A stretch of DNA of 64,000 nt from assembly GCA_015179125.1 (NCBI GenBank), contig WHVA01000120.1, forward strand, positions 124,001 through 188,000. The letters are read 5' to 3'. Within the stretch, counting starts at the first letter, position 1. Each line of letters begins with the position of its first letter. Shown here in pieces: positions 1-64,000 of this stretch. Origin of the DNA: Gautieria morchelliformis. Lineage: Eukaryota > Basidiomycota > Agaricomycetes > Gomphales > Gomphaceae. The notes beneath the pieces are model-generated. The model made no database searches, had not been told where the DNA came from, and saw only the letters and a list, made by a program, of their open reading frames with translations. A program made the translations under genes and the position numbers.

Positions 1-835
1 TTGCATTTCACCTCGGGATATCATCCCGAGGGTGACGGTCAAACCGAGCATGCTAACCAGACCTTGGAACAGTACCTCAGGATATACTGCAACTATCAAC
101 AGTCCAATTGGGCTTCACTCCTTCCCCTAGCCGAGTTCGCTTACAACAATGCGCCTAGCGCAACCACCGGCATATCCCCATTCTTTGCTAATAAGGGTTA
201 CCACCCGAACCTCGCAGTCCACCCCGAGCGCAACCTCACCTCGGCACGAGCTCCAGACTTCGTGGTTGACCTGGACGAGCTACACCAAGAACTTCACCGC
301 ACCATCCTCGAGGCTCAGAAGACCTACCAAGCCTTGGCCGATGTTCGCTGCAAACCCGCTCCTGATTTCCAAGTAGGATCCCTCACCTTCGTAAAGGCAC
401 AGTATTTCAGAACAACTCGGCCTACCAAGAAGCTCGCCGAGAAGTTCTTGGGTCCTTTTGAGCTCATTTCCCGAGCAGGTACTCACTCCTGCACCCTTTG
501 ACTTCCAGAACACATGCATTCAGTCCATCCAGTATTCCACGTATCCATGCTCGAACCAGCTTCGCCCAACCATCCCGAACCGAGTTCAGCCTCCTCCACC
601 CCCAGTCATCATCGACGGCGAGCCTGAGTTTGAAGTCTCCGAAATCCTCAACTCGAAGATCGATAATAGACGAAAGAGCTGCAAGCTGCTCTATCTTGTT
701 AGGTGGACTGGTTATGAAGGTACCGACGAAGAAACCTCGTGGATCCTCGCTTCCGAGCTTGATCATGCCTCGGAGCTGGTCACTGACTTCCACGAATCTT
801 ACCCGGGAAAGCCAGGGCCTTTGACTGCTCTATGA
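1..835 (+). pseudogene. Ty3/gypsy integrase C-terminus and chromodomain, broken
   Basis: This is the 3' end of a gypsy polyprotein whose 5' part lies before the window. Residues 1-166 read as the end of the integrase core (YHPEGDGQTEHANQTLEQYLR, the usual HPQTDGQTER-type block) and the GPF-type C-terminal domain. An in-frame TGA at 499-501 sits where relatives have Arg. A further frame change near 570-600 leads into a chromodomain (LVRWTGYEG...SWILASEL) that ends at 835. A chromodomain after integrase marks a chromovirus-type gypsy element, which directs insertion to marked chromatin. No LTR was recognised downstream before the LINE. The copy is dead as read. Confidence 0.85.
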
Positions 836-1130
836 TCGTTTCCTTGTTTAACCCCCATGACCCCAGTAGTTAGATAACAAAATCCCCTCGCAATTGAACA
901 ACACCAAAAAATCAATAAAATCCAAGAAAAATTCCATTATTCCATTTACTAGTTTACTCCCACATCCTCATATCCTCTCCCTCGCTCTCCTCGCTACCCT
1001 CGCCTGACTCCTCCTCATTACTACTGCTACTTCACTCCACCAGACCCCCATGTCCCCCATAATCCGCCAAGTCTCTCGCCCCCTGCATCCGCTTCAAGTA
1101 ATTCCGCCTCCTCCTTACAGATCGTATCGT
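836..1130. other. Spacer between gypsy relic and LINE
   Basis: About 300 bases with pyrimidine-rich and A-rich stretches. It may hold the rest of the gypsy 3' end or the 5' edge of the LINE. No gene, clear LTR terminus or target duplication was seen. Confidence 0.4.
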
Positions 1131-1159
1131 AACAGATCGACACCACCATCGACCTCTCC

Positions 1160-3016
1160 ATGCATACCAGCACACACTCGCCAAAGGCAAACTTCCGTCA
1201 GGTTGATTGGAAGATCTTCAGGAAGGAACTTGAACAACGGATCCAAGCCGCCGTCAGCGACCCAGTGCCAGTCAACACAGACCAATTCACCACACACCTC
1301 TCAGCACTGACAAACACCATAATGGACATGGTCCCTGTCAGCAAGCCCTCACCGTACATGAAGCGATGGTGGTCTATGGAGTTGACACAGATCAGGGCGG
1401 AAACCAGGAAGCTGGGAAGAAGGGCTTACGCAAGGCGCAGCGACCCAGCGGATGACGCACACGAGAGGTACAAGAGAGCTAGGAACAACTACAAGCGCAA
1501 TCGAGAAATAGAAACGGGATCATTGGAACGACTTTCTGGACGGCATCGACCAGAAAACTGTCTGGACGGCTCACAAGTATGCGACAGCTGAAGCGTCAGA
1601 TGGCGGGAGTGCAAGGATCCCCACACTTCAAAGTGTTCGACAGAATGGCTCGACATGCTAGCAGACACAAACGAAGCGAAAGCAGATATGCTGTTCAAGA
1701 CGTTCTTCCCACAGATAAGCACAAACAGCGGGACCACCCAAACGAACCACTCGTACCCTGAACCAGCATTCGACTTCCAGCCAATAAGCGACGAGCAGAT
1801 AAGGAGAGCGGTCGACAAACTGAACCCCTTCAAAGTTGCCGGGGCAAATGGTATCCCAAACATCGTGTTAAAACAAACCATTGACATGCTCCTCCCATAT
1901 ATAGGACCCTTATTTAGAGCGACCTTCAGTCTCGAGATATACCCAGCCGAATGGAGAGACTCTATTACAAGGGTCCTGCCCAAACTGGGGAGGGCTGACT
2001 ACACGATACCTGGAGCATACCGACCCATCGCACTGCTATATACGCAAGGAAAAGTCCTCTCAGCTTGCATCGCCGAAGACCTAGTGAAAATGGTGGAGAA
2101 ACACTTCCTGCTTCCAGATGACCACTATGGGTGCAGACCAGGACGCGCTACAACCAATGCCTTACACTATGTGGTGGGGGCCACCAAAGAAGCGTGGCGA
2201 TGAGGCAAAGTACTGGGGGTGCTGTACTTGGACATCAAGGGAGCTTTCCCCAGCACAGTGCTTGACCGTTTGATCCACAACATGCGTCGGAGAGGAATAC
2301 CAGCTGAGTACACTAGTTGGATATGCAGAAAAGTGGAGGGACGAGTTACCATGCTGAGTTTTGACGACCACACTACAGAGCCAAGACAGATAGGCCGAGG
2401 CATGGACCAAGGATGCCCTCTTTCGGCCATAGCCTACCAGTTCTACAACAGTGACCTCATAGAAGTCGTACAGCGCGAGAGAGGTGAGGACTGCGTCGGG
2501 TTCGGCGACGACACCACCATCACTGCGGTAGGTTCTGACCTAGCAGAGGCCTTCAGCAAACTGACCGACATCATGGCGAGACTGGCGGGCGCACTGAGCT
2601 GGGCCCAAGACCACGACTGCAATTTCACAGTGGAGAAGTTCGGCTTAATGGGACTTACCAGGCGACGGGAAAAAGACCCCACAATACCCAGAAAGACCAG
2701 ACCAGCTACGAGACCCTCCATCAGAATAGGCCAGCACGTCGTCAAACCCACAGAGACACACAAGTTCCTTGGCGTCGTCATGGACCAAGAGCTGCGATTC
2801 AGACAACAGGTTCACCACGCACTCAAAAAAGGCGACGTGTATGTCAATCAGTACAAGAGAATGACAAAGCAGACGAAAGGAGCCACAGCTAAGCACATGC
2901 AAAAATACTATCTGGCGGTTGCAACCCCTCGAATGCTTTACGCAGCTGATGTCTTCCTTATCCCAGAATCTGAGCACACCAAGGGGACCAAGGGGCACAT
3001 CAACAAGTTAGCGTGA
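1160..3016 (+). pseudogene. LINE reverse transcriptase region
   Basis: Three reading-frame pieces (1160-1591, 1655-2203, 2219-3016) together make an RT. The first holds a basic, coiled N-terminal stretch with RWWS, typical just before LINE RT domains. The second contains AGANGIPNIVLK and YRPIALL, the early RT blocks. The third has the catalytic aspartate block YLDIKGAFPS, then GMDQGCPLSAIAY and GFGDDTTI; this last is the xxDD active site, so both catalytic Asp are kept. A frame change near 1510-1650, TGA at 2201-2203 and TGA at 3014-3016 interrupt the frame. Both stops lie where Arg (CGA) would fit. Confidence 0.85.
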
Positions 3017-3052
3017 GTCCAACGACAGGCGGCACTCACCATAACAGGAGCC

Positions 3053-4333
3053 ATGAGGACGACCGCTACTGACACTCTCGACGCACACACCAATATACTG
3101 CCGTTCCCACTGCTGGTTGCAAAAATGATCCACAGAGCAGCGATACGGCTGGCCTGCCTACCCGACACCCATCCACTCACAACGAAAGTCCACAAAGCGG
3201 CCAAACGATACGTCAAGAGGCACAGGACACCTCTCCATGAGATCCTACATGCAACTGGAATTCAGCCGCACAGAATGGAAAAGATTCATACCGTTGTTTA
3301 CGGCCCCAAATGGTCCCCGGCGTTCAAGACCTGAATCGCTCGCAACAAAGACCAGGCGATAGAGATAGAGACGGAGTCAGCAGACGTCGTGGTATACTCG
3401 GACGGCTCGAGCATAGAGGGTGGGGTAGGAGCGGCGGCGGTGCTGTACAGAGGAGGGAGAGAGGTCACAGCGGTCCGACTGTACATGGGCACAGACCAGG
3501 AGCACACGGTCTTCGAGGCCGAACTAGTGGGAGCCGCGATGGATGCCAAGTTACTCAACACGGAAAGGGGACGAAAATACGTCATCACTACAGACAACCA
3601 GGCGGAAATCCTCACCACGAGAAAGGAGAAATCAACCCCAGGGCAGTATCTAATCAACGCCCTCCATAGACAGATCAAAGGAGTCGCACAACAACAACCA
3701 GGGACGACCATACTGATGAGGTGGGTACCAGGACATGAGGGCGTGGCAGGCAACGAGCGAGCAGACGAGGAGGCAAAGAGAGCCGCAAGAGGAGAATCTA
3801 GCGAGGAGAGGTTTATCCCAATCGAATGTAGGGGAGTGCTGCCTGTCAGCAAGACGGCTGAGATCCAGCAACACCAGAAGGAGATCAAACAGAGAGCCAG
3901 AGCGATCTTCGCTAAGTCCCCATGCACTCGAACCTCACATGAGATTGACCCGTCCATGCCATCCATAGCGTTCGCCAAGCTCACCAAGGACATGCCGCAA
4001 CGGCACGCCGGCCTGCTAGTGCAATTGAGAACAGGACACATCGGACTCAACAAACACTTGCATAAGATCGGCAAAGCGACCTCGCCGACATGCCCGGCCT
4101 GCAGGAGAGCGAACGAAACAGTGCACCACTATCTATTCAGGTGCCCAGCGTACAGGACACAGAGAAGAGAAATGGAGAAGGGATTGCGCAGGGGCGCAGC
4201 CTCAATAAGAACAGTACTCGGAAAGACCAAAGCGATGAAATACTTGTTCAAATACATCCACAACACACAACGATTCGAAACATCCTACGGAAACATGATA
4301 CTCCCAGAGAGGCGGAAGGATGAGATGAAGTGA
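3053..4333 (+). pseudogene. LINE RNase H and CCHC zinc knuckle
   Basis: Continues the LINE polyprotein. After a linker (3053-3334) broken by TGA at 3332-3334, the frame 3389-4333 has an RNase H fold with its acidic residues in place: VYSDGSS (Asp), FEAELVGA (Glu), TTDNQAE (Asp) and GHEGVAGNERADEEA (His and Asp). Near the C-terminus CPACRRANETVHHYLFRCP is a CX2C-H-C knuckle, usual for this LINE type. RNase H removes template RNA during second-strand synthesis. The domain looks intact although the element is dead upstream. Confidence 0.9.
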
Positions 4334-4978
4334 GGAGGGAGTGGGGAGTGGCACGACAACGTACTGCAAGTTGCGCAACAGCTGCCTCACCCACATCGGC
4401 ATGGACACGCTCAGGGTCTAACCCAGTGAGCAGAAGCAGAGATAGAGGGCGAAAGGAGAGAAGGAGCCACAGTTAATCTGAACTCATGTATTGACCGTCT
4501 AACATAGGGTAATGCCCCAATAGATGTAAGATTGGATATAAAAAAAAAGAAAAAAAAAAAACAAGGAAATTGAGCAACGCAACATACAAATAACAAGCAT
4601 GACTTCCAAGCTTTCAGAATACCAAATACATGTCAAAGGCCTAGAAAATGAACTACCAACAGCCGAGGAGTATGGGAAGATCCGGATGAGAGCACAAAGG
4701 ATGTGGAGAACGAGGAAGATGATGCAAAGAAATTTGACTTTTTCACTGCCTTCGAAAGGCAAAAGGCAGCATAAGGCGAAGACAGTGAAGCAGATTGATA
4801 TCATCAAAGAAGTGGGGAATATCCATCTTGACGGAAAGGCGAGGCGCAGACAAGGAGTGCCCGACATGGACAGCGAGGGCGTGAGCACAACTGGGACCGC
4901 ATCCCCCAGGGTTCAAGACAATCTGCAACACAGCCAATCTATCCATGAGACAGCGGCCTCTAACAAGGCTTGCTAAAC

Positions 4979-5320
4979 TTATGACAGGTCAAAGGAGGAT
5001 TTTGCAGATTCAATGACGAAGGGATTGGAGGGGCATCAACACGGGTATGTGCAAAAGAATTTAGGGCTCACCAAAATGAGGGGGAGTGTTGGGATCTGGA
5101 GATCTGGGTGGCACTTTGGTGTGATGATGTGTCACTGTCGTGATGCAATGACACATCCAGGACAAAGGACCGATGGACAAGAGGAAGACAAGGGATATAG
5201 GAGATGCACAAAGGAGACAATAAGACTATAATTAGTAGTAACTTTCTTGTATATAAGGCAGCGACCAGAGGTTGCTGCTGGACATCGAATCTACTCAGGT
5301 ATACTACATCTCTAATCATA
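4979..5320 (+). mobile_element. Ty1/copia 3' end: RNase H tail, polypurine tract and LTR
   Basis: Residues read at about 4980-5086 (SKEDFADSMTKGLEGHQH...NLGLTKM) match the tail of copia RNase H (D.MTK.L). The polypurine tract AAAATGAGGGGGAG ends at 5086 and an LTR beginning TGTTGGGATCTGG starts at 5087. The LTR's right edge is not clear; about 5320 is a guess. The rest of this copia is absent. The LINE poly(A) ends only 400 bases upstream, and the reading frame between them (4599-4976) is not recognised. Confidence 0.7.
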
Positions 5321-5614
5321 CTTCGACCTATAATGATGTGCCTACTTAAACCAAGAAACAGAATGCGCGGCCATACCTTGGAAGGAACCCTGTTACTTTT
5401 AAATGAAGGGTTAAGTCATTTTTCCTCACTCTTGGTTGCACTGTCGGTGCGAGTGACTCGTTCCTATGTGACCATGCGTGATGTAATGGCACAAGACATT
5501 TTACATAGAGTATCAAGGCCAACTCGGACTTCATTAATGACTCACGATCTTGCCATATAGGTGTTCTCAACCTATTGATCCCTCCATAGAGCATGGCACT
5601 ACCGCGACTCAAAA

Positions 5615-6031
5615 ATGCGAATTCTCCCAGGAGTTGAACAGTCAGACTTGGTGCGACGCCATTTTCCCTACGCAGTCATGGAAGAGGATGCTCAATGCAG
5701 CATCATCATAGTGCCATATGTTCCAGATCTCATCCCTTACAATGGTCAATGGTTCATCAACCTGCACTACTGCATGCCAGCGAAATATTCTATGGTGAAC
5801 TCCTCAGATCCGATCCCCAATCCTAAGGCGGATGCTCACAACTTTTTATTACCTGTAGCTTCACCCATTTTATTCTCAGATTATAGAAAAGAAGAGGGTG
5901 AAAGTACATGCCAGTCTTATTGTTGGGATATAAATAAATTTACTTTTGTCCCTCCCCGAGCGGCCGCCCCGCCGACGAGAACACCGATTCTTATTTTTAC
6001 GCCTCTTCTTATTTTTTCTACCCACTTTTAA
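5615..6031 (+). CDS. Unrecognised reading frame
   Basis: An open frame of 138 residues with protein-like composition in its first 90 residues (MEEDAQCSIIIVPYVPDLIP, then YNGQWFINLHYCMPAKY). I do not recognise a family. The last 40 residues run into AT-rich DNA and look non-coding. It may be an exon or a captured gene scrap between transposons. Confidence 0.2.
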   Translation: MRILPGVEQSDLVRRHFPYAVMEEDAQCSIIIVPYVPDLIPYNGQWFINLHYCMPAKYSMVNSSDPIPNPKADAHNFLLPVASPILFSDYRKEEGESTCQSYCWDINKFTFVPPRAAAPPTRTPILIFTPLLIFSTHF

Positions 6032-6500
6032 TATACATTATATCATTATAACTATTCATATATATTACAAATATCTCGACAACTACTATTTCTCCATATG
6101 GTAGTCTAATACTCTCTCATTATAACTAGTCATACTAATACTCCTACTCATATCTGTTAGAAGTATCTCTCCAAGTATCTGTTACTCTATCTTGTAGTCT
6201 AATACTCTCTCATATGTATATATACCTTCGAGATGTTTAAATATATACAGAATCATCTAATAACATCTATTATTCTCCTTATAAATACTACTGTATATTC
6301 CTATATGTTGTTATTAATACTCTTATAGTATATATTATATACTCATATATGCTGTATTACATAACCATTTTGATTATCCTCCTAAGTATTACTCACTCTG
6401 CCACCACAAGAGAGCATCTGATGAACTGGAAGAATGAAATGGTAAGCAAGTTTCAATGTTGTCGTGCTAGTCACTCATTGTGTCCACAAGGCCGACCTCT
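5985..6500. other. AT-rich low-complexity block
   Basis: Very AT-rich sequence with recurring CTAATACTCTCTCAT-type words (near 6105 and 6200) and many TATATA runs. No gene was seen. It differs sharply in composition from its flanks and could be a decayed transposon end. Confidence 0.5.
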
Positions 6501-7270
6501 AAAAGAAAGCCGCACTTTGATCTGAACATACTGTCAGGCAGATCAGATCATCCATATCGCCATCCTCCCCATTTCCTGATCGACACTGTGATGTGTGCGA
6601 TCCTTGGCTAACCACACAAGCGCCTAAGGGAGACAGCTCATGATAGCTATTAAAGGAAGGTTCGCGTAATATGCCAATCTCCATCATGAACAAGGATTCT
6701 CAGTGAGTTGTGTGCTCTTCGATAGCTTTGCGAATCCTACACCGCTTTCTGGGATGCATAATTGTTTTCATGTTTTCGTGGCGTAACTTGTAGTTCTTTC
6801 ATGTTGACTTGTGCAGGAACATCTGCGCGACCTGTTGGACGGCCATCCATGGCTGACTTTGATGGCCTGGCATCCAACGGATAACAACCCTGACAGGCGT
6901 GTGTTCCACGTGTGGTGTTTGCAATTAGTGGCATTCTAAACTCTGTGCACAGGATGGACACTGGTGGTGGACAGTTGTGCCCAGCAGCACGTCGTGTAAG
7001 TTCAACTACTATTGAGTTGGTTTTCTTCGGTCTTCTGAACTTCAGAAAAGTGAAGAAAACCTACTGGATACTGGCCGACAGTGATACAGAGGATGTATGG
7101 ACGGGTGCATCAACGCCATCACATAGTGGAGACGATGCTGAAGGAGACGGTCGTAACTCAACAGTCATGGCCACGGCCGCAACACTAAATGGTGCTATGC
7201 CTGAACAGCTGGAGGGCCAAAGGCAGAACCTCAACCACCACAACCATGCCGCCGCAGGATGGCAGAGCCC
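6500..7270. other. Spacer before LINE copy 2
   Basis: No recognised gene. A frame at 6912-7331 (139 residues) is open but has no family signature and overlaps the 5' edge of the second LINE. Confidence 0.35.
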
Positions 7271-8718
7271 AGGATCGACTGCTGAAATATGGAGGGTACT
7301 GGTCCTGGTACCAGCTACCGTCACAAAATAAAGAACATCCTAAAAGAGATGGAGAAAATATACACGGTGGTCCGAGGGCCAAAATGGGCGCCGGCATCCC
7401 AGATTCGAATCCCGGAGGATGAGAAGAAAGCCATCGCCGAGCTGAACAATGACACGGCCGAGGTACAAGTATACTCTGACGGGTCCTGCATAGATGGAGG
7501 AGTTGGTGCGGCAGCGGTGCTATACAGGAACGGAAGGGAGGAATGCGCAGTACAACTCTATTTGGGCCCCAAAGAGGAGCATACCATGTTTGAGGCAGAG
7601 CTGGTGGGAGCCGCGATGGGCGCAAAGCTGTTGAACAGCGAGCGGAGCAGCAGATACATGATAGGTATGGACAGTCAAGCAGCCATACTAACCACAAGGA
7701 AAGAAAAGCAGATGTCCGCCCAATACATAGTCGACGCCCTCCACAGACAGCTAGAAGGAGTCATAGCAGCACAACCAGGCACCACAATCTGCGTAAGATG
7801 GACACCAGGACACAAAGGGATCCGGGGAAACGAGAGGGCGGACCAAGAGGCGAAAAAAGCAGCAAAGGGAGACAGTAGCGAAGAAAGGTTCATCCCGATA
7901 GAGTGCAGAGGGATAATGCCAATTAGCAGATCAGCAGAGTTACAGAAGCACCAGAAAGAACTCAAGTGCAGAGCAAGCGAACTCTTCGCCAAATCTCCAA
8001 GAGCGACCATAGCGCACAAGATCGACAGGACCATACCATCAGCGGCCTTCGCAAGACTGACAGATGGACTAGCACGCAGACAAGCCACCCTGCTCATCCA
8101 GATAAGGACCAGTCACATAGCCCTCAACAAGCACCTGCACAGAATTCGCAAGGCAGACTCACTAACATGCGCGAAATGCAGGGGCGCTGATGAGACAGTG
8201 CACCACTACCTTTTCAGGTGTCCAGCGTACAGCGGCGCACAAGAGGAGCGGGAGAGAGAGCTCAAGAGGGGAGCGAGAGCGGTGAACACCCTGCTCGCAA
8301 AGCCAAGGGCAATGAAACCTCTATTCAGGTACATAAAGGACACAGGACGATTTGAAGGGAGCCATGGGGGAACAAGAACGAGGGGAGAGGAGAGACGATG
8401 AGAGAAAAGTGGGGAATAGGGAGGAGGGTAGAAAAGAACGGATGGGAACTAGAAGAGAGAGACGGAGAAAGGAGAGCAGGAGAGGACGAAGAGGGAACCC
8501 GAAAAGGAACACACCGCAAGCAACGCGCACATCTCACCCCGCCACCACAGGCACGGAATTGCCCAGGGCTTCGCCCAAGGAGCACAAGCGGAGACAGAGA
8601 AAGAAAGGCTAGATAGCATAACCGATGGGGACAGAAACTGTAGCAACGTCTTACATAGGGCAATGCCCCAAAAGACAAAAAATTGGATTAAAAAAAAAAA
8701 AAAACAAAAAAAAAAGAA
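7270..8718 (+). mobile_element. Second LINE copy, 5'-truncated, RNase H end only
   Basis: Only the 3' third of a LINE related to the one at 1.1-4.6 kb. It begins near KIYTVVRGPKWAP, equivalent to KIHTVVYGPKWSP of copy 1, and ends in an A-rich tail at about 8690-8718. The 3' tail has the same GGGCAATGCCCC stem-loop before the A-run, so this is probably the sequence its RT recognises. Truncation at the 5' end is the usual result of incomplete target-primed reverse transcription. Differences from copy 1 show the copies are old or from subfamilies. Confidence 0.85.
7289..8401 (+). CDS. LINE RNase H and zinc-knuckle protein fragment (open)
   Basis: An uninterrupted frame of 370 codons. RNase H acidic residues are kept: QVYSDGSCIDGG, FEAELVGA, IGMDSQA and GHKGIRGNERADQEAK. 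A CCHC knuckle, CAKCRGADETVHHYLFRCP, lies near residue 290. RT is absent. Unlike copy 1 it has no stops, which may mean it is younger or simply a shorter target for mutation. The Met start is only the first in frame; the real protein would begin far upstream in a full element. Confidence 0.85.
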   Translation: MEGTGPGTSYRHKIKNILKEMEKIYTVVRGPKWAPASQIRIPEDEKKAIAELNNDTAEVQVYSDGSCIDGGVGAAAVLYRNGREECAVQLYLGPKEEHTMFEAELVGAAMGAKLLNSERSSRYMIGMDSQAAILTTRKEKQMSAQYIVDALHRQLEGVIAAQPGTTICVRWTPGHKGIRGNERADQEAKKAAKGDSSEERFIPIECRGIMPISRSAELQKHQKELKCRASELFAKSPRATIAHKIDRTIPSAAFARLTDGLARRQATLLIQIRTSHIALNKHLHRIRKADSLTCAKCRGADETVHHYLFRCPAYSGAQEERERELKRGARAVNTLLAKPRAMKPLFRYIKDTGRFEGSHGGTRTRGEERR

Positions 8719-9150
8719 CATCCTTAAGGCCCCTGATAGGATTTGCTTATCAGCAGGCAAACTGTTGGTCATTGATTTCAAAATGTGTTTACGTTCGTTG
8801 GGGCTGAAACAGTTTGGAGGGATTCGGACAGCGCTATGTGCGGTGGGGAGCACGCGCGTACGATTCATACGATTTAAGTATGTAAAAAAGAAAGTATTAA
8901 TCCAGCCCCTATACAACATTGGACATAAATGTAATCTTGAGTGCCAGGAAGGGTGCCTTGCGACCTTACAGCGACGTCAATATTCGACCAGGAGTGTTGA
9001 CAAACGAACGTACACACAAGAAAAATGTCATTGGAAACACCACGGATGATCTTGATTATATCAGTGATGCGGAAGATCCCACGATGATGCTGGCAAGGAT
9101 GAACGTCCAAATACCTGGGAGTGACATCAATTCTAACTGACCATGTGTCT
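8719..9150. other. Spacer, nothing recognised
   Basis: Short frames only (for example 8919-9140), no family signature. It lies between a LINE tail and a copia scrap. Confidence 0.35.
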
Positions 9151-9740
9151 CAGATCGAAGATATCAGATTGTGGGTACACTGCGGGAAAGAACACTGCCA
9201 AACTCTGGTGGAAAAAATCTGTACAATAGTCTCGAGAGACATGGTGCCCTTCATGACCTCCGCCTGTACATTTTGAAGTGCGGTCTCCGCACTACAGCTG
9301 TCATTACAAGACAGAGCAGGGAGTTGCTTCGAGAATCGATTTTCTACCGCATCCAGCACCTCATGTGCTGCTGCTGATTTTGCTTCCGCTCCCCCTGGCT
9401 GTTGCTCGTGTGTTGTAAATTCCTCCCCCTCGAGCACAGCTGTATCTTCAATGTACGTTGAGAATTTGTTGGTCACGGACTATGTGCCTGGTTGCAGCTG
9501 AGTTGGCAAACCAGTCCGATGCTGAAATAGAAATGAGCCGCATGATTAGCCAAGAACACAATGTCATTCTCTTCGGCTTGTTTAGCAGTGTCGGTATTTT
9601 CTGACTTGTACCACGCCGGTGCTTGCTCTTCTTTTCCTCCACCCTTTGCGCAGCAATCCCTTATGTAATGACCTTTCTTTCCACAGTTATGGCATTTTCC
9701 CTTCGTGGCTCCTGAGTCATTATGTCACTGAGTCCGAAGG
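9150..9740 (-). pseudogene. Ty1/copia gag zinc knuckle and protease remnant
   Basis: Read on the minus strand from about 9740: CHNCGKKGHYIRDC is a CX2CX4HX4C Gag zinc knuckle, followed by a linker and SASDWFANSAATRHIV, the copia protease active-site region. Where working copies have D-S-G this one has N-S-A, so the catalytic Asp is lost. Frame changes separate the knuckle, the protease block and the downstream frame 9150-9476. No LTRs were seen next to it. Confidence 0.7.
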
Positions 9741-9984
9741 ACTGTCTGTCAGCCCAATCATGCCTGTCGGGCCCGATCTTCATCCAGGATCCTGGCTATC
9801 AGGACATCCAATGAAATTACAACACCGCCGCATTAACCGTAGTAATAAATGAGGACCAATATTGGGTACACCCAATCCAAGTGAAACCAACATGCCACAG
9901 CCTGAGCTCAACCAGGTGCAGTGGCTCACAAAGCAAAAGTACATCCAATTCCAGGATGACATTGACATGTATCTCAAATTTCTC

Positions 9985-11525
9985 TTGTTACAACGAGTGA
10001 GGCATGATCCTCTAATACAAAATTGCCATTGCATATCTGGAACATGTATATACTAAGATGTGAGTTCAGGAAAAAGTCCAAGCATTTGTCTACTACGTTT
10101 TCCACCGTCCAAGTTTCATGGCACTGATGACCGAATTTCAGTGTCAAATGGCAACTCCACAGAATCAAATGAATGGGAACTATGGCCACATGGCAACGTC
10201 CGTCTCGTGTCGCATATGATACCGGTGACATGCGCAGCGGTTCATTAGGCTCTCCAATTCGTCTAAACCATTCAATATATGCCAAGGTATCATAATGGGC
10301 CCAATATGGGAGCCTGAAAATCACACGGACATGAGCAATGCAATAGCCTGGGGTGTGCATAAGTTTTGTAGCATATGGCGGATTGAATCTTCACTCACCT
10401 TTTAGACCTATGTCTTCTGCTTCCAGATCATCATGCACCAAGGCAGTGTCAAAGTGCTGTGGGATTGCTTGCCTGTGTTCATGCCGGAAGGGAGTGGCAT
10501 GGATGGTATCCTTTTGCATCTGATTGGTGAGTCGTTGAGGGGAGAGGAGGGACCTCGAGATCTGTGTACAGACATTGATGAGATCGTAGTTGGATGGAGT
10601 CACTCAGCATGTAGGAGCTTTGGTTACCAGGTATGTCGTGAGGCCCAATACAATATCCACGGCCCCATACATATCCTTAAGAGATTCCAGTGACACATTA
10701 GGATATGGCGGCTCCTTGGTGAGTTTCCACTGGGTGGAATGGGGTGACAACAAGGGAACTGCAATGTTGGCAGGCCAGTCAGATTCATGGTCACTAAGAC
10801 CATCACTCATTTGCAAGTCTGAGTTGGCATATGTAGATGTGTCAGTAGGATGTTCTGTTGTCCAGGCAAAGAAGTCCTTGAAAGCATCAACGGCTTCGGT
10901 GAGATACTTGATCATCTGCTCTGTGCAATTCTTTTTGTTGCTAGCACAGTAGCCCTCCTTGGCACAGTCAATGTGCAGGTGCTCAGATAGTTCGGTATTG
11001 AAGCTGTCAGCAGAGCCTTTGGAACGGATGAGAGCCACATAATGCTCCATCATGTGGATTTTGGGTATTTGGAAGTGATTCCGAATGTGATGGTCAATGA
11101 AGACCTGCTTGTTCTGATGAAAGGTGTCGAGTGCATCCTGCAATCATTGCAATGTTTCAGTAGAATGAGATGGAAAAGATGCATAATAAATAAAGTCAAT
11201 GACAGCTCTGGCCACAGCAGTGACACATGGGGGCACAGCACCATAGATCAGGCTGGCAAAGACCCGCTCCATCTCTTTGTGTTCACATCCAGTCCATTGT
11301 GAAATTGTCAAAATGCCTTTTTTGAAGTATCATAGACCTGGATGATCAGGCAAGGCTTGAAATCACCGGTCCACTTCTTCAGCACCAGCAAGCTGGATAC
11401 ACCACTTGACCAGATGATCCTTAAACACCCCCTTGTGAAGCTGATGGAGAAGGTCAGGCATAAAACACTGAAACATATTCGTGTGTGCTTGTCACTGATG
11501 AACAAATTATGTAACCAGCTCCCCA
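9985..11525 (-). pseudogene. Plavaka-type DNA transposase, decayed
   Basis: Minus-strand pieces in order match the C-terminal half of Plavaka transposases of Agaricomycetes: [21 protein letters not shown] near 11460, ILTISQWTGCEHKEMERVF near 11290, VIDFIYYASFPSHS near 11190, HFQIPKIHMMEHYVALI and FNTELSEHLHIDCAKEGYCASNKK at 11080-10940, then the C-terminal YIEWFRR...SCHLTLKFG...ENVVDKC block at 10300-10060. Plavaka is a CACTA-related cut-and-paste family. Three TGA stops (11363, 11330 and 11144, minus strand) fall where relatives have Arg. Frame changes occur between blocks. Terminal repeats were not found. Family assignment rests on remembered motif order. Confidence 0.75.
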
Positions 11526-11555
11526 AGCCTGAGTGTTTATTTGTTACGAATGCCG

Positions 11556-11788
11556 CTTGTAGCCGCGCTTTGAAGTTTGTCTGGGAGCGAATGAAGTTAG
11601 TGATTGAGCCTTTGGCGGCAGTTCCTCTAGCAATCGCTCGATTGTCGAAAGGCTTCAAGGAAGCGATGCAAAAGAAGGCAAGCACTCACGAAAGAGGACA
11701 CCTGAAGGTGGGTATCGTTTTGAGCGGAGGCAACGTGGACCTGAGCGTCGTCTCGAAGCTCTTTGAGATGATCTCCGATCATACCTAG
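11556..11788 (+). pseudogene. C-terminal fragment of serine racemase/threonine dehydratase
   Basis: The frame reads KFVWERMKLVIEP at about 11573-11610, then GIVLSGGNVDLSVVS at about 11710-11755. RMK.VIEP plus a glycine loop VLSGGNVDL is the C-terminal signature of fold-type II PLP enzymes of the serine racemase/threonine dehydratase group; SGGN contributes to the PLP site. Only about 70 residues are present, directly beside the Plavaka relic and in the opposite orientation, with no N-terminal catalytic Lys domain. It is best read as a gene scrap carried or broken by the transposon. An intact gene elsewhere in the genome is expected. Confidence 0.6.
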
Positions 11789-11789
11789 A

Positions 11790-12340
11790 TGACAGTTTGT
11801 TTTCCTTACGCGAAGGAAGCCAGTTACCCACCGCTAAATATCTTAATACAGGTGGTTGATGAAACGTGATATGTCCTCGACACGTTCGAATCTGTCTCTG
11901 GTATGTTCGCCCCCGATACAATATTCGTCCCCGGTAGCCAATCGATGTATCACAGCTGTTCAACCGCACCGGCGTGCCCGACAATTGATCTGAGAAATGA
12001 CATTGCAGACGCCCAAATGCCCAGGACAAGAAAGCAGATTACCAACCCCTGATGGCACAGGACAAGAAATACATTTTGTAAAGACCTCCGATAGCACAAG
12101 ACAAGAAAGCACATTACACAAGACCAAAGCAAGCGCCAAACACAGCAAACACAGCAAACACAAAGCTAAGGAAATCAAGTACAAAACAAAACAAAAACAA
12201 AAGCAAAATTGGCAAAACACCCTGGAGGGTGACGTCTATGATCTACTTCTCTTAGAGCAGTAGTTTTCTGGATTTCTCAAATGAAAAGAAACCCGTACAT
12301 CCACCCGCAGTCGCAACCCGGACGTTGCCTGACTATAGGC
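11790..12340. other. Spacer, nothing firm
   Basis: A-rich words such as ACACAGCAAACACAGCAAACAC near 12140. No gene was seen. It leads into the minisatellite block. Confidence 0.35.
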
Positions 12341-12686
12341 GGGTGAATGCGTCCCCAACCATCGCCGACTAGACATGCTTGTGTTACTATTATGCGCGGA
12401 GCGGGGGAAAGCATGACCTACCTGGTCATTGCGACCAGCCTCTGCCGCAGAAGCCCCAGCCGCCGCAGCATCTCCACATATGCGTCCCCAACCATCTCCG
12501 ACTAGACATGGTTGTGTTACTAATATGCGCAGAGTGGGCGAAAGGCATGACCTACCAGGACATTCCGACAAGGCTCTGCCGCAGCAGCCCCAGCCGCCGC
12601 AGCATCTCCACATATGCGTCCCCAACCATCGCCGACTAGACATGGTTGTGTTACTAATATGCGCAGAGTGGGGGAAAGCACGACCT
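12340..12686. repeat. Short tandem block, about 133-bp unit
   Basis: About two and a half copies of a roughly 133-bp unit containing GCGTCCCCAACCATC, ACTAGACATGGTTGTG and TATGCGCAGAGTGGG. The last copy passes directly into the related 125-bp unit at 12686. Both units share the segment around CTCTGCCGCAGC. Confidence 0.75.
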
Positions 12687-13235
12687 ACCTGGTCATCCTG
12701 ACCAGGCTCTGCCGCAGCGGCATCTCTAACTGGCCCCTGTTTCCCCGGGCTAGACATTAGAGCACGTCAGGAACGATATACAGTGGCGCAGACAGAGGGA
12801 AAAGCATCGTACCTGGTCATCCTGACCAGGCTCTGCCACAGCGGCATCTCCAACTGGCCCCTGTGGTTCCCCGGGCTAGACATCAGAGCGCGTCGGTAAC
12901 GATAGACAGCGGCGCAGACAAAGGGACAAGCATCGTACCTGGTCATCCTGACCAGGCTCTGCCGCAGCGGCATCTCTAACTGGCCCCTGTTTCCCCGGGC
13001 TAGACATTAGACCACGTCAGGAACGATATACAGTGGCGCAGACAGAGGGAAAAGCATCGTACCTGGTCATCCTGACCAGGCTCTGCCGCAGCGGCATCTC
13101 TAACTGGCCCCTGTTTCCCCGGGCTAGACATTAGAGCACGTCAGGAACGATATACAGTGGCGCAGACAGAGGGAAAAGCATCGTACCTGGTCATCCTGGC
13201 CAGGCTCTGCCGTAGCGGCATCTCCAACTGCCCAC
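12686..13235. repeat. 125-bp minisatellite, about 4.4 copies
   Basis: The unit start ACCTGGTCATCC recurs at 12686, 12811, 12937, 13061 and 13185, giving periods of 125, 126, 124 and 124. Each unit carries the short palindrome CTGGTCATCCTGACCAG (one copy has GGCCAG). The copies differ at only a few positions. No open frame is consistently preserved. Confidence 0.9.
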
Positions 13236-13385
13236 CCGTAGTCGCGACCCGGAGGTTGCCTGACTATAGATGGGTTCCGTTGGGTGGGTGGATAGGTGGG
13301 AGTGCTAAGTCCCACTCCCACGGTGGCGGCAGCTGGGGGCGGCGGTCCAGCAGCCCGAGGCTGCGGATCGTTGGGAGCTGGAGGG

Positions 13386-13945
13386 TCTGCAAGGGCCGTT
13401 GTCAGCTCCGCGAAATAAAAAACACAATGTCATGGTGGATGGAGGAGAACATGAACATGCATCAGGTACTCACGTCTAGCGTCGGGGAGGTAGGCGCATC
13501 CCACTGTTGTGGGTGGTGGATCTGAGGGAGCGTTAGCTCCCTCGGGTGTAGTGGCCGCGGTGGCAGCTGCTGAGACAACCCCAGGCTGCCGAGGGTGGGC
13601 AGGCTCTGCGTCTGCGTCTAGCACCGGTCTCAGTTCAAGAAGGGAACGCGCATGATATTTGTGTACTCACATTAAGCCGGGGATACGGCCAGTCCCACTT
13701 TTGAGGCTGCTGGATGGGAGGGAGGGTGAGGCCCTGCACCGACGGTTGCCGCGGGGGCTGCTGTTCCCGCAGCCCGAGGTTGCTAAGAGTGGGCAGAATC
13801 TGCACGTGCTGTCAGTTCCAGCAGTGGGAGCATGATAACGGTACTCACATTTGAATTGAAGTGGTGGGACATTGGTGGCGTAGTGTAGGTGTGGTGTAGT
13901 GTGAGTGTGAGTTGGGGATGGTTGGGTGGCAGGACTGAACAAAGG
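13386..13945 (-). repeat. Inverted copy of the 480-bp repeat family
   Basis: The sequence from GCAAGGGCCGTTGTCAGC through the AATAAAAAACACAATGTC segment matches the reverse complement of 15900-15965. Its far end (GTTGGGGATGGTTGGGTGGC) matches the reverse complement of the start of the copies at 14665. It is therefore an inverted, diverged member of the family found in tandem at 14.7-15.9 kb. Confidence 0.75.
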
Positions 13946-14664
13946 AACTTATATTCGAGCAAGTACGGCATTGTTCCCAAAACAGAAGATAGGCGGGGCT
14001 CGCTAGAGTTTCGCGTACGAATCCCGGGCCGGTTCCGTGTGAAAATGTTGACTCAACTCGTACAGGATAAGCGCGCATGCCATGCTATTTATATCGTTCC
14101 GCTTTCTGTTTCGCTTCTCTGAGAATTGTCCTGCGTCGACGATCGATGCGCAGAAAAGGGCATTACTGGTGGGTTGCCCCCGTACACAAAGCTTCGGCCT
14201 CCAGACCAGAATCTGCCAGCCCAGTCCTTCCCACCTCCTGGTGATTGCGAAACTGGTACATATGGAAGTCGTCCGACCCCACGGATCATCGAGGCTGTAC
14301 TTGATTATTAGTATTATGATTGCCTGCAACCACTCCCGCCTAAGAGAAGGCTAATTGGCGCTGGTGATCCATCAAATGATCAAACGATAACGACTTTAGG
14401 TGGAAAGCCTGTTCTACCTCAGAGGCTGGTAGGGTGTGGCGGCAGAGCGCATCCATTGCTCAGGTGCGCTGATATGCCTTTGTCTGCTGGGTAGCTCAGT
14501 GACGAGCTGCACTTAGGGCTGGGCCCGGGTGACCGCTGAATAGACAAGCCAGCCGTTATCTTCGTTCAATTCCATTGACGTCGCTTATAATATATTATGG
14601 AGCTGTTTTGGCCGAAGGCGGACTTTGAACCTAGCGCTCATCCGCTCGACCGCCGTCCTGCCAT
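13946..14664. other. Spacer between inverted repeat copies
   Basis: About 700 bases forming the loop between the inverted 480-bp family copies. A short frame exists on each strand (14082-14354 plus, 14003-14329 minus) but neither is recognised. Two tRNA-like B-box words occur (near 14025 and, reversed, near 14635), too weak to call. Confidence 0.4.
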
Positions 14665-15149
14665 CCAACTCTCATACACCACCAATGTCCCGTCCCCTCA
14701 ATTCCAACGTGAGTACCGTTCTCATGCTCCCACTGCTGGAACTGACAGCACGTGCAGATGCTACCCAGTCTTAGCAGCCTCGGGCTGCGTGAACGCGGCC
14801 GTGACCGTCGGTTCGGGGCATCACCCTCCCTCCCGTCCAGCAACACCAACATTGGGATTGGCAGCGTCCCCGGGTGCTTAATGTGAGTACACAACTATCA
14901 CGCGCTCTCCCTGCTTGAACTGAGAGCGGTGCCAGACACAAAACCTGCCTACCCTCGGCAGCCTGGGGCTGTTTGAGCAGCCGCCCATGCGGCCACTAGA
15001 CCCGAGGGAGCCAGCGCTCCCTCAGATTCGCCACCCACAGCAGTGGGGTTTGCCTGGCCCACCGACGCCAGACGTGAGCACATGATGCATGTTCATCTTC
15101 TCCTCCCTCCATCCAAGGGGACTGGACATTGGTGGTGTATGAGAGTTGG
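14665..15149 (+). mobile_element. 480-bp MITE-like unit, copy 1
   Basis: The unit begins CCAACTCTCATACACCACC and ends with the exact inverse GGTGGTGTATGAGAGTTGG, so it has terminal inverted repeats of about 26 bp. It has no coding capacity of note. It is followed after a 4-bp GTTG spacer by copy 2. Short length, TIRs and multiplicity fit a non-autonomous DNA element. Confidence 0.75.
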
Positions 15150-15153
15150 GTTG

Positions 15154-15635
15154 CCAACTCTCATACACCACCAATGTCCCGTCCCCTCAATTCCAACGTG
15201 AGTACAGTTCTCGTGCTCCCACTGCTGGAACTGACAGCACGTGCAGATGCTACCCAGTCTTAGCAACCTCGGGCTGCGTGAACGCGGCCACCGTCGGTTC
15301 GGGGCATCACCCTCCCTCCCATCCAGCAACACCAACATTGGGATTGGCAGCGTCCCCGGGTGCTTAATGTGAGTACACAACTATCACGCGCTCTCCCTGC
15401 TTGAACTGAGAGCGGTGCCAGACACAAAACCTGCCTACCCTCGGCAGCCTGTGGCTGTTTGAGCAGCCGCCCATGTGGCCACTAGACCCGAGGGAGCTAA
15501 CGCTCCCTCAGATTCGCCACCCACAGCAGTGGGGTTTGCCTGGCCCACCGACGCCAGACGTGAGCACATGATGCATGTCCATGTTCTCCTCCCTCCATCC
15601 AAGGGGACGGGACATTGGTGGTGTATGTGAGTTGG
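15154..15635 (+). mobile_element. 480-bp MITE-like unit, copy 2
   Basis: Nearly identical to copy 1 and in the same orientation. The period between unit starts is 489 bp. Its right TIR has one change (GTATGTGAG). A GTTG spacer again separates it from the next copy. Confidence 0.8.
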
Positions 15636-15639
15636 GTTG

Positions 15640-15910
15640 CCAACTCTCATACCAACATTGGGATTGGCAGCGTCCCCGGGTGCTTAATGTGAGTACGCCA
15701 CTATCACGCGCTCTCCCTGCTTGAACTGAGAGCGGTGCCAGACACAAAACCTGCCTACCCTCGGCAGCCTGGGGCTGTTTGAACAGCCGGCCATGCCGCC
15801 ACTACCCCCGAGGGAGCTAACGCTCCCTCAGATTCGCCACCCACAGCAGTGGGGTTTGCCTGGCCCACCGACGCCAGGCGTGAGCACATGATGCATGTTC
15901 GTGGTCTCCT
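15640..15910 (+). mobile_element. 480-bp MITE-like unit, copy 3, internally deleted
   Basis: Starts CCAACTCTCATAC and then jumps to AACATTGGGATTGGC, losing about 170 bp present in copies 1 and 2. It then continues to about 15910 before diverging into the hairpin region. Confidence 0.75.
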
Positions 15911-15954
15911 CCATCTACCATGACATTGTTTTTTTATTTCGCGGAGCTAACAAT

Positions 15955-16066
15955 GGCCCTTGCAGACACAAGCCGAGGCTGCCGAGGGTCGGCAGCTGGT
16001 ATTTGTTTGGTGTAACACGTACCACCTTCCGACCCTCGGCAGCCTCGGGCTGAGTCTGCAAGGGCC
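15955..16066. repeat. 112-bp long imperfect hairpin
   Basis: The left arm, GGCCCTTGCAGAC..GCCGAGGCTGCCGAGGG, pairs with the right arm, CCCTCGGCAGCCTCGG..GTCTGCAAGGGCC. Arms are about 45 bp with a loop of roughly 20 bp. The outer part also occurs once, unpaired, in the inverted copy near 13386. Confidence 0.85.
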
Positions 16067-16270
16067 GTTGTCGGCCTTTCCCGCCCCTGTCGAATTTCAA
16101 TCTATACACATGCGCCGCCAAAGCTGCTGCGACCACGGTAATCCTAAAGATCCCCATGCACAGGTGTGGTCATGGCTTATTGTCATACCGTCTTCCATAC
16201 CGCAGTGCCTCGTCAGTGGCGGCACTTCGGCCCTGGTACCTTTGCAGATTCGTCTAGGGTGGCGTGGCTC

Positions 16271-16277
16271 TATATAA
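16271..16277 (+). promoter_or_regulatory. Probable TATA box of the 14-3-3-like gene
   Basis: TATATAA lies 136-142 bases before the ATG at 16413, followed by a pyrimidine-rich leader. This is a reasonable place for a core promoter. Confidence 0.45.
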
Positions 16278-16412
16278 GCCTTCTCAGCCTCTACCGATAG
16301 GCCTCTGTCGAAACACTTCTAAAGACCATCCTACATTGCACTGCTATATACTCTCCACCTCTTGTTAGTTGAACCTAGTCTTGATCTTGCGCCGACGTAC
16401 ACCATCGAAATT

Positions 16413-17232
16413 ATGACCAGTTCTTTAACTCGTCACGAATGGATCACCTTAACTGGAATTGCTGAGCGGTCCGGACGTTTTGATCGTGGGCGCACAACTT
16501 ATGCACGAAGTTATTACAGTCTGAAAACAGCTGTATAGATATGCTAGGATTTATGGAAGAGATCAGTGCCCTAGGATCCGCTGACGTTGGTTTATCGCAG
16601 GGAGAACAGGATGTGTTCGTCAAAACTTGCAAAAGCGTCACAGGCAACCTCCGGGGCAGCCGGCGTACACTCTGCGCCCTTGCAATATGGGGGACGAATA
16701 ACCCCGCGTCCGCCACAAGGAACCTTAGTCGGCTGTATACAGCCAATATTACCTGCCGACTCGATAGATTTGGCCGCCTGGTATTAGAGCACGTAACGCA
16801 GTGTCTCCTCCCGAGCTCCACCACACCGGATGAGAAAGTAACCTATTACAAAGTGTTAGTGCGCCTCTGTTTCTCCGTTAACTTACGTTAAGGTTTCCAT
16901 TGCAGTTGCAGTGATTTCTTGCCGAATCTGCCGTCGAGGCAGCACGAATCTGTTGATTGATCAATCACTGGAGTCCTATGTAAAAGCTTGGAAAATCGCC
17001 AGTTCGCACTTGGCCCCGCCATCTCGTACTGGCACTAAACTTCTCCTTTTGCTACGACCAGCTTCTCAACGATCCTGTTCGAGCGTATCGCCTTGCAAAA
17101 TATGCCTTTGACGATGCTGTGGAAGCCATGTATGCCCTCGGGCTGCCACAAGACGTCTTAGCTACCGCTACTCCCCTTCTGCTGCAGCTGAAGGACAATA
17201 TGACCTTTTGGCTGGAAAGGATCTCTGGGTAA
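16413..17232 (+). pseudogene. Divergent 14-3-3 protein gene, frameshifted
   Basis: A chain of exons matches the 14-3-3 fold in order. Exon 1 (16413-16485) encodes helix 1 (TLTGIAERSGRFD, like LAEQAERYDDM). A 53-bp GT..AG intron (16486-16538) leads to MLGFMEEISALG and an S-G-E-rich segment with GSRRTL, then CLLPSSTTPDEKVTYYKV (family: LVPSST.PESKVFYLKMKGDY). After a second short intron (about 16854-16911) come LAESAVEAAR, QSLESYVKAWKIASSHLAPP, HLVLALNFSFCYDQLLNDPVRAYRLAK-type helix, FDDAVEA and LLLQLKDNMTFW; the stop is at 17230. Frames change near 16920, 16955 and 17026, so it is probably dead. 14-3-3 proteins bind phosphoserine motifs; here several ligand-pocket positions look altered. Confidence 0.7.
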
Positions 17233-17854
17233 TAAGCTGCCTGTCACGGATGGGATGCATCTACCGACGAGATTCGTCTGTCAAGTGACAAGCACCTAGT
17301 CAAGCTAACTATCAGGTAAGACGAACCGGTCCTGGAGGACGCCGTGATTAACTGCAGCATTGCTTTGCTTTATGCCCTTCTTACCCATCAGGCGTGTACC
17401 TCGTATAATATTAGCAGCACTACTTGATGCCACGTGGTCAGGCCTGTCTATGACCAATCGGGCATATATACTTATCTGTGAAGGTGCATCAGTGTGAACT
17501 CTACTTGTACCCATCAATCCACGAGGTCAATACTTGTCATCGATCCACGTGTTGCCAAAAGTGGGCCGATAGGATTGTTATTCGGCATATCGAAATTATT
17601 CGGTCAATGACCATCGATCTTCGCACAGCAGGGAATGGGCAGATCGGTCCTTTGCATGCAGTCAGCAGCGATGCAAACATTAGAGCTCTGGAGGACAATT
17701 CTTATCGATGTATCTCGCCACGCTGACGAGTATATATATATACATCTCATTGACAATGCCACTGTGTTACCAAAGATACGGTATTTCTGTCCCTACCGCA
17801 CCCTTGATGAAGCTATAATCTGTTGCGGGGGTTGACCAAAATCATGTGAGGCGA

Positions 17855-18820
17855 TCATAGCCGATCAGGAAACCATTGATACCGGGTGATCATCCAGGAA
17901 GTAGGATCGAAGATCTTCCCAATTGCGACATCGTCGTTCACACACGGCCCGCAGATGGTTTCGAGCTTCCTTATAGCCTCGACGTGTGACCCAAACCATT
18001 CAACCTCAGACAAGGCGTGCTCGTAAGGGTTTAGCCGCCAACCGTGTCGTGTCAGGCGAACGATCTTGAGCTGGGGAGTTGACTTAGGGTTGAATCGACG
18101 ACAGAGACGTCCCATCGCAGAACCCTCGTATATGTGGGGAAGCCCTGGCTGGCTCTCGTGTCCACACGCACATTCGTCAATATCGCTTATGGTTTTTACA
18201 ACCACATCTAAGGCAACAAGGGCTTTGAGCTTGCAAAAATGTTGTGAGTATAGGGACTGAAGGAGATAGATAATCTAGTGAGTAATCACATATACACGAG
18301 CAACGATGGATAGCGTACGATATCGGCCGGCCCCCCTTGCATTAGGACGCAAAGGTGTTGAAGACCTGGTAGACCTTCGCATAACACCTTGAGCCTGTAA
18401 TATCAATTCAGACCAGTTGATCAAGTGGATGCCAGGAAGGGTTCCGACGAACTGATCATGGCTGGTAGTCCAATGATTTAAACTGAGACTAACGAGGTGC
18501 ATTCTCGTAGTGAGAGCAGTCACTAGATGCATCGGTAGCGGTATGCGTGGTTCTTGCCTTGGAACGATATGAACGATACCAAGGGGGGAATTGCAAGCGA
18601 AGACATGAAGGTTTAGGGATGCCGAAATAACGCCGCTGAGATCGATATATGTGTCCCAAGGTATTTCAGATTTATCAAGTTCCCGAATCTTATTGACCTC
18701 CACCTCATCTGATCTTGGGAACTCAAGTCGTCCAAAATACCTAGGATGATAGTTCATCAGGGGTGCAACATGTAAGTTGAAGCCACTGTCCTTTCCTGAT
18801 CCGTTCTCCAGGATTTCCAA
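17855..18820 (-). CDS. Unrecognised two-exon gene or gene fragment
   Basis: Two minus-strand frames join across a plausible 60-70-bp GT..AG intron at about 18222-18287: exon 1 from 18820 to about 18288 and exon 2 from about 18221 to 17855. Exon 1 has leucine-spaced text (LVTALTTRMHLVSLSLNHW, GVISASLNLHVFACN) like the repeat part of fungal F-box proteins, but no F-box was seen. It may lack its 5' part. The first Met is a guess. No firm function. Confidence 0.4.
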
Positions 18821-18829
18821 TATGTAACA

Positions 18830-20770
18830 TATTCATACAACAAGAACTCACTATAACATATTTGTACATTGAGAACTCACAGATTCAAGATGTTGCATTG
18901 TGATTCAGTTGCACTGATACAAAGTACATCGAGTTTTCGAACTCAATGTTCATCATGTCTTATTCCACATACAAACCCCTTAAGTTTCTGCCCTCTTATT
19001 GAATTTGCATTCACTTCAGACTTCAGTCAAAAATTTGACATTCTCATGTGCATACTATACTCTACTACCACAATATTACAATCTAAAATTTACTATGTCC
19101 CTGGATGTGTTACCATATGCCTATCTGTGTCGAGTATATGCTGACGCTTAAGGCTTATTGTTGAGCTGTGACACCATCATCACAGCTTTGTTCACAGTTC
19201 TCTCTGGCAGCCACCACTGCCACTTTCTTGTGGAATTGCTTGATAGAGCAATTACCTTCAGCAACAACCTCAAGGGTCAAGATATGCACAGTACTGTGGA
19301 GGGGGTCCCCACTGCTCCCACAGGCTCTCAAGAGGACCGGCTGGCCACTCCTCACCCATTGATGACCTGGGCTTCAACAGCACCTGGTCTAGTCCAGGGA
19401 GAACCTGACAGGAACATGTGAAGAGTGCATGCGTCATTTATTCAAGACCTATATGAGCATGAAGATGTCTATAGAAATATAACAATGCATCTGTGTAATT
19501 CGGTACATCTTTTACTTCCCTCAAGTTTAATGAGTACTGACAGCTCTTGAACACTACACTGACTGTCTAGCAGTCACTTTCACTGCACGGGCCAACTTTG
19601 CGGGAGGCACACCGATCAGCCCATCCGACATCGATATTTCTATCCACATGCCACGTATTTTGCTCTGAGAGCATGCATGATGCATTTCAAGAGATGTTGG
19701 ATATTTTTCGTTATAGGATGGCATACCCAGCAGTTTTAGAACGAGCGGCTCAAGGAGAGCCTCTCCCTGACTCAGGACCACAAGTCCCCAGCTCCATGAT
19801 TGCTCTCCAGCAATATAACCCTAGAGAAACCCCCTTGACACACCATCTGATTCACCCAAGAGTCCCACCCCACAGATATCCACGCTGCACATCTCTCCCA
19901 CCACTGTGGCACCCTCAGTGATGAAACCAGCTGCATCCCCCCCTGAAACAAAACCTCCCCCTGCAAACCAAGGAATATAAATGACTTGCCGCCCATCATT
20001 TGACGATCCCCGAAGCCTGCCTTGAAATTGCGAACTTGACCATGGCCCACATTAAAACGCAAGTCTCTGGACTGGGAACGGGTGATCGGTACCCAGGGGT
20101 GGTGGGGAAATTGGAGCAATTGTTGATCCAGGGAGGTTAGGGACATAATCGTGTCATGTATGTGAGCGGCCCGTATATGCCGTGTCGGTATCAGTTGCAT
20201 GCATGCCGGTAGATTCTGGTGGATGATGCCGGGCTCAGGCTTGCATATAGATCTTCCATGTTTGTTGATGATCACTGAAACCTGGAAGAGCGTAGTGGTT
20301 TATATGAAGTCTTGACAAACTAAGATTTTTTTTTTTTTTCGTGACATTCAGTTGTGTTGGGCGCGGGCCCTCGCCTGCCTATGCAGGCTCAGATGACTAG
20401 ATCCGACGACACATTGATATCAGGGAAACTACGGATTCAGCCCTCGGCACCCAGTTGATGCAGTACACTCACCGCTTGGGAAGCATCGCTGATGCCCTGA
20501 CTCAGAACAACGACTCGGGGAATACTACGAGAATGGCAAGTGGCAGCAATCCCTTCCCCCTCTCACCTACGGTCATCCTCCTTCACCACGCTGCCCCTCC
20601 TACCTGGTGAAAGTGGTTACTTCCCAAATTGAATTACTGTCACTTGACGGCGGAGTACAACGTAACATCATCAGTCTCGTCTACATGGACCCATACTTGA
20701 CTCACTTGGGCTACGTAGATTTGACGTAGGACAGCTCACCTGCACTATTTGCCCCTCTGTGTCTTTACAG
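18830..20770. other. Spacer, no firm gene
   Basis: Several short frames (19158-19421, 19598-19921 plus; 19772-20275 minus) have no recognisable motif and overlap one another. A poly-T run lies at about 20323-20338. I see no transposon ends. Confidence 0.35.
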
Positions 20771-20771
20771 T

Positions 20772-22227
20772 AAGCCCCTGCTTGCAATCCATTCTACAGC
20801 AGACTCTGACAGGTCATTGTGCGCCAGCCATTGTACTCGAATCTGTCAAGGACCCGCCACTGCAAAAACAGCTCCAACAATTTTCACTTTCACCCCCTCG
20901 CTAGGCACTGTTTACAAGCAAACACACCATATATCCATTCGGTCGTTGGAAGCGCACATCAGTCATGACCTAGTCTGGTACTTTCAGCAGCTATTCTGTA
21001 CTTCATTTCATGCCTGGCTCGTCTTGGGCTGCCCCCAGGATCTCACAACTTCTCGTCGGAGGTCAATAGACTCAATACTCGGAGCTTGGGCTGGACAACT
21101 CACGGTTATCCCTGTGCGAGCGCCTGGGGGTGTCGCTGAGCTGAGGCCTTTGATATTACCGGGATTATCGTGGAATTCAACAGACACCCTCGTTTTCCAC
21201 AAGCTCACATATCCACCCCCACTCCCTTCACCTCGGAAAAGCCGAAATAATCTGGTCACGAGCGGTCGCTAGAAATGATTCAATGGCGCATCATTTAGTC
21301 TATCCACCGGAGGACCAACCAACGGAGAAAGCACAGTGGACTACCTCCTCGATGTTGTGGGCGCTATGGGCACAAGGTGGCACTCGCCATATCCCTCTCC
21401 TTCAATTGCCCTCGCCACCCGTTTTAGTCTTTCCATCGGCATAGAAGTAACCCTACTCAACGACGAACACTCAATAAGATCGGGCAGGCGGGGTTAAACG
21501 TGATAGTCTTATTCGTGATATGCATTTCAACGCTCTGTCTCGTCAGTCCTTCATGCCAATTCGTGCAAGTGGGAGCTTTACTAACCCCCACAGAAGGCGT
21601 CCTCTCTCGTGCTGCTCTGAAACCTCGCCCCGGCTTTGAAAATACTCGCCAAGTTCAGCGTACCGTAGCCGTTGAAGAAGCTGTTGCCGCCCACGCAGCT
21701 CAAAAGACTCCCACCCGTGCAACTGTAACATGCCAAGTAAACCGTTGACGAGAGGCTTATGAAGCCGTTACTTAGAAACATCCAGAGACACCATGCGTAC
21801 TGGTTTTCACCTTATAGTCGCAGTCAGTAGCCCTTCGACTGTACCTTCGTCTGTAACTTGACATGAGATACAACGGTTCTAGGGTGACTAGAATTGAAGT
21901 ACTGTGGCACGTTACCAGCGCTGAGCCAATGAGGATGTCGTGTAGTTCAAGTGGATCTTCGACTGAAGGGTCATCCAACCTTGGAAGGATGCTTTTGGAG
22001 ACGGAAATGAATCATCCGTGTTCGCAGTAGGAATCATCCATCAATAAGCATGTCAGGGAAAGCCTCTGAGGTCAATGTGAAGGAAGTGAGATACACAATC
22101 ACTGTTGTCACTTAACATCTCATGGCATATCATGAGAAAATACATTCATTTGATAAGCATGGTCCATCTATACTCCATTCAGTGATATAGATATACATTG
22201 TCTTCTCAAAGCATACATCGTCTTGTC
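20772..22227. repeat. P450 A downstream flank, duplicated at 61703-62521
   Basis: From GCAATCCATTCTACAGCAG onward this matches 61703-62521 closely, then continues into the P450 genes. Copy A carries an extra block of about 630 bp (21255-21884) that copy C lacks. A frame of 151 codons here (20817-21272) is not preserved in copy C, so it is not taken as a gene. Confidence 0.85.
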
Positions 22228-24447
22228 TTAATTCCTTTTAGTGCTCCAAAACGACAGCAGATGGCCTTCCCGTGGTGTCATTGAACACTGGAACGGTTCG
22301 GGGCGACTGGGAAAGCGTTGATACAATGAAAATCGACAGCACAGAAGAAATTCGAACGCACGGAAGGCCGCCGGAGGTGGAAGAACCCTCTATAGGTATT
22401 TCCGCACCATTTGCATCTTTGGCGTAAGATATGGTGAAGGCCTTGAGAATGAAGCAAGCAGCTAGGTATATGGTGTTATCTGCTAGATGGCGGCCAGGAC
22501 ATATCCTAAAATTAGTGAGAAAACGTCAGTGATACCACCGGGAGCCACGACGCTGTGCCGCCTAAGTAAGCCCTACCTTCGTCCAAAACCAAACGATGCA
22601 GACGGATCTCTGACACCCGGCCTAAGGAAACGCTCAGGCTCAAAGTGTTCAGTATTGGGCCCGTACATATTCTTGTCATGGAGCATTGCCCTTTCGAGTA
22701 GGCTCTTGTTAGTATCTGCTATGTGGGCACACAAGAAGGGCGACTCCACCATGCATTTCCGATGACAACACTGCCTCGGGGGATAAAGTTGTTGTTGTAC
22801 ACATCATCTTCCATCAGCCCGTGTGGAACACCCAGCGGCGCCACCGGACGCCACCTAGTCCAGAAAAATTCATCTGTCAACCCCTGGCTTTCAGAGTATC
22901 AGTTAGGGCACCTTTGTATTTCCTTGCAAATAGCATTCATATACGGAAGGCTATCGCGGTCTTCAAAGGTAGGGAGCCGATCGGCGCCAATAACTTCGTG
23001 GAGCTCGCGCTGCGCCTTGCGTTGTACATCGGGATAAAGGATCATGGCGAGGATAAACCAGGATAGGGCGACAGTCGTCTAGAGCAGTGACGTGAATGGT
23101 GTACAGAACGTAAGGAAAAGAGAGCGTTCGTACAGTGTCAGCTCCCGCGAGATACGCAACAGCTCCAGTGCTTTGGATGGCTTCCTCTTGTTGCAGCACA
23201 TCCGCCTCTGGTAAATCAGCGATACCTTCTAGAAGCGAAGCGGTGAAAGAGGGTATAGCTTTCCCTTCCCTCTTGATTGGACTCAATTGACAGTGAACAA
23301 AGTGGTGAAAGATTGACCCACCAAAGCCTTCTTGCAAGCATTAAATGGAACAACAAGCGCCTGTGTGAAGATCTGTCGCCAGACGCGGGCTTTTGTTTTG
23401 AACCCTGCCCCTGGCATCCACTCGGGTACGTATTTCACTGAATTAACCCGAATCAGACCCTCCGAACCGCGTACATTCGCCACGCGTACATATCGGGAGA
23501 GTATCCACGAGAAATGAGCCTGGGTTGAGCAATTTCGACACGGCCTCCGCAGCCTGTTGCACGATTCTTATGTAGGGGTCACCAATGGGAAGCACTTTGA
23601 TACCATAGATAACCTAGAGGTACAATGATGAGATCGACTCAGGATTACGATCAGATGCGTGCCATCTCACCTCCATGATTATACCACCGGAGAGGTGTCG
23701 AAAATGTTGGAGAAAATCCTCTGGAGATTCATGAAGTCGATGAAGAAGCTCTCTGCTCGCGTATGGGTAAAAAAGATAGCAGCATAACCATATTAAGAAT
23801 TGTGACGTACTGCGTATGTTTTGCCTGAACGTTAGTATATGCTGTTGCGGCAGTGAGGTGGAACTTCTGGTGAAACGTCTTGCGGAAACGCCGCCATTTG
23901 TTTCCGTAGCGCATGAAGCCGAGGTTCCAATCTAATCCAACTCTACCAAATGAGGAGAGAAGGTAATAGTTTGAATATGGCAGAAGGATGCGACAGACCA
24001 ACATACAAGTCAACGGCCATAGGACAGTCAAAGCGATCTGAGTATATCGACGATCTCTTCTCGAACAGGTCTTGAGCGACGGCGAGAGAGTTGACGATTA
24101 CTATAGGTTGTCTAAGCACATTGACGTAGACGAGTTCTCCTGAAAATATATTGAGATAGTTGTCGACATTCGTTGACAAAACCATGCCGTATTTCTTAGC
24201 CCAGTCGGTGTATGTCTTCCATTCGTGCTCTTTGGGCATATCGTAGACGTTTCCTATGATCGCCTTTCCAGGGGGCCCAGGTGGAAGGTGTGTACCTGCG
24301 GTATGTATAAGAGCTCACGTACGACATGAGGTGGGGATTCTCACCTTCTGGGATGCGGGTGCGCTGTGTGACCAAAAGGAGGAAAGCAGCGCCTATAACA
24401 CCACTCAGAGCAATGTATATATTCGTTGTCCAAGCTAGGAGACCCAT
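22228..24447 (-). CDS. Cytochrome P450 monooxygenase, paralogue A
   Basis: A multi-exon microsomal-type P450 (haem-thiolate monooxygenase, working with an NADPH reductase at the ER membrane). ATG at 24447 starts an N-terminal membrane helix (MGLLAWTTNIYIAL). Then come the proline hinge PPGPPGKAIIGN, the C-helix GNKWRRFRKTFHQKF, the I-helix oxygen site LAGADT-T (23150 area), the K-helix ExxR as KEIQRW, RPVAPLGVPH, FEPERF and the haem loop FGFGRR-ICPGRHLAD, with an intron between R and I (donor near 22576). The tail RPEPFQCSMTPRE ends at TAA 22228. About ten introns of 48-70 nt were inferred; one appears to be GC-AG. I see no frame damage. CYP family and substrate are not assignable by eye. Confidence 0.88.
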
Positions 24448-25426
24448 CGGAGAAATACGCTGCAGGAGCAGATCGAGGAATGACGGTATGCTGAGCGACT
24501 TTAATGACTTCCACATACACCCAGTTATGGAATATCACGAGTCTGAGTCGGTACTATCCGAACGGGGCCCATCGCCTGGGCCCTTCTCGACAAGTTCAGA
24601 CAGAAAAGTGGTTCCATGCCATCCAAATAGGTGTACGCTTCCCATGGGCTAGTGAACTTTGACAAATGGGACTCCCAAGGGCCATCCTCAGGTACGCCTT
24701 CCCTTTATCCCTTGTGTAAGTTTGGATAGAAATGCGGACCAAGGAGAGCACCAGGGAAAGCGACATGTCTATCGCTGTTATTTGGTTAACTATATGATAC
24801 GATCACCGTTTCCCTAATGAGCAGGTGGTCAGTTGTTGTCGCTTTGGGGAAACAGAAACAGGAGACACCATGGAATGCACAGAAACAAATTAAACTCGGA
24901 AGCAGTTCGGTAGTGTGTACAGATTGTGGGCGTCAAGTAGACCACATGACCAGCCAGCCCCGGCCTGTCGCTAATAGTAAACGTTAAACGGATACGGCAC
25001 GTTAGCGGCGCAGGATCATAGTAGAACAGGCTGGACATGGATCTAGACGTCAAGGGATTGGTCTTCGAATGCCCGAAAAGTGGGAGTGGTGTCTACTAGG
25101 CTTGCATTGGTCCGATAACTAATTGATGAAGCCCAGCCTGCCAGCGAACCGTTGGGTAATGGGCAATGGGCTTGACTCCCAACAGTTCGCAGGGATAGTA
25201 AACCATTTATGTGACGAAGTCATCATTTAGTCCGACCACAAAAATCTGACCTGGAAGTTACAAAATCTGCAACGCAGACATTACCTGATCTTTTTTTGCG
25301 TGAGATCAGTATCAAATCGAGCCGAACGCTCTATGATTTTCTGCGATCTCAAAATTGTAACTTCCGCTATGACCAAGTGTGCCTGGTATGCTTGGCTACT
25401 ACACTGCGGGCATAGAAAGTACTCTT
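24448..25426. other. Upstream region of P450 A
   Basis: Presumed promoter and spacer of the P450 gene. No TATA box stands out and no other gene was seen. Confidence 0.35.
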
Positions 25427-25774
25427 GTCTGAAAAACTGTTCAAAAAACTGTAAAGATTTTCCAAATACTTTTAGTGTTTTTTTTTTATGGAAAAAAACT
25501 ATAATAAAATTTTGTGTTTTTATTAGAATTTGTTGAGCAAGAAAATTGTAAAAAAATTCAAAGTTTTTTGCAGAGTTTTTTATGGGTTTCCTTGTGTTTT
25601 CACAAAGAAACTTATAAAAACACATAAAAAACTCCGCAAAAAACTTTAAACTTTTTTACAAATTTCTTGCTCAACAAACTCTAACAAAAATGCAAAATTT
25701 TGTAGAAGTTTTTTTACATTAAAAACACAAAATTTTTGGAATACCTTTACAGTTTTTTAAACGGTTTTTCAGAC
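25427..25774. mobile_element. AT-rich foldback (MITE-like) element
   Basis: A 348-bp palindrome. The outer tips are GTCTGAAAAACTGTT and AACGGTTTTTCAGAC. The arms run inward for about 170 bp, for example GAATTTGTTGAGCAAGAAA against TTTCTTGCTCAACAAACTC, and meet near 25600 at a loop around TTTTCACAAAG. It has no coding capacity and differs sharply from its flanks in AT content. No clear target duplication was seen. Confidence 0.85.
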
Positions 25775-26586
25775 CAGGAAATTTTTATATGCCTCCAGTG
25801 CTAGAAGCGCTGAGCGTTGCTCACAGCAACCTTGCTCAATTCTGGCTGGAATTGTCATTTATTATCAAAGCATTGTGTAATGATGCGTGATTGAGGGAAA
25901 AAAAACTGGAATACTAGGGTGATTGGAAATGGTGATGAGAGGACCTTAATGACTGGTGTCAGAGAAGAGATTGCCATGGTAAGTATTGCTGAATAATACA
26001 TGTGGCTAGATGGCCATCTAACTTCCTTGTAGTTTAACAATGCAGTCACTGCCAAGAATAAAATTCAGAAGACACATTTTCCAAGGAATTATGCACTCAC
26101 ATGATTCTACAGCTCTTAACACCAAAGAAGGCATCTGGGATCTCACCATGTTGATCAACCTGACAAGTGTCTGGTGGGGATGTAAGCATGGTATAATCAC
26201 TATGCGCAACAATCCTGCAGAACCCAAGAAGGGCCTCAATAAGGGCAGTAGTATCATTAATACTGCAAGCTTCATAGCACTTATGGGAGCTGCAACACCT
26301 CAATTAGCCTGTCCGTGTTTCTAGATGCTGCCAAAGTTATATTCTCATAACATACCACAAACCAGATACTGCCTCCAAAGGGGGCATCATTGGCCATGTC
26401 CCATGAAGTCACCATGGCCCATGCCAAAGAAGGAGTCAGGTCAATGCCCTCTGCCCATAAGCCCTATTCTGTAATTGAACTGCTGCAGTCTCATACATGC
26501 ATCTGGTCACCTTGTTTAGAGGATCACCAAGAACATGTATGCGGCCAGTCCTTTGTATCTGCAGAAGTGAGAGTACATCGGAGGGG
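25775..26586. other. Spacer before gypsy LTR
   Basis: Short frames on both strands (for example 26040-26324 plus) have no family signature. Nothing firm. Confidence 0.35.
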
Positions 26587-27708
26587 TGTCAGAACCGTCC
26601 ACACCAGGCGTAAGGTCCAATGTTGAAGACCCTGCACTAAAAAGGGGTGCCTGTTCTGGTTGGTCGAAAGAGATAAGAAGAAGGACAAGTCTGAAGTAGA
26701 CAAGCCTCGAAGTAAGAGATTGAGAGAAGAGAGACAATAGAGTGAGCAAGGTATCCTCAAGTGCTTAAGGGCACAGGAGACGGTGTAACGTATATGATAA
26801 CCAAACTAGCGAAATACATGGAGCAAGCTCTGGTATTTATCTACTTTGGAAAAGGGGGATGAGTCAGAAGAGAATAGGAGGGATGAGTCACCATGAGTCA
26901 GAATGAGTCAGAATGAGTCAGAGTGAGTCAGGTGAGTATGAGAAGGAGTCAGAACAACAAGAGGGATGAGTCACAATGAGTCAGAATGAGTCAGAGTGAG
27001 TCAGGTGAGTCATGAAGAGGAGTCAGGACAATAAAGCTGATATGGTACACAATAGGGGAACTGAGTCATGATGAGTCAATGAAAACAAGAAGAGTGAGTC
27101 ATGAGGGATACTGGTAAATCAAGAGTGACTCATGGAGACAATAATGAGTCATCCTAACCCCTGAGCCAACCAACAATCCGGAACCACACATCTCTGCTCC
27201 AGACACACAGCCTCTGAGGCAATGCTTGACTTTCCAAGTCAATCAAAGGGGGTGGTGTAGGGTTAGGTGGTTGAGAGGGTTGGAAATGATCAAAACAATA
27301 TGGGTCATAGCTGGTGCTAACCCCGCTTTCCAATATCTGAATCTCTACACTTCTCTTGCCTTCATGCACAAAGGGAATATAGTGCATAGGCATGTCAACT
27401 CGTCCTGAGGAAGGGTCGAAGAAGAGTTCATGGGGATCAAGGCTTCCCCAATCCATGCTGTCGGCACTCATCCTGCCAGATTGTCGCCTGGTGTGGACCG
27501 GTGATGGTGCCCGAATGCTTGGCAACATCTGCATAGGGAATGATGGCGTAGGCGCACGTGTGGGAGTGGCAGTGAAGCACATGGCACTGGAGGTGATGGC
27601 TCAACTTGGGGTATGAAGATGTGATGGCAGTGGTCTGATGAGATGATTGGGGGAAAAGACTCCGTGTAAACGCTCAGTGCAGTTGGTGAAATAAACCGGT
27701 TCATGACA
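26587..27708 (-). repeat. 3' LTR of the gypsy element
   Basis: Read on the minus strand, the LTR starts TGTCATGAACCGG right after the polypurine tract (GAGGAGGGGGTAC) and ends ACGGTTCTGACA, giving imperfect terminal repeats TGTCA..TGACA. Length is 1122 bp. It holds a dense array of TGAGTCA sites (26860-27151) just upstream of a TATA-like GATAAATACC (26832-26841), which makes the U3 promoter layout clear. The matching 5' LTR is missing because the element is truncated at 32.5 kb. Confidence 0.75.
26860..27151. promoter_or_regulatory. Array of 16 TGA(G/C)TCA sites
   Basis: Fifteen TGAGTCA and one TGACTCA heptamers lie within 292 bases. TGA(C/G)TCA is the established binding site of Gcn4/AP-1 bZIP factors. 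The array ends 19 bases before the putative LTR TATA box, so it probably acts as an enhancer for the gypsy element. Confidence 0.7.
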
Positions 27709-27755
27709 GTACCCCCTCCTCAAGCTCCGAGACCCATCGAGGAAGGTAATGGTGT

Positions 27756-28680
27756 TCAAGCTTGTGAAGAGTTGGCAAGCAGTTTGGCAAGGGGACCAGG
27801 TTTGTTGGGATAACGCAGATGGAATTCTTGTAGCGCTTCTGGGGAGTGTTCTATATCTTCAGCAGACTGCCATGTAGGGTCATCATATCCTGTCCACTTA
27901 ACACGGTAGTGGAGGCCATGAGGATGGTATCGTTTATCAATCTTGCTATCCACAATACTTTCCACTTCATATTCTTCTTCACCATGGATTTCGACTGGAG
28001 GAGGTGGGTCATGATGGCGAGAAGGAAATGGGTTGTCTGTCACAGGTTCAAGGAGTGAGACATGGAAGACATTGTGAATGGCATGAAGATCAAAAGGGAG
28101 CCCAAGTCGATAGGCATGTGAAGAAATCTTCTCAATAACAGGGTAGGGCCCAATTCGCTTGTGGTCAAGCTTCTTTGATAGTCGTTTGGTCTTGATATTT
28201 TCTGTAGAGAGCCAAACATGTTGACCAACAGCTATATTTGGGACAGGAAGTGGTCGAGATGAGGTGGCCTCTGAATATTGGTCGAGAGTTATGCGGAGTT
28301 GTTGATGCAAGTATTTGTGTAACTCAGCAAGATCAGTGGCCATCTGTTGGGCAATCGATGATGGGACAGAGTCCAAGGAGACATCAAGGCGAGGATGATA
28401 CCCCTTATTGGCAAAGAAGGGAGTAACACCAGTGGCAGAGTGTGCAGTGCTGTTGTAAGCAAATTCTGCCAGAGGGAGTAAGGAGATCCAATCATCCTGC
28501 TGATAGTTGATATAAATGCGCAAGTATTGCTCCAATATTTGATTAATGCGCTCCATCTGTCCATCAGTTTGAGGGTGATAGGCAGTGGATAAGTTGAGCT
28601 TGATATTCAGCATGTGACAGAGAGATTTCCAGATATTAGAAGTAAAGTGCTTTCCCCGATCCGAAACCATGTTGGAAGGT
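27756..28680 (-). pseudogene. Gypsy integrase C-terminal half and chromodomain
   Basis: Begins PSNMVSDRGKHFTSN (the integrase core's second Asp in SDRG) and AYHPQTDGQMERINQILEQ with the catalytic Glu region, then a GPY-type C-terminal domain (KRIGPYPVIEK..SHAYRL), and finally a chromodomain (YEVESIVDSKIDKR..YRVKWTGY..WQSAEDI). It ends at TGA 27756-27758. It is severed from the N-terminal half by the solo LTR. Confidence 0.9.
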
Positions 28681-28685
28681 AGTCC

Positions 28686-29420
28686 TGTTATGATATTCAA
28701 GTAACGACATCAATGACATCACCCAGATCTGAATCTAAAATATACTGACATCACCGAACCACACGATCCCCAAAATCCATGCTCGCGTCCATACACAGAT
28801 AAACAGAAATATCCCCGAATCCCCTGACTCGCGTATACGTGACGCCGGACCAATACATTTCCACGCACGCGCACAGGGCACACCAAGCCGATGTCATCAT
28901 ATTACATATGCTGATCCCATCAATCTCGACCAAGGGACCGACCCGAGACACAGATCCCCGCTTAGGCACCAACTCAGTCGCGATCAAGACACGATACACA
29001 TCCGATCGTCCCTGAGCAGTCTCGACCACAGCTCCACAATTTCTCCTATATATCACGCACATGTCCCCCCACACCACCACCTTGCGTACAATAAACTCTT
29101 AGTATTCCCTTGTACCATTCACTTGAGAGCTCGTCCCAGGCTCCACTCCACATCCCCCTATATCTATGAGTCACGAATCGTACGTATCGTATTGACGCCG
29201 AGTCTTTTCTAGTAGTCAAATAGTACCAACAAATGTAACTACCAAGTAAGAAGAATAACAGTAGTTTTACCTCCCCACTGTCTCGAGATTCCTGACTGAA
29301 ACCATTCCCGTAGCATACGCAGTTCTCTCAACATCCAGACCTCTATTCGATTCAGTTTCTCCCGAAGCTTGAATCAAATCTCTATACAAAAACCAAACAC
29401 ATTTAGAGCAACTCTTATCA
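28686..29420. repeat. Solo LTR inserted in gypsy integrase
   Basis: On the plus strand it begins TGTTATGATATTC and ends GCAACTCTTATCA, and it is flanked on both sides by the 5-bp duplication AGTCC (28681-28685 and 29421-29425). There is no internal coding region, so it is a solo LTR left by recombination between two LTRs. Length is 735 bp. Its parent family was not found in the window. Confidence 0.9.
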
Positions 29421-29965
29421 AGTCCATGCTTGGAAAAGACATGCTGAATGAACAGGGAGGCAACTGTCTTGGTGTCAATGTTTGTCATAGTGGGAATGAA
29501 GATTGCTGCTTTGGTGAGCCGGTCAACAATGACAAGTATTGAGTTGTGACCATCCGATTCAGGGAGACCATCAATAAAATCCATGCTGATCAAACTCCAA
29601 GGAAGCTCTGGGATAGGCAGAAACTGGATGGGGCCATAAGGCTTGTGCCGAGTGGTTTTGGCTTGCTGACAGGGTGCACATGAAGACACATATTGAGTGA
29701 CAGTGTCACGTAGGCGAGGCCAGTAGTATTGGGTTTGAATGTTCTGGACAGTTTTGCGAATTCCAGGGTGTCCAGAAAGTATGTGATCATGGTGGGCACG
29801 TAGTATATCAAGACGTATTTCTTCCACATCTGGGACATAGGTGCATGATTTGTGAAGAAGGAAACCATCAGGGGATAGAGACCAAGGATTAGGAGTGGTT
29901 GAAGTGGGAGGGTTTGTGGGTGGAGACTTGAGGCGATGGATGTGTTCTTGTGCATCTATGTCCTT
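29421..29965 (-). pseudogene. Gypsy integrase N-terminal half
   Basis: Contains the HHCC zinc-binding region (HHDHILSGHPGIRKT, then CAPCQQAK) and the first catalytic Asp block (MDFIDGLPESDGHNSILVIVDRLTK). It ends at KHGL, where the solo LTR breaks the frame. It is joined in frame to the RT part except for a TGA at 29966-29968. Confidence 0.88.
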
Positions 29966-31978
29966 TCAAAGAGCATTCTTGATTGCAGTGCGAACTGAAG
30001 CAGGATCAAAGATAACAGTGGCAAGGAGTTGGGCTTGAGATAAGACTTGACCAGCCTTGAGAATTGATTGGAAGTTGTGGGGATTAGCTGATGCATAAGT
30101 GCCTTCCCCCCCTCTAGGGTACACGTCGCCTCGACATGTCAGTGCATCTGGGTTAGTACCAAGCCGACCAGGTCGATAGCGAATTGTGAAATGGAATCCA
30201 GAGAGGTATTCAGCCCAACGTGCTTGACGGTGAGTGAGTTGCTTTGAGGTCATGAAATACTCAAGGTTCTTGTGGTCAGAAAGAACCAAAACAATATGTG
30301 AGGAACCTTCCAGGTAAGCACACCATGTTTTGAATGCTTGAAAGATGGCAAGAAGTTCCTTGTCATATATTTCATAATTGAGTTCAGCAGCGACCATACT
30401 GCGAGAATGGAAAGCAACTGGGTGGATATCACCATCAAGAGGCGATATTTGGGACAGGATCATAGCGATGGCATAGTCCGAAGCATCAATTTCAAGGACA
30501 ATGGGGTTGTTGGGGTCGAAGTGGATGAGAATGGGAGCAGTGGTGAAACTATGTTTGAGGGAATCAAATGCTGCTTGACATTTTGTCGTCCAAATGTAGG
30601 GTGTGTCCTTCCGAGTCAACTTGTTGAGAGGAACAGTGATCTCAGAATACTTGTCAATGAAGCGTCGATAGAAGTTGCAGAAACCTAAGAAGGATTGGAG
30701 GTCTCTAACTCCTTGAGGGATGGCCCAGTTACGAATTACTGTGGTTTTGGCAGAGTCCATTGAAACACCATCATGTGAGATGATAAAGCCCAAAAACTCT
30801 ACAATGTTGGTGTGAAACAGACATTTTTCTGGTTTGGCATGAAGGTTGTGATCCCTGAGACGTTGTAAGACCATACGGACATGTTCCTGATGCTTGGTGG
30901 CATCCTCCGAGTAGATGAGGATGTCATCAATATAAATGACAACAAAGATGTCGGCCATGTCACGGAAAATATCATTCATGAAGTGTTGGAATGTGGCTGG
31001 TGCATTGGTGAGCCCAAACGGCATGACCAAGTATTCAAAGGAGCCATATCTTGTATGAAAAGCAGTTTTCCATTCTTCTCCAGGAGCTATGCGAACATTG
31101 TTGTAGCCCGCTCGAAGGTCAATTTTGGAAAAGATAGTAGCTTTGCGTAGGCGATCAATGAGATTTCCAACAAGGGGAAGGGGATCTCGGTTCTTCTTGG
31201 TGACCCGGTTGAGCCCTCTGTAGTCCACACAAAGGCGAAGTGATCCATCCTTCTTTTTGGCAAAGAGAATGGGGGCTCCTGCAGGGGAACTTGATGACCG
31301 AATGAAGCCTTTCTGAAGATTCTCATCAAGGTTCTCTTTGAGTGCCTTTAGTTCAACTTCAGAGAGGGAGTAGATGGGGCCATATGGGGGCGATTTTCCC
31401 TCTTCTAAAGGAATGGAGTGATCAAAAGGACGATGTGGTGGGAGAGTTTCTGCCTGTTCTCTGGAAAAGACGTCTGAAAAATCTCGGTACTCTTCAGGTA
31501 CAACACGTTCCAAGAGTTCCTTTTCCTCAGTGGGAAGGGGAGTGTCGTACAAGGCAGTGGTGGGAGCAGGTTGTCCTGTGGCACGAAGAGAAGAGGTGGG
31601 GCTTGAATAGGGAGCCATGTAAAAGGAAAAGCAAGGGATTCCCTGTTTGCAAAGCTTGTGGAATGCTGCAGCGCCAATAAGGGAAATCTTGGGAGGAAAC
31701 CGACTAGGAGATGTTGGTGTAGGAATTTCTGAACTGAAAAAGGGAAGAGAGTTGTCCATAGATATAGAAAATGAAGGGTCCAGTAGTGAGCTAGTGTCAC
31801 ATGAGGAGGTTGGCAAGCTAGTGTTGCAGAAGGGGTGAGGTGAGCTAATGTCACTTGGGAGATGTGGTGAGCTAATGTCACCCAAGGGATGTAGTGAGCT
31901 AATGTCACCCAAGGGATGTGGTGAGCTAATGTCACCCGAGGGATGTGGCGAGCTAATGTCACCAGAACAATGCGGCAA
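29966..31978 (-). CDS. Gypsy reverse transcriptase and RNase H
   Basis: An open frame of 670 codons. After a 9-residue repeat region (first 75 residues) come the RT blocks SRFPP...FSREQAETLPPHRPFDH, AGAPILFAKKKDGSLRLCVD, GYNNVRIAPGEEWKTAF, FGLTNAPATFQ and the YIDD catalytic motif (VVIYIDDILIYSED). RNase H follows with LEIDASDYAIAMIL, NYEIYDKELLAIF and LSDHKNLEYF. All catalytic acids visible are kept. Domain order RT-RNase H-INT is the gypsy order. Confidence 0.93.
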   Translation of the reverse strand: MPHCSGDISSPHPSGDISSPHPLGDISSLHPLGDISSPHLPSDISSPHPFCNTSLPTSSCDTSSLLDPSFSISMDNSLPFFSSEIPTPTSPSRFPPKISLIGAAAFHKLCKQGIPCFSFYMAPYSSPTSSLRATGQPAPTTALYDTPLPTEEKELLERVVPEEYRDFSDVFSREQAETLPPHRPFDHSIPLEEGKSPPYGPIYSLSEVELKALKENLDENLQKGFIRSSSSPAGAPILFAKKKDGSLRLCVDYRGLNRVTKKNRDPLPLVGNLIDRLRKATIFSKIDLRAGYNNVRIAPGEEWKTAFHTRYGSFEYLVMPFGLTNAPATFQHFMNDIFRDMADIFVVIYIDDILIYSEDATKHQEHVRMVLQRLRDHNLHAKPEKCLFHTNIVEFLGFIISHDGVSMDSAKTTVIRNWAIPQGVRDLQSFLGFCNFYRRFIDKYSEITVPLNKLTRKDTPYIWTTKCQAAFDSLKHSFTTAPILIHFDPNNPIVLEIDASDYAIAMILSQISPLDGDIHPVAFHSRSMVAAELNYEIYDKELLAIFQAFKTWCAYLEGSSHIVLVLSDHKNLEYFMTSKQLTHRQARWAEYLSGFHFTIRYRPGRLGTNPDALTCRGDVYPRGGEGTYASANPHNFQSILKAGQVLSQAQLLATVIFDPASVRTAIKNAL

Positions 31979-31999
31979 GCTAATGTCACTGAAATGCTG
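31785..31999 (-). repeat. 27-bp coding minisatellite in gypsy polyprotein
   Basis: About eight tandem 9-residue units with consensus GDISSPHPL lie between protease and RT. The five central units are nearly identical, and the outer ones have drifted (SDISLPHCS, CDTSSLLDP). Confidence 0.88.
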
Positions 32000-32149
32000 T
32001 GCAATGTATTCAATGGCAGGATCATCCTCCTTCGTAGGCTTAAGGGCCTCTGAAGGTTGACTGAGAAGTCCAGTTGAAATAGGTCCAATAGTTGCAAAAG
32101 CTGCAGAGGCAATATGAACATCTGGAAGTTGAGGACCAGATGTGAAGTT

Positions 32150-32513
32150 TATGGATAGTTTGTCCTAATTAATTGAAGGGTTTGTGGTACGAAGCCAAGG
32201 TAGTCCCAAAACAATTGGTGCAGTAGGGTGAAGACGAGTAACCAGGAGATGGATAGATTGTTGATAAGAAGTGGCAAAGGAGATTTGGGTATTGGCTGCT
32301 TTGTCGATAAATCCTGAAGTAGTAGGTTTTCCATCAAAGAGTGAGAGTAAGATAGGTTGCAGAAGGGAGGTGAGAGGAAGTTGATCTGCAAGGGAAAAAT
32401 CGATAAAACTTGATGTGGCACCTGAGTCGATGAGAGCTGGAATGGTTTGAGATATCCCAGGTAGAGAAACTGGGATAAGGAAGGAGGTGGCAGGACGTTC
32501 TTCCTCACCGTTC
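32150..32513 (-). pseudogene. Gypsy aspartic protease
   Basis: Minus-strand reading gives PVSLPGISQTIPALIDSGAT, the retroviral-type protease active site (D-S-G), followed by FIDFSLADQL and the flap region ending IVLGLPWL. A TAG at 32165-32167 replaces a likely Trp just before KLSINF. The upstream zinc knuckle and Gag are missing: homology stops at 32513. Confidence 0.8.
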
Positions 32514-33445
32514 TATATTTATTCTGACTGCCCCAAAATTGTTTAATAAATATATATTTTTATCTACTAGAACACGTGACATGTCCTAGACGCGATGGTT
32601 GGGAACAAGGTCATCATCTTCGCCAGGTGCGCGTGTGCGTGCAAGGGGACGGTGGTCTGATCAGCACAAATCAAACCATGATCAAAATAGGACATACCTT
32701 TGGAGGTGTATATAGCCATCTCCGCTCATAGTAGCAGAAGGCCATGTGTCATCAGCTGCAGCATAGAAACAATAAGAGAGAGCTAAAGCCAGCAGACCAG
32801 AGCAGCTACAGAGCCAAGTGTAGCCTGCAGCCCCAAGCAGCCAGAGCCAGAACTAAAGCGAGCAGCCATCCAGACACAGTTTACCCCCAACAGCCGAAGC
32901 GAGTAGCAGCCCCAAGAGCAGAAGCGAGTAGCGGTAGATCAGTCCATGTGGACACAGGAGACAGCAGTGGCTAGAGCTTCCAGTGTTAGACTGAGCGCAG
33001 TTGAACAGCGTGGAATGAGTCAAGGCTGCGGTGGAACATCATGGTGCATTCAAGAAAAAACCTGTTTGAGCCAAACACACACAAATGATTTGGCTCGCAG
33101 GAGGGTCTTTCCATGCGAGTGTTACTTGAGCATGGCACAGTGCATGTCAAGAGACACTGGGTCTGAGCTCCAGCCTGCACTGGACCTATCTTTCAGCCTG
33201 GACATCGGGCATCGACTGCGCCCCGAGCTGAGCCTATGATAGTCTGCAGCGGAAGCCGCAGGCAGAGATTGGACATGGCATGTCATGAGTCAGCAATGTT
33301 CGGTCTGAGCGTCAGCCTGCACTGCGCTTATCTCTCAGCTTTGACACCGGGCTTCGACCGAGCTCAAGCGGAAGGCAACTTTGGTTTCACACGGGGCATC
33401 TCAGGTAGCAGCTTATACTGAGTATATCCTTAATGTCTGGCTGTG
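32514..33445. other. Spacer with partial repeats
   Basis: A TATA-like GTGTATATAGCC is present near 32708. Simple CAGCCCCAAGCAGCC-type repetition runs through 32780-32930, and two imperfect direct repeats lie at about 33165-33236 and 33299-33370. Frames at 32744-32974 and 32946-33239 look like by-products of this repetition. No recognised gene. Confidence 0.4.
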
Positions 33446-33683
33446 TAATGTAAAAGTGCTATACACACAGAGATAAGTGTCCTGTAGCTTTAGGCATAAT
33501 ACGGTAGGTACCTCAGTGAACGGGTGCTTCACTGAGGTACATCTGACTACGAGTCTGATCTATATACTAGCTTCGGTCATTCAAGACCGAAGCTATTAAC
33601 ATTCTCCCTACCCTGATTGTCCGGTCGCGCCGTGCGCAGCCCTGCTGCGTTCTACGCTTACCCATCGTACGCAAACTCCAACA
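33446..33683 (-). repeat. Copia 1 3' LTR
   Basis: Minus-strand start TGTTGGAGTTTGCG immediately follows a polypurine tract of seven G (33684-33690). It contains the 13-bp stem GTACCTCAGTGAA..TTCACTGAGGTAC (33508-33540) and a second stem AGCTTCGGTC..GACCGAAGCT. The outer boundary has diverged and is approximate. Confidence 0.85.
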
Positions 33684-33690
33684 CCCCCCC

Positions 33691-34122
33691 TTAAGCCGAA
33701 CGTGGCCCAATGAGGGCATTCAGATGTAGGACCTTGTGGCGCAGGAGGGCTTTGGTGAATATGTCGGTCTGTTTGAGCTCCCAGTCATTTCTGACTGCTA
33801 TGGCAACGATGACGCGGATGGTGGAAAGCTTAGCTGTGGGTGAGAAAGTCTCGTTGTAGTCTATTCCCTCGCTCTGGGAAAACCCTTGCACAACGAGCCG
33901 TGTCTTGTGCGCTACGACTTTGCCTTCCGCGTCGAACTTGTGGTGAAAAACCAACCTACCACCGACAATGTTCGCCCCTTTCAGAGGCTCTACCAGGTCC
34001 CACCTCCCCAAAGTTGCGTGCTGGTCCAGTTCCCATCTTATAGACACGTCCCACTGGGGCCAGTCTTCGTGCGAGCACGCGTCCTTCAGGTTCATGGGAT
34101 CGGCCCCTACTTTGTGCGCCAT
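33691..34122 (-). pseudogene. Copia 1 RT start fused to pol C-terminus
   Basis: The frame opens with the copia RT entry region (LVEPLKGANIVGGRLVFHHKF, GIDYNETFSPTAKLSTIRVI) and reaches NDWELKQTD. It then jumps to IFTKALLRHKVLHLNALIG, which is the extreme C-terminus of copia pol (D..TKAL). About 1.2 kb of RT and RNase H is missing. The joint falls in the shared word coding for TD/DI, which suggests a microhomology deletion. The stop TAA (33691-33693) abuts the polypurine tract. Confidence 0.85.
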
Positions 34123-35959
34123 CAGTGACTTGACAAGTCAGTGTGTCAATGTCCTCCCCTAGCTCCTCCCCTAGCTCCTCCAGTGCCGCCATGCCTGAGT
34201 TCTCGGTGGGCAGGGGTAACCCTCGAGGGTATACCGGTGTGTTCGCATGTCCTGTGCTGCTGCCGGTCCCCTCGGTGATCCCACGGACATACACGGATGG
34301 TTTCCGTGCACTGTGGCCCCTCCCCTGTGGCTGCTCTGCTGGAGGGTCCAGGGCTTCAAGTCCTTCCAGTGGGTCGATCCTGGCGGGGTCTGGTGCTGGT
34401 GGTGTGGCTGGGGGTCCGTTGGGGTAGTCACCACTGGTGCTCTGACTGTCACGGGTGGTGGACTCCCCCTCAGTCTGGGCGTCAGTGGTGATAATGACCG
34501 GCCCGTCGAACGTCACGTTGCGCTCCACCGTGACACGGTGTTTTCCGGGCCAGTAGACCCTGTGCCCCTTACTTTCGTTGCTATAGCCCACCCACCTTCC
34601 CTCCTCCGCCTTAGGCTCGAGCTTTCCGCAGTCCTCTTTGAGGATGAACACCCTGGTTCCCCATTCCAGGAGGTCGCTGAGATCAGGTCTCGCGCTGTGC
34701 ACGACCTCGTACGGTGTTTTACTGTCGAGTGCACGCCTAGAGGTCTTGTTTTTCAGCCAGACCGCGTGTTGGATGGACTCGGTCCATAGGAACTTCGGTA
34801 GTGCAGCAGTGATATGCATCACCCGTGTGTGCTTGAGCAGCGTCTGGTTCAGAAGCTCAGACATGCCGTTCTCTTCCAGCATGTCGTGCACAGTAAGGCT
34901 TCTCACAGTTCCCTTCGACTTTAGGTGAGCCGTGAACTCATCGGAGCGGTACTCACCCCCTCGGTTGGTTTGCAATTGTTTGACCTTAGCGTTATGCTGG
35001 GCCTCCACCCAGGCTTCATATTGCCAGTAGCGACCAAAAGTGTCGCTCTTCTTCGCTATGGTCTCCAGGTACATCCACCGGCTGTAGTCATCGGTGAAGC
35101 TTACGAAATATTCCTTGCCATCGTAACTTTGGGGGTTCGTGGGCCCCCATATGTCCAAATGGACTTTTTCACATGTGGCACGCGGTCCCTCCCGCTTCTG
35201 CGGGATGGGCTTGCATGTTGGCTTTGCCTGTGCAGATGCAGTGCAAAAACCAGGCTGGCTCGACATATCAACATCAAGTCCCGTTATAATGCTGTCCTGG
35301 ACTAGCTTCCAGGCGGCCTGTGGGGAAATGTGCCCCATCCAGCGATGCAGATCGTCCAGCGTAAGTGGCTTCCACACTGCGTTTGCCATCGCCACTGTTG
35401 ACCTGTGCTCTACCTTGTAGAGCCCGTTTGAGAGCGGAACCTGCCCAAGCAGTGTTCCTTGTGCATCTCGAATCAAACACTTCTGGTCCTTCAGCAGGAC
35501 TGAGAAACCGGCCGCATCACAGCACATTAGGGAAATTAAGGTAAAGCCAAGGTCGGGGCAGTATAGCATGTCCTTCAGGGTAACGTGCATGGTTGCTTTG
35601 CCGTTGGGTATACTGATTTTCAAGTTCCCGATACCTGTAGCTTGAAAAAGGGTCTTGTCCACGGCATTGATTGTGCGTGGTGCAATCTCTTTGAAGGTGA
35701 GGAAGCGGTGCCTGCTCGGCAACATGTGACCTGACACGCCCAAGTCGTAGACGTCAACTTCCCGTCCTGTCGGTGTACTCGATCCCAGCGCGACTGTAGT
35801 CCCAGCGAATGTTGTGGTGAACGCAAACTCCTCGCTCTCTGTTGCCACGTTCGCTGACCCACCTCCTTTCTTATCTTCATCCTTTTTGTCCTTCTTCTTA
35901 GCTTTAGAACGGCAATCCGCCTTCATGTGGCCCTTTTTGCCACATTCCCAGCATTCCAT
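33956..35959 (-). pseudogene. Copia 1 zinc knuckle, protease and integrase
   Basis: MECWECGKKGHMKADC is an intact CX2CX4HX4C knuckle at the start. The protease block reads VDVYDLGVSGHM, where the usual D-S-G is D-L-G, probably inactive. GAG-pre-integrase (LHRWMGHISPQAAWKLV..FCTASAQAK) precedes the integrase core (HLDIWGP, FTDDYSRWMYLE, NRGGEYRSDEF). Relatives have NG.AE at SELLNQTL. A frame change near 34070 separates it from the RT part, and a TGA at 36071-36073 separates it from Gag in the same frame. Confidence 0.85.
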
Positions 35960-36070
35960 GTCGGTCTTCGTGGTGCTGGAGGTGTTGCCGCGTGTCTGGG
36001 GCTTCCCGCGTGCTTTTGCTGCGACGAGGGCATTCTCACTCGCCTTCAGCTGGCGCTCCTCGATGCTAAG

Positions 36071-36739
36071 TCATTCAAACTCGTCGATCAGCGTGCTAAC
36101 CACCTGGTCTGGCTCCAGCGTGGCCTTCGCATGTGCCGTGGACATCATTATCACGCTAATGAGTGGGCGGTACGACTTAGGGAGCGAGCCGAGGATGATG
36201 GTGACCAGATCATCATTGGTGAGTCCAGCATTCATTCCTGCGAGTTGCTCCTGCATCTTCATGATAGACTCCAGGTGCATGCGGACGTTCGACTCATCTT
36301 TGCACTTCAACTCGTACATGCAACGCCGCATGTCAACCTTAACAGTAAGTGCTTTTGGCTCGTGCTTGACGCACACAGCTTCCCAGACCTCCTTCGCGGT
36401 GCTCAGGTTCCAGACTTCGATGAGGACACTGTCTGGGACCATGGTGAATATCTGGGCCATAATTGTGGCCTCACGCTGGTTGTAGTCGTCCCATCGCTTC
36501 TCTATCGCATCCATCTCCTCCTCCTCCTTGTCCGTCAGTATGTGGCTGCTGGGGTATGTAGGGACCAGAGGGGGAACCCTGGATGTCCCTTCGAGGTGTT
36601 GTTTTGCCCCCCGGGTCGACACCAGCATGACTAATGTCTGACTCTTCCAGGTGACCCAGTTTGTGCCGTCTCGGGCAAGTTTAGGGATGGCGAATGCCTT
36701 CGAGGTGGAGGTGGATGCAACAGGCTCTGTGGGGCCCAT
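36071..36739 (-). pseudogene. Copia 1 Gag
   Basis: A 222-codon frame starting MGPTEPVAST, with the UBN2-type copia Gag pattern: LARDGTNWVTWKSQTL near residue 25, REATIMAQIFTMVPDSVL, AKEVWEAV, MRRCMYELKCKDESNVRMHL and LVTIILGSLPKSYRPLIS. Gag coats the RNA to form the particle. The ATG lies inside the tRNA primer-binding site (see findings). It ends at a TGA in frame with the downstream knuckle, likely a decayed Arg codon. Confidence 0.9.
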
Positions 36740-36743
36740 AACC

Positions 36744-37183
36744 TGTTGCTAGATACGTGCAGTAGTCTAATGTAAAAGTGCTATACACACAGAGATAAGT
36801 GTCCTGTAGCTTTAGGCATAATATGGTATGTACCTCAGTGAACGGGTGCTTCACTGAGGTACATCTGACTACGAGTCTGATCTATATACTAGCTTCGGTC
36901 ATTCAAGACCGAAGCTATTAACATTCTCCCTACTCTGATTGTGGTAGCAACTCAGTAGATATACACACAGAGATAAGTGTCCTGTAGCTTTAGGCATAAT
37001 ACGGTACGTACCTCAGTGAATGGGTGCTTCACTGAGGTACATCTGACTACGAGTCTGATCTATATACTAGCTTCGGTCATTCAAGACTGAAGCTATTAAC
37101 ATTCTCCCTACTCTGATTGTCCGGTCGTGCGGTGCACGGCCCTGCTGCATTCTACGCTTGCCCATCGTACGCAAACTCCAACA
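36744..37183 (-). repeat. Copia 1 5' LTR with internal duplication
   Basis: On the plus strand it runs from TGTTGCTAGATACG (next to the primer site) to AACTCCAACA. A block of about 170 bp (36783-36941) is repeated at 36959-37140, so hairpins GTACCTCAGTGAA..TTCACTGAGGTAC occur twice (36830-36862 and 37008-37040). It could also be one LTR joined to a fragment of another. Confidence 0.8.
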
Positions 37184-37756
37184 GAGGGAGAATTTTTTTC
37201 TGCGCTGAATGATGGATCTAATGACGTATGTATTGTATTTTTTATTACATAATCCTGTTGTACTGTAACCGCATGACCGGCTCAATAATGCGTCATGGCG
37301 CCCTTTGAGCCGAGCCATTTTTGGCGCTTGTAACGCGTCACGGTGGCTTCTGAGCCTTCATCCAATCGATTGCGTCACGGTATAGGGTGTACTTAATAGC
37401 TGCTCTACAGTGGCTTTTATGTGATGCTCCATCCAGAACAAATTGCTGTAGAGCTGATTAAGTTGTCTTTTGTACATCCCCTTGCCTCCCAACCCATCTT
37501 CGGCCTCGGTCTGTCTGAGCCATTTTGGGTGTGTCACGCATCACATGGACCCTTGAGCCATTGCAGAACTTCCGGGCTACCGGGAAACGGTCTATGGACC
37601 TCGGTCTATAGACTAGACCCACACCATATGCACCCACAGCAATCACTTGCCATATCCAGATCTGGAATAAGTATAAATAACAAAATAACCAAAGTAAAGA
37701 AACTAAACAAAATAACGGTAAATAATAATAGACCTACTGTATAGTTCTGCCACAAA

Positions 37757-38045
37757 AAGAAAATTTTATTGTCCCTTCACAACAGCATGCTATCCCACCG
37801 CTGCCACTGCCACCCTCCCCACCGTTGCCTCTGGAGACATGGGAGTCCAGTGCAGACTATGGACATCAAACCTTCGCAGCCTCTGATGAAGATATTCAGA
37901 AAGTGGTATCACAAGGAAAAGGGAAAGGAAAGGCGAAGGCCATAGGGAAAGGAAAATGGCAAGAGGGACATGTGAAGGAGGAACCAGAAGAAAAACCATA
38001 CCGAGTGCTAATCCAGGATGGCCAGGAAATTCTTATCGTTGATTA
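37757..38045 (+). pseudogene. Unrecognised C-terminal gene fragment
   Basis: A proline-rich stretch (PPLPLPPSPPLP) leads into WESSADYGHQTFAASDEDIQ, a Lys/Gly tract (GKGKGKAKAIGKGK) and a C-terminus EKPYRVLIQDGQEILIVD at 38043. It looks like the end of a real protein, not noise, but I cannot name it. It may be a third captured fragment in the TIR segment. Confidence 0.4.
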
Positions 38046-38193
38046 ATTAGCACTTCCAGGTGGATTCATAGATAGATAGATATACACCGGCATTGAATAG
38101 ACTAATGGCATGCACACCCTTACAAAACAATCATGAATTGTATAAAGTCACAAATTGAACCTGCTAGATATCTACTAATGCCATTATCTAGGT

Positions 38194-38715
38194 TCAAAGC
38201 TTGGACACGGGCGGCAGCACGCCGTACGCGTCGCACGTGAGGAACTCGATCAGGTCCCGCAGCGCATGTTCTCGGTGATGCTCACGTCGTCGTAGTCCGG
38301 CGCGACGTGGGGCTGTACACGACCTTCTCAAGGATGGACCCGAAGCGGATCGCCTCGAAGATCTCGGGCTCCTTCTCGTGCGAGAGGTTGATGCACTTGG
38401 TGTGGCACCCGCCCTCGATGTTGAAGACGCCCGTGTCGGACCAGACGTGCTCGTCGTCGCCGATGAGCTGCCGGCGCGGGTCTGCGGAGAGGGTGCTGCG
38501 GGGGGTGGGCGGGACGCTACGCGGAGGAGGGAAACGGGCACTCACATCTTCCCTGTGCCAGAGAGACCGAAGAAGAGGGTGACGTCGCCGTTGGCGGACA
38601 AGTGGAGGGACAGCTGGCCGAACTTGATGGGCTGGAGGTAGTGCATGATGGAGAAGATGCGGCTAATAGCGGCCCTGGCACCCTTCAGGGCTTCCCAGAA
38701 ACTTGCGGAACACGA
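38194..38715 (-). pseudogene. Phosphoenolpyruvate carboxykinase (ATP) gene fragment
   Basis: Minus-strand exons give [19 protein letters not shown], the kinase loop [11 protein letters not shown], an intron of about 50 bp (GT..CGCAG, near 38495-38545), then [35 protein letters not shown] and [19 protein letters not shown]. These are the ATP-dependent PEPCK nucleotide and metal site motifs. The sequence then skips from VSITENMRC to FLTCDAYGVLPPVSKL, losing about 20-30 residues, and stops at 38194. Both the N-terminal half and the C-terminus are missing. In the intact enzyme this makes PEP from oxaloacetate in gluconeogenesis; this piece cannot. Confidence 0.85.
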
Positions 38716-40110
38716 GAGGTCGTGTTCTGTCCTGTACAGAGACAACCTTCTCGTGGTGCGAAGAGAGGGCGAGAGCGGCATAGAGAGTGCAGTAGAGAAC
38801 GCATCCCGGAGCATAAGATAAGAGCATTACTGCTCAGGCGCAATCGAATGGGTGAGGCATGCGAAATCAACACACTGTCAAGATTGGTTTTCAGGTGTTA
38901 ATATCGTGTATTAGTGAACACAGTGAATGCCCGAATAACTTGTGCGAATAAGTATGCCATTCGGCGAATAGGTGAACCAATGAATGTTCACAAGGTAAGA
39001 GGGTTTGCCTAAACAGGGCTTACCCTATCTACAGTCATAGTGAAATAGCTTGTGGTTCTTCACGATGTAACGTGCAAGATCTCACGGAAGGGCTGTCTAA
39101 GTCTCGACAATCCCTTCGCCAACAGGACAGAAAATGGTTCGAAGGCTAAGGTAACGAAGATGAAGTATGAGAACTCACCAGTGATGCCTAAGTCCTCTGT
39201 TGGTTGAAGATAGAAATCTCCAAGAGAAGGCTTAAGATGACGATCACAGCAAGGTCAAGTTTGCACAAGATGGATGACGTAGGATAATTGAACTGGGAAA
39301 TATACATGCGAATGTAAACTACTTATATTGAATGCTCGTAAGGTATCAGCGAATAGGAAAGAGGCCGTCACAAGTCAGGGTTGGATAGGGGTGCGCAGTC
39401 CTGATACAACATAGATGAAATAAACATACAATAGAATGTGAGAAGAGGGAGAACATGAAACGACGGAGAGTATAGGTGGCGAAGGCACTTATGGACAAAA
39501 CCATGTCTTGGGACCCGCATACATGCTACCCTGCACGGACTCTTGGTCTACTGGGTTGATCCTGCACGACCTATGGAAGGGATGTCCTGCGAACACACTT
39601 TGACCATACAAACGCCCAATGGGGTTGGATTAAGAAGACGATGGTGTTAACGATGAACCATCATACCGGGTGAATGGTATCGATCGTATTTGATGGTGTG
39701 CCTGCTGGTGAATGATGCGAGCAGCGAATGGCCGTTCGGCGAAATGCAAGGAAGGGCGAACAGAGGTGACATAGAGGAGGAGAGGTCGAGGTGGAGGGTG
39801 AAGCCGAGCGAACACTGGGGGGGAGTAGCGAAAGGGAAAATGGGGATACCAAGGTGCAGGAAACACGCAGGTCATGACAATCCAATTATCAGGACACCAT
39901 CGGAAGAGGGTCGAGCAGAGGAGGTGGTAGACCCAGTGATGACTGCCAAGTCAGTCCAAAGATGTCGATCGTGCGTTTGACGGCGTGGCGATGGTAACTG
40001 GCGCGAACAGCGAGCATCGGTTGCCAAACATGACAATGGCGATCGGAACGAACACGGAAATGGGGTGAGAAATGGCAGGACAGAGCACCTGAGTATGAGG
40101 AATAAACGTG
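38716..40110. other. Middle of the TIR segment, nothing firm
   Basis: No recognised gene. Words like CGAATAGGTGAAC and GGCGAATAGG recur near 38930-38980 and 39350. Upstream PEPCK exon-like text may continue to about 38870. No transposase motif was seen on either strand. Confidence 0.4.
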
Positions 40111-40111
40111 T

Positions 40112-40701
40112 CATGACACACACCTTATACGGCATAAGATGTCCAAGTCCAATCTGCTCACGACATGCTTCTGATCCATCCTCCACATCGCCTCACTCGC
40201 TCTATCTTCTGCCTCGCTCTCGAAATCCCCAAACCACCCCATAACCTGTCTGACTACGCCCCTCCTCAACTCCATGTCGAGTTCCGATTCCAAGCAGTTC
40301 AGGAGGCGCTGCACTGGGACACGGGCTGGAGAAAGTGGTAGTCGCTGAGATATTAATGTTGTAAGGAGGGCTTAGAGGATGTGTGTTAGGTAAGGGGTGG
40401 ATAATGGGCGGAGGTGACCTGCAGGGTGAAGTAACCCATTAATTTTGTGTTTTATATGAAAAGGTAGAAAACGAGTGGTCATGCTGGAGATATAAGTGAA
40501 GGCAAGAGTCACACCATCAATATCTAGAATATGAAATTCCCTGAATGCTGCTCTCAGCTCCACGTCACTGGCTTGAACTTCGCCACGTATCGTATCTTTC
40601 GTGTATTGCGCAGGAGGCATCAAAATTTCTGTGTGATACAACTGATGGCACAGCAAAGGGTACTCTTGCGATATTTTAATGAGGTGATCTAAGGACGACA
40701 T
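40112..40701 (-). pseudogene. Dcc1-like sister-chromatid cohesion gene fragment
   Basis: Exon 1 (40701-40515) reads YTKDTIRGEVQASDVELR and AFREFHILDIDG, the QAS..EL..AL motif and central helix of Dcc1 (DSCC1, part of the Ctf18 clamp-loader complex). A 96-bp intron (40419-40514, GT..TGCAG) joins in frame to HLRPLSTPYLTHIL, then an in-frame TAA, then LLNCLESELDMELR and VVRQVMGWFGDFE, WRMDQKHVVSRLDL. These follow family order to the winged-helix end. The N-terminal half and last exon are missing. Family assignment is by remembered pattern. Confidence 0.6.
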
Positions 40702-40912
40702 ATCTAACTACTTAGCTTATCTCAGTGGTCACGTGCCACTAAGTTATCGTTGCCGGCTCGGCGACAGCGCCCATAGCGGTCCAGGTCCAAAGGTCTATGG
40801 TCCAAGGTCCATAGACCTTTTCCCAGTAGCTCGGACGCTCTCAGCCATTGCCCCGGTGGAAGTTCCGTGTCACCCAAAATATCGTTGAGCCATTGGTCGT
40901 GCGGCTACAGTA

Positions 40913-41376
40913 TATCCACACCTGGCCTCACCTATGTTGCTAACACCCTTCTTTGTATAATTCATTTTGTTGCAGTTTGGACCTTGTCATATTTTTTTGG
41001 TGGCCCGGGCATCAACTTCTCCCGCGGGTCGCATCATGGTAGATCGACTTGGCGGCAAACTGAACTCAGTGAAGAGGCTGGCACCGGCGCCTCGCTGCAG
41101 CTGGCATGCTCATTCTCACATCCGGGCATATGCCGTACTCTGCCTACGGCTGGGAGAGAACTACTCCTGATGTCTGACTTGAGATCCGGCCGAGGGATAC
41201 ATTATTCATGTAACCATGTTCGCAGTACAAGTAATTAATCACTAAGGATGCCATGGGAAGCCTCTCACTCACAGGCCTCATTACGGGAATGAGATATACA
41301 CAATCATAGATGAGACTTACACCTTATAACCAGCAAAGAAACGTTTCCTCTCAAACGCTCTATATGTCGTCTCAAG
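40913..41376. other. P450 B downstream flank
   Basis: From about 41215 the sequence (TTCGCAGTA.., GGAAGCCTCT, GAGATACACAATCA) resembles the downstream flanks of P450 A (22025) and C (62320), so the duplication included this flank. No gene. Confidence 0.55.
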
Positions 41377-43599
41377 TTAGCCCCTTGCGGCCAAGAAGGT
41401 CTCGCGAGTCATTGTTCGTGGTTTAATTGAACATTGGAATGGGTCGGGACGACTAGAATGATGTTGATACATGAGAAGCAACAACAGAAAAAAAGTTTGG
41501 ACGCACGGAACGGCACCCGAAGAGATGGAATCATGTACAGGTATCTCCGCTCCATTGGCATCCTTGGCGGGAGATATATTGAAGACCTTGAGAATGTAAC
41601 AAGCAGCTAGATAAATCGTGTTATCGGCTAGATAACGGCCAGGGCATATTCTTATAAATAAAATGGCATGTTAGCGAGATAGTTGGGAATCTACTAAGAC
41701 CTAAATTAGTCTTACCTTCGTCCAAAACCAAACGCAGCGGACGGATCTCTGGCACCTGGCCTAAGGAAACGCTCGGGCTCGAAGTGTTCAGTATCGGGGC
41801 CGTACACAGTCTCGTCCTGGAGCATCGCCCTTTGAAGCATGCTTATTTTAGCACCTGCTACTAAGGCCCACAAAGGTGATGACCCCACCATGCATTTCCG
41901 ATGATAACACTGCCTCGGGGGATAAAGTTGTTGTTGTACACATCATCTTCCATCAACCTGTGTGCAACACCCAGCGGCACCACCGGACGCCACCTAGTCC
42001 ACAAAAATTTATCTGTCAACTCCTGGCTTTCAGAGTATCAGTTAGGGCACCTTTGTATTTCCTTGCAAACAGCATTCATATACGGAAGGCTGTCGCGGTC
42101 CTCAAAGGTAGGGAGTCGATCGGCGCCAATAACTTCGTCGAGCTCACGCTGCGCCTTGCGTTGTACATCGGGATAAAGGATCATGGCGAGGATAAACCAG
42201 GATAAAGCGATGGTAGTCTAGAGCAATGGCGTGAACGGTATACGTTACGTAACGAAAAGAGAGTGTTCGTACAGTGTCAGCTCCTCCGAGATACGCAACA
42301 GCCCCAGTGTTTCGGATGGTTTCTTCTTGTTGCGGCACATCCGCCTCTGGTAAATCAGCCATTCTTTCTAGGAGAGAAGCAGTGAAAGAGGGTGTAGCTT
42401 TCCCTTCCCTCTTTGGTTGGACTCAATTGACTGTGAACAAAGTGGTGGAAGATTAACTCACCAAAGCCTTCTTGGAAGCATCAAACGGAGCAACAGGCAT
42501 CTGTGTGACGACATGTCGCCAGATGCGGGCTTTTGTTTTGAACCCTGCCCCTGGCATCCACTCGGGTACGTATTTCACTGAAGACTAACCTGAGTCAGAC
42601 CGCCCAAACCTTGTACATTCACTATACGCACATATCGGGAGAGTATCAACGAGGAAGGTGCCGGGGATGGCCGCCGACGATGCCGCCGCCATCGCATCTT
42701 CAGCAAGTTGTATGTAAGGGTCACCAGTTGGAAGCACGTCAATGCCATAGATAATCTAAAGGCGCCACGATGGAGTCGACTCAGTGTTTTGTTCAGATGC
42801 ATATCATCTCACCTCCATGATTATAGCACCTGCGAGGTGTCGAAAATGTTGGACAAAATCATCTGGGGATTTGTGAAGTCGATAAAGAAGCTCTCTTGCT
42901 CACGTGTCAGTTAGTAGACAACGACGATACATAATTGCACTAAGAAAAACGCACGCACTTTGTACGTTTTTCCTGAATGCTGGTATATGCTGTTACGGCA
43001 GTGAGGTTGAAACTCTGATGAAACATCTTGCGGTGACGCCGCCATTTGTCTCCGTACCGCATTAACCCGAGAACCCAGCCGAATCCGATCCTATCAGATT
43101 AGCCGTGATTGGCTCAAGTATGGGGGAGACAAGCGGCAACAACGTACAAGTCATTGATCATAGGAAACTCAAAGCGATCAGAGTAAACCGACGATCGCTT
43201 CTCGAAGAGGTCTTGGGCGGTGTCAAGAGAATTTATAATTACTATGGGCTGTCTAAAGACTTTGATGTAGACAAGGTCGCCTAACAGAAAGTTAATATTT
43301 ATTCGACATTCGTTGGTATGCAATATCATGCCGTATTGTTTGGCCCAGTCGGTGTATGTCTTCCATTCGTGCTTCTTGGGGGCGTCGTAGACGTTTCCTA
43401 TAATTGGCTTCCCCGGAGGCCCTGGTGGAAGATGTGCGCCTGCGATGTATATACGAGGTCATTATCAAGTACAGGCTGGTTTGATCTGTATCCGACCTTT
43501 TGGGATGTGATTCCGTTGCGCCACGAGAAGGAAGAGAGCTGCACATATCAAACCGCCCAGAGCGATGTAGATGTTCGATGTCCAAGCTGGGAGAACCAT
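41377..43599 (-). CDS. Cytochrome P450 monooxygenase, paralogue B
   Basis: Same architecture as paralogue A. ATG at 43599 begins the membrane helix MVLPAWTSNIYIALGGLI. Then come PPGPPGKPIIGN, LFEKRSSVYSDRF, the C-helix GDKWRRHRKMFHQ-type segment, the I-helix LGGADT, KE..R, FEPERFLRPGARDPSAAFGFGRR and ICPGRYLAD, with the intron again splitting the haem loop. The tail RPDPFQCSIKPRT ends at TAA 41377. The intron positions match those of A, including the GC-AG type intron (43281-43331). It is clearly more diverged from A and C than they are from each other. No broken frame was seen. Confidence 0.87.
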
Positions 43600-45310
43600 T
43601 GAGGGAAAGAAATGCTGCATGAGTAGGTAGAAATGTGGGGCACCTTTTATATGTTCTACACCCACCTGGATATGGAATTCCCCTCGCGTCATACGATGCG
43701 ACTCGGATATATTTGATGGTCAGAGATTGAAGCTCTACTGCGATGTTTCTGATTTGCACATGGTTTGACGCAATCAATACCCTACACAGCGTTATGTTCG
43801 AGAGCCAGTTGAATTCAAGAAAAGAGAAAGGGACGGGGTGATGCCGTTAAGCTGATTGCAAGTGCCCTGGTTGATTCCTTTATCACCTCGCTTTTTGACT
43901 TCCGCAAATTCATTACCAAGTTGACACCATAAGTTATGATGTCGATACAGTTGGTTTCGAAGCCCACATGTTAATCCCACGAGCAGTTGGCCGTCTCGGT
44001 GCAGTTCCTAAGTGACATCAGAAGGTGGACAGCCTGCAACGTTTAGAGCCGATCTTTGTTAACCTAGAGACCGCATGAAGCAAGCAGTGTCGTCAGGCAT
44101 AGAGATTGCATAAACCGTCGGCGTTAACGGGGAAGCGCCTGGGATTTGGCGCACGCAATGGCGTTCGAGTATTGAATAGCACCTTGATTGAGGGGACGGG
44201 TATGGAGCAACATCCGGCTTCCAGGGCAGGCAGTGCCTACGCCCAGTGACCCTATGAAATAATACCTGAGACAGGGTTGTTGCATGCGGGGAAAGCAAGT
44301 TATACTCTATCGAATCAAAGGTGGCTTGGCTGCGGGTTGAGCATCATGCAAGGGCAATTTCATACTTTTGCGGATAGGCCGGAGAACATGCCGGGAACCC
44401 GCCGGCTACCCCCAGCCCTGGCTTGGAATCAAAGAAAAAACTTCAAAGTATGGCAGCCAGAACTCAAGCCAGAGAGTAGGCAAGAGTAAAATGAGATTAT
44501 ATCTTGATTCGGTGTCGGGTAGATCTCTCCTTCTCCAAGCCGGAGGCTGGGTGTACTTTCCGTGCTAGGAGAGCCGGAGCTTGGTCCAGGCCTGGCATTA
44601 GACAATGGTCGATGATCCCTGAAGGGATTAACCCAATTATAAATTGTTAAGATGTCTCCCGAAAGATTATTTCAGCTGTGGACTCCCAGAAGCCAATCTG
44701 CACGATCTGGTATCGGTCAACCATATATAGGGAATATCGAAAATTATGCCATAGTCTCCACCCTTCAAACGGATCGAAAATAACATAACTATCATGCGTA
44801 CCTGATTACCTGACGACACGATGTGATTGTTGCCATTCAACTAAGGACTGCTGGCGTCCAAACATGGTAACGAATCCATACGCCATGCTTCGGCCGTGTG
44901 CCAGCGTGAAATCAACACTGCGTACAATTTGATGGATCTGTAGCTGATGAAGTACGCTGTGACCAATGGAACAACCGTTCGGAACCAAGTTGTGAGAGTC
45001 ATGTTTGGAAACTGGAAGATAACTGTAAAGGGACGTTTGCACTGGCGATGACTGAGACTTAGAGGTTCAGGTTAGAGACTTACAGAAACACTCTATCATT
45101 CGTCGTAGTACAGGCGTTTGAGTCCCGCAAATGTCGGCGTGAGAAAGCGACGAATATTAATATTTCCAATTGCAGAAGAGCCTGGGCCGCCGGGCTGATG
45201 TTAAAAAGTTTTTAAACAACATGACGCGTCGTTTTTATTTGTTTTCCCAGAGGCGCTAGCCAGATGCCTCTTTCAATAGATAACGAGTATACGGGACCCT
45301 GAGGTCTTCA
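43600..45310. other. Long spacer upstream of P450 B
   Basis: About 1.7 kb with no recognisable gene or transposon end. Short frames (44277-44489, 44806-45042 minus) lack motifs. The first few hundred bases are presumably the P450 B promoter. Confidence 0.4.
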
Positions 45311-45313
45311 CGC

Positions 45314-45541
45314 TTGGGTGACGAATTGGGCGCATATTGGGGAGAGATTGCCTCTTATGTAATTCACACTCTCCCAATATTAGTCTTAGTCTACCTCCTC
45401 CAACCAATCACACATTACCTCGCTAAGGTAATTGAAGTCATTCATGGGAACCCCAAAGACACAGACGACGTTGTACTTTGCGCGGCTCTAAGGAAAAAAA
45501 TTATATTAGAACTTGAACGCGCGTCGATCAAGGTTTTTTGA
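45314..45541 (+). CDS. Small putative membrane protein
   Basis: A 75-codon frame with one hydrophobic helix (SYVIHTLPILVLVYLLQPIT) followed by a charged tail (HGNPKDTDDVV, RKKIILELERASIKVF). It lies in otherwise empty DNA. No family recognised; it could be spurious. Confidence 0.25.
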   Translation: MGDELGAYWGEIASYVIHTLPILVLVYLLQPITHYLAKVIEVIHGNPKDTDDVVLCAALRKKIILELERASIKVF

Positions 45542-45997
45542 AAATGCTGTAGCACGGGCGAATCTGTTGAAGATGGCATCATGACTTCCCAGCCAATATA
45601 TAACTTTATCGCGTGCGTGCCAGCAGTCTAGTGGTCCCGATACACATTGTCAATTCTAGACAAAGGGTCTCGCGAAGTCTTATCGATAGTCTTTATGAGG
45701 ATATGTTTCTGTGGCTGTCGTTGTTGGAGTTTGTAATCTTCGCTGTATTTTGTGGGGCGCGCTCGGCGCCTAATAAGACTTGTTCTTTCCTACTGCGACC
45801 ACCCCGTAAACTTCTACAGTTGTCATTTACATGCCGGCCACTATTAGTCGGCTGGTGTCAGTGTGGCCTTCTCAGAATGCAATTATTGCGCCCGTACATA
45901 GTAGTACGAGAAATGCAACATCAAAATGTCAATGGAATAGGGTCCGCACTGTAATTATTTATGAACCTATTATATTTTATATATAGAGTCATATAAC

Positions 45998-46081
45998 GGC
46001 CGCCTGGCATAATGGCAATGCGTCTGACTACGATGCGCTCTCGGAATCAGGAGATTGCAGGTTCGATCCCTGCGGTGGTCA
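45998..46081 (+). tRNA. tRNA-Arg(ACG) with a 12-nt intron
   Basis: A cloverleaf fits. The acceptor GGCCGCC pairs with GGTGGTC, the D arm is GCAT..ATGC, the anticodon stem is TCTGA/TCAGG with loop CTACGAA, the T arm is GCAGG-TTCGATC-CCTGC, and the discriminator is A. The loop is interrupted after position 37 by TGCGCTCTCGGA, the canonical nuclear tRNA intron site. Anticodon ACG (inosine-modified) reads CGU, CGC and CGA. Confidence 0.9.
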
Positions 46082-46092
46082 TAATTTTTTTG
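46082..46092 (+). terminator. Pol III T-run after tRNA
   Basis: TAATTTTTTTG directly follows the tRNA. A run of seven T is a standard RNA polymerase III stop. Confidence 0.8.
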
Positions 46093-46644
46093 ATTTTCCG
46101 AATCATGTTTGGCGCTTCGCAGCTTATCCTGGTTTCTTTCGTGTACATCCTACAGTAAGCATCTGTTTTCACAAGGTTACCACAGTAGGGTAAGAGATGC
46201 TCAAGGTTTGGATCTGTTCGGTGTGGAGGAATCGATCAAGGGGAGGCCTAACGCGTTCATAAACAATAATGATAAGCATTATGCCTGCTCGCCAGAAGTA
46301 CTGGCTCAAAAATTAGTATGTGCTGGTTGATTGCCTTCATCGTAATGCCAAAGCAATGCTCTGCCATCGGCATCCGGCCGGCACGAATAAGTAGGGCAAG
46401 AAATCGCGTTGGACCAGAGCTGTCACTACAGGTAAGAGAGTGGGAGAGTGGGTCGCGACCCCTGCTCTAGACTTTTTGTTTAACACATTAATATCTGTCA
46501 CAGTGGACTTGTAAAACGCTCCCCTGTCATCGGCTAGCACTCGGCTCGATGTTCCGCGACGTTTAGAACGTGGAATTTAGGAATTTAGCTCTACGGAAAG
46601 TCACCCAGTAATCCACTTTTCGTAAACCTGATGGTCTCCTTAGT
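46093..46644. other. Spacer between tRNA and F-box gene
   Basis: No recognised feature. It presumably includes the F-box gene promoter. Confidence 0.35.
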
Positions 46645-48206
46645 TTGTGTCGTCCATTTCAAATGCCGCGCGCCTCTATGTGTATGGACATCATCATCAT
46701 CACAAAAGCCTGGGACAGATGGCGAGCAGTACTAGTGTTCGTGTCTTTGGGCGTCGCATTCTGTCTTTGCCTCCATATATTCCTCACCGTTGCAAACTTC
46801 ATCACCATCGTATTCCTGTTCTGTTGGATGCCAGTTCGGCTTTCGATGGTCCTTCTGAATGCGTTGCCCAAAGTCACGACTAGTCAAATCGCATCTGACT
46901 CATCCGTGCGGGTACAGGACCGTAACTCTCGAAGGATCACCGACAGAAGCCTTCCATCAAACGTCTGTGAGACTCCAGTGTCCAGGGATATGTTGCTCAC
47001 AGATGTTGGGGTTCAAGGTAGCTCTCAGTTGATTCCTGATGCATCTTGTGCACCTAGGATCCTTGCGAGCAACCGGAATACTGCCAACGCGACGACAACG
47101 AGTCTCGCTGCGTCCGGGGTGAACCAGGTCGGTTTCGTGCAACCGCCCCCGAGATGTTCTGGTGAAGAGATTATCCGTCCTACCATAGGCCCTCTAGAGG
47201 GACTGTCTGGTGAAATCCTGGCGGAAATCGCCAATCACCTTCCCCACAGCTCCATTAGCTGTCTGGCTCTAGTTTCAAAGAAATTTGGGACACAATTTCG
47301 CTTCCGCTACGTGCACAGCGGGACGGAACGATGTTCGATAACCCGGTTTAATGCTATTGCGAGTGAGCCACAATTGGGTCAATTCACAACCGAGATCATT
47401 GTTCATCCTACGTTCTTCCGACCGCCTCTAAGGGTACGATGGTTACTTGATGGCTCGAAGCCTTCTGTCGTCGAGGCCTCTCGCATTGTAACAGAAAGTA
47501 AGAAACTGTGGCGTCTTGGCGCCGTACTTGAAGCCTGCCCTCGAATTCATTCACTGACGTGGAACGAAGGCGACCTTCCTCTGTCCCTCACCATACTACG
47601 GACGCTGCGGACCAGGCTTTCCACCTCGTTGAAGCATTTGGATATCAGTGCCGATTCCCAGTTACTGGCTCACTTGCTTGAGATTCCGCCGTCACCACCC
47701 TCCAACATACGGCTGACATCTCTAGCTCTCCGTGGCAATATTTCCCAGGACAGCGCCAATGCTGTTACCAATTTATTTTTCATGACAGCCGGAAGCCTTC
47801 GCCATGTGCGCTTTGTCGATACATGTTTCTCCAGTGAATCTTTCAGTAATCCATCTCCAATCGACGCAGTCATGAATGTGTTCCTTGGGGTACGTCATCA
47901 AATATAACAAAGAATTGTATCCCTGAGTTGATGATGAAGGAACCCTCTGGGCCCCGACGTGTGGACATTGTCAACCCATCAAACCTGAATATAGCGTCCA
48001 TACCCATTCCCGTCGCTGCTGAAGGATTCGAACTGGCTGTGCACGGCACTTCTTCTCTCGCCAATCAACCCGCACATTGGCTTCCCGAAAACACCCTCGA
48101 GTCCCACCTAAACTCTCTTGTTCTGTCACTAGTTGATCTTGGCTGGAGTGTCGAGAGTCGGAGGTCGGAGAACAGATGTCAGAAGAGGTGGAAGACAGTA
48201 TCGTAA
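46645..48206 (+). CDS. F-box protein, 3' end meets an LTR relic
   Basis: The main exon (46645-47890) carries an F-box at about residues 190-225 (GPLEGLSGEILAEIANHLP, then SCLALVSKKFG). Leucine-spaced text (LKHLDISADSQLLAHLLEI, LTSLALRGNIS) follows, as in Agaricomycete F-box proteins, which recruit substrates to SCF ubiquitin ligases. A GTACGT donor at 47891 and a 38-bp candidate intron continue the frame at about 47929 (EPSGPRRVDIVNPSN). Coding text fades at about 48150, where a dispersed LTR-like repeat begins, so the native C-terminus may be lost. The first 80 residues are very hydrophobic; the true start may lie further in. Confidence 0.65.
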
Positions 48207-48719
48207 GACAGAGACAGAGATAGACAGCACACTTGCAAGACTCACTGTACTAAGAACAGGAGACAATGCGAGGGGATTCACATATCAAAGTCGATTATCT
48301 GATTGCGGAATAATGAGCATACATGAGGGGGTTTTATACAAAGAGCTGAGACAACAAGTAATGGGGTAGTACTAAGCAAACCAGTGGAAAGCGGAAGTAA
48401 CAATGATAAGCGGAGTAAGTATCTAATACGGAACAAGGGGACTACAAGGGGGTGCAGGATAGAGTCAAGAACAATGGGCAAAAGAACAAGGGGTGCATAA
48501 GTCTAATGGACAGTGGAACAAATGGAATTCCTGATGAACTGGAAATGGTATTTTTCTGTGCTAAGGGTCGAGTACGGAGGGCCAATGAATAGAGCTGGTC
48601 AGGGGTGTTGAAGAACAAGGGGTTGAGGTTGTGAGCTGTGGAGGTTGTGGCATAGAGCCAGAGGTGGTGCGGAAGTGTTCCAGAGGTGGCGGAGATGGTT
48701 AGGTGGCATGGTCATAACA
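48150..48719 (+). repeat. LTR-like repeat, relative of the solo LTR at 56.3 kb
   Basis: Shares long stretches with 56480-56964, for example CTGAGACAACA.GTAATGGGG and ACTAAGCAAA, and ends GGTCATAACA against GGTCGTAACA there. The right terminus (48719) is thus the LTR end. The left end is truncated or diverged, and no target duplication was found. Confidence 0.7.
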
Positions 48720-51700
48720 GAATACCTAGACTCAGGTTGTAGTGCATTAGTAGTTGTGAATCAGTGAAGTTGGAACTTGCATATTCTTTGATATTGCAAC
48801 ACATGGGTCATTCTTTCAATCAGCTTGCTTATCCGTAATTGGAGCATGTGTCTATTCAGCTAAATATGACTACTTTCAAGAAACTCTCCTAAATGAAGAA
48901 CTTCATCATGAGCTATATCATCATCACCGATCTGCACATCCAAGTCCTCTTCAGCTGCAATTGCCTCCTGACCTCTGCATGGTTCTCAGTCACCTCCATG
49001 TTACCAAGTCTGGTCCCTGGCATATCTGTCCTAGCGAACCCCGGTAACCTGTAAATGGCCTAAATGTGAGCATGATGGACATTGTTGACCTGATGTCTTG
49101 TGTTATACAGTGATTTTATATGAGTGCTCAGCTTGGGATCCCTCTTCTTGAGTTCTTCATATGCATGCTGTTAGGGGACACCCTGTTTTCCAGCTCCAAC
49201 AACACCCTAAGTTCCGCTTCCATTTCCGACTCCGCTTCCATCTCCAACTCTGCTTTTGGAAATGGTTCTGCTTCTGGGGGAGCTCTCACCAGTTCCATCC
49301 ACTTCACCAATTCCACTCCACTCTCCAACTTCTGCCTTCGGAGCAGGGTCGGGAGTCAAGCAACTCGCATAGTATGTGACATCAAGGGTCAGTCAAGGGT
49401 AAGGGGTCAGGGCAATGCAGGGTTGATGGCGAGTGCCGAGTGTTGTCCCTGGCTGCAGACTAGCATAGTATAATGTGGGCTCGCTCGCATTGGGGGTCCT
49501 TAGACCTTTCTCTTTGGATTTCCCCTTCTCAGGTGAGAATCCCCTCTCTTGTGTATTTGTTCATTTATATGTATACTTCAAATTTCCCCTTGTCAGCTGT
49601 GTGGTAGATAGCGGCAGTATAAACCGCACACCCTCTACGCGCCCAATTAAGCCATCTCACCAGATCACATTCCCTATTGTAGACACTCGAAATATCAAAA
49701 AAGTAAGACCATAAGTTTGTCCATAAGACATTCAACATCTCTATGGTGCTATTTTGTTGAAATCAAGCTTATAAAAATTTCTATTACATGTTTTATTTTT
49801 TCATTTTTTCATTTTTTCATTTTTTCATTTTTTTCCTTTATTTTTTCATTTCAAAATTCATAAAATGTGATTCCCTGTCCAGGAAACAGAAGTTCAATTT
49901 TCTATGCCGGCAATTTTCGCTGCATTACATAAGCATATAGCGGAGATTGAATTATTTTTTCGTGTGACACAGTGGCACCATTTTACAGCTTGCCCGTTCG
50001 AACATCCTCTGTTCTTGAACAGGAAAGCGGATCCTGCTACCACAGAGCCCACAGAACTCATTTAGGGTGAAAACCTGACAGCAGAATCCTCTTGGGGCCC
50101 ACATCTTCAGCTTGGGGTAATAATCCAATGACAGGTAAGTCTCTCAAAATAAAAACAGCAAAATCGGCCATTCAGTTCTCTGCTGATCCTCTAGGGTCTA
50201 AGTACACTGATTGTTCATCCATCATCAACACAGGCTAACCTCCAGGCACGAACCCTAGAGTCTCTTTCAAAGGTACGCTGATCTCATCATCTCTTGATCA
50301 TTCATCCCCAGTGAGGATTGACCCATATCGAGGGACATCTCAGCGGTTCAGGTCAGTGAAAACCACGGACCCAGTCTGATCATGCTGGATCACAGAAATG
50401 ATACCATTTCTATTGGTTCACGTCAGTGTACATATGATGAATAGAGTTTTATTATATCTTCTGCTATCGGTTCCGGGAGGATTGCATCTGTTACAGTTCA
50501 AATATGATGACATCAGTTTGGGGGTTTATTTACAAATATTGTAATACTGCTGGGACCGATCCCAGCAGATCCCCCTGTCCCAATCAATCACCTCATGTTC
50601 CTCGCCCTTGACCGATCCCACCAGAGGCACCATTCTCAACCACTCCCACCCGAACCACCACTCCTGGTACATGAAGAAAGATAGTATGCTGGAAAATGCT
50701 AGACAGGGAGAGGGAAGAGGGACTCATGTGGGGATGGAGATGGATGAGGCAGCGTCGTTGGTAAGCAGACGGGTGAGGATGTGCGAGTGCGCCAGTCATA
50801 GTGGGGCAGGTGTGTGCGGTGTTGGGCAAGGGTGAGGGCAAGTGCAAGGGAGTCCTCATGGGGGGCCCAGCAGTTTCAGTGAGTAGGGTGAAGACAGTGC
50901 TTGAGGTTGACAGGGATAGACCTCCTACAAAATTTGAATGTGGATTCAGTGTGTGAGCTCAAATTTGACGTTGCTGGGAGATCTGCTCACAAGCATATAT
51001 AGTGAGAAAACCTGAACTTGGTGTAAGTTAGTTGGGTCTTGGCTGCATAGTAACATGAGTCGGGTTTCCTTGACGAGGAGCGGTACTTTAAAAAGAGATT
51101 GTTCCACTGCCTCGAAACCTAAGCCCACAAACAGGAAAGAAAGTAGTGGGCAAGGCAAAGTCACGACCCACGTAAAATTGTTTTGACACCAGTGTCAAGC
51201 TTCTGTGGGTAAAATTGATAGAACAACAAGTGTTTTGGTTTGAAGTCAATTCATGGAGGATTGAGGCATCTGGATGGCCGGGGGAAGTTGCAAACCCAAA
51301 GGTCATCGTCCAAAGCGATTCTGCAGTTGTGACACCATGAGTGAGGAAGAACGCAGCACATATATAGACTCTCACAGAATTTTTGGCAGGAGCACTTCAT
51401 CCGCTTTTACTGCTATGTCTGGATTATCTGGAAAGAGCAAAGCTAGCCCATGATTTGGTACATGTGGATGGAAAGTGTAACTGGGTGTCGATGTTGGTGG
51501 GGGGGGTGGGGGGGTGGCCAGTGTCGATGTCATGGGCGACGTTAACAGGATGGAGCAAGCATTGAGGTCAGACTGGTGCGAGTGGTTGAGTTAGGACTCC
51601 TGGGAACCGGGCTATGCCCGCAGAAGTCATTGCTTGTCCTGGTGGAGAGCAAGATGCAAAGATGCATTGTATTTTTGCACGTATTTGCCTAAGAATCTAA

Positions 51701-51925
51701 TTTAAATTTGACTGCAAAGGACAGCAATCACATTCCGAACGCACCTATGGCGAATGCAATGCGCAGTATGACCACCGGTCCTCTAGGGGAGAGACTTTTC
51801 TGCTGTAAGGGAAACCCTAGCTGGCTGTGGAGATCACACTACCACACAACTGACAAGGGGAAATCCGAAGTATGTATAAATGAACAGAGTATACAAGAGA
51901 GGGGATTATGGATATTCGAAGGTGA
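48720..51925. other. Long region without recognised genes
   Basis: About 3.2 kb. It contains a CATTTTTT microsatellite (about 49796-49850), CTTCC-rich simple sequence near 49190-49270, a stem CTGCTGGGA..TCCCAGCAG (50547-50568) and a G-run near 51495-51520. The segment 49525-49610 is repeated in inverted orientation at 51838-51925, where it directly abuts the truncated copia 2 RT. This suggests a partly preserved unknown LTR element between them. No protein motif was seen. Confidence 0.45.
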
Positions 51926-52825
51926 GTGAGCTGCAGACATTAGGGATCCTATGGCCTCGCGGTACGGGACACCCTGGATGGCTTCATAGTGGCACGGCAT
52001 GATGGGGCACTGCGCTGAGCTCAGTTTGTGATGCGGGTCAAGTGGGGTCGACAGGCCCTTTGCATCTTGTAGCCCAAATCTCTCCAGTATCTTCATAATA
52101 TACGCGTGTTGAGAGAATGATATGGTTCGAGCTTTCCTGTCTCCTGTGACTTCGATGCCTAGCATCCAGTGTAGGTCGCCTAGGTCCTTAATTTTGACCT
52201 CCTGGCTAAGTTCCGACTTGAACTTGCGGATAACATCTCTCAAGCTTCCAGCAATAGTCACATTGTCAATGTCTGCAGCGACAAGTAGAGTGTTATTGCC
52301 CTCGTGCTTAAAAAATACGGTGTGTTCAACCCGGCATCTCCTAAAATGGAGTTTGAACATAATTGCGCACAGGTGGTCATACCACTCGTGTCCGGACTGT
52401 CTCAGTCCATAGTTCGCTCGCTTTAGGAGGCATACGTGGTTCTCTTTGCCTCAAACCTCGTATCCTCTGGGCTGGCGCATGTAGATGGTCTCCCTCAGCT
52501 GTGCATTGAGGTAGGCTCCTTCCACATCTGTCTGTTCTAACTCCCAGTCATTCCTGACCGCTAGAGCCACGATTATCTGGATTGCAGAGAGTTTCGCTGT
52601 CAGCGAGAAAGTCTCATTATAATCAATGCCCTCGACTTGTGTGAAACCTTGGGCAACAACCTGGCTTTTGCAACTGACTAGACTGCCACTCACATCGTGT
52701 TTGTAGTGGAGCACAATCCGACTTCCGACGATGTTCGTGTCCTTGGGTGGCTCTACCAGTTCCCAGGTGCCAACCTCTTCATGCTGTTTTAGCTCCTTTT
52801 TATTGACGCGTCCCATTCTAGCCAA
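51926..52825 (-). pseudogene. Copia 2 reverse transcriptase, truncated
   Basis: Frames 52451-52825 and 51839-52360 give GIDYNETFSLTAKLSAIQII, AYLNAQLRETIYMRQPRGYE, then TLLVAADIDNVTI (where YVDD is usual: the catalytic pair reads ID, altered), IKDLGDLHWMLGIEV and YIMKILERFGLQDAKGLSTPLDP. The frame is lost between 52361 and 52450. Homology ends at GVPYREAIGSLM near 51940. Confidence 0.85.
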
Positions 52826-54200
52826 TCGTTGAGTTTTTGGGCTTCCTCAACGTTCTTGGGGTCATTTCCCATGCTTTGTGCTGCAATCATTGCATACTCC
52901 ATATACTCCCCCTCGAGTTCAATGTTGTTGCGGTCCGAATCGACAATGTACTTGGAATCATGGAGGGCTGCAATGGCAGTGGTCTCCCTGGAGTCCCCGT
53001 TCGAGTTCTGGAATGGGATTGGCATGCCACGCAGAGATAAAGGTGCATTCGCAGGTCTGGAGCTTGTGCCTTGGCCCTGAGTGATATCATAGACATACAC
53101 TGACGGTTTGCACAGTCTGTGTCTGTGCCCTTGCTCAGGTCCCATGGCAGGGTCGGTTGGCTCGAAACCTTCGAGCGGATCGGCTTGCGGTGCTTGTGCA
53201 TCATCATGGGTATGTTTGAGTGCCGCCTGGTGCAAAGTTGGCTCTTTGCTGGGATTTTCTCAGGGTACATTGTGGCCTTCATTTGAGGCAGTGCACTTAC
53301 TGTCCTGTACGCTATCCCCCTCGTTCTCAGATGATGTATCGCTCAAGCCAATGGTGACATTACTGTCGAACACGACATTGTGCTCGTGTGTCACTTGCTG
53401 TTTTCCCGGCCAATAAATCCAGTGAGCTTGGCTTTCTCTGCTGTATCCAATCCAGTGCCCTTCGTCCACCTTTGCATCTAGCTTCCCACGATCTTCCTTG
53501 AGTACCCAGACCTTGGTACCCCATTCCAGTAAGTTTGAAAAATCCGGCTTTTTATTGAACATGAGCCCATAGGGGGTTTTCCCATCCAAAAGGTAAGTGG
53601 ATGTGCAATTATTGAGCCAAACCGCGTGTTGAACAGACTCCAGCCATAGGAATTTTGGCAAATTGGCTGCATAGTGCATGGCGCGTGCATGCTCAATCAA
53701 GGTGCGGTTTAGACATTCCGCTATGCCATTCTGCTCAGGCGTATCATGAACAGTGAGGCTTCAGACTATACCCTTCGACTTCAGATGCTGATCGAACTCC
53801 TCAGATAGATATTCTCCCCCTCGATTGCTTTGAAGTCGTTTGACTTTCCCGCCATGCTGTGTCTCTACCCAAGCTTCGTACTGCTTGTAGCAAGGAAGTA
53901 CTTTGCTTTTTCTCTTCCTGGGTTTGACACGTGACCAACGGGTGAAGTCGTCAGTGAAACTGACGAAGTAGTCCCTCCCGTCATAGCTCTGGGGTGTGGT
54001 AGGTCCCCATACATTGCTATGTATCTTTTCGCCAAGCTTTGTAGCTCGTGGCCCTATCCTTTCCCTAGGAATAGGCTTACGCGTCATCTTCCCTTGCGCA
54101 CAAGAGGTGCAGAATGTAGGTATGCTCTTTTTATCTACCTTGATGCCGGTGATGATGCCTCTGACTAAGAGGCTTTTTATGGCGCATGGGGAGATGTGAC
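52789..54200 (-). pseudogene. Copia 2 integrase
   Basis: Pieces 53761-54087, 53260-53700 and 52789-53235 read in order: FCTSCAQGKM (zinc Cys pair), IHSNVWGPTTPQSYDGRDYF, FTDDFTRWS, NRGGEYLSEEF, then ARAMHYAANLPKFLWLESVQ and the C-terminal GTKVWVLKEDRGKLDAK..WIGYS...YWPG. Catalytic Asp (DVWGP is NVWGP here, shifted) is changed. Frame changes occur at about 53730 and 53245. Confidence 0.85.
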
Positions 54201-54686
54201 TGTTGGGTGTATTTATGCTCCTGCACCAAAATCAAGCATAATATATTTGATTTATTGTATAGTTTCCAATTCTTTCTCACATTGTTCTTGTACCATGCAT
54301 TCACTTCCCTGATTATTTTCGAAAATTTCCAGTCACTCCCTACCTCTCCATTTCATTTTGTTATCTCTATTTTCACAAGCGGCTGCACCCAGCGGAGTTT
54401 GAAATGACTTCGACGCGCGAGCTCTTGAGCGCTAAAGGGCCGGGTGCACGTATATGCTTTCTGAGACAGGATAGTGCTCCTCTCTCAGTGACAATAAATT
54501 CACTGAGAGAGGCGAGTAGTGTTCTTTATATTTTCATAGCATGTTGACTGAAAATCATGTAGTGCATTTGATTCTAGGTATTGTATTAATATAACAGTGA
54601 CAATAAAATCACTGAGGGAGTGCATTTGATTCTAGGTTCTAAGAACTCTACTGAACCTTCCCTGCCATAACCCCGAGTTGCTAACA
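54201..54686 (+). repeat. Copia 3 5' LTR
   Basis: 486 bp, TGTTGGGTGTATTTATGC to GAGTTGCTAACA. It carries the stem CCTCTCTCAGTGA..TCACTGAGAGAGG (54479-54512) and a partial second one near 54596. It is almost identical to 59624-60086, indicating a fairly recent insertion. Confidence 0.93.
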
Positions 54687-54692
54687 AGGGCT

Positions 54693-56194
54693 ATGGGCCC
54701 CGCAGACACTTCGCAGAAGCTTTTGGGTGTGGAGAAGCTTGCAACAGATGGAAGTAATTGTCCTCTGTGGTGAGCTACTCTCACAAGGTATTTTGAGTCC
54801 AAAAATCTACTCAGGCATATAGAAGGGAGAGCCATTCGACCTCCTGATCCTCCAGTCATGCCCCCAGGCCATATTCTTACAGAAGCTGAGGAAACTCAGA
54901 TAGAGAAGGCCGAGGAGAAGCTGGAGAAGTATCTTGCCAGAGAAGGACAGGCAAAAACCCAAATAATCATCTCAGTGTCAGAGTCATTAGCTCTGATGCT
55001 ACAGAAGAAGCATACAGCAAAAGAAGTCTGGGATGCATTGGTCAATGAGATGACCAAAAAGCCCAAGATGGTCCTCACCAACCTACAGAGACAGCTTCGC
55101 AGTATGAGGTGTCCTGAGGATGGAGACTTGAGAGATCACTTGGACAAGGCCCAAGACCTCTATGCTCGTCTAAATGAGATGGGAGCCAAAATTTCTGAAG
55201 GAGAGTTCACGGATATCATCCTCACGTCACTTCCACCCTCCTATGAGGCAGTTATGAATGCCCTTACCACGTCGCTCGAAGAATGTGGAATGCCCTTAGT
55301 GCCTGATGATATTATCAGAGTACTAAAGGCTCAATATGACAGGAGAAAGAGCCTTAATATTTCACAAGAAGAGCAGGCATTTATTGGTTCATCTACGAAA
55401 GGGCAGAAGGGCCGGAAAGACCCAAAGGTGCCTACATGCACTAATTGCCACAAGCCTGGACATGCTATTGAGAGTTGCTGGGCGAAAGGAGGTGGTAAAG
55501 AAGGCCAGGGGCCACGTCCGAAGAAGAGAGCTAAAGCCAAAAAGAAGAAGGGCAAAGCCAAGGCGAATGTTGCCGAAGAAGTGTCTTATGAGGAGGATGA
55601 GAGTGGCAGTCCAGCCGCTTTCGCCAATTTTGACTGCTCCAATTTGAGTAGTCTATCCTTGGACACTGTTGTTATCCTTGGCACTGGAACGACTGCACAT
55701 ATGACCCTTCACAAGAATTTACTGAGGGATTACAGTCCATTCTCACAGCCACGCACAATTCGTGCAGCCAACAAAGGCACTTTTGATGCCTTCGGTTCAG
55801 GCTCACTCGTGCTATCTAATACAATTGGAGATAAGACTGTGAAGATCACATTGAAGGATACATTCTACGCGCCCACAATGGCTGTCACCCTGATCTCAAT
55901 CGGCCGGTGGGATGATGCAGGCTATAACACACAAATAGCCGATCAGAAATGCACAATATCCAATCGTAAAGGCAGGATATTGATGCAAGCACCGAAGCTG
56001 AATGGCTTATATCGATTTGACTTACAACACACAAGTGCCAAAGCGCATATATGTGCATCAGCCATGGAGATACATCAGAAAATGGGGCATATTTCTCAAA
56101 AGTCCCTACAGCATTTGCTCAACCGTGGCATGATATTAGGCATTGAATTGAGCTCAAAAGGTGACAAGGTTGTTTGCGATGCGTGCATTCAAGC
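54693..56194 (+). pseudogene. Copia 3 Gag, zinc knuckle, protease and pre-integrase
   Basis: ATG at 54693 (MGPADTSQKLLG) is followed by a TGA at 54771-54773 where Arg fits. The frame then runs open from 54774: EKYLAREGQAKTQIIISV, AKEVWDALVNEM, LRDHLDKAQDLYARLNEMG and FTDIILTSLPPSYE (copia Gag). The knuckle is CTNCHKPGHAIESC. The protease block is VVILGTGTTAHMT, where D-S-G has become G-T-G, losing the catalytic Asp. HQKMGHISQKSLQHLLN and CDACIQAQ are the pre-integrase zinc region, where the inversion break falls. Confidence 0.9.
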
Positions 56195-56218
56195 GCAGGA
56201 GCATAAATGCACCCAACA
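56195..56218 (-). repeat. Displaced 24-bp tip of copia 3 3' LTR
   Basis: Minus-strand TGTTGGGTGCATTTATGCTC then CTGC equals the start of the LTR at 54201 with one change. It is preceded on the minus strand by a polypurine tract (56219-56231, GCTTGAGGGGGCG) and the pol stop. It marks one inversion breakpoint. Confidence 0.92.
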
Positions 56219-56231
56219 CGCCCCCTCAAGC

Positions 56232-59200
56232 TTAATATATTCTGATTCTCTCGTTGAGGATTCTCACTCTAGGACTAGGAAGTCCTTTAGTGAGAAGATC
56301 GGATAGCATGTGTTCCGTTTGTTACGTATCGAGATTTCCGCTAAGTCGGAACTGGAAAGGACAGCGGCTTCAACTTGTAGGTTGCGCCCCCAATGAACTA
56401 TCGTCCTAGGTATTTCGGAAATGGGTCGGAAGTCGGAATGTACTTGAACTGAAGGTTGGTCGGAACTTGAGGCGGAAGACGGGAGGTGGAGAGACTGAGG
56501 TCTTGCTAGACTCGCTGTGCTAAGAACAGGAGATGGAGCAAAGGAAATCAAGTATCGAAGGTGATTATCTGATTGCAGAATAACAGACATACATGACAGG
56601 CTTTTATACAAAGAGCTGAGACAACAGGTAATGGGGTAGTACTAAGCAAATTCCAGGGGAAGCGGAAGTCGAGTAGACAATGTGTGGGAACTAACTAATT
56701 GGGAACAATGGGACTACAAGGGGGGTTCAGGGTAAAGTAAAACAATGGCAAAGGACAAGGGGACGGGAAAACATGTCTGACAACGAACTACAAGGGTGAC
56801 CGGATATATGATCTTGATGAATGATGAAATGGGTCCGGTGGGTCCGAGTAATAGAGTCGAAAGAACAAGGGAATAGAACAATGGGTGGAAATGTCAGAAA
56901 TATCGGATGGGCGGAAAGTGTTGCGGAACTGAAGGTCGGAAGTCGGAAATGAATGGTCGTAACACCGTTGGTAGGTACACAAGCTTAATTTCTCCATCTT
57001 CGACTATATCTCTGATGAAATATAATCTAATGTCGAAATGCTTGGTCCTCATGTGTTGTTGTGCCATAGATGATGGCAATGGCTGATTGATTGTCTGAAT
57101 AAAGTTTGATGGGATAATTCAGCGGTTGGAACACTTCAGAAATAAAGTGGCGCATCCATAAGGCTTCTTTGCTCGCATGAGTCAGGGCAACAAATTCGGC
57201 TTCAGTTGATGATAGGGCTACTATGGATTGTTTTTGACAACTCCATGATACTGTCCCTCCATCAATCTGAAAAATATAAGCCGAGTATGAGTGCCTGTGC
57301 TCTTGTGAAGCCCACATCTGAATATCCAATGAGGCCATCTCGATTCTTCCCAAGTGTCAATTTGTAGTCCATCGTGCCTGTTATATATTTAAAGACATGT
57401 TTCACTGCATTCCAATGAGTTGGACCTGGGTTTTCGAGAAATTGAGAAAGTAATGACACTGCGAATGCAATGTCTAGTCGAGTGGCTACAGCTGCCCACA
57501 TCAATGATCCTATCGTTTGTCTGTATGGAATTTTCAACATCTTCTGCTTGTCTTCATCTGTAGAAAGGCATTGGTCTCTGGATAATTTAACGGCTGGGTC
57601 GAGAGGCGTGGAAAATGTTTTGGCATCATCCAGATTGAATTTTTTGATGATTTTCTGGATGTATGCATTTTGGGATATTGCAATCGATTTGTTATTCCAA
57701 TCTCTTTCGATTTTGAGGTTCAAAAGCCAGTGAATCTCGCCTAGATCTTTCATACTGAATATCTGGGCAAGGTCATGCTTTACCCCATCGAGGATTGGTT
57801 GACTCTCAGCTGTGATAGTGAGGTCGTCTACTGCCGTTGCAATAATCGCATGCCCTCTCGGTCCACGTCTGCAAAATACAGCTCCATCCGAAGCTGATTT
57901 AGTGAATCCTAACTTGAGAAATTCACCACTCAGACGTTTGTACCATTCCCTTCCAGATTGTTTGAGGCCGTAAAGTGCTTTCTTCAGCAGGAGGACATCA
58001 CCTTTATCTCCGGTCTCATATCCATACGGCTGTCTCATGTAAATAGGTTCTGGCAGTGTAGCATTCAAATACGCACTGTCCACATCCATTTGGTGAATAG
58101 GCCAATTGTTCCTGGCAGCAATGGCACATATAATCCGTAATGAAGTCATCCGAGCAACAGGTGCATAGGTTTCATTGTAGTCGACTCCAAAACTTTGTGT
58201 AAAGCCTTGGGCGACCATCCTCAATCTAGGTGTAATGGGTTCACCTTCTGGATTGCGTTTCCAGAGGAATACCCATCTATTTCCGACAATATTTGCCCCA
58301 GGAGGTGGTTTAACCACTTCCGATACACCTTTGTCGAGTAGCACCTTGTACTCTTTATCCATTGATGCTTTCCACATAGGATCATTTAAGGCTTCATCTG
58401 CATTGCTAGGCTCGGTCTGATTCAAATCCGGCAGCACTTTATCTTTGCTTTGATCGGAGGTCGAAAGTGTACTGATGGCAAGGTTATAATCACTGATGCC
58501 GTCAGTTTCAGAGGATAAATCTTGTTCGAATAATTTGTCTTGATGGTCCTCAATGTCCTTGTAAGCTAGTGTAGTGATGTCTGCACCAGCATGTCTCTTA
58601 GCTTGAGATCTTGTTATGGGACCACTTGGGGCCGGCCGCTCCTGCTGCTGACGGATCCTCTCACTTCTCCTTGTTGGAGCAGCTTCTTTAGGTCTGACAT
58701 CAACAGTCTGACTGGCTTGCAGCTCTTCAAGACGTACCTCTTGTTCATTATCGTCAATTTCCTTGATCTTTGCCTCCTCACTGACTAAGCAACTAGGCAT
58801 GGGTGCTGGCGCCGAAATGGCCTGTATCACTTTTCTGGACGTAGGTAGCTGTGACTCTTCAATAGAAATGATTGGAGCTGTGCCCCCCTTCATCTCTGAG
58901 TCAAATATAACATTCCGCTCGACAGAAACCTTCTGAGAGTCAGGCCAGTAGATGCAGTGACCATGGCTCTGTCCAGAGATTCCTATCCACCGAGCTCTTT
59001 TGGCACGGGCTGCTAGTTTGTTTCCCTCTTTAACTTTAACGTAGACTTCAATTCCCCACATGTGTATGTCCTTCAGGTTCGGTTTTTCATGATGGATCAT
59101 TTCAAAAGGGGTTTTCTCTGGCAAAGCTCTTGTGTGCGTCCGATTCCTAAGATAGTTGGCGTGCAAAATTACATGCCCCCATAAAGTCTTAGGAAGACTT

Positions 59201-59622
59201 GATTCCAATAGCATGGCACGAGCTCTTTCAACTAGAGTTCGGTTTAAACGTTCAGCAACACCATTTGACTCTGGGGTGTCGTGTACAGTTAACCAATGCT
59301 TCATGCCTTGCTTGGCTAAATGCTGTTCAAATTCCGAGCTTGTGTATTCACCCCCTCTGTTGGAAACAAGTGCTTTGATATGCACGTTCCTCTGTTGAAG
59401 CATTAAGGCCTCGTAGAGTTTGTACTTTGAAAATGCTTCCGATTTGTTTGCCATCAAATAGATAACCAATTCCCTTGAATAGTCGTCGATGAAAGACACA
59501 TAATAGGATTTCTTGTCAATTGTGGAGTGTCTCGCTGGTCCCCAGACATCAGAATAAATTCTGTCACCGAATTTTGAAGATCGGCTTCTGGGTTCTTGAG
59601 GAAGTGATCTAGGTGCAATCTT
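56232..59622 (-). pseudogene. Copia 3 integrase, RT and RNase H (inverted segment)
   Basis: The long frame 59703-57262 (its first residues come from LTR sequence) reads IYSDVWGPARHS, IDDYSRELVIYL, NRGGEYTSSEFEQHL and SNGVAERLNRTLVERARAML (integrase). Then GVDYNETYAPVARMTSLRII, YMRQPYGYETGDKGDVLLLKK, ATAVDDLTI (catalytic DD kept, Tyr lost) and IHWLLNLKIERD (RT). RNase H continues in frame 57353-57027 (VALSSTEAEFVALTHASKEA, LYSDNQSAIAI) after a shift near 57300, and again after a shift near 57060 (HFDIRLYFIRDIVE). Its C-terminus, SDLLTKGLPSPRVRILNE, lies beyond the solo LTR and ends at 56230-56240. Confidence 0.88.
56320..56964 (+). repeat. Solo LTR inserted in copia 3 RNase H
   Basis: Starts TGTTACGTATCGAG, ends GGTCGTAACA, 645 bp, with CCGTT duplications at 56315-56319 and 56965-56969. 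The termini TGTTACG/CGTAACA are inverted repeats. It splits the copia RNase H C-terminus (VYLPT before, EHMLSDLLTKG after). Related sequence lies at 48.15-48.72 kb. Confidence 0.93.
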
Positions 59623-59623
59623 C

Positions 59624-60086
59624 ACCAAAATCAAGCATAATATATTTGATTTATTGTATGGTTTCCAATTCTTTCTCACATTGTTCTTGTACCATGCATT
59701 CACTTCCCTGATTACTTTTGAAAATTTCCAGTCACTCCCTACCTCTCCATTTCATTTTGTTATCTCTATTTTCACAAGCGGCTGCACCCAGCGGAGTTTG
59801 AAATGACTTCGACGCGCGAGCTCTTGAGCGCTAAAGGGCCGGGTGCACGTATATGCTTTCTGAGACAGGATAGTGCTCCTCTCTCAGTGACAATAAATTC
59901 ACTGAGAGAGGCGAGTAGTGTTCTTTATATTTTCATAGCATGTTGACTGAAAATCATGTAGTGCATTTGATTCTAGGTATTGTATTAATATAACAGTGAC
60001 AATAAATTCACTGAGAGAGTGCATTTGATTCTAGCTTTCTAAGAACTCTACCGAACCTTCCCTGCCATAACCCCGAGTTGCTAACA
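59624..60086 (+). repeat. Copia 3 3' LTR, lacking its first 24 bp
   Basis: ACCAAAATCAAGC to GAGTTGCTAACA, matching 54224-54686 with very few differences. The missing first 24 bases sit inverted at 56195-56218. Confidence 0.93.
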
Positions 60087-60091
60087 GTGAC

Positions 60092-60435
60092 CCATCCGGA
60101 TAGGAGTTGCGGCCTAGCTACAATCAGGGTCGGCTCGTCGCATCGCGTCCCTTGATTGGGTCACGTGACTTTGGGATATGTGGCATCTGGGTCAGGCTCG
60201 GCGTGCTTGGGTAGGATTTATAGGGATGTTCTAGATTGTCGTAGCGTGTGGTGTGGGCTCCGGTGATATCGGGGTGATTGGAGTCATGGGTTGGGTTGGA
60301 TCAAGTGGATATGTTTGGGTTTGGCGATCTCGGGGATAGGCTGTAGTAATGTATGCGCATTCGGGTGTATATGGATGAGTTGATTTATTGTTGGAGATGT
60401 GTGGGTACAGTAACCGGGTCTATATGATATATCTT
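60092..60435 (-). other. Non-copia insert within copia 2, possible LTR
   Basis: Between the copia 2 protease (ending near TFKEILPHSVG) and the pre-integrase RMGH motif, about 345 bases have no copia homology. On the minus strand the block begins TGTTGGAAGTACC and has a TATA-like CCTATAAATCC, as an LTR would. No clean target duplication was found, so it may be a truncated LTR with loss of copia sequence. Confidence 0.45.
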
Positions 60436-61511
60436 TGGTACTTCCAACACTATGGGGTAGGATTTCTTTGAAGGTAATGAACCGATGGCGATCCGGGGAC
60501 ATGTGAGTCGAGGCTCCTGAGTCGTAGATGTCGACCTTGGTTCCTTTATGCTTGATAATCTCCCAAGAGAGTATGTGACTGGCGAATGTGGTGGTGAAGG
60601 CCCACTCACTGTCTTAAGTCACAGCATTTAGTGACTTGCTCCCCTTTTTCTTATCGCCATCCTTCTCCTTCTTCCCTTTTGATCTGCAATCTGCCTTTAT
60701 GTGCCCCTTTTTACCGCATTTCCAGGACTCAATGTCTGACCTCTGGCATTGTTAGAGCTGTCAGTGGGTCTGCCTTTTCCATGACCCTTCGCAACTGTGA
60801 GTGCGCTCTCGGTAGCCTTAAGCTGCCGCTCCTCAATCTTGAGCTGTTCGAACTCATCGAGTAGGCTCTGGACGACTGTGTCAGGTGTGAGTGTGACTTG
60901 CGCATGCGTTGCTGACAATGAGATAGCATTGATGAGTGGTCGGTACCCTTTTGGCAGTGATCCTAGGATCACGGTGATGAGGTCATCGTTGGTAAGGCCT
61001 GCATCCATCCCAGCTAACTGCTCTTGCATTTTCATGGGAGCTTCAAGGTGGGTGCGAACATTAGACTCATCCTCACACTTCATCTCATACATCCTGCGCT
61101 GTATATCGACCTTGACTGTGAGAGCTCTACTCTCGTGCTTTGCACATATCGCATTCCAGATTTCCTTCGCTGAACCCAGCTTCCGAACCTCTGTCAAGAG
61201 TGAGTCCGGTATTGTCGTGAAAATCTGTGCAGTGATCATGCCTCACGTTGATGATATTCATCCCAACGCTTCTCTGCCCTCTCGAGTGCCTTCTCTTCGT
61301 CCTCATCCAGGACCTGGTTTGGAGGGTATGTAGGGATCGGGACTGGTAACCGAGCTGTGCCATCGAGGTGTCGCAGCACACCCTTATTTGCTGCGAGGGT
61401 AGCCCTCGTCTGTATCTTCGATGTTACCCAGTTCGACCCATCCCAGGCGAGCTTGGGAACTGTGAAGGACTTAGTGCCGCTGGTAGGTACTATACTATCA
61501 GCAGGGCCCAT
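60436..61511 (-). pseudogene. Copia 2 Gag, zinc knuckle and protease
   Basis: Gag starts MGPADSIVPTSG at 61511 and continues KLAWDGSNWVTSKIQTRATL to YHQREA, where a frame change near 61236 leads to AQIFTTIPDSLLTEVRKLG, EIWNAICAKHESRALTVKVD and LITVILGSLPKGYRPLINA. The knuckle is SWKCGKKGHIKADC: the first Cys is Ser. The protease reads VDIYDSGASTHMSPDRHRF with D-S-G intact. A TAA after LNAVT (near 60615) separates them. Confidence 0.87.
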
Positions 61512-61515
61512 AACC
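61503..61515 (-). promoter_or_regulatory. Half-tRNA primer-binding site of copia 2
   Basis: Minus-strand GGTTATGGGCCCT directly after the LTR. It is complementary to the anticodon arm of initiator tRNA-Met (GGGCCCAUAACC), the half-tRNA primer known from Drosophila copia. The same site occurs in copia 1 (about 36731-36743) and, altered (GGGCTATGGGCCCC), in copia 3 (54688-54701). Confidence 0.8.
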
Positions 61516-61702
61516 TGAAAATGACTTTGCGCAGCTAAGGACAGGTTAACTATGAGGACAAGAATGGTAAGTAAACTGTCTGTCCAACGGAAGGAAAAGC
61601 TCACCTCAGTGAACGGCAGTTTCACTGAGGTGCGACGGTATTCTAGCGAGGCTTATATAATATCCGGATGGTCCGTGCGTTCTATGCTTACTAACACTAA
61701 CA
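61516..61702 (-). repeat. Copia 2 5' LTR
   Basis: 187 bp. The plus-strand start TGAAAATGACTTTGCG abuts the primer site; the end is ACTAACACTAACA. It contains the stem CACCTCAGTGAA..TTCACTGAGGTG (61602-61632). P450 flank homology begins at the very next base, so copia 2 inserted into, or at the edge of, the duplicated block. Confidence 0.8.
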
Positions 61703-62521
61703 TCCCTGCCTGCAATCCATTCTACAGCAGACTCTGACAGGTCATTGTGCGCCAGCCATTGTACTCGAATCCGTCAAGGACCCGCCACTGCAAAAACACC
61801 TCCAACAATTTTCACTTTCACCCCCTCGCTAGGCACTGTTTACAAGCCAACACACCATATATCCATTTGGTCGTTGGACGCGCACATCAGTCATGACCTA
61901 GTCTGGTACTTTCAGCAGCTATTCTGTACTTCATGCCTGGCTCGTCTTGGGCTGCCCCCAGGATCTCACAACTTCTCGTCGGAGGTCAACAGACTCAATA
62001 CTCGGATCTTGGGCTGGACAACTCACGGTTATCCCTGTGCGAGGACCTGGGGGTGTCGCTGAGGTGAGGCCTTTGATATTACCGGGATTATCGTGGAATT
62101 CAACACACACCCTCGTTTGTCACAAGCTCACATATCCACCCCCACTCCCTTCACCTCGGAAAAGCCGAAATAATCTGGTGACTAGAACTGAAGTACTGTG
62201 GCACGCTACCAGCGCTGAGCCAATGAGGATGTCGTGTAGTTCCAAGTGGATCTTCGACTGAAGGTTCATCCAAACCTTGGAAGGATGCTTTTGGAGACGC
62301 AAATGAACAATCCGTGTTCGCAGTAGGAATCATCCATCAAGCATGTCAGGGAAAGCCTCTGAGGTCAATGTGAAGGAAGTGAGATACACACAATCACTGT
62401 TGTCACTTACATCTCATGGCATATCATGAGAAAATACATTCATTTGATAAGCATAGTCCATCTATACTCCATTCAGTGATATAGATATACATTGTCTTCT
62501 CAAAGCATACATCGTCTTGTC
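61703..62521. repeat. P450 C downstream flank, duplicate of the P450 A flank
   Basis: Closely matches 20772-22227 but lacks the extra 630-bp block of copy A. Homology then continues without a break into the P450 coding region. Confidence 0.88.
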
Positions 62522-64000
62522 TTAATTCCTATTAGTGCTCCAAAACGACAGCAGATGGCCTTCCCGTGGTGTCATTGAACACTGGAACGGTTCGGGGCGA
62601 CTGGGAAAGCGTTGATACAATGAAAATCGACAGCACAGAAGAAATTAGAACGCACGGAAGGCCGCCGGAGGTGGAAGAACCTTCTATAGGTATTTCCGCA
62701 CCATTTGCATCTTTGGCGTAAGATATGGTGAAGGCCTTGAGAATGAAGCAAGCAGTTAGGTATATGGTGTTATCTGCTAGATGGCGGCCAGGGCATATCC
62801 TAAAATTAGTGAGAAAACGTCAGTGATACCACCGGGAGTCACGACGCTGTGCCGCCTAAGTAAGCCCTACCTTCGTCCAAAACCAAACGACACAGACGGA
62901 TCTCTGACACCCGGCCTAAGGAAACGCTCAGGCTCAAAGTGTTCAGTATTGGGCCCGTACATATTCTTGTCATGGAGCATTGCCCTTTCGAGTAGGCTCT
63001 TGTGAGTATCTGCTATTTGGGCACACAAGAAGGGCGACTCCACCATGCATTTCCGATGACCACACTTCCTTCAGGAATAAAGTTGTTGTTGTACACATCG
63101 TCTTGCGTCACCCCGTGTGCAATGGCCAGTGGTGCCACCGGACGCCACCTAGTCCAGAAAACTTTATCTGTCAACTCCTGGCTTTCAGAGTATCAGTTAG
63201 GGCACCTTTGTATTTCCTTGCAAATAGCATTCATATACAGAAGGCTATCGCGGTCTTCAAAGGTAGGGAGCCGATCGGCGCCAACAACTTCGTCGAGCTC
63301 ACGCTGCGCCTTGCGTTGTACATCGGGATAAAGGATCATGGCGAGGATAAACCAGGATAGGGCGACAGTCGTCTAGAGGAGTGACGTGAATGGTGTACAG
63401 AACGTAAGGAAAAGAGAGCGTTCGTACAGTGTCAGCTCCCGCGAGATACGCAGCAGCCCCAGTGCTTTGGATGGCGTCCTCTTGCTGCGGCACATCCGCC
63501 TCTGGTAAATCAGCTATACCTTCTAGAAGCGAAGCGGTGAAAGAGGGTATAGCTTTCCCTTCCCTCTTGATTGGACTCAATTGACCGTGAACAAAGTGGT
63601 GAAAGGTTGACCCACCAAAGCCTTCTTGCAAGCATTAAACGGAACAACAAGCGCCTGTGTGACGACCTGTCGCCAGACGCGGGCTTTTGTTTTGAACCCT
63701 GCCCCTGGCATCCACTCGGGTACGTATTTCACTGAATTAACCCGAATCAGACCCTCCGAACCACGTACATTCGCTATGCGTACATATCGGGAGAGTATCC
63801 ACGAGAAATGAGCCTGGGTTGAGCAATTCCGACACGGCCTCCATAGCCTGTTCCGCAATTCTTATGTAGGGATCACCAATGGGAAGCACTTTGATACCAT
63901 AGATAACCTAGAGGTACAATGATGAGATCGACTCAGGATTACAATCAGATGCATTCTATCTCACCTCCATGATTATAGCACCGGAGAGGTGTCGAAAATG
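62522..64000 (-). CDS. Cytochrome P450 monooxygenase, paralogue C (partial)
   Basis: The C-terminal half of a P450 that runs off the right edge of the window. It is nearly identical to paralogue A in exons, introns and flank. Present are the segment KYVPEWMPGAGFKTKARVWRQ, the I-helix LAGADT, the K-helix ExxR followed by RPVAPL, FEPERF, FGFGRR-ICPGRHLAD split by an intron, and the tail RPEPFQCS ending at TAA 62522. Small changes (for example R/Q differences in the BC region) separate it from A. No frame damage is visible in the part seen. The start lies beyond 64000. Confidence 0.87.

Follow-up and report, generated by a model that had tools for sequence, protein, structure and literature searches.

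Between positions 37261 and 40912 of the 64,000-nucleotide stretch of Gautieria DNA analysed here (the window, which belongs to contig C139), three stacked insertions are very probably present: a TA-targeting MITE, a Pack-TYPE element, most likely a hAT, and a solo LTR lying in the Dcc1 piece that the Pack-TYPE element carries. The element in the window is a member of a Pack-TYPE family, whose cargo was captured at the DNA level and transposed afterwards. We demonstrate below the nesting order, the target duplications, the donors, the common breakpoints, the introns and the existence of several cargo sets. The host is a gomphoid mushroom (Agaricomycetes, Gomphales) with a truffle-like fruiting habit, and the genome searched comprises 122 Mb in 1113 contigs. 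The features of the window to which we refer are the following:

37261..37563, plus strand: outer MITE, left part, beginning TACTGTAACCGC, with its TA target site at 37261-37262
37556..37563, no strand: target duplication, left copy, AGCCATTG, 8 bp
37564..40842, plus strand: inner Pack-type element, 3279 bp, or 2031 bp without the LTR insert
37564..37831, plus strand: left terminal region with TIR CAGAACTTCCGGGCTACCGGGAAA, also found in copies with different cargo
37832..38050, plus strand: third captured piece, C-terminal end of a protein with an RTC4-like domain, found in six other places at 85-88% identity
38159..38200, plus strand: 42-bp word, also on C216 (twice) and C195
38198..38660, minus strand: captured internal PEP carboxykinase (PEPCK) piece with its intron, donor C226:72935-73486
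38661..38802, plus strand: island separating the PEPCK and Dcc1 captures, common to a second subfamily
38803..38875, minus strand: first part of the captured Dcc1 piece, with C391:21783-22347 as donor
38876..40118, no strand: solo LTR of 1243 bp, TG...CA, with a 5-bp duplication CACAC at 38871-38875 and 40119-40123
40119..40612, minus strand: second part of the captured Dcc1 piece, intron included, donor C391
40613..40842, plus strand: right terminal region including the TIR (reverse complement GAGAGCGTCCGAGCTACTGGGAAA)
40843..40850, no strand: target duplication, right copy, AGCCATTG, 8 bp
40851..40912, plus strand: outer MITE, right part, ending GGCTACAGTA, with TA at 40911-40912

The TIRs of the inner element are imperfect, their starts being CAGAACTTCC and GAGAGCGTCC. 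Twelve loci possess both recognisable ends. Seven of them (window, C153, C190, C211, C223, C228 and C276) lie between exact 8-bp direct repeats, and two (C493 and C287) between 8-bp repeats with one mismatch. No 8-bp direct repeat was found at the three other two-ended loci, namely C291, where the ends lie 436 bp apart, C186, and C599, where one flank is an inverted copy of the other; at C419 and C238 the left-type end alone was recognised. Searched with up to three mismatches, a 24-base pattern for both TIR types hit 56 sites in 122 Mb and none in the reversed control. Copies of the ends elsewhere in the genome, by which an earlier note on this stretch had proposed to check its reading, thus exist for the inner element as well as for the MITE, the left end of which gave at least 40 matches including the window's own (40 of 82 candidates scored; some same-contig pairs may be fragments of one MITE copy). 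The Pack-type layout recognised in that note is borne out by TIRs and target duplications surrounding captured fragments, by donors situated elsewhere and by the same ends enclosing different cargo. The note had seen no recognisable transposase, and indeed none of the four open reading frames (ORFs) of at least 100 amino acids overlapping 37564-40842 matched a transposase family in the Pfam scan, which returned PEPCK and Dcc1 only.

Comparison of domain positions with TIR sites makes hAT the most likely mobilising superfamily, so that the element would be a Pack-hAT; this assignment, which the 8-bp target duplications fit, is favoured, not proven. Two loci, C87 and C246, have a TIR that matches with one mismatch and, 377 bp inward from it, a hAT dimerisation domain (PF05699, 37.5 bits, cut-off 21.4), the hAT stop codon being 206 bp from that TIR, whereas 0.138 hAT-TIR pairs within 1 kb are expected under uniform positions. 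As these two loci, flank included, share 98.9% identity across 4.2 kb, they represent a single insertion seen twice, and the hAT link amounts to one independent locus. The transposase is broken there, the recognised piece being C-terminal, and the right TIR was not found within the fetched stretches. Domain searches of the genome gave at least 152 matches for hAT (150 of 240 candidates scored) and 91 exon matches for KDZ (all 102 candidates scored), from which 150 hAT and 47 KDZ positions (second exons excluded) were compared with the 56 TIR sites.

Mobilisation by a Zisupton-type (KDZ) transposase, which would leave the rest of the account the same, appears unlikely. In its favour, 8-bp duplications are also ascribed to Zisupton elements in the available excerpt of PMC12730594, KDZ domains are abundant in this genome, and the cargo of C276 gave a match to the KDZ-associated CxC5 domain, albeit below threshold (24.4 bits, cut-off 26.9). 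However, none of the 47 KDZ positions comes closer than 20 kb to any of the 56 sites (TIRs with at most three mismatches), and it is a hAT domain that is found instead just inside the matching TIR at C87/C246. Returning to hAT, the ends of the outer MITE also lie near hAT domains, more commonly than expected (five pairs within 3 kb versus 0.28, with 38 of the 40 MITE matches used), so that closeness to hAT is unspecific. Because the MITE ends lie close to hAT domains, we also considered whether the MITE is itself hAT-derived, an idea opposed by the TA at the C433 site described below and by C282, one of the five pairs, at which a hAT relic is situated within a MITE copy.

The genome search with the inner-element TIRs did not find an intact autonomous partner. 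Two candidates, C682 and C162, run into ORFs that by eye resemble Gypsy-type retrotransposon proteins (Pfam gave nothing for two further ORFs of C682), and C599 and C186, stretches of some 7 kb bounded on either side by related TIRs, were likewise rejected, no transposase being recognised by eye among their ORFs.

The inverted ends with TA at 37261 and 40912, which the earlier note took for the boundaries of the gene-carrying element, are real, but they are the TIRs of a cargo-free MITE, inside which the Pack element is nested with other TIRs and 8-bp duplications of its own. Once the inner insert is collapsed, this MITE measures 365 bp. Full-length copies, defined by an alignment spanning MITE position 25 or less to 350 or more, were obtained from eight fetched loci (C145, C218, C326, C338, C390, C526, C546 and C604); with lengths of 354 to 375 bp they leave no room for gene cargo, and none carries any. 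The outer element is accordingly classed as a MITE, being short and multicopy, with TIRs, a TA target site and no coding capacity. All eight uninterrupted copies are continuous, without duplication, at the site that is split in the window (37563/40851), the site word AGCCATTG being exact in five of them and substituted in three. Moreover, at a MITE-free site (C433:71200-71600) both flanks of the window join over a single TA, where the window reads TA-MITE-TA. Among the five right-flank homologues inspected, C433 alone also has the left flank of the window, which is absent at C257, C317, C599 and C186. The homologues of the right flank, eight in number (C433, C257 three times, C599, C186, C317 and C491), begin at 40915-40920, in agreement with the MITE boundary.

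These observations bear on the reading in which the MITE itself captured the genes and a single Pack element extends from 37261 to 40912. The cargo is indeed situated between these ends; the reading nevertheless has next to no credibility, as the four other copies with PEPCK and Dcc1 cargo have different flanks and are each bounded by a separate 8-bp duplication, mismatched in one case, and the eight full-length MITE copies are empty.

The PEPCK and Dcc1 cargo set is carried by five copies (window, C153, C223, C228 and C287), four with exact 8-bp repeats and one with a single mismatch. All five align to C226:72935-73486 and C391:21783-22347 with four identical breakpoints and 93-96% identity outside gaps, the PEPCK alignments containing 16 to 89 gap positions, of which the window copy has 89; pairwise identity among the copies is 93.8-97.6%. 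The donor genes, which the earlier note had proposed to find, are thereby located, the PEPCK gene on C226 being 99% identical (94% of the query covered) to a Gautieria morchelliformis protein, and the internal PEPCK and Dcc1 pieces that it had identified on one strand (minus) hold, with the Dcc1 piece interrupted. Indeed, the C226 donor exons match PEPCK_ATP (PF01293) with 408.9 and 213.2 bits, and a C391 donor exon matches Dcc1 (PF09724) with 45.3 bits, an N-terminal part of the domain being also on C391. Matches of the window's own ORFs are weak, with 19.1 bits for PF01293 (cut-off 26.5) and 22.9 bits for PF09724, at the cut-off. Searching the genome for the Dcc1 family gave seven matches: the C391 gene accounts for two, and each of the five copies contributes one. 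The DNA search points to C226 as the single PEPCK donor.

Both introns are present in all five copies. That of PEPCK is 50-51 nt long (50 in the window) versus 62 in the donor, its splice donor being mutated in C287, and that of Dcc1 is 96-105 nt (96 in the window) versus 98. The common shortening of the PEPCK intron fits a single capture followed by amplification. Capture from DNA, as the earlier note had deduced from the kept introns, is thus established by intron retention, by donors on other contigs and by five copies with the same breakpoints and different target duplications. The same evidence makes it extremely improbable that the cargo arose by decay of a syntenic gene pair or by segmental duplication, without mobile capture: the order within each piece does follow that of the donor gene, but the donors are on different contigs, and neither identical breakpoints in five copies nor different target duplications agree with such an origin. 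Helitrons often take up several intron-bearing pieces, but they insert without target duplication and lack TIRs, and with 8-bp duplications and TIRs both present in the inner element, a Helitron origin of the captured pieces can practically be dismissed. The lack of target duplication in Helitrons is also stated in the available part of PMC4905642.

Summed over the five copies, 275 differences from the donors were counted. Of these, 130 are of the C-to-T or G-to-A type, 95 of them at donor CpG, which makes up about one fifth of positions. This pattern hints at methylation decay and no more, because differences common to copies are counted repeatedly and the direction of change is unpolarised.

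The third piece, which the earlier note had placed at 37757-38045 as another possible capture, proves real, with somewhat different limits (37832-38050). Its sequence recurs as the tail of a C148 ORF with an RTC4-like domain (PF14474; 33.1 bits, cut-off 23.7). As this ORF lies downstream of a weak TIR-like word (5 mismatches in 24, up to 8 allowed), the third piece may come from another transposon-linked gene family. In the genome DNA search, the adjoining 38051-38158 had no match outside the PEPCK/Dcc1 subfamily.

The same ends also enclose other cargo. Three copies (C190, C211 and C493) have the left approximately 250 bp, the right end and a 135-145-bp island as in the window subfamily, with other sequence between them. 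Of the cargo of C190, 537 bp match C366:76995-77527 at 97%; this match sits within a 209-aa open frame without Pfam match, on a contig without any site in the TIR list. C276 holds a third cargo set between the same ends, with methyltransferase matches (E 0.035 and 0.05) in addition to the CxC5 match mentioned above. Two subfamilies thus have both ends and a mid-element island of 135-145 bp in common and are loaded with different sequence on each side. From this, it is conceivable, though we hold it to be rather doubtful, that this fungal hAT family is modular, with defined bays flanking the island being repeatedly refilled with host DNA, for example by copying of ectopic templates during gap repair within the element. 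If the two intervals were indeed preferred loading sites, new exon combinations would be built at the DNA level in a basidiomycete.

The order of events begins with insertion of the 365-bp MITE at a TA target. Before its amplification, the Pack element would have acquired internal genomic pieces of PEPCK and Dcc1 together with the tail of an RTC4-like gene, which came to sit between common terminal regions, some 250 and 210 bp long; we infer that break or gap repair copying ectopic templates could account for this uptake. A transposase from another locus, presumably of hAT type, would then have mobilised the Pack element in trans. The insertion of the Pack element into the MITE generated the 8-bp duplication.

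To our knowledge, Pack-TYPE elements have been studied chiefly in plants. Comparisons with published systems are drawn here from excerpts of the cited articles. Pack-TYPE hAT elements are described in maize and rice (Gisby and Catoni 2022, PMC8903248), a survey in whose available text the words ‘fungi’ and ‘animal’ are absent. Like these, the Gautieria element is non-autonomous, with TIRs, 8-bp duplications and captured sequence between conserved ends; unlike them, it resides in a basidiomycete host, and the cargo of one subfamily is traced to three unlinked sources. In Pyrenophora and Pseudocercospora, hAT elements carry histone H3 (PMC3538342, PMC6710886), again a housekeeping gene taken up by a fungal hAT and then amplified. 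However, the H3 capture, documented more fully than any other fungal hAT capture in these excerpts, was inferred to be a transcript or retrocopy without introns (PMC6710886) and a longer Pyrenophora form still encodes a transposase (PMC3538342, PMC6710886), whereas the Gautieria element keeps introns, combines pieces of several genes and has no transposase left. Puccinia hAT7 is likewise a basidiomycete element with a captured gene, a TET/JBP dioxygenase, but it makes 7-bp duplications and is assigned to hAT by the transposase that it encodes (PMC12730594), whereas the Gautieria element makes 8-bp duplications and encodes none. Finally, the Helitrons of Pleurotus ostreatus are gene-carrying DNA elements of a basidiomycete too, but of the rolling-circle type (PMC4289320). 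The remark in the earlier note that such elements are little described in basidiomycetes stands for TIR elements, though the rust hATs with TET/JBP and the gene-carrying Helitrons are published cases. An intron-retaining, multi-gene fungal Pack-hAT was found neither among the titles and abstract openings listed from the openly licensed literature nor in the available parts of PMC10853768, PMC10799480, PMC4905642 and PMC7550596. Gene capture by fungal hATs being already known (histone H3; TET/JBP), the Gautieria case adds a multi-gene, intron-retaining cargo.

With donors traced and breakpoints in common, this family offers exact before-and-after sequences for DNA-level exon shuffling by fungal TIR transposons. 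Gene annotation, for its part, might miscount the captured pieces as additional PEPCK or Dcc1 genes.

The youngest layer of the stack is the LTR retrotransposon, which entered the captured Dcc1 piece and left only a solo LTR. This LTR is missing from C153, C223, C228 and C287, where the Dcc1 piece is uninterrupted and a single CACAC is present. The earlier note had seen neither that the MITE ends are part of another element than the gene cargo nor that a solo LTR splits the Dcc1 piece, the latter explaining the middle of the segment that it had left unassigned.

Two long stretches elsewhere in the genome are bounded at both ends by terminal inverted repeats (TIRs) related to those of the inner element, the Pack-type transposon lying within the window:

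Contig C599, 11712-19319: TIR-bounded stretch of about 7 kb.
Contig C186, 197366-204426: TIR-bounded stretch of about 7 kb.

An NAD-dependent epimerase-type ORF was noted for these stretches, which are possibly further gene-carrying relatives, and a long inverted repeat is present in the C599 stretch. Inspection of the flanks of both revealed no 8-bp direct repeat at their edges. Moreover, the two may be non-independent, as their right flanks are identical across the 12 bases read. At C291:76087-76522, both end types of the inner element are found, spaced only 436 bp apart. This locus is either a short derivative of the inner element or a rearranged one, the latter being considered because its inspected flanks display no 8-bp repeat. 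A third cargo set was located as follows:

Contig C276, 81131-82779: below-threshold match to KDZ-associated CxC5 and weak methyltransferase match.

The outer MITE, which the inner element splits in the window, has another copy that is interrupted:

Contig C282, 163950-166120: MITE copy split by an insert with a hAT transposase relic.

When 38/40 MITE matches were compared with 150 hAT positions, five MITE-hAT pairs lay within 3 kb of each other (0.28 expected); hAT elements may accordingly use MITEs as places to land, or MITEs may use hAT elements in that way.

Haplotypes or duplicates in the assembly may have raised the copy counts. The sequences of C87 and C246 (98.9% identity across 4.2 kb) and of C340 and C332 (identical ORFs at C340:51426 and C332:5952) suggest in each case one locus seen twice.

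Within the window, domain matches identified retrotransposon polyprotein pieces at three intervals:

29969-31978, minus strand.
33959-35959, minus strand.
57265-59703, minus strand.

Their domains comprise reverse transcriptase RVT_1 with RNase H, Pol with integrase, and RVT_2; the window is thus a nest of transposons. Close to the outer MITE on its left (36800-37120) lies a direct repeat of 143 bp, at 97% and with a spacing of 178, and a 42-bp word inside the inner element (38159-38200) recurs at two places in C216 and in C195.
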